Assembly (NCBI GenBank): GCA_019117265.1
Contig: DXAB01000106.1
Location: 1 to 42,457 of the forward strand
Origin: Candidatus Olsenella pullicola
GTDB taxonomy: Bacteria; Actinomycetota; Coriobacteriia; Coriobacteriales; Atopobiaceae
DNA length: 42,457 nucleotides
Reading direction: 5' to 3'
The position numbers and the translations under genes are program-made. Positions within the stretch are counted from its first letter, which is position 1. Every line of letters starts with the position of its first letter. The notes under the pieces were generated by a model. The model worked only from the letters and a program-made list of their open reading frames with translations. It was not told the DNA's origin and did no database searches. Positions 1-42,457 of the stretch are shown piece after piece.

Positions 1-393
1 AAGTACGACACCTACATCGAGCAGGGCGGCACCAACGTCTCGGGCGGCCAGAAGCAGCGCCTGTGCATCGCGCGCGCCCTTCTCAAGAAGCCCAAGATCC
101 TCATCCTCGACGACTCCACCTCCGCCGTGGACACCAAGACCGACCGCCTCATCCGCGAGGGCTTCCGCAACTACCTGCCCGAGACCACCAAGATCATCAT
201 CGCGCAGCGCACCTCGAGCGTCGAGGACGCCGACCGCATCGTGGTCATGGACTCCGGAACCATCAACGACATAGGCACCCACGAGGAGCTCCTGCGGAGA
301 AACGCCATCTACCGCGAGGTCTACCTCTCCCAGAACAAGCAGAGCCACGACGAGCGCGAGCTCGGCGAGCTGGAGGTGAGCGCCGATGAGTAG
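1..393 (+). CDS. ABC transporter ATP-binding/permease protein, C-terminal part (truncated at window edge)
   Basis: Frame 1 open from base 1; KYDTYIEQGGTNVSGGQKQRLCIARALLKKPKILILDDSTSAVD = ABC signature + Walker B/D-loop; stop TAG 391-393; overlaps next gene start (386). Confidence 0.9.
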   Translation, partial: KYDTYIEQGGTNVSGGQKQRLCIARALLKKPKILILDDSTSAVDTKTDRLIREGFRNYLPETTKIIIAQRTSSVEDADRIVVMDSGTINDIGTHEELLRRNAIYREVYLSQNKQSHDERELGELEVSADE

Positions 394-2314
394 GAACATG
401 CACCGCGGCCGTGCGCCCAAGTCCATGGGAAAGACCGCCCTGCGCGTCCTCAAGATGCTGCGAGGCTTCTACCCGGTGATGCTCCCAGCCGTTGCGATCT
501 GCATCCTCGTGCAGTGCGTCGTCCAGGCGCTGCCCAACGTCTTCATGGAGCGCGCGCTCACCGTGGTGGGCCAGACCTGGGAGTCCGGCGACTGGGCAGC
601 GGCCCAGCCGCAGGTCTTCGCCAACGCCGCCATTCTCGCCGTCCTGTACTTTGCGAGCCTCGCCTGCAACGCGGTGTGGCAGCAGTGCATGGCCATCCTC
701 ACGCAGGGCTCGCTCAAGAAGTTCCGCTGCCTCATGTTTGACCACATGCAGGACCTGCCGATCAAGTACTTTGACACGCACCAGCACGGCGACATCATGA
801 GCTACTACACCAACGACATCGACGCCATGCGCCAGATGATCGCGCAGTCCATGCCGCACCTCTTCCTCACGATGCTCATGCTCGTCTCCGTGGGCTGCAT
901 CATGGTCTGGTACAGCCTTCCGCTGACGATCGTGGTGGTGGCGGGAGCCGCGATCATGGCGCTTCTCGGCAAGACGCTCGCCGGGCGCTCCGCCAAGAAC
1001 TTCCTGCGCACGCAGCGCGCCGTCGCGGCCGTTGAGGGCCTCGTCGAGGAGGTCATGAACGGCGAGAAGGTCGTCAAGGTGTTCTCGCACGAGCGCCAGA
1101 TCGAGGCCGCCTTCGACGAGCTCAACGACGAGTACCAGGACGCCGCCTGCACGGCCAACTCCTACGCCAACACGCTCATGCCCATCCTCATGAACGCCGG
1201 CAACCTGCTCTACGTGATCGTTGCCGTGAGCATCGGCGTGCTGCTCGTCATTGACGCCCCCAACCCGTCGATCTCTGGGCTGCCGCTCACCATTGCCGTG
1301 GGCGTGCCCTTCCTCAACATGACCAAGCAGTTTGCCAACCAGATCGGCCAGATCTCCAACCAGGTGAACTCCGTCGTCATGGGCCTCGCGGGCGCCGAGC
1401 GCATCTTCGAGCTGCTCGACGAGCCGGTGGAGCAGGACGACGGCTACGTCGAGCTCGTGGCCTGCACCATAGACCGTGACGGCACCGTGCGCGAGTGCGG
1501 ACGCCGAGACGAGCACTGGGCAGGCCAGTGGGCCTGGAAGCACCCGCACCAGGCCGACGGCACCGTCACCTATACCCCGCTCGCCGGCGACGTGCGCCTC
1601 TTTGGCGTGGACTTTGCCTACGAGCCGGGCCACACGGTGCTGCACGACGTCTCGCTCTACGCGAAGCCCGGCCAGAAGGTGGCCTTCGTGGGCGCCACGG
1701 GCGCGGGCAAGACCACGATCACCAACCTGCTGAACCGCTTCTACGACATCGAGGACGGTAAGATCCGCTACGACGGCATCAACATCAACAAGATCAAGAA
1801 GCCGCACCTGCGCCGCTCCCTGGGGGTGGTCCTACAGGACGTGAACCTCTTCACCGGAACGGTGATGGACAACATCCGCTACGGACGGCTCGACGCCACC
1901 GACGACGAGTGCATCGCCGCGGCGCGCCTTGCCGGCGCGGACGACTTCATCCGCCGCCTGCCCGACGGCTACGACACCATGCTCACGGACAACGGCACCA
2001 ACCTCTCGCAGGGCCAGCGGCAGCTGCTCTCCATCGCGCGCGCGGCGGTGGCCGATCCGCCCGTCATGGTGCTCGACGAGGCCACGAGCTCCATCGACAC
2101 GCGCACCGAGGCCATCGTCCAGCGCGGCATGGACGCGCTCATGAAGGGGCGCACCACGTTCGTGATCGCCCACCGCCTCTCCACCGTGCGCAACTCCGAC
2201 GTGATCATCGTGCTCGACCACGGCCGCATCATCGAGCGCGGCACCCACGACGAGCTCATCGCCGCGCGCGGCACGTACTACCAGCTCTACACCGGAGCTT
2301 TTGAGCTCGAGTAG
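386..2314 (+). CDS. ABC transporter ATP-binding/permease protein (MsbA/MdlB-like half exporter)
   Basis: 642 aa; N-terminal TM region, GATGAGKTTITNLLNRFYD Walker A, LSQGQRQLLSIARA signature, VMVLDEATSSID; overlaps upstream ABC gene, so likely heterodimer partner. Confidence 0.95.
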   Translation: MSRNMHRGRAPKSMGKTALRVLKMLRGFYPVMLPAVAICILVQCVVQALPNVFMERALTVVGQTWESGDWAAAQPQVFANAAILAVLYFASLACNAVWQQCMAILTQGSLKKFRCLMFDHMQDLPIKYFDTHQHGDIMSYYTNDIDAMRQMIAQSMPHLFLTMLMLVSVGCIMVWYSLPLTIVVVAGAAIMALLGKTLAGRSAKNFLRTQRAVAAVEGLVEEVMNGEKVVKVFSHERQIEAAFDELNDEYQDAACTANSYANTLMPILMNAGNLLYVIVAVSIGVLLVIDAPNPSISGLPLTIAVGVPFLNMTKQFANQIGQISNQVNSVVMGLAGAERIFELLDEPVEQDDGYVELVACTIDRDGTVRECGRRDEHWAGQWAWKHPHQADGTVTYTPLAGDVRLFGVDFAYEPGHTVLHDVSLYAKPGQKVAFVGATGAGKTTITNLLNRFYDIEDGKIRYDGININKIKKPHLRRSLGVVLQDVNLFTGTVMDNIRYGRLDATDDECIAAARLAGADDFIRRLPDGYDTMLTDNGTNLSQGQRQLLSIARAAVADPPVMVLDEATSSIDTRTEAIVQRGMDALMKGRTTFVIAHRLSTVRNSDVIIVLDHGRIIERGTHDELIAARGTYYQLYTGAFELE

Positions 2315-2339
2315 CGAGAAGGACCCACGGATTATGGCA

Positions 2340-2373
2340 GGGCCGGCACCCTCTGGGGCGCCGGCCCTTCTCG
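2340..2373 (+). terminator. Hairpin downstream of ABC exporter pair, followed by TTCTCG
   Basis: GGGCCGGC (2340-2347) pairs with GCCGGCCC (2360-2367), then TTCTCG; 26 nt after the stop codon. No long T-tract. Confidence 0.6.
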
Positions 2374-2463
2374 TTGCGGTGAAAGTACGGACCACGGCTG
2401 TTCTCAGCGTGGTTTCGGGAAGGTGGTGCAGCGGGCAGATTCCCTCGTCCCGTCCCGCGGACG

Positions 2464-3054
2464 CTATCGCTCGATGGGGTGCATGGTGAGCGCCTCGGCG
2501 AGCAGGCTCACGCCGCCCACCACGAGATATGCCGCGAGCACGTAGCTGAAGGCCAGGCTCGAGAACGCCGGCATGAGCAGGAAGACCACGCCGGCCACGA
2601 TGTTGAGGACGCCCGTCGCGGTGGCAAGGCCCGTTCCCTCCACGCCAAAGTAGCGCAGGTGGCGCGCCGTGGTGATGCGCTCGGCGCCGGCGATGATGAA
2701 CAGGAACGCGAGCAGGAACACGATGGTTCCCGCCGTCAGATAGGCGGGCAGGACAAAGAGCAGCACGCCAAGAAGCGCGTTGAGCACGCCCATGACCAGC
2801 ATGGTGGCACTCCGGAAGAGCTCGGGCGTCCGCGCATAGGATACGACCTGCCCCACGCCACCAACGACGAGTGCGACGGACACGAGGGTCTGGATGAGCT
2901 CGTAGAGGCCAAAGGGCGCAACGGCGCTCCCCATCCCCACGAGGATGAGCGCGACGGCAAGAAGAATCATCCACAGGCGCGCCCGCCTGACGCCGGAGTT
3001 CCAGCGCTCGACAAAGTCGCCAACGTGGTCAAAGCTTGAGTCATACCGTTCCAT
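2464..3054 (-). CDS. HdeD/DUF308 family membrane protein
   Basis: ORF 2464..3072; MERYDSSFDHVG start with upstream GGAAGGA SD; six hydrophobic segments typical of DUF308/HdeD. Confidence 0.8.
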   Translation of the reverse strand: MERYDSSFDHVGDFVERWNSGVRRARLWMILLAVALILVGMGSAVAPFGLYELIQTLVSVALVVGGVGQVVSYARTPELFRSATMLVMGVLNALLGVLLFVLPAYLTAGTIVFLLAFLFIIAGAERITTARHLRYFGVEGTGLATATGVLNIVAGVVFLLMPAFSSLAFSYVLAAYLVVGGVSLLAEALTMHPIER

Positions 3055-3200
3055 TACAGGGATTCCTTCCAAGGGACGGCCCGGGTGTCGGGCCGACTGA
3101 TACTTCTCTTCTGCCCAAATTGTTACTTAAGAACTCACAATTCTGAAAGAAGAGACGCCCACACCGTTCCTCCACACAGCTCGACGTGAGCTGACCGCAC

Positions 3201-3662
3201 CTAGTTGTCCCCGTGGCCATGATGATGACCGTGCTCGCCAGATGACGGCACGGAGGGCGTCCCAAGCGAGGAGCCATCCTGCCCGGCAAGAAGGTCGGCG
3301 AGAAGGTCGCTGAGCTCGCGCACGGACATCCCGGCAGCCTCCTCTGCGGAGAGGTCCGACCCCGCGTCCACGAGCTCCCTCCAGACGCGCCACTTCCCCA
3401 CGCCCAGCCCCGCGTCGTGGGCGGCGTGATGCGCGCCGTGGCGCGCGCCGGCGGCACAGGGGACGTCATGGGCTTCCCTGCTGTCACAGATCCCGTCGCA
3501 GTCCTCGTCCACAAACCCCGTGCAGCGCTCGACCCTCTCCGCCGCAGCATCGAGCTTTGTCGCAGACGAGCGAGCCGGCGCGCACGCGCCGCCCAACGCA
3601 ACGGCCCCGCTCAGCGCCAGAGCCGCACAGCATGCAAACAGACCTCTCAACATGGTGACCAC
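3201..3662 (-). CDS. Small secreted protein with EF-hand-like CTGFVDEDCDGICD motif and His-rich C-terminus
   Basis: 153 aa; signal-peptide-like MVTMLRGLFACCAALALSGAVALGG; CTGFVDEDCDGICDSREAHDVPC; C-terminal GEHGHHHGHGDN. Confidence 0.65.
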   Translation of the reverse strand: MVTMLRGLFACCAALALSGAVALGGACAPARSSATKLDAAAERVERCTGFVDEDCDGICDSREAHDVPCAAGARHGAHHAAHDAGLGVGKWRVWRELVDAGSDLSAEEAAGMSVRELSDLLADLLAGQDGSSLGTPSVPSSGEHGHHHGHGDN

Positions 3663-3873
3663 TCCTCTCGTTTGTCGTCCCTCGCAATAGACACGAGCCG
3701 GAGCCCCCTATCCTTGCACGAGCTCAAAAAACTTGCACAGGGGGTCTTCTCGCCAGCGGCAAACAGGCGTGCGGGGAGTGCCCTGATATCAAACTTGTTG
3801 CCAGCAAACAGGGAGCGGAAATAGGGGCAGCGAGGCGAGGCCAAGCGGCTCAGAGACGCGCCGCACGAGAAGG

Positions 3874-5694
3874 CTACCTGCGGCGACGGCGACGGCGGCT
3901 CTCGCGGATGATGTCCTGGGCCACCCAGACGCCCAGCACGAGCGCGGCGAGATATCCCACAAAGCCGATGATGGGGATGCCAAAGATGACCGGCTGTATG
4001 CGCGCGTAATAGACCACCGACGAGCCGATGAACAGGCCCGCAATGATCACGCTGAGCGTCATGCGGTTGGCGATGCGCGAGAGGTCCTCGAGCGGGTCCG
4101 CCGTACCGGCAAGGTCGAGGTTCACGCGAAGCTGGCCTCGCGTGAGCATGCGCATGGCGAGCCCGGCGTCGCTCGCCGCGCTGAGGAGGCCGTGCGTGGC
4201 GGCCACGGTCTCGCGGGCGAGGCGCTTGGTCTCGCGGCGCGCGAGCTCGGAGGCGCTGGTGTGGGCACGCAGGTGCGCATGGATGATCTCGACGATCGAC
4301 GTTCCCGGCAGGAGCGCGTGCACGGTGCCCTCGAGGGTCACGAGCGAGCGTGCGAGCATGGTCACGGAGCTCGGCAGCTCAATGCCGTCCTTCTGCGCCA
4401 TCGAGATGAGCGAGTTGAGAAACGCGCCCACGTCGAGGTCTGAGAGGTCGGCCAGGCCGTAGTCCGCAACGATGGCGTCGAGGTCTGCCAGAAGGTGTGC
4501 GTCCTCGACCTCGGAGGTATCAGAGATCGAGAAGCGCTTCAGGCCGTCCGCGAGGCCCGGAGAGTCGCACTGCGCCACGGCCGTCACCATGTCGCGCATC
4601 GCCGATCGGTCGTGGCTCGAGAGGCGCCCCATGATGCCGAGGTCAAGGTAGACGATCTTGCCGTCGCGAATCACGAGGTTGCCGGGGTGCGGGTCGGCGT
4701 GGAAGAACCCGTCGTCGAGCATCTGGCTCGTGTAGTTGTCCGCGAGCTTGATTCCGATCTCGGAGAGGTCGTAGCCTTCCCTCACGAGCCGCGTGGCGTC
4801 GTTGATGGGGATGCCCTCGATGTAGTCCATCACCACAACGTGCTTGGTGCAGAGCGCGGGGTAGGGCTTGGGGCAGTCAACGAAGGCGCAACCCGCGTTG
4901 TTGCGACGGAACTCCTCGAGGCTGCGCGCCTCCACGAGGAAGTCCGTCTCCTCGCGGAAGCTCTGCCAGAGCTCGTCCACAACGGAGCGCAGGTCGAGGA
5001 ACTGCTCATCGCCCATGAACTTGCTGGCGTAGCGCGCAAGGGAGCGCATGATCGAGATGTCCTGCGCCATGATCTCCTGAACGTGCGGACGCTGGATCTT
5101 GAGCGCAACCATCTCGCCGGTTACGAGGCGCGCCTTGTGGACCTGCGCCACGGACGCCGAGCCGAGGGGCTGGTCGTCAATGGCGTCAAAAATGTCCTCG
5201 ATGGGGGTCTCGTACTCGGCGCGCAGGGCCTCGAGCACCGTGTTGCGGTCCATCGGCTCCACGTCGGTGCGCAGCTTGCCAAGCTCGCGCATGAAGCTCT
5301 CGGGCAAGATCTCAGAGCGCATCGAGAGGATCTGGCCGGCCTTCACAAACGTGGGCCCCAGCTCCTCGAGCATGCGACGCAGGCTCTTGGGCGTGAGGCC
5401 GTGGAAAATGTCATAGCGGCGAACGATGGAGACGATCTGACCGATGCGCGCCAGGCGAGAGCCGCGCGAGAGGCCGTAGTCCTCCCCGCTCCTGCCCCCA
5501 AAAAGTCCGATGGTCTGCAGGCCAGAGCCCTCCTCGCCAGAGACCATCCGCTCGTACCAGGCGTCGATGATCTCCTGCGAGGTGCGCGTCGAGCCAAGGC
5601 CGCGCTCCCCCTCGGCGCCCTCGGGCACCTCGGGGACGTCCGGACCCTCGCCCGACGCGTCATCTACTCTCTCGTCCCTCTCGCTCGGCGTCAC
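3874..5694 (-). CDS. ABC1/AarF/UbiB family atypical kinase
   Basis: 606 aa; LGPTFVKAGQILSMRSEILPESF, PLGSASVAQVHKARL, DGFFHADPHPGNLVIRDGKIVYLDLGIMGRL motifs; C-terminal TM pair. Confidence 0.92.
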   Translation of the reverse strand: MTPSERDERVDDASGEGPDVPEVPEGAEGERGLGSTRTSQEIIDAWYERMVSGEEGSGLQTIGLFGGRSGEDYGLSRGSRLARIGQIVSIVRRYDIFHGLTPKSLRRMLEELGPTFVKAGQILSMRSEILPESFMRELGKLRTDVEPMDRNTVLEALRAEYETPIEDIFDAIDDQPLGSASVAQVHKARLVTGEMVALKIQRPHVQEIMAQDISIMRSLARYASKFMGDEQFLDLRSVVDELWQSFREETDFLVEARSLEEFRRNNAGCAFVDCPKPYPALCTKHVVVMDYIEGIPINDATRLVREGYDLSEIGIKLADNYTSQMLDDGFFHADPHPGNLVIRDGKIVYLDLGIMGRLSSHDRSAMRDMVTAVAQCDSPGLADGLKRFSISDTSEVEDAHLLADLDAIVADYGLADLSDLDVGAFLNSLISMAQKDGIELPSSVTMLARSLVTLEGTVHALLPGTSIVEIIHAHLRAHTSASELARRETKRLARETVAATHGLLSAASDAGLAMRMLTRGQLRVNLDLAGTADPLEDLSRIANRMTLSVIIAGLFIGSSVVYYARIQPVIFGIPIIGFVGYLAALVLGVWVAQDIIRESRRRRRRR

Positions 5695-5702
5695 GCGTTC
5701 CC

Positions 5703-6050
5703 CTACTCGGCGGCGTCCTCGGTCTTCTCGGCCTCGTCCACCTCAACCTTGACGGAGGCGGCATCGATGTCCGCGGACATCTGCGCGACCTTCTTGGCAT
5801 AGGCGGCGCGCTCCTCGGGCGTCATGGAGGCCAGGTGGGCGCGCAGGGCGCTGTCGGAGGTGTTCTCGAAGACCTCCTTGGCCTTGCGGGTGAGCTCCTG
5901 GTTGAGCGTCTTGCCCTGCTCGACGGTCAGCTCGCCCTTCTTGACGAGGTCCTCAACGACCTCCTGGGACTTCTCGGCACCCACTGCCACGGCACCGACG
6001 CTGGCAAGGAAGAGCTTACGGATGCCCTCGGTAAGGTCAAAGTCTGCCAT
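5703..6050 (-). CDS. Phasin-like (poly(hydroxyalkanoate) granule-associated type) protein
   Basis: MADFDLTEGIRKLFLASVGAVAVGAEKSQEVVEDLVKKGELTVEQGK; helical acidic small protein immediately upstream of the ABC1 kinase; SD GGGAGCAG before ATG at 6050. Confidence 0.75.
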   Translation of the reverse strand: MADFDLTEGIRKLFLASVGAVAVGAEKSQEVVEDLVKKGELTVEQGKTLNQELTRKAKEVFENTSDSALRAHLASMTPEERAAYAKKVAQMSADIDAASVKVEVDEAEKTEDAAE

Positions 6051-6160
6051 GTCTGCTCCCATCTCTTGGCTTGGGCTGAACCTGCACCCTCATGCTCAAC
6101 CTTCTACCCAAAATGCGCGACGACTTTTCGGTCGGCGGGCAACCGCGGAGCCGGGGGCGC

Positions 6161-6817
6161 TCAGCCGAGAAGAACGCGCCGCAGCTCGTCCACCGAGGCC
6201 GCCACGGCAAACGCGCCGGCTCCCTCGAGCTCCCCCGGCTTGGTGGCGCCGCCGTAGGAGACGCCCACGCAGGGGATGCCGCTTTGGGCGGCCGCCTCCA
6301 CGTCGTTGTGACGGTCTCCCACCATGACGGACCGCTCGCAAGAGGCGCCCAGCTCGGAGAGGGCGATGTCAATGATCTGGGACTTTGAGATCTCATCGTC
6401 CGAGGGCTTTGCGCACACAACGTCAAAGAGGTCGAGCGCGTCGTTATCCGCAAGGGCCTGGCGCACGAGGGTCGTTCGCTTGGAGGACGCCACGCCCAGG
6501 TGCCTCCCGGCGGCGCGCAGGTCCTCGAGCAGCTCGCGCATGCCCGCAAAGAGCGGCCAGCCCTCGACGCCGAGCCTGGTGTAGATGGCACGGTACTCGG
6601 CGGTGATCTGGGCGGCCTCCTCCGGCGAGAAGCCGTAGACGAGGCTGTAGGCCTGCGGGAAGGGAGGGCCAATGAGGCGCATGATGTCACCGATCGTCTC
6701 GTCGGTGAGGCCGTGCGCAAGAAGGACCCGCCGCGCCGTGCGCGCGATAGCCGGCACGGTGTTGGCGAGCGTCCCGTCAAAGTCAAAGAGAACCACGTCT
6801 CTGGTGGTAACGTCCAT
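6161..6817 (-). CDS. HAD family hydrolase (phosphoglycolate phosphatase-like)
   Basis: VVLFDFDGTLANTVPAIARTARRVL ... VMVGDRHNDVEAAAQSGIPCVGVSYG. Confidence 0.9.
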   Translation of the reverse strand: MDVTTRDVVLFDFDGTLANTVPAIARTARRVLLAHGLTDETIGDIMRLIGPPFPQAYSLVYGFSPEEAAQITAEYRAIYTRLGVEGWPLFAGMRELLEDLRAAGRHLGVASSKRTTLVRQALADNDALDLFDVVCAKPSDDEISKSQIIDIALSELGASCERSVMVGDRHNDVEAAAQSGIPCVGVSYGGATKPGELEGAGAFAVAASVDELRRVLLG

Positions 6818-7033
6818 CCCTCTCCCTCCGTCGCGTCAGTCAAGCGTAGCACGTCCGGCGCCGGGCGCGAGGGGCCGCCGCGCAGTCGTTGGTGCAGGGG
6901 CCGGTTTTTCTCGGCACCGGCCCGGCGGTGGCAGCACCGAGATCGGGCCCTTTTGGAAAAGAGGGGCAAGCGGGAGGCGCCGCGAAGCTCCGCGCGCGGG
7001 GTATGATGGGACCGTGCAACAAAAGGAGGACCC

Positions 7034-8314
7034 ATGCACGCAGAGCCCATCACCTGCTACCGGCCGCGCCCCGAGGAGGCGGCCGAGTTTGCCTCGCTTC
7101 CCTACGACGTCTTCACCCGCGCCGAGGCCGCGGCGTACGTCTCGTGCCACCCGCGCTCGTTTCTCGCGATAGACCGCCCCGAGACCGCCTTCTCCCCCGT
7201 CCACGACCCTTACGCGGAAGACGTCTACGAGAAGGCCCACGAGCTCCTTGCCGCGCGCGTCTCCGACGGGACGCTGCTGCGCGACGGCACGCGCTGCTAC
7301 TACCTCTACCGCCTGCGCGCGAACGGCCACGAGCAGACCGGCATCGTTGCCGCGTGCTCGGTTGACGACTACACCAACGGCATCATCCGTCGCCACGAGC
7401 TCACGCGCCCCGATAAGGAGGCGGACCGCTTCCGCCACATCGAGGCAACCGGCTGCCAGACCGGCCCGGTGTTTCTTGCCTACCACGACAACCCCGTCCT
7501 GGAGGCGCTCGTGGAGGCCGCAAAGGTGGCCGAGCCCCTCTTTGACTTCACCGACGTGCGCCGCGTGCGCCACACCGTCTGGCGCATCGCCCGACCGGCG
7601 GCGGTGGAGTCGCTGCGGATGATGCTCGAGCACGTGGGCCGCGCCTACATTGCGGACGGCCACCACCGCATGGCGGCCTCGGCGCGCGTGTGCCAGAAGA
7701 TGCGCACCGAGCGCGGCGAGCGCCACACGGGAAACGAGGCCTATAACTACGTGCTGTGCGCCCTCTTCCCCACGAGCCAGCTCACGGTGCTCCCATACCA
7801 CCGCGTGGTTTCGGACGCAGCCGGGCTCAGCGAGGAGGAGCTCGTGCGCGGCATCGAGGAGGCGGGCTTCTCGGTTGGGCCGCGCCAGCAGGAGGGCGTG
7901 ATGCCGGCGGCGCGCGGCCACATTGGGATGCACGCCTTTGGCGCCTGGCGCGAGCTCGTGGCTCAGGACGTCCCCGACGATCCGGTGGGCGGCCTCGACG
8001 TCTCTCTCCTGCAGGACCGCGTGCTCGGCCCCGTGCTCGGCGTGAGCGATTCCACCAGCTGCGAGAGGCTGGGGTTTGTGGGCGGCCTCGCAACGGCAGA
8101 CGAGGTCGCCGGGCGCGCCGGCGAGAGGGGCGTGGCCTTCACACTCTTCCCCACCTCGCTCCGGGAGCTCATGGACGTGGCGGATCGGGGCCTCATCATG
8201 CCGCCCAAGTCAACCTGGCTCGACCCAAAGCTGCTCTCGGGTCTGTTCGTCAGGCGCGTCAACCACTGCGAGTCCCACTCGGACCGCACGCAGGAGCGCA
8301 GGCCGGAGGAGTAG
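7034..8314 (+). CDS. DUF1015 family protein
   Basis: 426 aa; PYDVFTRAEAAAYVSCHPRSFLAIDRPE, YIADGHHRMAASARV motif typical of DUF1015; AGGAGG SD. Confidence 0.85.
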   Translation: MHAEPITCYRPRPEEAAEFASLPYDVFTRAEAAAYVSCHPRSFLAIDRPETAFSPVHDPYAEDVYEKAHELLAARVSDGTLLRDGTRCYYLYRLRANGHEQTGIVAACSVDDYTNGIIRRHELTRPDKEADRFRHIEATGCQTGPVFLAYHDNPVLEALVEAAKVAEPLFDFTDVRRVRHTVWRIARPAAVESLRMMLEHVGRAYIADGHHRMAASARVCQKMRTERGERHTGNEAYNYVLCALFPTSQLTVLPYHRVVSDAAGLSEEELVRGIEEAGFSVGPRQQEGVMPAARGHIGMHAFGAWRELVAQDVPDDPVGGLDVSLLQDRVLGPVLGVSDSTSCERLGFVGGLATADEVAGRAGERGVAFTLFPTSLRELMDVADRGLIMPPKSTWLDPKLLSGLFVRRVNHCESHSDRTQERRPEE

Positions 8315-8405
8315 GGCTGCCCGGCAGCCTGCCGCCGCCCGAGGCGTGGCGAGGGCGGCAAAGCGGGGTATAACGCACGTATGAGTCGGCGGAGGGAGGC
8401 AAGCC

Positions 8406-10646
8406 ATGTCCGACGAGCTTGACGATCAGGCCACGCACGGCCGCCTGGGGCGGCTCTTTGCGGCCCTCGTGGGCAACGAGGACGACCTCGCGGCCGCCGG
8501 GGGCGGAAGCGGCGTCGCTGACGACGACGCCCCCCGGGGCGCGGACAACACCTCCGTCCTGGACGTGGAGGCGCTCTCCCGCGTCCTCATGAAGTCGACA
8601 GATCCGATGGGCGTGCTCCGCGGCGTGGTCGCGGACATTCGCCGCCGCGCCAACGGAGCCGGCACGCCCGCGCCCGCGCTTCCGCCCAGCCCCTTCGAGC
8701 TCTATCTTGCCACGCGCCTCACGGAGGCGGGCATCGCCGAGAGGGACGGTGCGCTCCCCGCCCTCTCCGTCGTGCGACCGCGCACCTCCGACCTCTTCTA
8801 CCTGCGCGTCATTGACGATTCGATGCCCTGGCCGGCAAAGGTGAGGCTGCTTCGCACCGAGGCCGCGCTCAACTTCGCGCTTCTCGTCGCGCGGGCGCTC
8901 CCCAACCCCAACGAGGCCTCGCTCGAGGAGCTCGTCCGCTGCGAGCAACGCATCTGCCGCTCCATCGTCTCCCAGGCGCCAAGCGAGGCGCGTCGCCACG
9001 ATGGCTCCGCGCTCGGCGAGTGGGCGGTGCGCAGCGCCATCTCCATGGGAATCGAGCGCCTGCAGCTCCCCTATCGCCTCACGGCGCGCTTCCGCACCAA
9101 CGTCGCATGCGGCCGTGCCGCCATAGAGATCGACCTCGTGCCGCCGGAGGCATGGGCCGCCACGGCCTACGTGGACGGCCTCGGCGTCGTGAGCGCCACG
9201 GCGGAGATGCGCCGGCGCGCGGCCTCGGACTACAACCTCAGGCTGGGGGTTCTTCTTGCCGCCTATGCGCTGCTCGTGGCCCCGCAGCTCTCCGAGGTCT
9301 GGGTTGCCGGCGTGGTGGACACCGCGCGCGGCCACGCCTGCTACTACTCGGCGCGCATCACGCGCTCCCTGCTGGAGGGCCTCGACCTCGAGGGGGCCGT
9401 CGACCCCTACGCCATCATGCGCGTGGCGGGAGCCGCGCTGGACGCGGAGAACCGCGAGCTCATGCCCGTGCGCCAGGGCTTCTCCCTCGATGACGAGCCT
9501 TTCTGCCCCAAGCTGCGCTACGAGCCCGTGGAGACGTCCGAGCGCGTGCTGCTTCCCGCCGCCGCGGCGGGGCTTGGCTGCGCGCGCGTGCGCGACCTTG
9601 GCTCGGACGAGGCCCGCGCGCGACGCCTTGCGTCGACGGAGCTCGTGCGCGAGCTGGGAGACTCCACCGAGAAGAACGTCCGCGCGCTGCTCTCCCTCGC
9701 GGACGCCACCCCCCACGACGACGTCCGCGAGGCCGCGCTGCGCTGCGTGCGCGAGCTCGTCTCCGGGGAGCTCGACGACGACCCGCTCGCCATTGCCGAG
9801 TCGCTCGTGGACGGAGACGAGCTTACCCGCAAGACGCTCGCCGCACGGGAGCTCCTCTACGGCCGCAACATGGAGGGGGCCGAGAAGTGCGCGCTCGAGG
9901 CGCTCGGCCCCGTCGAGAGGGCCGGCGCCTACCGCGACGGGGACGGCCTCGTCTGGCGAGCGTTTGGCTCCCACACCGACCGCGCCCTCTACAACCTGCT
10001 CCTTGCCCCCGCCCACGAGCGCTGCGAGCTTGTGAGCGAGAGCTACCTCGAGGCGCACCTGATCGCCTCTGCGGCAGCGCTCGCGCAGGGGCGCACGAAG
10101 GACGCCCTCCCCCACGCGCGGCGCGCCTGCGAGCTTGCCCCGCTCTCCTCCCAGGCGAGCCTGCACCTCGCCCAATGCCTCGAGGCCGCGGGACAGGACG
10201 AGGGGGCCTTCGACGAGCTCTGCCGGCTCCTCTCGCTGGCGCACGACCCGGAGTCCATCGGCCTTGGCTATCTCAGGATGTCCCAGCTGCAGTGGCGAGA
10301 CGGCCACGTGCTCGCGGCCCAGGCCTGCTACCAGCGCGCATGCCGGACCCTGCCGGGCGCCGCAATCGTTGCCGGGCTTGCCGTGGTGGCGCTCATCAGC
10401 CAGGTGGGCAGCGCCACCGACGGCACGCTCCCGCAGGACGCCGAGGAGGACGCGCTGAGGGGAGCGGGCATTCCCCTTGCTCCCACCGCGGAGGTCGGCG
10501 AGGCGCTTCTGGGCGCGGCGCGCTCTGCCGTGGACGCCGGCGTCTTCTGGGCGGCGCGCGACCTCGTGAGGTCGCTCTGCTCGCTCTTCAGGGATGACGT
10601 GACCTTTGGGGTGCTCCGCTCGATCGAGGACGAGCCGGACCGATGA
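8406..10646 (+). CDS. Large TPR-repeat-containing protein of unknown function
   Basis: 746 aa continuous ORF; C-terminal TPR-like segments (AQGRTKDALPHARRACELAPLSSQASLHLAQCLEAAGQDEGAFDEL; RMSQLQWRDGHVLAAQACYQRA). Confidence 0.8.
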   Translation: MSDELDDQATHGRLGRLFAALVGNEDDLAAAGGGSGVADDDAPRGADNTSVLDVEALSRVLMKSTDPMGVLRGVVADIRRRANGAGTPAPALPPSPFELYLATRLTEAGIAERDGALPALSVVRPRTSDLFYLRVIDDSMPWPAKVRLLRTEAALNFALLVARALPNPNEASLEELVRCEQRICRSIVSQAPSEARRHDGSALGEWAVRSAISMGIERLQLPYRLTARFRTNVACGRAAIEIDLVPPEAWAATAYVDGLGVVSATAEMRRRAASDYNLRLGVLLAAYALLVAPQLSEVWVAGVVDTARGHACYYSARITRSLLEGLDLEGAVDPYAIMRVAGAALDAENRELMPVRQGFSLDDEPFCPKLRYEPVETSERVLLPAAAAGLGCARVRDLGSDEARARRLASTELVRELGDSTEKNVRALLSLADATPHDDVREAALRCVRELVSGELDDDPLAIAESLVDGDELTRKTLAARELLYGRNMEGAEKCALEALGPVERAGAYRDGDGLVWRAFGSHTDRALYNLLLAPAHERCELVSESYLEAHLIASAAALAQGRTKDALPHARRACELAPLSSQASLHLAQCLEAAGQDEGAFDELCRLLSLAHDPESIGLGYLRMSQLQWRDGHVLAAQACYQRACRTLPGAAIVAGLAVVALISQVGSATDGTLPQDAEEDALRGAGIPLAPTAEVGEALLGAARSAVDAGVFWAARDLVRSLCSLFRDDVTFGVLRSIEDEPDR

Positions 10647-11314
10647 GCGGGCGCGCGGTGACGCTCTGGCCGCCGAGCTTTGGCGCGGCAATCTTTGACT
10701 TTGACGGGACGCTCGCCGAGACGTGGCACCTGTGGCGGCGCGTGGACGAGATCTTCTTTGCCACCCGCGGGCTTGAGTTCGACGAGAGTGCGTCCACGAT
10801 CCTGGCGACGCTCGGCTTTGCGGATGGGGCGCGCTGGTGCGTGGAGACCTATCGCCTGCGCGACGAGGTGCAGGACATCGTCGACGAGTGGAACCGCCTG
10901 GGGGCGGCACTCTACGAGACCTCGGTTGAGCTGCGCCCCGGCGCAGAGGGCTACCTCCGGGCGCTGCGGGACGAGGGCGTGAGGCTCGCGCTCGCGACGA
11001 CCAACAACCCACAGGTGCTGGGAGCCATGCGGCACGTTGACGTCTACGGGCTCTTTGACGAGGTGGTCTGCGGGGTGGACGTTGCTCGTGGGAAGGACCA
11101 CCCGGACATCTACCTCGAGGCCGCCCGGCGCCTGGGGGCAGATCCCGCAGAGTGCGCGGTCTTTGAGGACATTCTCCCCGGTGTGCTCTCCGCGCGCGGG
11201 GCGGGCATGACCACGGTGGCGGTGCGCTGCGAGGACCCCCGCCAACCCGCGCGGGAGCTGCGCCGCGAAGCGGACCTCTGGATTGACGGCTGGGAGCACG
11301 TGCTCGGCTCGTAG
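10643..11314 (+). CDS. HAD family phosphatase (beta-phosphoglucomutase/PGP-like)
   Basis: AAIFDFDGTLAETWHLW ... CAVFEDILPGVLSARGAGMTTVAVRCED; ATGA overlap with upstream gene. Confidence 0.9.
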   Translation: MSGRAVTLWPPSFGAAIFDFDGTLAETWHLWRRVDEIFFATRGLEFDESASTILATLGFADGARWCVETYRLRDEVQDIVDEWNRLGAALYETSVELRPGAEGYLRALRDEGVRLALATTNNPQVLGAMRHVDVYGLFDEVVCGVDVARGKDHPDIYLEAARRLGADPAECAVFEDILPGVLSARGAGMTTVAVRCEDPRQPARELRREADLWIDGWEHVLGS

Positions 11315-11385
11315 CCGCCCCGCCCCAGGGTCACACCCAGCGTACGGGCAGCGTACGGACGCTCGGACGGGTGCGACGCGCGCCC

Positions 11386-12708
11386 CTACCCCGAGCTCCG
11401 GACAAGGTGCGCGTGAAAGTGCGTGTCGGCACCGGGCCAGGACGTGCATCCCGCCCGCACGAGCTCAAAGCCCGCGCCCACCGGGCTGGAAAGAAAAGCC
11501 TCCACCACGCGCTCGTTCTCCTCGGCGAGGATGGAGCAGGTGGCGTACACGAGGCGGCCCCCCGGGGCAACGCGCCGCGCGCCGGCGGCCAAAAGCTCGC
11601 CCTGGAGCGCGGAGAGCCTCTCCGGCGCGCTCTCCTCAAGACCCCAGGCAATCTCGGGATGACGCGCGAGCGTACCCGTCCCCGTACACGGGGCATCAAT
11701 GAAGACCAGGTCAAAGGTACCGAGCGAGGAATCAAGCCCCCGACCGTCGCGGCACAGGCACTGCACGTGGTCGGACACTCCGGCCGCCTCCATGCGAGCC
11801 GCGGCACGCGCGGAGCGACGCGCGTCGGACTCCACGGCCACGATCTGGCACGGACCGCCGGCCGCAACGGCCGCACCCTCGAGCAGCACCGTCTTGGTCC
11901 CACGCCCCTGCCCCACCTCGAGCACGCGCTCGCCTGGCCTGGGCGCGCACGAGAGCGCCACCTCCTGGGCCGCAAGGTCGCACGGCAGCACGTCCACGCG
12001 CTCAACCAGGCCGGACGGCGCGAGCCGCGCAGGGGCTCCCAGCAGGAAGGACCCGGGCAACGGCCCCTCGGCCGGCTCGCACCCCGCCTCCTCGAGCATG
12101 CGAGAAGGGGAGCGTCCCCCTTTCGCACGAGCGCGGTTGGCGGCAACCCAGGAGCCCACGGGCTCGAGCGCGGCGCGAGCCCATGCGGCGGCACGCCCGG
12201 GGCCGAGCGACGCGAGGGCGCGCTCGCACAGCCACTCCGGCAGCGCGCCCACGCGCGCCAGGTCAGAGGTCTCAAACATCCCCGAAGCCACGCGATCTTG
12301 AGACGCGGCGAGCGCATCCGCGTCCTTCTCGGCAATGCGGCGGAGCACGGCGTTGGCGAGTCCCGCGGCGCGCGGGGAGACCGAGCGCACGAGCTCGACG
12401 CCCTGGCTCACCGCCACGTCCGGGCGGGCACCCAGATACAGCAGGTCAAACGCCGCAAGGCGAAGGGCGTCGCGCACGCGCGGCTCCAGCTTGGCGCCGC
12501 GTCTCAGATGGGAGCCGATCACGCGGTCGAGCTCGCCCTCGGCGGCGGTCACGCCCATGACGAGGCGCACCGAGAAGCCTCGGTCGCGCTCCGAGAGCGC
12601 CCCGAGCTCGCCTGCCCCGCGCAGGAGGTCGCGCGCACGCGCCCCGCGGCGCCTCCTCTCGCCGAGAAGCGCCAGCGCACAGCTCCGCGCCGCCGTCGCG
12701 CGCACCAC
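11386..12708 (-). CDS. rsmB: 16S rRNA (cytosine-C5)-methyltransferase RsmB
   Basis: NusB-like N-terminus; VLEVGQGRGTKTVLLEG SAM motif, DLVFIDAPCTGTGTLARHPEIAW; likely GTG start overlapping the fmt stop (the 645-aa ORF call is over-extended into fmt). Confidence 0.88.
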   Translation of the reverse strand: MVRATAARSCALALLGERRRRGARARDLLRGAGELGALSERDRGFSVRLVMGVTAAEGELDRVIGSHLRRGAKLEPRVRDALRLAAFDLLYLGARPDVAVSQGVELVRSVSPRAAGLANAVLRRIAEKDADALAASQDRVASGMFETSDLARVGALPEWLCERALASLGPGRAAAWARAALEPVGSWVAANRARAKGGRSPSRMLEEAGCEPAEGPLPGSFLLGAPARLAPSGLVERVDVLPCDLAAQEVALSCAPRPGERVLEVGQGRGTKTVLLEGAAVAAGGPCQIVAVESDARRSARAAARMEAAGVSDHVQCLCRDGRGLDSSLGTFDLVFIDAPCTGTGTLARHPEIAWGLEESAPERLSALQGELLAAGARRVAPGGRLVYATCSILAEENERVVEAFLSSPVGAGFELVRAGCTSWPGADTHFHAHLVRSSG

Positions 12709-13637
12709 TAGGCACGCCCCCACGACAGGGCGTCGCCACGCAGGCCGGCGGCCCACGAGGAGGCGTCCATCTCGCGCTTGCCCTCGGGCTTTAGCCTCAG
12801 CACCTCGAGCGAGCCATCGGTGCAGCCCAGCCACACGCGCCCGTGCGCCACGCAGACGCCGCCGGGCGCCACGTCCCTCTCGCCAGCGCGTGCGGCGCAC
12901 ACGCGCACGCCGCGACCGGCAACCACGCACCGGGCCGGGGCGGTGTCGCCGGACGCCCGTACGCGAAGGGCATTGGCTCGCGCGCCGTCCGTCGGGTCCA
13001 GCAGCAGCTCGCCCTTCTCGATCTTTGCCGCGTGCGTGACGAGGGCCTCGTCCTGCTCGACCCAGCGCGCCGAGCCGTCCGCCACGCTCGGCAGCGTCTC
13101 CGCGAGCAGCGCGGCGCCCATTCGGGCAAGCTCGGCCGTGAGCTCGGCCGTGTCCTTCTCGCCCACCGCAGTCGACGCCTGCGCGCAGTACGCCCCCGTG
13201 TCCACGCCGTGGCCTATCCGCATGATGGAGACGCCCGTCTGGGCGTCCCCGGCAAGGATGGCGCGCTGAATGGGGGCGGCGCCGCGCCAGCGCGGCAGCA
13301 GCGAGGCGTGCACGTTCACGCACCCGCCCGGCGCCATCGCGAGCACCGCGTCGGGCAGGATGCAGCCGAAGGCGGCAACGCAGAAGACGTCCGCCCCGGC
13401 GGCTCGGAGCGCCTCCTCGACCTCTGGCGTCACGCGCGAGGCCTCCATCACGGGAATGCCCAGCTCGAGGGCGCGGGCCTTCACCGGTGAGGGCACGAGG
13501 GTGCGGCCGCGGCCGCGCACGGCGTCGGGTCGCGTAAGAACGAGCGCAACGTCACAGCGCTCGGCGAGCGCCTCGAGCGAGGGGACGGCAAACTCCGGCG
13601 TCCCCATGAAGACGACGCGCAGCTTGGAATTGGGCAT
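12708..13637 (-). CDS. fmt: Methionyl-tRNA formyltransferase
   Basis: LRVVFMGTPEFAVPSLEAL; GCVNVHASLLPRWRGAAPIQRAILAGDAQTGVSIM. Confidence 0.97.
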   Translation of the reverse strand: MPNSKLRVVFMGTPEFAVPSLEALAERCDVALVLTRPDAVRGRGRTLVPSPVKARALELGIPVMEASRVTPEVEEALRAAGADVFCVAAFGCILPDAVLAMAPGGCVNVHASLLPRWRGAAPIQRAILAGDAQTGVSIMRIGHGVDTGAYCAQASTAVGEKDTAELTAELARMGAALLAETLPSVADGSARWVEQDEALVTHAAKIEKGELLLDPTDGARANALRVRASGDTAPARCVVAGRGVRVCAARAGERDVAPGGVCVAHGRVWLGCTDGSLEVLRLKPEGKREMDASSWAAGLRGDALSWGRA

Positions 13638-13647
13638 CGCGGCCTCC

Positions 13648-14199
13648 CTACTCGACGACCTCGGTCTCGCCCGGAAGCGCGCCCGCGGCGAGCGCGGCCT
13701 CGTACTCGCGCTCCGCCTCGGCGCGGGCCATCGGCGCCAGGTGGTCGAACATCGTGACCCCGTGGACGTGGTCGATCTCGTGCTGCAGGCACACCGCCAT
13801 GAGGTTGTCCGCGGCCTCGTACTGCATGAGGTCGCCGTCGAGGTTTCTCGCCTGCACCACCACGTGGCTCGGGCGCCTGACGCGCACGCTCACGCCCGGG
13901 AAGGAGAGGCACCCCTCCGAGCCCTCCTTCTCGGGGCCGTCCGCCGTGACGACGCGCGGGTTGATAAGCACGTACGGGTTCTTCTTGGAGCCCTTGCCTG
14001 ACCAGTCCACGTCAATCACCACGATCTGGCGCATCTCGCCGATCTGGGGGCCGGCCAGGCCGCAGCCGTCGGCTGCGTACATGATCTTGAGCATGCGCTT
14101 GGCCAGGGCGCGCACCTCGTCGTCAATGGTCTCGATGGGCTCGCACTCCCGCGCAAGGCGCGGGTCCGGCGAGAGCACGATCTCCTTGAGCTCGTTCAT
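13648..14199 (-). CDS. def: Peptide deformylase
   Basis: GCGLAGPQIGEMRQIVVID, EGCLSFPGV, LQHEIDHVHGVTMFDHL. Confidence 0.97.
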   Translation of the reverse strand: MNELKEIVLSPDPRLARECEPIETIDDEVRALAKRMLKIMYAADGCGLAGPQIGEMRQIVVIDVDWSGKGSKKNPYVLINPRVVTADGPEKEGSEGCLSFPGVSVRVRRPSHVVVQARNLDGDLMQYEAADNLMAVCLQHEIDHVHGVTMFDHLAPMARAEAEREYEAALAAGALPGETEVVE

Positions 14200-14240
14200 G
14201 GTCCTCCTTCTGGCGGGCTTTCTTCTCCCGCGCGTCGTGC

Positions 14241-16544
14241 CTACATCATGTCGTAGGCGTCTATGTCCACTGCAATGTTACTACCCGCGCGGCGCGCGAG
14301 CCCTGCGACGCACGCGCCGAGAAGTGCGCCCACGTCCGCGTCAACCGGGGCCTTCACCATGAGGTGACGGCGGGTCTGGTCCTTCACGCGGGCCTTCACG
14401 CAGTCCGCCGGGCCCATAACCTCCCAGCCGGGCGCGGTCCCCACGCGATCGCGCACCGAGACGGCGAGCTCGTCGGTCACGGCCCGCACGTCCCTCTCGC
14501 TGCGTCCCCACACGATGACGTTTGCCAGACGGCTGAACGGCGGGTAGCCGGACTCCGCGCGCTCGGCAAGCTCCGCATTGAGAAAGACGGAGCGGTCGTG
14601 AGCGGCCACCGCCCGCATGGCGGGATGCGTGGCCCAGTACGTCTGGACGATGACCTCGCCCGGGCGCTCGCCGCGGCCCGCGCGGCCGGCGACCTGCTCC
14701 AGGAGGTCGTAAGTGCGCTCCGTGGCACGAAAGTCGGGCAGCTTGAGCATGGTGTCCGCGTTGATCACGCCCACGAGCGTGACCTCCGGGAAGTCGAGCC
14801 CCTTGGCGATCATCTGGGTGCCCACGAGCACGGCGCACTCCGCGGCGTCAAAGCGCTCGAGCAGGCGCTGGTGGGCGCCCTTGGCGCGCGTGGTGTCCGC
14901 GTCCATGCGAATGATCTCCACGTCCGGCGGCAGGAGCATGGAGAGCTCGTCCTCCACGCGCTGCGTGCCCACGCCAAAGGCCGCGAGGTAGCGGCTCCCG
15001 CAGTTGGGGCAGGCGGTTGAGGGGTCCGGATAGGCGCGCACCGGCCAGCTGCGCCCGCAGCTGTGGCAGGCGAGCATGTGGCCGCGCTCGTGGTAGGTGA
15101 GCGCCGTGGAGCAGTGCGGGCATTCGGGCACGCAGCCGCACTCGCGGCACATGAGGAAGTTCGCAAAGCCTCGGCGGTTGAGCAGCAGCACGGCCTTCTC
15201 GCGGCGAGCCGCCACCCCGCGCAGCGCCTCGGCCAAGGGCGCCGAGAAGACCCCGCGCCCGCCGCCGCGGAACTGCTCCGCCATGTCTACCACGGTGACG
15301 CGCGGCAGAACGGAGCAGCCCGGGCGCTCCGGCATCTCCACGCGCGTCCAGGTGGCACCGCGGAAGGAGCCGGCGTGGCAGCGCTGGAGGCTCTCGAGCG
15401 AGGGCGTGGCAGATCCCAGGACGAGCGCGGCGCCACGGGCGCGAGCGAGCTCGGCGGCCACCTCTCGGGCGTGGTAGCGGGGCGACTTGTCCTGCTTGTA
15501 GGAGCCCTCGTGCTCTTCGTCGATGATGATGAGGCCCGGGTTCTCGAGCGGCGCAAAGAGCGCCGAGCGGGCGCCGACCACCACGTGGGCGCGCCCGGTG
15601 CGCACAAGATCCCACTGGTCGAAGCGCTCGCCGGTGGAAAGGCGGCTGTGGAGCACGGCCACGTTATCGCCAAAGCGGCTGCGGAAGCGCCCCACGGTCT
15701 GGGCCGTGAGGGAGATCTCCGGGACGAGGACGAGCGCTCCTTTGCCCTGCGCGAGCGCGTGTTCGATGGCGGCAAGGTAGACCTCGGTCTTGCCGGAGCC
15801 GGTGACGCCGTCGACGAGCACCACGTCGCCGCGTCCGGCAACCCGCGCCGCGTCGATGGCGTCAAGGGCGGCGCGCTGACCGGCGGTGAGGTGCTCCGGG
15901 CGCGGAGCAACAGCCGAGGAGAGCGTGGTCTTCTCGCCGCCGCGAAACTGCCGACGGGTCTCCACGACAACGACGCCGCGCCTCTCGAGGGCGCTCACCG
16001 CGGAGGCGGCTCCGGGAATGGTGGCGGAGAGCTCGGAGACGCGCTGCGGGCCCTCGCGCAGGGCCTCGATCACGGCGCGCTGGCGCGATGCGCTGCGAGC
16101 CGGGGCGTAGTCGTTTGCCGCGGGGGCGAGCGCCGCCCAACGCGCGTCGACGGCGCCCGCGCGCTCGTTTTGGAGCTCCCAGGGGGCATCAGGCGCGGAG
16201 CGCGTGACCTTGACCTTCTGGCCGGGGGCCAGGAAGGGGCGGATGGCGTCCGGGAGCGTGCAGGCGTACTCGCGCGCAATCCACGCCGCGAGGCCGGCGG
16301 CAACGTCATCAAAGGCGGGCGGCGCGAGGACCTGCTCGATGGGGTTGATCCTCTCTGGGCTCAGGCCGGCCGGGGGCACCGGGGAGGTTGCCACCACGTA
16401 GCCCACCGCGACGCGGCGCGAGAAGGACACGAGCACGGTGGCACCCGTAGTGACCTCGCGCTCCAGCTCGGGCGGGATGGCGTACTCAAACGCGCCGTCC
16501 AGCGAGCGCGTTGGTATGTCGAGCACGACGCTCGCGTAGCGCAT
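14241..16544 (-). CDS. priA: Primosomal protein N' (replication restart helicase PriA)
   Basis: LLVDGVTGSGKTEVYLAAIEHALAQGK, IIIDEEHEGSYKQDKSPRYHAREVA, Cys-rich zinc motifs CRECGCVPECPHCSTAL; MRYASVVLDIPTRSLDGAFEY start with ACGGAGGG SD. Confidence 0.96.
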   Translation of the reverse strand: MRYASVVLDIPTRSLDGAFEYAIPPELEREVTTGATVLVSFSRRVAVGYVVATSPVPPAGLSPERINPIEQVLAPPAFDDVAAGLAAWIAREYACTLPDAIRPFLAPGQKVKVTRSAPDAPWELQNERAGAVDARWAALAPAANDYAPARSASRQRAVIEALREGPQRVSELSATIPGAASAVSALERRGVVVVETRRQFRGGEKTTLSSAVAPRPEHLTAGQRAALDAIDAARVAGRGDVVLVDGVTGSGKTEVYLAAIEHALAQGKGALVLVPEISLTAQTVGRFRSRFGDNVAVLHSRLSTGERFDQWDLVRTGRAHVVVGARSALFAPLENPGLIIIDEEHEGSYKQDKSPRYHAREVAAELARARGAALVLGSATPSLESLQRCHAGSFRGATWTRVEMPERPGCSVLPRVTVVDMAEQFRGGGRGVFSAPLAEALRGVAARREKAVLLLNRRGFANFLMCRECGCVPECPHCSTALTYHERGHMLACHSCGRSWPVRAYPDPSTACPNCGSRYLAAFGVGTQRVEDELSMLLPPDVEIIRMDADTTRAKGAHQRLLERFDAAECAVLVGTQMIAKGLDFPEVTLVGVINADTMLKLPDFRATERTYDLLEQVAGRAGRGERPGEVIVQTYWATHPAMRAVAAHDRSVFLNAELAERAESGYPPFSRLANVIVWGRSERDVRAVTDELAVSVRDRVGTAPGWEVMGPADCVKARVKDQTRRHLMVKAPVDADVGALLGACVAGLARRAGSNIAVDIDAYDMM

Positions 16545-16654
16545 GAGGCCCTCCGTTCTTCTCGTCGTCTTCTGACGGACTATTGTACCCGCCAGCGGCT
16601 CGCCCCTCTTGCCGCCCCACGCGATTCTCGCCGCCCCGCGCGCCCGGGGAGGAA

Positions 16655-16716
16655 TTGGGCAAAAGGTTTGATGCGCTTGCGCGAGGAGGGCGGGTTTTGG
16701 GCAAATTGTTTGATGC
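16655..16716. repeat. Two direct copies (42-bp period) of TTGGGCAAAnnGTTTGATGC upstream of priA
   Basis: TTGGGCAAAAGGTTTGATGC (16655-16674) and TTGGGCAAATTGTTTGATGC (16697-16716), 18/20 identical; partial inverted copy TTTTGCCCAAAA at 16814-16825. Confidence 0.75.
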
Positions 16717-16916
16717 AAAAGGGAGGCCCCCGATAGAGACGGATATCCCTACCTGCGGCTCCTTGGCAGCCGAGAAGGGCGTGCGAAGGAGCTCAGGGAG
16801 ACAAAATAAAAGGTTTTGCCCAAAACCGGCCATGAGGCAACGGATTGGCCGTCCCCGGCAACGCGCGGGCCCTCCCCAGCGCAAAAGTGGCTGCTTTGGG
16901 ACACGCGGCGGGTCAG

Positions 16917-17774
16917 TCACTCCCCCATCCAAAACACGCTCGCGTCGTCCCCGACCTTCATGCGCGGGAAGCGCTCGAGCGACGCATCCGCCGTCTCGAG
17001 CACGCGCATCCGGTCGCAGAGCAAGAGGGCCGAGAAGTGCGTGGCGCCCGCCATCCACTCGCCAAGACCAGCCATCCCGTACTGGCCGAACGCGCGGAAG
17101 AAGCCGTCGCTCATGCCCGCCACGGCAGCCACGTCCGACGCCGGCAGCGTGAGCCTCCGCGCGTGGGAGAGACCCTCCCCCGTTGGGTCCAGGCACCAGT
17201 AGCCACCCTCGACGTTTCTCATCTGCCGGTTGGCAATGACCTCGTCGCGCACCAGCGCGCGCTTCTCGACAGCCGAGAGGCCGCGCCCGGCAGAGCGCTC
17301 AACCATGAGCGCCACCGCCGCGTCATCGAGGCTCTCGAGCACCTCATCGGTGGAGATCACGAGCTCGCCCGAGCGCATCAGCACCACGAGCGGCGAGTCC
17401 GCGAGGCCCCAGAGCTCGAGCTCTCGGCCGCGCCTTACGGCGAGCGCGAGCGTGGCCGAGGGCACGGCGGCCGCCTCGAGGCTTTCCACCTCGCACCCAA
17501 GCGCCGCCTCCAACTCCACGCGCGCCGCTTCCACCGCCGCAGCGAGCGCCTCCCCCGGAGCCCTCCCGAGCTCGAGCAAGCGGCAGACGCGCCCGCCGAC
17601 CACGTGCGAGAACCACTGAGCGTTGGTGGCAAAGTCCCCAGAGACGAGCGGTAGGTCAACAAGGCCCGTTGCCCCGTCAATGACCAGGCCGTACGAGCCG
17701 CCGGGCACGCCTGCCGCATAGGCAAAGTCCTCGTTTGCGGCGTTGCCGCGCTCCGAGAGGTAGAAGCGGGACAT
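16917..17774 (-). CDS. PP2C-like (PPM family) protein phosphatase domain protein
   Basis: RGNAANEDFAYAAGVPGGSYGLVIDGATGL ... VAAVAGMSDGFFRAF ... VGDDASVFWM. Confidence 0.75.
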   Translation of the reverse strand: MSRFYLSERGNAANEDFAYAAGVPGGSYGLVIDGATGLVDLPLVSGDFATNAQWFSHVVGGRVCRLLELGRAPGEALAAAVEAARVELEAALGCEVESLEAAAVPSATLALAVRRGRELELWGLADSPLVVLMRSGELVISTDEVLESLDDAAVALMVERSAGRGLSAVEKRALVRDEVIANRQMRNVEGGYWCLDPTGEGLSHARRLTLPASDVAAVAGMSDGFFRAFGQYGMAGLGEWMAGATHFSALLLCDRMRVLETADASLERFPRMKVGDDASVFWMGE

Positions 17775-17782
17775 AGGCCCAC

Positions 17783-19291
17783 CTACCGCAAGAGCTCGTT
17801 GGGGTGGGCGTTCTGCTGCCCGGGCTTGTCGACACCCGCCTGGGCGACGTCCTCGCTCGTAAAGCCGGAGATCTCGGCGAGATAGTAGTAGTCTCGCGGC
17901 GCCGCGCAGTTGGTGGCGGCGCCCAGCCGCTCGTCCTCGAGCTGCTCGGCAGGGATGGCCGCGGACTCGTCCGCAGGGTCAAGCCCGGCGTCCATGCGCT
18001 GCATCATCGCGCGCCACTCGTCGAACTCCGTGCCCACGTAGGAGACGCCGCCCTGCTCGTAGCCGTAGCTCGGGACGGTGGCGGAGTAAATCGTGAGCCC
18101 GTCCTCGCTCTGCTGGATCGCGAGGGCATAGGAGATGATGTCAGTAACGGAGAGGTCCGTCGTGATGGACTCGGCAAGCTCCGTGACCACGCCGGGAAGC
18201 TCCATAGGGCTGCTCGCCAGGACCTTGCGCGCGATGGCCTCCACCACCTGGCGCTGGGCGCGCACGCGGCCAAAGTCCCCGCCGGTGACGTCGTAGCGGG
18301 CGCGGGCGTACTTGAGGGCCGTGGCGCCGTCGAGGACCTGCTCGCCGGCAGAGAGCGTGAGCTTGGCCTTGTAGTCGTCAATGTCCTCGGGCACGTCCAC
18401 CGTGATGCCGCCCAGGGCGTCCACCACGTCCTTCACCCCGTTGAAGTCAACCTCAACGTAGTGCGTGATGTTCACGCCGCAAAACTCCGAGACGGCGCGC
18501 ACCGTTGCCGCCGGGCCGTTGTTGTAGGCGGAGTTGATCTTGTCGACGTAGCCACCCTCGGTGTAGATCATCGTGTCACGCGGGATGGAGACGAGCGACA
18601 CCGTGGCCTCGGCGATGTCCACGCGCGCGAGCATGATGGTGTCCGAGCGCGAGACCGTATCGTTCTTGCGGGCGTCAGACCCAATGAGCAGCACGTAGAA
18701 GGGCTCGGTTACGGCCGACTCGGACGACGCGAGGGCGGCGTTGAGCTCCTCGCGGTCCTCTCCGGCAATGCCCATCGTAGCGTTGAGGCTCGACACCCAC
18801 GCCATACCGGCAACGATTACGACCACGAGAACCGCGGCAAGCCCGAGAAGGACCTTGGCGGGAAGCGAGAGACGCGCGAGCGGATTGCCCCGATGCGCCG
18901 CCGCGTGGGCCGGGGCGTGAGAGGTCCTGTGGGACGCGGCATGTGCGGGGGCGGGCTCGGGGCTCGGGGCAGATTCCGGCTCCGGTTCTGGCCTCGATTC
19001 CGACCGTGGCCCCGCGTCGACGTGCTTCTCGGCCACGGAGTCCTTCTCGCCGCCCTCGCCCGAATCCTCGCGTATGAGCGCGGGCGTCATCCCAACGGCA
19101 CCCGAGGCAAGGCTGCGCGCGGCCTCGTCATCCAGATGGGCGGGACGGACGGAGGAGCCCTCGAGATACTCCCGGTCTCCGGGCAGCCTCACCGTAAAGT
19201 GAGCACCCTTGAGCTCGCTGTCCTTCTCGTGGCTATCCTCGTCGTACACGCCTGCCCGCCCATTCCCGCAATGATGAAGAGGGTCCGTCAC
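17783..19291 (-). CDS. LytR-CpsA-Psr (LCP) family cell-wall glycopolymer ligase
   Basis: LLIGSDARKNDTVSRSDTIMLARVDIAEATVSLVSIPRDTMIYTEG ... KINSAYNNGPAATVRAV ... ALKYARARYDVTGGDFGRVRAQRQVVEAI; single TM after long acidic/Pro-rich N-terminus. Confidence 0.93.
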   Translation of the reverse strand: MTDPLHHCGNGRAGVYDEDSHEKDSELKGAHFTVRLPGDREYLEGSSVRPAHLDDEAARSLASGAVGMTPALIREDSGEGGEKDSVAEKHVDAGPRSESRPEPEPESAPSPEPAPAHAASHRTSHAPAHAAAHRGNPLARLSLPAKVLLGLAAVLVVVIVAGMAWVSSLNATMGIAGEDREELNAALASSESAVTEPFYVLLIGSDARKNDTVSRSDTIMLARVDIAEATVSLVSIPRDTMIYTEGGYVDKINSAYNNGPAATVRAVSEFCGVNITHYVEVDFNGVKDVVDALGGITVDVPEDIDDYKAKLTLSAGEQVLDGATALKYARARYDVTGGDFGRVRAQRQVVEAIARKVLASSPMELPGVVTELAESITTDLSVTDIISYALAIQQSEDGLTIYSATVPSYGYEQGGVSYVGTEFDEWRAMMQRMDAGLDPADESAAIPAEQLEDERLGAATNCAAPRDYYYLAEISGFTSEDVAQAGVDKPGQQNAHPNELLR

Positions 19292-19304
19292 CTCTCATCA
19301 TATA

Positions 19305-20600
19305 TTATCCAAGCTTGTCCACCGCGGCGAGCAGCTCGTCCACGCGGTCCGTGCGCTCCCAGGTGAACTCCGGCAGCTCGCGACCAAAGTGACCATAGGC
19401 CGCGGTCTTCTCGTAGATGGGGCGACGGAGGTCGAGGTCGCGGATGATGGCACCGGGACGCAGATCAAAGACCTGCTCGACGGCCTTCTCGATAACGGAG
19501 TCAGCAACCGCCCCCGTGCCGAAGGTGTCCACCATCACGGAGAGCGGGTGGGAGACGCCGATGGCGTAGGCAAGCTCCACCTCGCAGCGGTGCGCGAGGC
19601 CCGCGGCCACCACGTTCTTGGCCACCCAGCGCGCAGCGTATGCTGCGGAGCGGTCCACCTTGGTGCAGTCCTTGCCGGAGAAGCACCCGCCGCCGTGACG
19701 GCCCATGCCGCCGTAGGTGTCCACGATGATCTTGCGGCCGGTGAGGCCCGTGTCGCCCATGGGGCCGCCCACCACAAAGCGCCCGGTGGGGTTCACGTAG
19801 ATGGTGGCGTTGTTCCAGGCAATGCCCTCAGCGTTCAGGACCGGCGCAATGACGTGCTCGACCATGTCCTCGCGCACGCGGTCCATGTCGGCCACCGCCG
19901 CGTCGTGCTGCGTGGAGACCACAATGGCCGTGACCTCCACGGGGCTGTCGTCCTCGTAGCGCACGGTCACCTGAGTCTTGCCGTCCGGGCGCAGGTACGG
20001 CACCGTGCCGTCCTTGCGCACGGTGGCTAGGCGCTCGGCCATGCGGGAGGCGAGGTAGTGCGGCATGGGCATGTAGACCGAGGTCTCGTCAGTGGCATAG
20101 CCGAACATCATGCCCTGGTCGCCCGCTCCGATGAGATCGAGCGGGTCGGTGGTGCGGCCCGCCTGCACGTCAAAGGACTCGTCCACGCCCTGCGCGATGT
20201 CGGGGCTCTGCTCGTGGATCATGTTGATGACGCCGCAGGTCTCGGCATCAAAGCCGTACTTGGCGCGGTCGTAGCCAATGCGGCGGATCACGTCGCGCGC
20301 GATCGCCTGAACGTCAAGGTAGGCCTCGGTGCGGACCTCGCCGGCCACGACGACGGTACCCGTGGTCACAAAGGTCTCGCACGCGCAGCGCACGTTGTCC
20401 ACGTTGGCGGGGGTGCCGTTGGGCGCAACGTAGCCCTCGGCCTGGAGCTGCGCCTCCTTGGTCAGGAGCGCGTCTAGGATGGCGTCGGAGACCTGGTCGC
20501 AGATCTTGTCGGGGTGCCCCTCCGTCACGCTCTCCGAAGTGAAGAGGTAGTTGCGGGGTGCGGCGCTGGTGGAACGAGAGGTGTCTTGCATGTGAGTCAC
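19305..20600 (-). CDS. metK: S-adenosylmethionine synthetase
   Basis: [71 protein letters not shown] (start may be MQDTS at 20591). Confidence 0.98.
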
Positions 20601-20615
20601 TCCTTAGGCGGTTTC

Positions 20616-20642
20616 CCCGACGGCCGTTACCATTCCGTCGGG
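20616..20642 (-). promoter_or_regulatory. 5' leader hairpin immediately upstream of metK SD
   Basis: CCCGACGG/CCGTCGGG 8-bp stem, 11-nt loop, followed on the minus strand by GGAAACCGCCTAAGGAG (SD). Confidence 0.4.
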
Positions 20643-20777
20643 CATGCGACAAAGCCCTCTTATCCTACCCGCACCGGCTGCGCGTAACGGGTCAAAGGCC
20701 ATTCCCCACAAAGTCCCTCGCATTCGCCTGCAGGCAGCGGGCGGCAAGCAGCGAGAGTAAGGAGATCAGTCAATGGG

Positions 20778-20810
20778 CACCCCTCCCCCGGCAAGGCCAA
20801 GGGAGGGGTG
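20778..20810 (-). terminator. GC-rich hairpin downstream of sugar ABC operon
   Basis: CACCCCTCCC (20778-20787) / GGGAGGGGTG (20801-20810), 10-bp perfect stem, ~70 nt after the permease stop. Confidence 0.55.
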
Positions 20811-20882
20811 GGAGGAAGGAGACGCTAACCCACGCGACGAGCTCTTGAAGAGGCCCGCGGGGCACATCCGGGTCACGCAGGG

Positions 20883-21932
20883 TTACTTTGCCCCGGACCC
20901 CTTGTGGCGGCCGAAGAACTCCTTGAGCTGTGGCCCTGCCACCTGAATCATGATGACGATGATGAGGATGACGCCCTTGATGGTGTCCTGGATGAGCGCG
21001 TCCATCTTGAGCGCGATGATGATCTTGTCGATGACGTCGTAGGACATCGCACCAAACAGCACGCCGATCATACGACCGCGTCCGCCGCTCATGCTGATGC
21101 CGCCGAGCACCACCGAGGCGATGGCGTACATCTCGTAGCTCGTGCCCGTGGTCGCCGGGTCGGCAGAGGCGTTCATCGCCACCCACACGAACGCGGAAAG
21201 GCCAACGAGCGCGCCGGCGATGGTGAAGACGAGGGTCTTCATGAGCGGCACGGAGATGCCCGCGAGGTGCGCCGCCTTGGCGTTGGATCCCACGGCGTAA
21301 ATCTTCTTGCCAAACTTGGTGGACGAGCACAGGTATACAAAGACCACCACCATGAGCACCATCACAATGCCCACGATGGGCACGCCCGCCACGCGCGCGT
21401 TGCCAAAGGTGTAGAGCGCGTCGTAGGACGCGATCTCGTTGGACATGCGGTACACCGAGCTGCCGTTGCCGATGAGCTCGCCGGGCAGGTGCTGGCAGGC
21501 GTACTGCGCAACGGAACGGTAGATGAGCATCGTCGCGAGCGTCACGATGAAGGCCGGCATCTGCACGACGCCCACCAGAAAGCCGTTCACAAGGCCGCAC
21601 GCCGCACCAAACACGAGGGCAAACAGCAGCGTCAGCGGAATCGAGCCCGTCATGTTGAACACCACGACGGAGAAGCCCGCCACGAGCGCGAGCATCGAGC
21701 CCACGGAGAGGTCGATCTCGCCGGTGAGGCACACGATGCCCATGCCAATGGCGATTGTACCAATGACCGCGCTGTGGCGCAGGACGTTCATGGCGGCGTT
21801 AAGGGTAAGACCGCCGTTGGCGATCGCGTACACAACGAGGATGGCGAGAAACACCAATACAAAGCTGTAGCGCTTGACGACCCCGAGCGCGCTCGCCAGA
21901 CCCGCCGTCTTGGTTGAAGGGTTCTCGTTCAC
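20883..21932 (-). CDS. Sugar ABC transporter permease (RbsC-like)
   Basis: 349 aa; GLTLNAAMNVLRHSAVIGTIAIGMGIVCLTGEIDLSVGSMLALV; VAAND-like VGSNAKAAHLAGISV motif. Confidence 0.94.
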   Translation of the reverse strand: MNENPSTKTAGLASALGVVKRYSFVLVFLAILVVYAIANGGLTLNAAMNVLRHSAVIGTIAIGMGIVCLTGEIDLSVGSMLALVAGFSVVVFNMTGSIPLTLLFALVFGAACGLVNGFLVGVVQMPAFIVTLATMLIYRSVAQYACQHLPGELIGNGSSVYRMSNEIASYDALYTFGNARVAGVPIVGIVMVLMVVVFVYLCSSTKFGKKIYAVGSNAKAAHLAGISVPLMKTLVFTIAGALVGLSAFVWVAMNASADPATTGTSYEMYAIASVVLGGISMSGGRGRMIGVLFGAMSYDVIDKIIIALKMDALIQDTIKGVILIIVIMIQVAGPQLKEFFGRHKGSGAK

Positions 21933-21957
21933 TGTGGATGCACCTCACTCATTCTTC

Positions 21958-23457
21958 TCAGGCGGAAACGTCGTCGCTCACGGAGTTTGTGGAGTAGAGC
22001 ATGACCGTCTGCTCGTCAATCTCGTCGTGCTCAAGGCGCTTGACGATACGGCCCTCGTAGAGCACGTAGCACACGTCGGCGACCTCGCGAAGCTCCGGGA
22101 TCTCCAGGGTGTTGATGATCACGGTCTTGCCGCCGCGCGCAAGCCCCAGGATCAGGTGGTAGATCTCCACCTTGGCGCCCACGTCGATTCCCTGTGTAGG
22201 GTTGTCAAAGAGCAGCAGCTCGGCGTCGGTGTTGAGCCAGCGCGCCATGAAGACCTTCTGCTGGTTGCCGCCGGAGAGGGACAGCACGCTGTCCGCGCTC
22301 GAGTTTGCCTTGATGCTCAGCAGCTTCTTGTAGTGGTCAAAGCGCTCCTGCTCCTTGCCTCTGTTGATGGCAAAGCTCCTTGCGGAGAGCACGTGCTCGG
22401 AGAGGTACATGTTCTCCAGAAGCGACATGTCCGGCACGACGGAGTTCTCCTTGCGGTCGGAGGGCAGCATGGCAACGCCCGCCTTCATGGCCTCGTGGAT
22501 CGACCCGCCGTGGAGCCTCCTGCCGAGCACCTCAGCCGTGCCGCCGGTGGGGTGCGTGATGCCAAAGAGGCACTGCATGAGCTCGGTGCTGCCGCAGCCC
22601 ATGAGGCCGGTGAGACCAATGACCTGGCCGCGACAAACCTCGAGGGAGACGTCGGCAAAGCCGGGACCGCTGTAGTGGTCGAGCGAGAGCACGACCTCGC
22701 CCGTCTCGCGAGGCTCGTAGGCACCGCGCTCGGAGATCGTGGCACCCACCATCATGCCCGTGACCTCGCGCGGCGTGGTATCCGCAATGCGACCCTGACC
22801 CACAAAGGTGCCGTTGCGAAGCACGGTGTAGGTGTCGCAGAGCGCAAAGACCTCGGGCATCTTGTGCGAGATGAAGATGAACGACGTCCCCTGGTCGCGC
22901 AGGTTGCGCACTATCTTGAACAGGTGCTCCACCTCGGCCGTGTTGAGCGCCGTGGTGGGCTCGTCCAGGATGAGCAGCTTGGCGTTGAAGAAGAGAGCAC
23001 GGCTGATCTCAAGGAGCTGCTTCTGGCTCTGCTTGAGGTCCGCCACCAGCGCCATGGGGTCGATGTCCACGCCCAGGCGCTCAAAGAGCTCGCGAGCCTT
23101 GGCAACCATGCTCTTCTTCTTGAGCGAGAAGAGCGGGCCCGTCTCCTCCTGGCCCAAGAAGATGTTCTCGTAGGCCAGAAGGTCGTTGAAGAGGTTGAGC
23201 TCCTGGTGCACAAAGGCGATGCCGGCCTTCTCGACCGCCTTGATCGAGGCGCCGGTGATGTCGGCACCGTCAAAGATGACGGTGCCGACATCGGCTGTGT
23301 ACGAGCCGGTGAGGATGTTCATGAGCGTTGACTTGCCGGCGCCGTTCTCACCTAGCAGGGCGTGAATCTCCCCGCGCCCCACGCGCAGGTCGACGCCATT
23401 TAGGACGGGAACGCCGCTAAAGGCCTTGCGGATGCCGCTCATGGCAAGAAGTTCCAT
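21958..23457 (-). CDS. Sugar ABC transporter ATP-binding protein (RbsA/MglA-like, two NBDs)
   Basis: GIRKAFSGVPVLNGVDLRVGRGEIHALLGENGAGKSTLMNILTGSY; second domain LSLSGGNQQKVFMARWLNTDAELLLFDNPTQGIDVGAK. Confidence 0.96.
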   Translation of the reverse strand: MELLAMSGIRKAFSGVPVLNGVDLRVGRGEIHALLGENGAGKSTLMNILTGSYTADVGTVIFDGADITGASIKAVEKAGIAFVHQELNLFNDLLAYENIFLGQEETGPLFSLKKKSMVAKARELFERLGVDIDPMALVADLKQSQKQLLEISRALFFNAKLLILDEPTTALNTAEVEHLFKIVRNLRDQGTSFIFISHKMPEVFALCDTYTVLRNGTFVGQGRIADTTPREVTGMMVGATISERGAYEPRETGEVVLSLDHYSGPGFADVSLEVCRGQVIGLTGLMGCGSTELMQCLFGITHPTGGTAEVLGRRLHGGSIHEAMKAGVAMLPSDRKENSVVPDMSLLENMYLSEHVLSARSFAINRGKEQERFDHYKKLLSIKANSSADSVLSLSGGNQQKVFMARWLNTDAELLLFDNPTQGIDVGAKVEIYHLILGLARGGKTVIINTLEIPELREVADVCYVLYEGRIVKRLEHDEIDEQTVMLYSTNSVSDDVSA

Positions 23458-23525
23458 GGCGCTCCTTTCTTGACGCAGCCGTGCGGTATGGGCAACGGGT
23501 GGGACGCGTCGCCCGCTCAGGTGCG

Positions 23526-23599
23526 CTCGCCAGATGCGGCACCGATCTGGCGAGGGCGCGCGAGGGCACCCGCCCGCCCCAGGATCGGGCGGGCGGGTG
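23526..23599 (-). promoter_or_regulatory. Two consecutive strong hairpins between SBP and ATPase genes
   Basis: CTCGCCAGAT(23526-23535)/ATCTGGCGAG(23545-23554) and CACCCGCCCGCCC(23567-23579)/GGGCGGGCGGGTG(23587-23599); just 3' of the SBP stop on the minus strand. Confidence 0.7.
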
Positions 23600-23613
23600 A
23601 CGGGGACTAGGCC

Positions 23614-24720
23614 CTACTCAAAGCCAACGTAGTCGGCAACGTTCTCGGCGGTGACGTTCTCGCAGGCGATGACGTGGTCCTGCGGGACCTCCTTGCCGTC
23701 GAGGTGGTCGACCATGTCCTGGATGGCGGTCTGGATCATGGACGGCGAGTAGGTGGTGGACATGACGCCACCGAGGTTGGCGGTGATGTCGGTGTAGGAC
23801 TCACCAGAGATGACGTCGTAGTACTCCTGCAGGCCGCCGCAGCCGGTGATGAAGGGCTTGGTGGCGTAGAAGGCCTCCTTGGCGGAGTCGGAGATGCCGC
23901 CGCCGTTGAGGGCCTCGAGGATGCCCATGGCAAGCTCGTCGTCCTCGGCGTACCACCACTTGATGGAGGCGTTGGCCTCGTCGCCCAGAAGGGCCTCGAA
24001 GGCGGCCTTGGTGTCGGAGCGGCTCCAGTTCATGGCGCCGGACTTGGTGATGGCGGAGTCGATCTGCTCCTGGGTCCACTTGGCGTCCCCGGGCACGGTG
24101 GCGCCGTCAAACTCGAGGTTGCCGAGCAGGTAGTCGGTGAAGCCGTTGTCGCGCAGGGTGGTGACGGAGGAGGTGTCGCCCTGGTAGATGTAGACGGCGT
24201 CGCCCGGCTTCATGCCGTTCTCGACGAAGTAGGCGGCGGAGCCGGCGCCGATGCCGGAGTTGTCGCCCTTGACGTTGGCGACGGCGGAGTCCTGGACGGC
24301 CTCGATGATGCGGTCAAACGCGACGTAGGCAACGCCAGCGTCAACGATCTGCTGGATGGCGGACTGGACGGTGTCGTCGAGCGGCTGGATGACAATACCC
24401 GCAACGCTGGAGAGGTCGCCAGCGAGGATGTCCTCAACCTGGGCGATCTGGTCGGCGGCGGCACCGGCGGTCTGAAGCTCGGCGGTGTAGGTGCCGGCAG
24501 CGTTGACCTCGTCGACCTTCTCCTGGGCAAACACGCCGACCTGGCCGGTCCAGCCGTGGTCGGGCGAGGCGGTCAGCACGTAGATGTGACCGCCGGCAGC
24601 GGCCTCGGTGCCCTCACCATCGGCCGCGGGCTCGTTGGAGCCGGAGCAGCCGCCCAGAAAGACCGCGAGCAGCGAGGCGCTCGAGCCTGCCAGGAACGTG
24701 CGACGCGAGATGTTGGACAT
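23614..24720 (-). CDS. Sugar ABC transporter substrate-binding lipoprotein
   Basis: MSNISRRTFLAGSSASLLAVFLGGCSGS (RR + lipobox); periplasmic-binding-protein type 1 motifs (VAGIVIQPLDDTVQSAIQQIVDAGVAYVAFDR). Confidence 0.93.
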   Translation of the reverse strand: MSNISRRTFLAGSSASLLAVFLGGCSGSNEPAADGEGTEAAAGGHIYVLTASPDHGWTGQVGVFAQEKVDEVNAAGTYTAELQTAGAAADQIAQVEDILAGDLSSVAGIVIQPLDDTVQSAIQQIVDAGVAYVAFDRIIEAVQDSAVANVKGDNSGIGAGSAAYFVENGMKPGDAVYIYQGDTSSVTTLRDNGFTDYLLGNLEFDGATVPGDAKWTQEQIDSAITKSGAMNWSRSDTKAAFEALLGDEANASIKWWYAEDDELAMGILEALNGGGISDSAKEAFYATKPFITGCGGLQEYYDVISGESYTDITANLGGVMSTTYSPSMIQTAIQDMVDHLDGKEVPQDHVIACENVTAENVADYVGFE

Positions 24721-24823
24721 AGCGGTTCCTTCCTCTTGCTTCCAATAGCTTCCCTATCGGTACCCGCCCGTTCCCTGTGAGGGCGGGATGTTCCCTCTCC
24801 CCTGGCGCGCAGGCGCCCTCCTG

Positions 24824-25744
24824 CTAGATCACAAACTGGTCCATGTAGCGCTTGGCAAGCTCTACGCTCTGGACAAGGCGCTCGCGGCTGCCCTCGAAGA
24901 AGCGGTCCTCGATCTCGAGGCAGCAGTCGCCGTCGTAGCCCACCATCGAGAGCTGGGAGACAAACTCTGCCCAGTCAACGTCGCCGTAGCCCGGAACCTT
25001 GGGGTCCATGATGTCGAGCGGATAGGCCATGACGCCGCGGCGGGCAAGCTCCTCGCGCTTGAGCTTGATGTCCTTGAAGTGCACGTGGAAGATCTTGTTG
25101 GCAAACTCGCGGATGGCAGCGGAGCAGTCGATCATCTGCCAGACAAAGTGACTCGGGTCGAGGGCAAGGCCGAGGTTCTTGCTCGGCAGCACCTCGAAGA
25201 CGCGTTCCCAGTTGGCGGGCGTGGTCATGATGTTCTGGCCTCCAGGCCAGTTGGAGGCGTCAAAGAGCATCGGGCAGTTCTCGATGCACACGAGGATGCC
25301 CTCGTCCTCGGCGACCTTGAGGATGGGAGTCCAGACCTCGCGGGCGATCTCGAGGTTCTCCTCGAAAGTCTTGTTTGTCACGCGGCCAATGAAGGTCGTC
25401 ACCTTGGGCACGCCGAGCTTGGCGGCGGCGTGGATGCAGGCCACAAGGTGGTCGTTGAAGGTGCGACGACGCTCGAGGTCGGGGTCGAGGTTGTTGGGGT
25501 AGTAGGCGATGGCGCAGATGCGCACGTTCTTCTTGGCAGCGTAGTCGAGTAGTTGCTGGGCATAGGCGTCGTCCTCGAGCACGCGCTCGGCCTCGATGTG
25601 GGTCACGCCACCGTACTTGCGCTCGGCCTTGCCCTTGGGCCACGCCGCGACCTCCACGCACTCAATGCCCAGGCGAGCGACCTCGTCGATCATCTCCTCG
25701 TAGGTCCAGCCGTCAAACAGCGACGTGATGAATCCCATCTTCAT
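24824..25744 (-). CDS. Sugar phosphate isomerase/epimerase (xylose-isomerase-like TIM barrel)
   Basis: 306 aa; IECVEVAAWPKGKAERKYGG ... ILVCIENCPML ... LGLALDPSHFVWQMIDCSAAIREFANKIFHVHFKDIK. Confidence 0.9.
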   Translation of the reverse strand: MKMGFITSLFDGWTYEEMIDEVARLGIECVEVAAWPKGKAERKYGGVTHIEAERVLEDDAYAQQLLDYAAKKNVRICAIAYYPNNLDPDLERRRTFNDHLVACIHAAAKLGVPKVTTFIGRVTNKTFEENLEIAREVWTPILKVAEDEGILVCIENCPMLFDASNWPGGQNIMTTPANWERVFEVLPSKNLGLALDPSHFVWQMIDCSAAIREFANKIFHVHFKDIKLKREELARRGVMAYPLDIMDPKVPGYGDVDWAEFVSQLSMVGYDGDCCLEIEDRFFEGSRERLVQSVELAKRYMDQFVI

Positions 25745-25777
25745 GGTCTTGCTCCTTGTCTCTTGCGACGGCAGGAC

Positions 25778-26818
25778 CTAGTCCTGCGCAATCTGAATCG
25801 TCTTTCCCGTCTTGCTGGACTCCACGCTGGCAAAGACCGCGCGCATGGCGGCGAGCACGCTCTCGCCGGAGACCGCCGGCTCGACGTCGCGCTCGAGGCA
25901 GTCCACGAACACGTCGATAACACCCGAGGCGGTCTGGTTGTCGTTGGTCTGGATGGCCTCGACGTCGTAGTACTCGGTCTCGCCGCACTTGAGGTCGACC
26001 TCGATCGAGTGGGCCGGGTCGGCGTAGATGCGCATGATGCCCTTGGTGCCGTAGAGGACCGTGGAGTTGTCCTCGGGGCCGTAGTAGGTCCAGCTCGCGG
26101 TCATGGTGCCCATGGCGCCGCCGTCCATCGTGTAGATGACCAGGGCGTTGTCGTCCACCCCCACAAGGTTGCCCTCGGCGTCGCGCTTGTCGAGCGTGGC
26201 CACCTTGGCCGTGGCAGAAACGACCCTCTGGCCGATGAGCCACTGCACGAGGTCGGTCTTGTGGACACCAAGGTCGGCCATGGCGCCCATCGCGGCGCGC
26301 TTGGGGTCAAAGAACCAGCTCGCGGTGCCGGGGTCAACGCTCCAGGTCTCGGGGCCGCCGTGGCCAAAGGTGGTGCGGAAGGTGAGCACGTCGCCGATCT
26401 TGCCTGCTTCGAGAAGCTCCTTGGCGCGGACATGCGCGCGGGCAAAGCGCTGGTTCTGGTCGATCATGAGCTTGAGGCCGGCCTCGCGCGCGGCGGCGAC
26501 CATGGCCTCGCACTCCTCAATCGTGATGGCCATGGGCTTCTCGCACAGCACGTGCTTGCCGGCTTTGAGCGCGGCGATCGTGCTCTCGGCGTGCGTGGCG
26601 TTGGAGGTGCAGACGCTCACGGCGTCAATCTCGGGGTCGGCGAGAAGGTCCTCGAGGGTGCCATAGGCACGGCAGTCGTGCTCGGCCGCAAGCGCGCGGG
26701 CGCGCTCGACGTTCATGTCAAAGAGGCCGACGAGCTGGGCGTTGGGGTTTGCCTCGTACTCGGGGATGTGACGGACCTGAGAGATCTTGCCGCAGCCGAT
26801 GACGCCAATCCTGACCAT
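25778..26818 (-). CDS. Gfo/Idh/MocA family oxidoreductase
   Basis: MVRIGVIGCGKISQVRHIPEY Rossmann; ALKAGKHVLCEKPMAITIEECEAMV; start at 26818 with GAGGAGGT SD (ORF call over-extended). Confidence 0.93.
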   Translation of the reverse strand: MVRIGVIGCGKISQVRHIPEYEANPNAQLVGLFDMNVERARALAAEHDCRAYGTLEDLLADPEIDAVSVCTSNATHAESTIAALKAGKHVLCEKPMAITIEECEAMVAAAREAGLKLMIDQNQRFARAHVRAKELLEAGKIGDVLTFRTTFGHGGPETWSVDPGTASWFFDPKRAAMGAMADLGVHKTDLVQWLIGQRVVSATAKVATLDKRDAEGNLVGVDDNALVIYTMDGGAMGTMTASWTYYGPEDNSTVLYGTKGIMRIYADPAHSIEVDLKCGETEYYDVEAIQTNDNQTASGVIDVFVDCLERDVEPAVSGESVLAAMRAVFASVESSKTGKTIQIAQD

Positions 26819-26862
26819 TGCGACCTCCTCGTCTGGGGCGTCGGACGCCCCGTCCCGCTGGC

Positions 26863-27037
26863 TGAAACGAGTTTTCATTCGTAATGCGGTATATCTTTCA
26901 TCCCCGATGCTATGAGGTTTTCATTCCACGAGCCGCGGATATTCCCCGAACGTTAGGTTTTTGCCGGTGAAATTGCATTTGCTACCACTTGCCGACGGAT
27001 GCTCGCGCTCATCCCCTCTTATGAAAGATTCTTTCAT
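26863..27037. promoter_or_regulatory. Candidate LacI-family operators in the divergent regulator/sugar-operon region
   Basis: TGAAACGAGTTTTCA (26863-26877), ATGAGGTTTTCAT (26912-26924), ATGAAAG-ATT-CTTTCAT (27021-27037); 10-mer GTTTTCATTC occurs twice. Confidence 0.6.
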
Positions 27038-27131
27038 TGAGGCTGTTTAGGAGCGCTTCGGCCGGGCCCGTTCATAATATACTGATGAGAAGGACCGGCG
27101 GGAGCGCCAGCGAGCACGTGGAAGGGGCCCC

Positions 27132-28154
27132 ATGGCCGTCAACAGAAGGGTCACCATCGCGCAGATCGCCGAGAGCGCCGGGGTCTCCCCCGCCACGGTG
27201 TCGCGCGCGCTCAACCATCCCGAGCTCGTCAACGATCGGACGCTCGGACGCATCAACTCGAGTATCCGCAACCTCGGCTACGGCGGCCCGGTCGATCAGT
27301 ATCGCGAGGGGTCCCCGGACTGCCGCGGGCTCGTGGTGGTCAACCTCCCCTGGCTCGACAACCCCTTTTACAGCGAGATCGTCCACGGCGTGCGCGTTGC
27401 CGCGAACAACGCAGGCTACGACACGCTCATCTCCTGGGACAACATCACCAACGAGACCGCCCGCTCGTTTTGCTCGATGCTGCGTCGCTGCGGCACGAGC
27501 GGCGTCATCACCACCTCTCCCCTTTCCGCACGGGCCATCCAGGCGGTCGAGGCCGTAGTGCCCCTCGTTCAGTGCGCAGAGAGCCGCGCGGACGTTGACG
27601 CGCCCTACGTCACCATCGACGACCACCTGGCGGCGAGAAGGGCGACGGAGCACCTCATCTCCTGCGGGTGCAAGCGTCTCGCCATCGTGGCGGGCTCCAA
27701 CGAGTTCAAGTTCTCCCGCGAGCGCCTCGAGGGGTTTCTCGACACCACGGCAAGAAGCGACGTGCAAGTGCTTCCCGGCTGGATCCTGCAGATCCCAGAC
27801 AACAGCTACGCGCTCGCCTACTCCGCACTCACGCACCTCTTTGACTCCGGCGAGGTCCCCGACGGCATCTTTGCCGTCTCGGACACCTTTGGCGCGGCGG
27901 TTGTCCGCGCGGCCCACACCACCGGCATAGAGATCCCGCGCGACCTCAAGGTCGTGGGCTTTGACAACGCCGAGCTCTCCACGATGCTCACGCCCACGCT
28001 CACCACGGTCAACCAGCCGCGCTACCGCATGGGCTACTCCGCCTGCAGGATCCTCATCGACCTTCTCACCGGAAACGAGCTGGGATCGCGCTCGATGGTC
28101 CTCGAGACGGAGCTGATCGTTCGCGAGTCCACCGCAGGCGAGGCGGTCGCCTAG
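27132..28154 (+). CDS. LacI family transcriptional regulator
   Basis: RRVTIAQIAESAGVSPATVSRALNHPELVNDRTLGRI HTH; C-terminal PBP1-type effector domain (DLKVVGFDNAELSTMLTPTLTTVNQPRY). Confidence 0.95.
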   Translation: MAVNRRVTIAQIAESAGVSPATVSRALNHPELVNDRTLGRINSSIRNLGYGGPVDQYREGSPDCRGLVVVNLPWLDNPFYSEIVHGVRVAANNAGYDTLISWDNITNETARSFCSMLRRCGTSGVITTSPLSARAIQAVEAVVPLVQCAESRADVDAPYVTIDDHLAARRATEHLISCGCKRLAIVAGSNEFKFSRERLEGFLDTTARSDVQVLPGWILQIPDNSYALAYSALTHLFDSGEVPDGIFAVSDTFGAAVVRAAHTTGIEIPRDLKVVGFDNAELSTMLTPTLTTVNQPRYRMGYSACRILIDLLTGNELGSRSMVLETELIVRESTAGEAVA

Positions 28155-28780
28155 GCGTCGGCCCCCGCCGCCGCACTCAAGCCCGCGCCCGCAAACCTCT
28201 CCCGCCCGGCATCGGTCCCGATCCCGCAGAGTGCGAGGCCCAGGACGTCCTCGGCGGTTGCCCGCACGTCCACCCGCTCAAAAACCAGGAAGGCACCCGC
28301 GACCGCCGCCGCGGCGAGGCGCGCGTTGACCTCGGGGCGCACGAGCCCCTCCACCTTTGCGCGCTCGATCTGGGCCTCGAGCACGTCCACTATGCGCGCG
28401 AGGCGCGGCCCCTCGACCGGCGCGGATCCGGCACCCGCCCCGGCAACCGCCAGCATGAGCGGGCCTCCCGGGCGCGTGGCCTCAGCGAGGGCATCGAGCA
28501 GACCGGCGATGGAGTCCGCCGCGGAGGGCGCCGTGGAGACGATCCTCTCGACGCTCGCCACCAGGTCGTCTACCGCGCGGTCCAGCACCGCGCGAACGAG
28601 CTCCGCGCGGTCGGAGAAGTAGTAGTAGAGCGAGCCCTTGGACATGCCGCAGCGGGCGGAGACCTCCGTCATCTGAAAGTCCGCCGAGCCGCGCTCCGCC
28701 ATGAGGGAGGTCGCAGCAACCATGATCTTCTCGCGCGTGGCCGCGCTCTTGGGCGTTGCCGTGCCGGTCCTTGCCGCCAT
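28151..28780 (-). CDS. TetR/AcrR family transcriptional regulator
   Basis: ATREKIMVAATSLMAERGSADFQMTEVSARCGMSKGSLYYYFSDRAELVRAVL HTH; stop codon overlaps the convergent lacI-type gene stop. Confidence 0.93.
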   Translation of the reverse strand: MAARTGTATPKSAATREKIMVAATSLMAERGSADFQMTEVSARCGMSKGSLYYYFSDRAELVRAVLDRAVDDLVASVERIVSTAPSAADSIAGLLDALAEATRPGGPLMLAVAGAGAGSAPVEGPRLARIVDVLEAQIERAKVEGLVRPEVNARLAAAAVAGAFLVFERVDVRATAEDVLGLALCGIGTDAGRERFAGAGLSAAAGADA

Positions 28781-28798
28781 GTCCTTCTCCGTTCCCCC

Positions 28799-28850
28799 GT
28801 GCCGTGTTGCCGGGTGCTACTGTGCCGCGTTGCCGGGTACTGTCGTGCCG
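28799..28850. repeat. 23-bp tandem repeat (2 full + partial third unit) in tetR upstream region
   Basis: GTGCCGTGTTGCCGGGTGCTACT (28799-28821), GTGCCGCGTTGCCGGGTACTGTC (28822-28844), GTGCCG (28845-28850). Confidence 0.75.
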
Positions 28851-28870
28851 ACGCGTTAATCTTAGCATCC

Positions 28871-28915
28871 ATTCAGCAATTTTGAACTTGGCTCAAAATT
28901 ATTGGACTCCTGAAT
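28871..28915. promoter_or_regulatory. Candidate TetR operator between divergent tetR and yhgE genes
   Basis: AATTTTGA-ACTTGGC-TCAAAATT (28878-28900) perfect 8-bp arms, nested inside ATTCAG (28871-28876)/CTGAAT (28910-28915). Confidence 0.65.
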
Positions 28916-28983
28916 AAAACTCGTCTCGCAGGGTACCTCTTGAGCCATTGAACATGTAATACGTCTCGCTCAAGGGAGCTCTC

Positions 28984-31578
28984 ATGAAAACCATCGCGCG
29001 CATCCTGGGCCGCGACCTCAAACGCCTGGCGGCAAGCCCCGTCGCCCTGGTGGTGGCGGTTGGGGTCTGCCTCGTCCCCGCGCTTTACGCGTGGGTGAAC
29101 ATCCTGGCCAACTGGGACCCGTATCAGAACACCTCCACCGTTCCCGTGGCTGTAGTCGTGGAGGACCGCGGCGCTGAGGTCCCCGGAATGGGAGAGGTCA
29201 ACGCCGGCGACATGGTAAGGGAGAAGCTCGAGGAGAACCACCAGCTCGGGTGGACCTTCGTGGACCAGGACGCGGCGCTCGAGGGCGTCCGTGCCGGCCG
29301 CTACTACGCCGCCTTTGTCATACCGCCCGACTTCACCTCGTCCCTTGCGGGCGTGCTAGACGGCCACCCCACGCAGGCCCGCATTGGCTACTACGTCAAC
29401 GAGAAGGCCAACGCGGTGGCACCCAAGGTGACGGACACGGGGGCGACCACGCTCGAGGACCAGATCGCCGGGCAGTTTGTGTCGCTCGCCGGGGAGACCG
29501 TCACCCAGAGGCTCCAGGGTGCGGTGGGGTCCGCTGTGGGAGATGTCGACGGGGCGAGGTCGTCCGCGCTGAAGAGCCTCCGCGCCACGCAGGGTCGCCT
29601 CGACGACCTGGCGGACTCCCTCGAGGACGCGGACGGGACCGTGGGTGTGGCGCGCGAGGCCGTGGGTCGCGCGCGTAAGACGCTCTCCGCCACAGCGGAC
29701 GCGGCGGGCGGACTCGCCTCGTCGATGGACTCCGCGCTTGGGTCGCTCGCCGGCGCGCGCGAGGGACTGCGCTCCTTTGCCCGCGACCTCGACGACAGAC
29801 TAGGCGAGGGCGCCTCCGCCATCTCCGGGCTCTCTTCGACGGCGAGCCAGGACATCGGCCGCATCGCCGGGGACGTGGGCTGGGCCCAAGGGCGTCTCGA
29901 TGCGGCGCTCTCGCGTCTGCGGGCGGCAAATAACGACGTCGCGGGCATGGCGGAGTCGCTCAGGGCGGCGCGCGACGAGATCGCGTCCCTCGAGCCCGCC
30001 GACGACGCGCAGCGCGCCCTCCAGCAGCAGGTGGTCTCCACGCTCGACGAGCAGGTGGCGCTTCTCGAGGGGCTTGCCAGCGGACAGGCTTCCGCCCTCG
30101 ACGAGCTCCAGGGGATAAGCAACGAGGTGAGCAACGGGGCCAAGAGCGTTGACGAGCTCGCCACCTCGGTAAACGACGCCGTCCAGGCGGGCACGGGCTC
30201 GCTCGACGCCCTACGGACAGACCTCGCCACGGGCGCAGCACCCGAACTCTCCTCCGCGCTCGACGTCCTCGCGGACGCGGGAGGTCGCCTTGCGGGAGGC
30301 ACCGATTCGCTCGTGCCGATGATCGAGCAGGCGGACGCCGGGCTGGGCCAGCTCGACGCGCTTCTCGCCCAGAGCCAGTCGACCCTGGCGGACACCGCCG
30401 ACTCCCTGAGGGGCTCCGCCGATCGCATGGGCGCGCTGGAAGACGACCTCGCCGCCGTGCAGAGCGCCCGTGCCCTGCCCGCCGTGGACGACGTCCTCTC
30501 CCTCGACACCGCCTCCACGGGCGCGGCGCTGGGCTCGCCGGTCCAGATGGTTGACGAGCCGGTGTTCCCCGTTGCCAACTACGGTTCTGGGGTGGCGCCG
30601 TTCTACACCAACCTCGCGCTATGGGTGGGCGGCTTCGTGCTCGTGGCCATCTACAAGCTGGAGGTGGACCGCGAGGGGCTGGACAACGTCGAGGTCACGC
30701 CCACGCGGGCCTTCTTTGGGCGCTGGCTCCTGCTCGCCCTCCTGGGCCAGGTACAGGCCCTGACGTGCTGCATGGGCGACCTGGCGCTTGGCGTCCAGTG
30801 CGTCTCCCCGGTTGCGTTTGTGCTCGCGGGCATGGCGGCGTCACTGGTCTACGTGTTCGTGGTCTACTCGCTCGCCGTGGCGCTCAAGCACGTTGGCAAG
30901 GCGCTCGCGGTGCTGATAGTGGTGCTGCAGATCCCCGGGGCGTCCGGCCTCTACCCCATCCAGATGCAGCCCGCCTTCTTCCGGGCCCTGGGGCCGTGGC
31001 TCCCCTTCACCTACGGGATCGGCGCCATGCGCGAGGCGGTGGCGGGCTTCTATGGAGCAAACTACGCACGCGACCTTGTCGTCCTTGCGCTCTTTGCCGT
31101 TCCCGCGCTGCTTCTGGGCGTGGTTGCCAGAAGGAGGCTCCTTGGGGCAAACGCGCTCTTTGACCGCAAGATGGCTCAGACAGACCTCCTTGTGACCGAG
31201 CGTGACGGCGAGAAGGACGCCGGGCGCCTGGCACTCCTGGTGGACGCGCTCGCCTCCTCCCCCGCCCACCGCGAGGCGTTCCTTGCCCGGGCCGCGCGCT
31301 TTGAGCTGGCGTACCCGCGCCGCGTGCGGCGCGGTGTCGTGGCGCTGCTGGCCGTGCCGCTGGTCCTTCTCGCCCTGCTCTTTGCGCACCCGGCAAAGCT
31401 GTTGCTACTGAGCCTGTGGGTGGTCTCTCTGGTTGCCGCGAGCGCGTACCTCATCTGGCTGGAGTACGTGCACGAGCGGCTGGCGGAGCGCGCCGGGCTG
31501 GCACGGATGGGCAAAGACGAGCTGGTCGTGTTGGCCGAGGATGCCGCGCGGGCCGAGAAGGGAGGCGAGGCTCGATGA
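28984..31578 (+). CDS. YhgE/Pip domain-containing membrane protein (ABC-2 permease-like)
   Basis: 864 aa; LVPALYAWVNILANWDPYQNTSTVPVAVVVEDRGAEV; long Ala/Asp/Leu-rich helical ectodomain; C-terminal TM cluster. Confidence 0.92.
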   Translation: MKTIARILGRDLKRLAASPVALVVAVGVCLVPALYAWVNILANWDPYQNTSTVPVAVVVEDRGAEVPGMGEVNAGDMVREKLEENHQLGWTFVDQDAALEGVRAGRYYAAFVIPPDFTSSLAGVLDGHPTQARIGYYVNEKANAVAPKVTDTGATTLEDQIAGQFVSLAGETVTQRLQGAVGSAVGDVDGARSSALKSLRATQGRLDDLADSLEDADGTVGVAREAVGRARKTLSATADAAGGLASSMDSALGSLAGAREGLRSFARDLDDRLGEGASAISGLSSTASQDIGRIAGDVGWAQGRLDAALSRLRAANNDVAGMAESLRAARDEIASLEPADDAQRALQQQVVSTLDEQVALLEGLASGQASALDELQGISNEVSNGAKSVDELATSVNDAVQAGTGSLDALRTDLATGAAPELSSALDVLADAGGRLAGGTDSLVPMIEQADAGLGQLDALLAQSQSTLADTADSLRGSADRMGALEDDLAAVQSARALPAVDDVLSLDTASTGAALGSPVQMVDEPVFPVANYGSGVAPFYTNLALWVGGFVLVAIYKLEVDREGLDNVEVTPTRAFFGRWLLLALLGQVQALTCCMGDLALGVQCVSPVAFVLAGMAASLVYVFVVYSLAVALKHVGKALAVLIVVLQIPGASGLYPIQMQPAFFRALGPWLPFTYGIGAMREAVAGFYGANYARDLVVLALFAVPALLLGVVARRRLLGANALFDRKMAQTDLLVTERDGEKDAGRLALLVDALASSPAHREAFLARAARFELAYPRRVRRGVVALLAVPLVLLALLFAHPAKLLLLSLWVVSLVAASAYLIWLEYVHERLAERAGLARMGKDELVVLAEDAARAEKGGEAR

Positions 31579-33803
31579 GAAGAATCTGGGAGCTCGTGCT
31601 CCGCGACGCGCGTCACGTGCGGGCAAACGCCGTCGCACTAGTGGTCTTTGTGGGAATCGTTGCCGTGCCGTCCTTCTACGCGTGGTTCAACATCGCGGGC
31701 AGCTGGGACCCGTACGGCAACACGGGCAACATCCGCGTGGCCGTTGCAAACGAGGACGCGGGCTACTCCGGGGAGCTGGTGCCCCTGACCGTCAACATGG
31801 GCGAGCGCGTGGTGGCCGAGCTGCGGGGGTCTGATTCCATTGGGTACGTGGTCACCTCGGAGGCCGACGCCGTAGAGGGCGTGCGCTCGGGCGAGTACTA
31901 CGCTGCCGTGGTGATTCCGCCGGACTTCTCGCGCGACATGATGACCACCTTCTCCGCCGACCCCGTCCGTGCCGAGGTGCGCTTCTACCAAAACGAGAAG
32001 GCAAACGCCATCGCCACCATAGTCACGGACAAGGCGTCGTCGGCCGTGATGGCGCAGATCGACTCCGGATTTGCCGAGGCGGTGAGCGCCGTTGGCGCGG
32101 GCGCCCTCAAGGAGCTCGCCAGCGCGCTTGACGACGACGCGGTGACGGGGCTTGCGGCGCGTCTCGACGCGGCGGTGACGAACTCTGCCGACGCGCTCTC
32201 CGGAACGGCAGGTTCCGTGAGGGACTTTGCGGACCTCCTCGAGTCGACGCGCGGGCTTCTGGGCAGCGGAGCGGGGGTGGCCGACGCGGCGCTCTCCCCT
32301 GCGGTGGACGCCGGCGAGGTGCTCCGCGAGACGGCGTCGGGCCTTGCGGGGGCCGGGTCGGCGATAGACGACGCAGAGGCGTCCGTGGCGGGTGCGCTCG
32401 AGTCCGCGGACGCGGGGCTTGACGGGGTGGACGCGGTGATAGACGACGCGCTCGACGTGGCGGGCGCGCAGGAGGCGAGAATCCAAAAGGGCCTCTCCGC
32501 CGCGCGGGACGCCGTGGGCGAACAGGTAGATGCGCTCGAGCGGCTGGACGGCGCGCTTGGGGAGCAGCTCGACCTCATGCACGAGCTCGAGGGGACGCTT
32601 CCCGAGGGCAGCCCCGTGCGTGAGGGGCTTGGCAGCGCGATTGCGTGTGTGGACGGCCTGCGAGACCGCGTTGACCAGGCACTCGTTGAGCTGCACGACC
32701 TCTTTGACGGGCTGGGCCGGACGATGGACGACCTCGACGCCGGAGCCGCAGACGCCAAGGAGGCGCGCGAGCGGCTCAAAGGCCTCGTGGACGAGGCGCG
32801 CACGGCGTTGGACGGCGCGGGGCAGCTCTACGACGATGAGGTGCGCGGGAGCCTCGGGAGCCTTGCGGGGCAGGTGGCCGAGGCCGCCGGGCAGACGGAC
32901 GAGATCGAGGGGAACCTCGCCGGCACGCTCGAAGCCGTGGGCTCCGCGGCGGAGGACGCGCGCGACGGGCTTGCCGGGGCGCAGGGCGACCTCGACGATA
33001 CCGCAAACAGCTTGGACGAGGCGGCCGAGAAGCTCAATGGCCTGCATAAGCGGCTGCGCTCCGCGCTTGACTCGGGCGACGCGAGCCAGGTGAGGGAGGT
33101 CCTGGCGTCTGGCCCGGAGGGGCTCGCCGAGTTTGTGGCGGCGCCAGTCGCTGTAGAGCGCACGGCGGTGTTTCCCGTTGAGAACAACGGCTCGGCGATG
33201 GCGCCCTTCTACACAACGCTTGCCATCTGGATCGGCGGGGTGGTGCTCGCCGCGCTGGTGCGCGCAACGCCCTCCGAGGCAGCGCTCAAGGAGACAGGCT
33301 GTACGCATGCGCAGGCGTACGTGGGGCGGCTTGTGCTCTTTGTTGCCGTGGGGCTGGCCCAGGCGGCGCTCATCTGCGGCGGAGACCTCTTCTACCTGGG
33401 CGTTCAGTGCGAGCACCCGTGGCTCATGCTACTTGCGTGCCTGGCGTCGTCGCTCGTCTACGTCAATTTGATCTTCTCGCTCACGGCGTCCTTTGGCGAC
33501 GTGGGCAAGGCCGTGGCCGTAGTGCTCATGGTGGTCCAGGTGGCGGGCTCAGGCGGCACGTTCCCGCCCGAGATGCTGCCCGCGCCGTTCCAGGCCGTCT
33601 ACTCGTGGCTGCCGTTTGTGCACAGTGAGGCCGCCCTGCGCGCGGCGATGTTTGGGATCTGGGACGGAGACTTCTGGCGCGAGCTGGGCGTTCTTCTCGC
33701 CTACCTGGTACCGGCGCTGCTCCTTGGCCTGGTGCTGCGCCGTCCCGTGATCCGCCTGAACGAGTGGTTTGAGCGTCGTCTAGAGAGCACGCGCCTCATG
33801 TGA
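31575..33803 (+). CDS. YhgE/Pip domain-containing membrane protein, second tandem paralogue
   Basis: MRRIWELVLRDARHVRANAVALVVFVGIVAVPSFYAWFNIAGSWDPYGNTGNIRVAVANEDAGYSGE; ATGA overlap with upstream paralogue; track ORF start 31416 is over-extended. Confidence 0.92.
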   Translation: MRRIWELVLRDARHVRANAVALVVFVGIVAVPSFYAWFNIAGSWDPYGNTGNIRVAVANEDAGYSGELVPLTVNMGERVVAELRGSDSIGYVVTSEADAVEGVRSGEYYAAVVIPPDFSRDMMTTFSADPVRAEVRFYQNEKANAIATIVTDKASSAVMAQIDSGFAEAVSAVGAGALKELASALDDDAVTGLAARLDAAVTNSADALSGTAGSVRDFADLLESTRGLLGSGAGVADAALSPAVDAGEVLRETASGLAGAGSAIDDAEASVAGALESADAGLDGVDAVIDDALDVAGAQEARIQKGLSAARDAVGEQVDALERLDGALGEQLDLMHELEGTLPEGSPVREGLGSAIACVDGLRDRVDQALVELHDLFDGLGRTMDDLDAGAADAKEARERLKGLVDEARTALDGAGQLYDDEVRGSLGSLAGQVAEAAGQTDEIEGNLAGTLEAVGSAAEDARDGLAGAQGDLDDTANSLDEAAEKLNGLHKRLRSALDSGDASQVREVLASGPEGLAEFVAAPVAVERTAVFPVENNGSAMAPFYTTLAIWIGGVVLAALVRATPSEAALKETGCTHAQAYVGRLVLFVAVGLAQAALICGGDLFYLGVQCEHPWLMLLACLASSLVYVNLIFSLTASFGDVGKAVAVVLMVVQVAGSGGTFPPEMLPAPFQAVYSWLPFVHSEAALRAAMFGIWDGDFWRELGVLLAYLVPALLLGLVLRRPVIRLNEWFERRLESTRLM

Positions 33804-33877
33804 GGCCGCGCGGGCGCAATTCGCCAGGACACCACGCGGACGTCGTCGGGACGTCGCCGTCCTTCTCGCCAGCGCTG

Positions 33878-33883
33878 TATACT
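33878..33883 (+). promoter_or_regulatory. Candidate -10 box (TATACT) for gltX
   Basis: TATACT 40 nt upstream of the gltX ATG; preceded by CTTCTCGCCAGCG (33862-33874). Confidence 0.4.
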
Positions 33884-33923
33884 AGATGCGTATGTGACGA
33901 TAAGAACCACGGAGAGGAACCTC

Positions 33924-35408
33924 ATGTCCGAGACCCCCGTTCGCGTGCGCTTTGCGCCCTCGCCCACCGGCAAGCTCCATGTGGGCGGCGCGCGCACCGC
34001 AATCTACAACTGGGCCTTTGCCCGCGCCAACCACGGCACCTTCATCCTGCGCATCGACGACACGGACCCCGAGCGCTCCACCGAGGAGAACACCCAGATC
34101 ATCCTGCGCGCCATGCGCTGGCTGGGGCTGGATTGGGACGAGGGCCCCGAGGTGGGCGGCGACTTTGGCCCCTACAAGCAGACCGAGCGAGCGCAGATGT
34201 ATCGCGACGCCGCGCAGCGCCTCTGGGACGAGGGCAAGGCGTACCCCTGCTTCTGCACGCCCGAGCAGCTTGCCGCCGACCGCGCGGAGGCGCAGGCGCG
34301 CAAGGACCCCTTCCAGGGCTACCAGCGCCGCTGCCGCGATCTTGACCCCGAGGAGGCGCGGCGCCGGATTGCCGCCGGCGAGCCGTACGTCCTGCGCATC
34401 AAGGTGCCCGATGACCGCGGTGACGTGGTGGTGCGCGACGCCGTCCACGGCGACGTGACCTTTGCGGCGCGCGAGCTCGACGACTTTGTCATCCAGCGCA
34501 CCGACGGCACCCCCACCTACAACTTCGCCACCGTGGTGGACGACGCCGCCATGGGCATCACCCACGTCATCCGCGGCGACGACCACCTCTCCAACACCCC
34601 GCGCCAGGTCATCGTCTACGAGGCCCTGGGCGCGCCCGTGCCAACCTTCGCGCACATCTCCATGATCCTGGGCGCTGACGGCAAGAAGCTCTCCAAGCGC
34701 CACGGAGCCACCAACGTCGAGGAGTACCGCGACGCGGGCTACCTCTCGGACGCCTTTGTCAACTACCTCGCGCTTCTTGGCTGGTCGCTTGACGGCGAGA
34801 CCACGATCATCCCGCGCGACGTGCTTGCCTCGCAGTTCTCGCTCGACCACGTGTCCAAGAACCCCGCGACCTTTGACCCCAAGAAGCTCGACTGGATCCA
34901 GGCGGAGTACATCCGCTCCATGAGCGACGCCGAGTTTGCCGACGAGGTCATGCTGCCCGAGCTCTACGAGGCCGGTCTCGTCGAGGGCGGCGTGGAGTAC
35001 GACGAGGCATGGATCGACGCCCTGGCCGCCATCGTGAAGCCGCGCACCAAGTTCCCCGCGGACGTGGTCACGGTGGCCGCGCCCGTCTTTGCCACCGCCG
35101 AGACGCTGGTCTACGACGAGAAGTCCGTAGAGAAGGGCCTCGCCAAGGAGGGCATGGGCGCGGTGCTTGACGCCGCGCGCGAGGCGCTTCTCGCCCTGCC
35201 GAAGGATGGCTGGACCGCCGAGGCGATCGACGCCGCTCTGGAGCCGCTGCCCGAGGTGCTCGACCTGAAGAAGCGCCTGGTCTTCCAGGCCGTGCGCGTG
35301 GCCGTGTGCGGCAACATGGTCTCCCCGCCGCTCGGCGAGACGATGGCGCTCGTGGGCCGCGAGGACTGCCTCGCCCGCATCGACCGCGGCCGCGCGATGG
35401 CGCTGTAG
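33924..35408 (+). CDS. gltX: Glutamyl-tRNA synthetase
   Basis: VRVRFAPSPTGKLHVGGARTAIYNWAFARANHGTFILRIDDTDPERS; GADGKKLSKRHGATNVEEY (KMSKS-like). Confidence 0.97.
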   Translation: MSETPVRVRFAPSPTGKLHVGGARTAIYNWAFARANHGTFILRIDDTDPERSTEENTQIILRAMRWLGLDWDEGPEVGGDFGPYKQTERAQMYRDAAQRLWDEGKAYPCFCTPEQLAADRAEAQARKDPFQGYQRRCRDLDPEEARRRIAAGEPYVLRIKVPDDRGDVVVRDAVHGDVTFAARELDDFVIQRTDGTPTYNFATVVDDAAMGITHVIRGDDHLSNTPRQVIVYEALGAPVPTFAHISMILGADGKKLSKRHGATNVEEYRDAGYLSDAFVNYLALLGWSLDGETTIIPRDVLASQFSLDHVSKNPATFDPKKLDWIQAEYIRSMSDAEFADEVMLPELYEAGLVEGGVEYDEAWIDALAAIVKPRTKFPADVVTVAAPVFATAETLVYDEKSVEKGLAKEGMGAVLDAAREALLALPKDGWTAEAIDAALEPLPEVLDLKKRLVFQAVRVAVCGNMVSPPLGETMALVGREDCLARIDRGRAMAL

Positions 35409-35434
35409 CGAGCCCACGTTCCTCTCGGCAGATT

Positions 35435-35479
35435 TGTCGGCCCGGGTCCACGCACCGCAGCCGTGGACCCGGGCCGACA
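35435..35479 (+). terminator. Hairpin 1 of array downstream of gltX (rho-independent-like)
   Basis: TGTCGGCCCGGGTCCACG (35435-35452) / CGTGGACCCGGGCCGACA (35462-35479), perfect 18-bp stem, 9-nt loop, then TTTTTCTCGCC. Confidence 0.85.
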
Positions 35480-35496
35480 TTTTTCTCGCCACAAGT

Positions 35497-35540
35497 GTCG
35501 GCAAGGGTCCGCACTCCGTAGAGCGTGGACCCTTGCCGAC
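35497..35540. repeat. Hairpin 2 of array between gltX and pcp
   Basis: GTCGGCAAGGGTCCGCACTC-CGTA-GAGCGTGGACCCTTGCCGAC: 20-bp stem with one A.C mismatch and one G.T pair. Confidence 0.85.
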
Positions 35541-35556
35541 GTGGTGCCCATCAATT

Positions 35557-35613
35557 GTGCCGGAACCGGTCCGCACGTCTGCGGGCGGGAACAGAAGGAC
35601 CGGTGCCGAGAAG
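35557..35613. repeat. Hairpin 3 of array (diverged), adjacent to pcp stop
   Basis: CGGaACCGGTCC ... GGACCGGTgCCG with internal CCGCA-CGTC-TGCGG; ends in CCGAGAAG next to the pcp stop (35617-35619, minus strand). Confidence 0.7.
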
Positions 35614-35616
35614 AAC

Positions 35617-36261
35617 CTACTGCTCGGTGCCCTCCCCTGCCGCAACGGCGTCATCGGAAGCTGTGACCGCCGCCTCGATCATGGCCGTGAGGCCCGTGAC
35701 CATCATGTCCACGCTCATGGACGCGGTGCCCTCTCCCATGGTGACGGCCTGCTCGGTGGCGTACGGAACGTGCACAAAGCCGCCGCGCACGCCGGGGTGG
35801 CGCGTCGCAAGGGTGTGGAGCAGCTCGTAGAGCACCTCGTTGCAGCAGAACGTGCCGGCCGTGTAGGAGACGGCCGCCGGGACGCCGGCCGCGCGGGCGG
35901 CGTCCACCATCGCAAAGACAGGCAGCGTGGCGAAGTAGGCGTCCGGGCCGTCCTCCTCGAGGCGGCCCACCGGCTGGTTGCCCTCGTTGTCCGGGATGCG
36001 CGCGTTTGCGTAGTTGATACCCACGAACTCGGGCGTGATGTGGCTGCGACCTCCGGCCTGGCCCACGCAGAGCACCACATCGGGCCGCTCGGCGTCGATG
36101 GCGGCCGCAACGGCAGCCGCGTCCTTGCCAAAGACCACGGGAATCTGCGCGGTGACCACCTCGGCGCCCGCAATCTCGTTCGGCAGGCGCATGACCGCCT
36201 CGAGCGCGGGGTTGATGGTCGCCCCACCAAACGGCTCAAAACCCGTTACCAGCACCTTCAT
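35617..36261 (-). CDS. pcp: Pyroglutamyl-peptidase I (pyrrolidone-carboxylate peptidase)
   Basis: MKVLVTGFEPFGGATINPALEAV; AAVSYTAGTFCCNEVLYELLH catalytic Cys motif. Confidence 0.96.
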   Translation of the reverse strand: MKVLVTGFEPFGGATINPALEAVMRLPNEIAGAEVVTAQIPVVFGKDAAAVAAAIDAERPDVVLCVGQAGGRSHITPEFVGINYANARIPDNEGNQPVGRLEEDGPDAYFATLPVFAMVDAARAAGVPAAVSYTAGTFCCNEVLYELLHTLATRHPGVRGGFVHVPYATEQAVTMGEGTASMSVDMMVTGLTAMIEAAVTASDDAVAAGEGTEQ

Positions 36262-36280
36262 TCGTATCGCTTCCTTTCTT

Positions 36281-36304
36281 TGATGACAAAGGTGATGACA
36301 AAGG
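36281..36304. repeat. 12-bp tandem direct repeat TGATGACAAAGG x2
   Basis: TGATGACAAAGG at 36281-36292 and 36293-36304; second copy runs into the long palindrome. Confidence 0.85.
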
Positions 36305-36352
36305 TGACAGGGTAGATTGTCATCATGACAAATTACCCTGTCACCTTTGTCA
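36296..36352. repeat. Near-perfect 57-nt palindrome between DUF979 and pcp genes
   Basis: TGACAAAGGTGACAGGGTA (36296-36314) / TACCCTGTCACCTTTGTCA (36334-36352), with concentric inner TTGTCAT-c-ATGACAA (36317-36331). Confidence 0.9.
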
Positions 36353-36360
36353 GGTTTTGG

Positions 36361-37323
36361 CTAGAGGGCGGTCATGACGATCATGTAGGCAATCTGCGCC
36401 ACGAGCATGATCAGCGCGATGGGAATCTGCTTCTTGATGACGCCATAGGAGTCCTTCATCTCGAGGATGGCCACGGGGAGGATGTTGAAGTTCGCCGCCA
36501 TCGGCGTCATGAGCGTGCCACAGAAGCCGCAGGTGAGCGCCACCGAGCCAATGAGCGCGGGGTCGGCGCCCAGCGAGAGCACAAACGGCGCGCCGATGCC
36601 CACCGTGAGCACCGTGATGGCACCGTAGGCGTTGCCCATGACCATGGTGAAGATCGCCATGCCCACCGCGTAGACGACGATGCCCACCACGAGGTTGCCC
36701 TGCGGGATCACGCCCGAGACGAGGTGGGAGATGACGTCGCCCACGCCCGCGGCGGTGAAGATCGAGCCGAGCGCCGCAAGCAGAATGGGCAGCATGGAGA
36801 GCGGGCCCACCGCGTCAAGCATGCGACGCGTGTCGTTGAGAAAGACCGTGGGCGTGTTCTTGTGCGAGAACGCAAAGAGCATGAGGCCGCCCACCACCAC
36901 GCCAAAGGTGAGACCCACGAGCGAGCTGATGTTGGTGAACAGGGCAAACACGAGCGCCATGACGCCCAGCGAGAGCGCGGGCACAAAGAGCTTCATGCCG
37001 ATCTTCTCGTAGTTGCCCTGCATCTCCTCCGCTGTGGGCTCGTCACCGGTGCCGCGGCCCACCTGCTTGCAGATGGCGGGGACGACCATGATGACCACGA
37101 GGGCGCCGGCCACGGTACTGGGAACCCAGCGACCCACGATGAAGAGCATGCCGCAGACCACCCAGAAGATGGCCGTGCCCATGCGCTTGGGGTTGGTCTT
37201 GTCCTGCGCGTTGCGCACGCCCGCGTAGACGGCGATAAGCCCCATCACAATGTAGGCAACCTCGAGGAGCTTGTCGGAGAGCGTCACGTCGGCGCTCTGG
37301 AAGAACTGGATGAACTCCGTCAT
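36361..37323 (-). CDS. DUF979 family membrane protein (putative 5-oxoproline transporter subunit)
   Basis: 320 aa polytopic protein; partnered with DUF969-like gene and pcp; ATGA-type overlap with upstream gene. Confidence 0.85.
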   Translation of the reverse strand: MTEFIQFFQSADVTLSDKLLEVAYIVMGLIAVYAGVRNAQDKTNPKRMGTAIFWVVCGMLFIVGRWVPSTVAGALVVIMVVPAICKQVGRGTGDEPTAEEMQGNYEKIGMKLFVPALSLGVMALVFALFTNISSLVGLTFGVVVGGLMLFAFSHKNTPTVFLNDTRRMLDAVGPLSMLPILLAALGSIFTAAGVGDVISHLVSGVIPQGNLVVGIVVYAVGMAIFTMVMGNAYGAITVLTVGIGAPFVLSLGADPALIGSVALTCGFCGTLMTPMAANFNILPVAILEMKDSYGVIKKQIPIALIMLVAQIAYMIVMTAL

Positions 37324-38102
37324 GCGTCCTCACCGCCCTTCTCGGCCTCGTCCCTCTCGGCAGCTGCCGGGGAACCGGCCGCGCCATCCTCCTCATAGAC
37401 CGAGGAGCCCGTGGCCTTGATCACACGGGAGCGTCGGCGCATGAGGCGACGGTCAAGGAGGTTGTAGTAGACGATCGCCACGAGCATGGCGAGAACCGCC
37501 ACGGGAATCTGCACGGCGGCAAGGTCGACGAGGCTCACGTCGTAGCCAAGGCCCGCGAGCGTGCCCTGCACGAGCAGGCCTCCCGAGCCGCCCACAAAGA
37601 GCACCTGGCCAAAGAACCACGCAACGTTGTCGATGCCGGCAGAGGTGGCCTTGAGCTCCTCGAGGTGCTTCTCGTCGATCTTGTTGCCGTCGCGCTCCAC
37701 GGCCGCCTGTGCCATGGGCATGATGACCGGGCGGATGAAGCCGGCCACGCCGCCAAAGTTGATGTTGAACGCGGCAAAGGCCACGCGCACCAGGCCATAG
37801 GCGGAGATGATGATGCCCGACGTGGCATTCTTGAGCTTGCGGATGAGCGCCGCCGCAGCCTGGCGCAGGCCGTTTCGCTCGAGGGTGCCCGTGAGCACAA
37901 ACGTCATGATGAAGATGCACATGCTGCGGTTTGAGACAAAGCTCTCGCCGAGCGTGTCCAGGAACGCCACCGGGTCCATTCCGCCCACCACGGCGGTGGC
38001 GATGGCCGCCACCATGATGATGAGGATGGAGTCGAGCTTGAGCGCAAACCCGACCACAACGATGACGATTCCCAGGAGCTTGAGAAGCTCGGTGGGGTCC
38101 AT
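37320..38102 (-). CDS. DUF969 family membrane protein (putative 5-oxoproline transporter subunit)
   Basis: MDPTELLKLLGIVIVVVGFALKLDSILIIMVAAIATAVVGGMDPVAFLDTLGESFVSNRSM; start 38102 with AAGGAGG SD. Confidence 0.85.
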   Translation of the reverse strand: MDPTELLKLLGIVIVVVGFALKLDSILIIMVAAIATAVVGGMDPVAFLDTLGESFVSNRSMCIFIMTFVLTGTLERNGLRQAAAALIRKLKNATSGIIISAYGLVRVAFAAFNINFGGVAGFIRPVIMPMAQAAVERDGNKIDEKHLEELKATSAGIDNVAWFFGQVLFVGGSGGLLVQGTLAGLGYDVSLVDLAAVQIPVAVLAMLVAIVYYNLLDRRLMRRRSRVIKATGSSVYEEDGAAGSPAAAERDEAEKGGEDA

Positions 38103-38280
38103 CGGTCCTCCTTGTTTAGACAATACGACTTGGGTATCGTACCCACCCAAAGAGCGCGGCGAGAATAACGTGCGCAAACGGAAACAGTGGCGCGGCGCGG
38201 GCTCCGGGCGGCCCGCCCCCTCACGCTCCGCCCCATCCTGCTAAGCTATACGCCGAGAAGCGCGCATCGAAGGAGCACCC

Positions 38281-39888
38281 ATGGCAGCAAAGCCCCAGAC
38301 CCTTGCCACCACCTCCGCCTTTGAGGTGCTGGGCCCCGTCATGGTGGGCCCGTCGTCCTCACACACGGCCGGTGCCCTGCGCTGCGCGCGCGTGGCCGCG
38401 TCCCTTCTCAAGGGCCGCATCGCCCGCGTGCGCTTCACGCTCTGGAACTCCTTCGCGCACACCTACCACGGCCACGGAACCGACCGCGCGCTCGTGGCGG
38501 GCATCCTCGGGCTTGACACCGATGACGAGCGCATTCGCGATGCCTTTGAGCTCGCGCGCGAGAGGGGCCTGGCCTTCGAGTTTATCGAGGCGGGCGATGA
38601 CTCCTCCGTTCACCCCAACACCGTGGACATTGACATGGAGACCGAGGGTGGCACCCGCTGCCAAGTTCGAGGCGAGAGCCTGGGCGGCGGCAAGATGCGC
38701 ATCAGCCGCATCGACGGCGTTGGCGTGGACATCACGGGCGCCTACGCCACGCTCTTTGTTGCGCACAAGGACACCCCGGGCATCCTCGCCTCCCTCACTC
38801 ACCTGCTCGCCATGGCGGAGGTCAACATCGCCTTCTGCCGCACCTATCGCACCGAGCAGGGCGGCCGCGCCTACTCCGTGTTTGAGACCGACGGCGCGCC
38901 GGACGCCTCCGTGCTGCCCATGATCCGCCGCATCCGCGACGTGAGCTTCGCGACCTTCATCTCCGTGCCGGGATCCGCCTCCGCTACGGCGCCCGGCGTC
39001 ACCGCGGAGGAGCTCTTTGACGACGGTGCCCAGCTGCTCGACGCCTGCGCCAGGCGCGGCCTCTCCATTGGCGGCGTCATGGAGCTGCGTGAGCGCGGAC
39101 TTACCGGCGAGAAGTTCGCGCAAGAGTCCATGCGCCGCATCATTCAGGTCATGCGCGACGAGACGAGCTCGCCCATCGCAAGCCCCAAGCGCTCTCTCGG
39201 TGGCTTCATCGGTGGCGAGGCGCAGCTCGTGAGCAGGGGCGCCGACAGCTGGGGGGCGAGCCTCATGGGCGAGGTCCAGACCACGGCCGTTGCGCGCGCG
39301 ATGGCCGTGCTCGAGCGCTCCGCCGCGATGGGCGTCATCGTGGCCGCCCCCACCGCTGGCTCTGCCGGCGTGGTCCCCGGCTGCGTGCTTGCCGTTGCCG
39401 ACGCCATCTGCGCTGACGACGAAGCCGTCGCGGGTGCTCTCTGGTGCGCCGCCGCGGTGGGGCTCAACATCCAGACGCACGCCTGCGTGGCGGGAGCCGA
39501 GGGCGGCTGCCAGGCCGAGGTTGGCTCAGCTGCGGCAATGGCCGCAGCAGCACTCGTGGAGCTGCTCGGCGGCGCGCCTGAACAGGCGCTCACGGCGAGC
39601 TCCCTCGCCATCTCCAACCTGCTCGGCCTTGTCTGCGATCCCGTCGGTGGCCTAGTTGAGATTCCCTGCCAGGCACGAAACGCCATCGGCGTGGCAGCGG
39701 CCTTCTCCGCAGCCCAGCTCGCGCTCTCAGGCGTTTCCTGGCTCATCCCCTTTGACGAGGTCGTGAGCGCCATGGCCGAGGTCGGCCACGCCCTTCCCTC
39801 ACGCCTGCGCGAGACGGCACGCGGAGGCCTTGCCGCCACGCCGGCAGCCCACGCTGCCTGCGCCGCCTGCGGGGCCTGCGGGCGCTGA
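38281..39888 (+). CDS. sdaA: L-serine ammonia-lyase, iron-sulfur-dependent, single-chain (beta+alpha fused)
   Basis: FEVLGPVMVGPSSSHTAGALRCARVA; ACT-like region KDTPGILASLTHLLAMAEVNIAF; AAPTAGSAGVVPGCVLAVAD; GLVCDPVGGLVEIPCQARNAIG. Confidence 0.94.
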   Translation: MAAKPQTLATTSAFEVLGPVMVGPSSSHTAGALRCARVAASLLKGRIARVRFTLWNSFAHTYHGHGTDRALVAGILGLDTDDERIRDAFELARERGLAFEFIEAGDDSSVHPNTVDIDMETEGGTRCQVRGESLGGGKMRISRIDGVGVDITGAYATLFVAHKDTPGILASLTHLLAMAEVNIAFCRTYRTEQGGRAYSVFETDGAPDASVLPMIRRIRDVSFATFISVPGSASATAPGVTAEELFDDGAQLLDACARRGLSIGGVMELRERGLTGEKFAQESMRRIIQVMRDETSSPIASPKRSLGGFIGGEAQLVSRGADSWGASLMGEVQTTAVARAMAVLERSAAMGVIVAAPTAGSAGVVPGCVLAVADAICADDEAVAGALWCAAAVGLNIQTHACVAGAEGGCQAEVGSAAAMAAAALVELLGGAPEQALTASSLAISNLLGLVCDPVGGLVEIPCQARNAIGVAAAFSAAQLALSGVSWLIPFDEVVSAMAEVGHALPSRLRETARGGLAATPAAHAACAACGACGR

Positions 39889-39976
39889 GCGCCGGGAGCG
39901 CTCCCCAAACGCAGACCCTGTCTGCCCCGACTCCGTCCCCGCAGGCGTCGGGAATCACGTGGTGCCGGGCATGCCG

Positions 39977-40042
39977 TGCGCAAAATCGCCGCTCGTGCCA
40001 CAAACAGCCAGTGCCATGCGCAAAAGTCGCGTTCGTGCAACA
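39977..40042 (-). repeat. Pair of 26-bp repeats, 40-bp period (minus orientation)
   Basis: TGCGCAAAATCGCCGCTCGTGCCACA (39977-40002) and TGCGCAAAAGTCGCGTTCGTGCAACA (40017-40042). Confidence 0.88.
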
Positions 40043-40134
40043 TCGAATTGGCTGCCTAGGGCTCTTTTGATTTAATTTATTATTGTGCTATCTGGGCTTT
40101 TGCTATCCGGATACTCTGGGCACCCCTAAAAACA

Positions 40135-40200
40135 TGTGGCACGAACGAGGATTTTGCGCACGTGAGCTTCCATTTGTGGCACGAGCGGCGTTTTTGCACA
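40135..40200 (+). repeat. Pair of 26-bp repeats, 40-bp period (plus orientation, inverted relative to 39977-40042)
   Basis: TGTGGCACGAACGAGGATTTTGCGCA (40135-40160) and TGTGGCACGAGCGGCGTTTTTGCACA (40175-40200). Confidence 0.88.
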
Positions 40201-40295
40201 GAGAGACCGAGGTGGCTGCGTCGCAGACGGAGATGCTCCGGGGGCAGCCATGCCGCAGGGCCGGGCGCCCACCCAGGGAGCACCAAAATACGAGG

Positions 40296-40919
40296 CTATT
40301 CCCCCGCCGCCTCTGCGCACTTGTGGCGATACGCCGCAGCGATCACGTCCACGCAGCCCTCGCGCCCAAGCTTGGCTCGGTTGACCACGAGGTCCTTGCC
40401 GTCGGTCATCTTCCACTTGCCGCCCGAGTAGCGCTTGTAGAACGCCTCGCGCGCCTTCTGCATGCGCTTGACGAGCTTCTTGCCCTCCTTCTTGGAGAGC
40501 CCGCGCTTGGCGCGCACGATCTCAACGCGGTCGCCCAGCGGCGCCGTCACCAGCACCGCAATGTGATTGGGGTTGTTGCGCAGCAGGTAGTCCGAGAGAC
40601 GCCCCTCGATGATGCAGCTCTTGGTGGCCGCCAGGTCAAGGATGACCTGCGACATCGAGTGGAAGAGGCGATCGGAGGCGCTGCGCGTGTCCACGCGATC
40701 GGGCAAAAAGGCCATGAACTCGTCGGCAAGCTGCTCGTCGTAGGCCGCCATCTGGTCGATGGGGTCTCCCGTGCGCAGGCTCGAGCGCACGAGAAGCTCG
40801 TTGTCATAGAGCGGGATGCCCAGCTCAAGCGAGAGCATCTTGCCGATCTCGTGTCCCTCCGCGCCAAAGTCGCGTGCGATGGTGATGATAACGGGATGCG
40901 CGGGGTGCTTGGGTGCCAT
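40296..40919 (-). CDS. Cytidylate kinase-like family protein
   Basis: VIITIARDFGAEGHEIGKMLSLELGIPLYDNELL; CIIEGRLSDYLLRNNPNHIAVLVTAPLGDRVEIV. Confidence 0.88.
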   Translation of the reverse strand: MAPKHPAHPVIITIARDFGAEGHEIGKMLSLELGIPLYDNELLVRSSLRTGDPIDQMAAYDEQLADEFMAFLPDRVDTRSASDRLFHSMSQVILDLAATKSCIIEGRLSDYLLRNNPNHIAVLVTAPLGDRVEIVRAKRGLSKKEGKKLVKRMQKAREAFYKRYSGGKWKMTDGKDLVVNRAKLGREGCVDVIAAAYRHKCAEAAGE

Positions 40920-40928
40920 GGCTCCTCC

Positions 40929-41576
40929 TTAAGCCGCCACAAGGCGACGCTGGTAGGCGCGGACGATGAGCGAGATGCCAAAGTTGAGCACAAAGTAGAG
41001 CAGGAACACAAAGCCGTAGAGCAGAAGCACCTGCGTGAGGTCCGTGGTGTAGCCCATGACGACCTTGGCCGAGAACATGAACTCCGCCACGTTGATGCCC
41101 GCGAGGTACGACGAGTCCTTGATGACCGTGGTGCACTGACTGAAGAGCGCCGGAATGATGGTCTTGAAGGTCTGCGGCAAGATGATGAGCCGCATGCTCG
41201 AGAAGAACCCGAAGCCCTGGCTCTTGGCCGCCTCAAACTGGCTCTTGGGAATGGAGTTGAGGCCGCCGCGGACGATCTCCGCCATGACGGCTGAGGTGAA
41301 GATCGTGAACGCCAACACCGAGATGAAGATGTCCGAGCCCTTGACCGTGAAGTAGATGAAGAGGATCCACAGCAGGTTAGGCGTGCAGCGGAAGAGCTCG
41401 ATGTAGGCGGAGACAATCCACTTGAACACGCTCAGCTTGCCCGTGCAGTACTGCTTGACGAGGGCGAGCACCGTGCCCAGGACAACCGAGAAGATGATCG
41501 CCAGCACGGAGATCTCGATCGTCTTCAAGAAGCCCTGCATGATGAAGGAGACGTTTGCCGGGGTAAAGATAGCCAT
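40929..41576 (-). CDS. Amino acid ABC transporter permease (HisM/GlnP type)
   Basis: KTIEISVLAIIFSVVLGTVLALV ... ELFRCTPNLLWILFIYF ... AEIVRGGLNSIPKSQFEAAKSQGFGFFSSMRLIILPQTFKTIIPAL. Confidence 0.94.
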   Translation of the reverse strand: MAIFTPANVSFIMQGFLKTIEISVLAIIFSVVLGTVLALVKQYCTGKLSVFKWIVSAYIELFRCTPNLLWILFIYFTVKGSDIFISVLAFTIFTSAVMAEIVRGGLNSIPKSQFEAAKSQGFGFFSSMRLIILPQTFKTIIPALFSQCTTVIKDSSYLAGINVAEFMFSAKVVMGYTTDLTQVLLLYGFVFLLYFVLNFGISLIVRAYQRRLVAA

Positions 41577-41579
41577 TGC

Positions 41580-42326
41580 CTACGCCTCCCTTGCGGTCTC
41601 GGGCGTGATGCCGGGGATCACCTTGGCGCGCGGACGCTCCTTGGCGCGACGCTCGAGCCACTGCACGAGCATCGCCAGCGGGAAGCAGATCACAAAGTAG
41701 AGCACGCACGCGAGAATGTAGCCCTGCAGGTAGCCGTAGGTGGAGACAAAGTTGTCGGCGTTGTACATAAGGTCGCCGCCGGCGATAAGCGCCAGCACCG
41801 AGGTGTTCTTGACCAGGTTGAGCGCCTGGTTGCAGAGCGGCGGCAAGATGACCTTGAAGGTCTGCGGCAAGATGACGTAGGCATAGGCCTGCACGGTGGT
41901 GAAGCCCTGGCTGCGCGCGGCCTCCATCTGGCCGCGCGGAACGCTCTCGATGCCCGTGCGGATGACCTCGGAGACGTAGGCGGCATGATAGAGACCCACG
42001 CCCACGGCGCCGATGGCAAACGCGGAGAGGCGCACCGGGCTCTCGGTGCCCAGAATCATCTGCAGGACGCGCGGTCCGGCCATGTAGTAGAAGAACACCT
42101 GAACCGGCAGCGGCGTGTTCTGAAAGAACTCAACGTAGACACGGCTCACGGCACGCAGGATGCGCGACCGCGTGGTGGACAGCACGCCGAGCAGGCACCC
42201 AAGCACCAGCGATATGGCAAGCCCCAGCAGGACCACCGCAAGCGTCATGGAGAAGCCGTCGAGGAAGCTACTCATGTCGCTGAAGGTAATCTCCCAGCGC
42301 TTGGGATCGAACAGGCCTTCGAGCAT
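41580..42326 (-). CDS. Amino acid ABC transporter permease (HisM/GlnP type)
   Basis: VEFFQNTPLPVQVFFYYM ... SEVIRTGIESVPRGQMEAARSQGFTTVQAYAYVILPQTFKVILPPLCNQALNLVKNTSVLA. Confidence 0.94.
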   Translation of the reverse strand: MLEGLFDPKRWEITFSDMSSFLDGFSMTLAVVLLGLAISLVLGCLLGVLSTTRSRILRAVSRVYVEFFQNTPLPVQVFFYYMAGPRVLQMILGTESPVRLSAFAIGAVGVGLYHAAYVSEVIRTGIESVPRGQMEAARSQGFTTVQAYAYVILPQTFKVILPPLCNQALNLVKNTSVLALIAGGDLMYNADNFVSTYGYLQGYILACVLYFVICFPLAMLVQWLERRAKERPRAKVIPGITPETAREA

Positions 42327-42395
42327 CTTGTTCCTTTCCTATGCCAACACCTGCAGGGCGCCAGGGGGATGGCGCCGCCCGGGCGCACGTGCGCG

Positions 42396-42429
42396 GCGTG
42401 TGGGCGAGAAGGACCTCTCGCCCACACGC
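42396..42429 (-). terminator. Strong hairpin downstream of the edge gene, with GAGAAGGAC at the loop
   Basis: GCGTGTGGGCGAGA (42396-42409) / TCTCGCCCACACGC (42416-42429), 14-bp stem, loop AGGACC. Confidence 0.7.
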
Positions 42430-42444
42430 GCCGCGCGGCGCTCG

Positions 42445-42457
42445 CTAGAGCAGGTTC
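42445..42457 (-). CDS. Possible C-terminus (...NLL-stop) of a gene running off the window
   Basis: Reverse complement GAACCTGCTCTAG ends in TAG just upstream of the hairpin; could be the cognate amino-acid-binding protein, but only 3 codons are visible. Confidence 0.3.

Follow-up and report, generated by a model that had tools for sequence, protein, structure and literature searches.

A helix-phased family of four-arm intergenic repeats with lineage-specific arms in Thermophilibacter (Atopobiaceae)

Between the convergent genes sdaA and a cytidylate-kinase-like gene, four copies of a 26-bp unit stand as two facing pairs, and the question raised by this locus is whether they represent a local duplication, a mobile repeat, a protein-binding array or a structured RNA. 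The window analyzed here is a DNA stretch of 42,457 nucleotides from a Thermophilibacter/"Olsenella" MAG of the Atopobiaceae, whose assembly comprises 2.26 Mb in 209 contigs. The four units described in an earlier note on this DNA were recovered at the same positions and strands (Table 1), with 0 expected from 100 dinucleotide shuffles, and the two 67-nt arms of the element are 78% complementary. Pfam matches (PF03313/PF03315 and PF13189) confirmed the location between the two convergent genes, and the central 92 bp (40043-40134) are AT-richer, as had been noted, with 39/92 G+C by our own count. Read outward, the inner units carry ACGAAC and the outer units ACGAGC, an observation of the note that is correct for the window element but not as a rule, other copies deviating from it. 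Stops or partial openness in five/six frames, together with spacings that are no multiples of 3 (40 and 41 bp, and core steps of ~10 bp), indicate that the element is not coding, in agreement with the note. A second copy of the cytidylate-kinase-like region, 96% identical, is present in the same assembly (G000:C95, L156), perhaps reflecting a strain mixture in the MAG.

Table 1. Parts of the window element and its neighbors (window positions), and arm dialects of the family with their carriers.
Feature	Position	Strand	Sequence	Basis or carriers
sdaA (L-serine dehydratase), 88 bp from element	38281..39888	+		Pfam PF03313, PF03315, ACT
Outer arm unit 1	39977..40002	-	TGTGGCACGAGCGGCGATTTTGCGCA	exact match to genome-wide pattern
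Left-pair spacer, 14 bp	40003..40016	.		unconserved between orthologues
Inner arm unit 2	40017..40042	-	TGTTGCACGAACGCGACTTTTGCGCA	pattern match
Core, 92 bp (102 bp between inner 16-mers)	40043..40134	.		core model R1
Conserved AT-rich core part	40069..40083	+	GATTTAATTTATTAT (family consensus GATTnnAnnnTnATnT)	alignment of 43 cores
Core motif	40090..40096	+	ATCTGGG (family AMCTGSG)	family distances quantised in 10.0-bp steps
Inner arm unit 3	40135..40160	+	TGTGGCACGAACGAGGATTTTGCGCA	pattern match
Right-pair spacer, 14 bp, unconserved	40161..40174	.		arm comparison, orthologue comparison
Outer arm unit 4	40175..40200	+	TGTGGCACGAGCGGCGTTTTTGCACA	pattern match
Cytidylate-kinase-like gene, 95 bp from element	40296..40919	-		Pfam PF13189
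Arm dialect			TGTGGCACGA..TTTTGCRCA	window, G039, G040
Arm dialect			TTCATCACGA..TTTTGCA	T. gallinarum
Arm dialect			CATCACACGA..TTTTGC	An820, G007, G014
Arm dialects			CGCTACACGA and TGCTGCACGA	An270
Arm dialect			CATGGACTGAAGG..AATTGCRCA	G016, G031
Arm dialect			CATCGCACGAAGGGGCAAAC	G015
Arm dialect			GTGTCACTCG..TTTTGCAAA	G037
Arm dialect			CACCTCACGAAGGGC	G038
Arm dialect			CCACCGGCCCGAAGG..TTTTGCA	G009

The window genome contains 22 units of the window arm type, of which 20 sit in five complete elements (C38, which is the window element, C23, C50, C105 and C153) and two in solitary remnants (C97 and C148). All five complete elements have the layout < 40 < 117/118 > 40 >, and additional elements, two in C109 and another in C144, are built from a second arm type, CGCTACACGAnnGnnnnTTTTTCC. 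Across the genus, a general pair pattern consisting of CACGAnnGnnnnTTTT and its repeat at ~40 bp is present in 14 of 31 genomes, many with several to more than 12 loci, and is hardly found in the rest of the order; the reversed pattern, used as control, gave 0 matches. Named carriers include T. gallinarum, T. provencensis, Olsenella sp. An270 and 'O. uli' An820, in addition to MAGs. Core sequence models (A1 and R1) built from 43 cores also find elements in genus genomes that have no CACGA-type arms, with core matches in 25/31 genus genomes at E ≤ 0.5 and in 20/31 at E ≤ 0.003. Altogether 111 distinct elements of this family, whose members are about 220 bp long, were assembled from ~15 species, in catalogues drawn from the pattern and model searches that are incomplete. 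The search for further genomic copies and for the 40-bp spacing in relatives, proposed in the note, thus found both, and since the four-unit architecture is common to the whole family, the suggested origin, in which a two-unit module was duplicated and inverted locally, is wrong.

The spacing of the parts follows a strict rule. Across the 111 elements the two units of a pair are 40 bp (190 pairs) or 41 bp (32 pairs) apart and never at another distance within the 38-43 range permitted by the search. Core lengths are only 91-92, 100-102, 109-112, 120-122, 130-131 or 140 bp, and their periodicity yields a Rayleigh R of 0.91 near 9.65 bp; orthologous elements are not independent, and the phasing statistics therefore overstate the number of independent observations. 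The length and distance classes recur at unrelated loci. An AMCTGSG-like motif is found in 83 of the 111 cores, compared with a mean of 8 in shuffled cores, and its distance is nearly always 31/32, 40/41, 51/52 or 60-62 bp to one inner arm and, to the opposite one, 49/50, 58-60 or 69-71 bp, with a best period of 10.0 bp, corresponding to whole helical turns from both inner arms. In the window element, the distance of ATCTGGG to the inner 16-mer is 52 bp on the left and 50 bp on the right, and model R1 matches 40039-40108 with E 2.5e-7, the window element being among the 43 used to build it. Quantisation in 10-bp steps is a property of B-DNA, and phasing of this kind marks a protein complex that has to meet the arms and the core on set faces of the helix.

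Fifty-eight elements could be placed with gene calls from our own self-trained caller, 30 between tandem, 19 between divergent and 9 between convergent genes. The typical element starts 10-30 bp past a stop codon and ends 70-120 bp ahead of the next start. The flanking genes, recognized by eye from their sequence starts (the window pair by Pfam), appear unrelated and housekeeping-like, and a common regulon was rejected on this ground. One complete genome (G007) carries about 18 to 20 elements across both replichores relative to dnaA. Near one element an L31-Coriobacteria ribosomal protein leader (RF03128) was observed at L023:9550-9583.

A structured RNA at the convergent 3' ends, as the note had considered, or a bidirectional terminator would require read-through transcripts to fold into a long hairpin at the inverted arms. 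The palindrome is indeed strong (RNA fold z -5.5, DNA fold z -6.6), TTTT is found on the outer side of the arms, and many elements begin just past a stop codon. The N4 of facing arms, however, can pair in only ~58-60% of cases, most copies have non-complementary spacers, the 19 elements between divergent genes do not fit, and the 10-bp quantisation belongs to DNA. A terminator scan gave no terminator within the window element, and an Rfam search gave no credible match to the element. We consider this alternative very unlikely, and the free N4 together with the divergence of the spacers points to protein-binding DNA rather than to an RNA stem. The window element likewise has no sigma-70-like promoter match, and a dedicated terminator or promoter role was rejected given placement in all gene orientations and the negative scans.

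Each species uses one or two arm sequences across its elements (dialects, Table 1), while the architecture and the core motif are common to all. The elements fall into 47 locus groups, the largest of which have 5-7 members between the same genes, with differing arms. Conservation across 20 pairs of orthologues is 92% for those unit letters that lie outside the search pattern, compared with 65% for the N4, 74% for the spacers, 78% for the core and 81% for nearby flanks; letters inside the search pattern are 98% conserved, a value that is biased by ascertainment and was excluded as evidence. For the window element and its orthologue in genome G040, the left-pair spacer is 0.69 identical and the specified unit letters 0.97. 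Judged from these alignments, the units are under purifying selection and the N4 and spacers are free. With the helical phasing, this bears out the note's reading as a protein-binding array in part, the protein itself being putative. Among cores that share a locus, those under different arm types are 0.560 identical, cores under the same type 0.695 and non-orthologous pairs 0.537. Different-arm cores at one locus are barely above unrelated ones, which suggests either replacement of elements at favored sites or very fast divergence.

Empty sites, which the note had proposed to seek, provided one insertion/empty-site pair and losses with remnants. At the window locus G040 has an orthologous element and T. 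provencensis has lost its own, a remnant of unit 4 being all that is left; a deletion in T. provencensis at the C153 locus again left a remnant. In the opposite direction, T. provencensis carries a 201-bp insertion at a site that is empty in the window genome, with flanks 95-97% identical. The outgroup G042 has a single element at this locus, which makes a gain in T. provencensis the simplest account of the extra copy. Over 180 bp, the insert matches the C50 element of the window genome, which occupies a different locus, with 86% identity. The insert has three units only, and its ends carry 7 and 11 extra bases; it may on this account represent aberrant copying and not transposition. No target duplication is present at its junction, and target-site duplications are absent at ~58 elements.

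Two loci show inversion of the core. At the first, core identity is 87% inverted and 58% colinear with flanks at 93%, and at the second 78% inverted and 56% colinear with flanks at 98%. The arms at the second locus are near-perfect complements within each genome yet differ between genomes, so the inverted arms seem to be homogenised by exchange with each other. These two clean inversions between close relatives, with the arms in place, are what would be expected of an inverton-like switch, in which a recombinase acting at the inverted arms flips the core and thereby switches a promoter. Such a switch is nonetheless highly improbable: most informative orthologue pairs are colinear in the core, the window element lacks a sigma-70-like promoter, 9/58 elements lie between convergent genes, and the homogenised arms fit exchange between inverted repeats during replication or repair.

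The note's REP/BIME-like mobile repeat is supported in part, by the insertion/empty-site pair. A single insertion was caught. Many loci have an element in up to seven species, a pattern that mobile repeats do not usually show and that a fixed host site accommodates as well. MatP/Noc-type site sets and gal-type DNA loops provide precedents for a chromosome-architecture or insulator site of this kind, which would be fixed and non-mobile at transcription-unit borders, its arms co-evolving with a host protein. Species-specific arms at the same loci in up to 7 species, selection on the units, the spread over both replichores of one complete genome, the diverse, housekeeping-like neighbors and the helical phasing are all consistent with it. 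Set against this are the recent insertion at a new locus, the losses and the core flips, and the different-arm cores at one locus (0.56 vs 0.54 for non-orthologous pairs) suggest replacement rather than gradual co-evolution; we regard a fixed architectural site as rather unlikely.

A search for an arm-binding partner found none, and neither of the two candidates examined, RAYT and AbiEi, was supported. AbiEi (PF13338) was not detected in G000, G005 or G013 and was rejected as being undetected in several carriers. RAYT-sized PF01797 proteins resembling Y1 transposases occur in 28/31 genus genomes, with 1-6 diverse copies per genome; their open frames of ~250-320 aa (e.g., G007:C1:1730085-1730417) are unlinked to the four-arm elements. 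Their prevalence, and the REPIN-like dialects and persistence of the elements, would be in keeping with a REP/RAYT (TnpA-REP) system proper that is moved by the Y1 transposases of these genomes. PF01797 was, however, not detected in G005, one of the two genomes richest in core matches, or in G031, which also carries elements, and 12 RAYT loci showed no arm pair and one isolated unit-like match with one mismatch. RAYT was therefore rejected as the partner and, as the units of the four-arm element are also not self-palindromic, a REP/RAYT system is highly improbable. A separate palindromic repeat, (GATGACAAAG)GTGACAGGGTA...TACCCTGTCACCTTTGTCA, lies between two genes at window 36283-36352, and similar palindromes are found in T. 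provencensis (L053:1568-1642) and in G000 C97 (L027 ~2720-2790); this repeat may be the REP family that truly belongs to the RAYT genes.

Taking together the observed architecture, phasing, dialects, unit selection, single gain, losses and inversions, our preferred explanation, which we judge marginally probable, is a genus-wide family of non-autonomous, REPIN/BIME-like elements that form a looped nucleoprotein complex with a putative arm-binding protein. This protein, encoded elsewhere and of lineage-specific dialect, would probably fill all four arms, and the core would be contacted and bent by the same protein or by another, conserved factor. The element is predicted to close into a wrapped or looped complex, a geometry that would explain why every distance is a whole number of helical turns. 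Any catalysis by the complex would permit occasional copying or insertion without target duplication, in a REPIN/MITE-like manner, while exchange between the inverted arms would flip the core and homogenise the arms, and slippage across the palindrome would delete copies. Elements may persist at transcription-unit boundaries either as harmless there or, should they have a host function, as architectural sites. Small interspersed repeats are common in bacteria, and a measurable physical rule is rare among them; here more than 100 natural sequences show four arm sites and a core held to a ~10-bp phase, so that genome sequences by themselves reveal the geometry of a putative nucleoprotein complex. 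Shared loci whose dialects vary from species to species offer a natural system for specificity change of a DNA-binding protein together with tens of sites, and a route to finding the arm-binding protein.

Beyond the genus, the core matches obtained in other genera of the Atopobiaceae have weak scores, and several are flanked by strong inverted arms, which were seen in 0 of 28-29 controls for L341, L292, L333, L297, L295 and L328 and also for L326, L321, L330 and L337; L290 has a perfect 15-bp arm pair. In genome G083, TCACGGAAAAGCGCACTCTG units spaced 30/31 and 41/42 bp apart form long arrays around repeated cores CCTCACCTGGGCAAACGCGG; such arrays also occur at L321, L330 and L337, and one 3.2-Mb genome has 51 core matches. 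We infer that these sister-genus forms and the genus elements are one system. A broader proposal, which we offer tentatively as somewhat short of probable, is an undescribed trans-acting recombination or looping system of the Atopobiaceae, in which a fast-diverging arm-binder with 26-bp dialects particular to each species and a conserved AMCTGSG factor would form helix-phased complexes at tens of intergenic sites, many of them common to several species, and would maintain, flip and spread these sites; the two-arm forms and expanded arrays of sister genera (G092, G073/G074, G051, G064, G129 and G083) would be other states of it. Presence outside the Atopobiaceae was rejected, the order-wide core model giving only the genus, three genomes of the same family and a contig of G154. 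This contig (G154:C99, L140), which belongs to a different family, shows 78-85% alignment identity to the window genome and, over 1.2 kb, 97% to a G040 contig, and a Candidatus Coprenecus contig (L225) has the same arm pattern at its end; both are likely misbinned contigs in public MAGs. Phage origin was rejected, as viral contigs gave no pan-pattern match. In G346, from another family of the order, a dispersed repeat (L137, L138 and L139) with TCACGATGGCGAATTTTTGGC units spaced 22 and 41 bp was rejected as a member, being a different element, and a further dispersed hairpin, GATACGAAGGGACnGTCCCTTCGTATCA, occurs in several Thermophilibacter genomes (L282 ~1660-1710, L029 ~1390-1430 and L375 ~2110-2150). 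The open literature yielded no account of such repeats in Olsenella, Atopobium or Coriobacteria, and the helix-phased, lineage-typed, four-arm intergenic family is apparently undescribed.

REP and REPIN units form hairpins, being short, imperfectly palindromic sequences marked by a GTAG/CGTC tag. The REPIN/REP-RAYT populations described previously consist of short, intergenic, non-autonomous inverted units, with lineage-specific types, several per genome, that persist for long times and are now and then gained or lost (Bertels and Rainey 2011, PMC3116915; PMC8049555). The four-arm elements are similarly intergenic, inverted, non-autonomous, lineage-typed and persistent with occasional gain or loss. 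They differ in that the units are asymmetric bipartite 26-mers in all dialects and not hairpins, have no tag by inspection, and come four to an element with 40-bp spacing, a conserved phased core and no RAYT link. RIP elements have an IHF site between inverted REPs. Literature on such elements includes PMC2229807 and PMC2817692. BIME/RIP elements are inverted REP units around a DNA-bending IHF site or a gyrase site, located between genes. Inverted arms and a conserved AT-rich core between genes are likewise found here, whereas the arms of our family stand in tandem pairs at distances quantised by helical turns, and arm sequence varies between species while the core motif is constant. In lambda-like attP sites and gal-type HU-assisted repression loops, paired arm sites flank a core, complex formation depends on helical phase and the center is bent. 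The four-arm elements share the paired, helix-phased arm sites to either side of a core but exist in tens of chromosomal copies with no integrase or operon attached, and the core is not an inverted repeat; features of a tyrosine-recombinase attP are missing, AMCTGSG being non-palindromic and the housekeeping-like flanking genes including no adjoining integrase. MITEs are similar in being non-autonomous, in their terminal inverted repeats (present in the 111 elements) and in the one insertion relative to an empty site; they differ in the target-site duplication, which is lacking here, and in that the core motif of our family is better conserved between species than its arms. Within the loci retrieved, no ORF-bearing version that might be an autonomous parent transposon was found between arm pairs. 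The family lacks defining REP/RAYT and MITE features that were examined, and is REPIN/BIME-like in lifestyle and attP/gal-loop-like in geometry.
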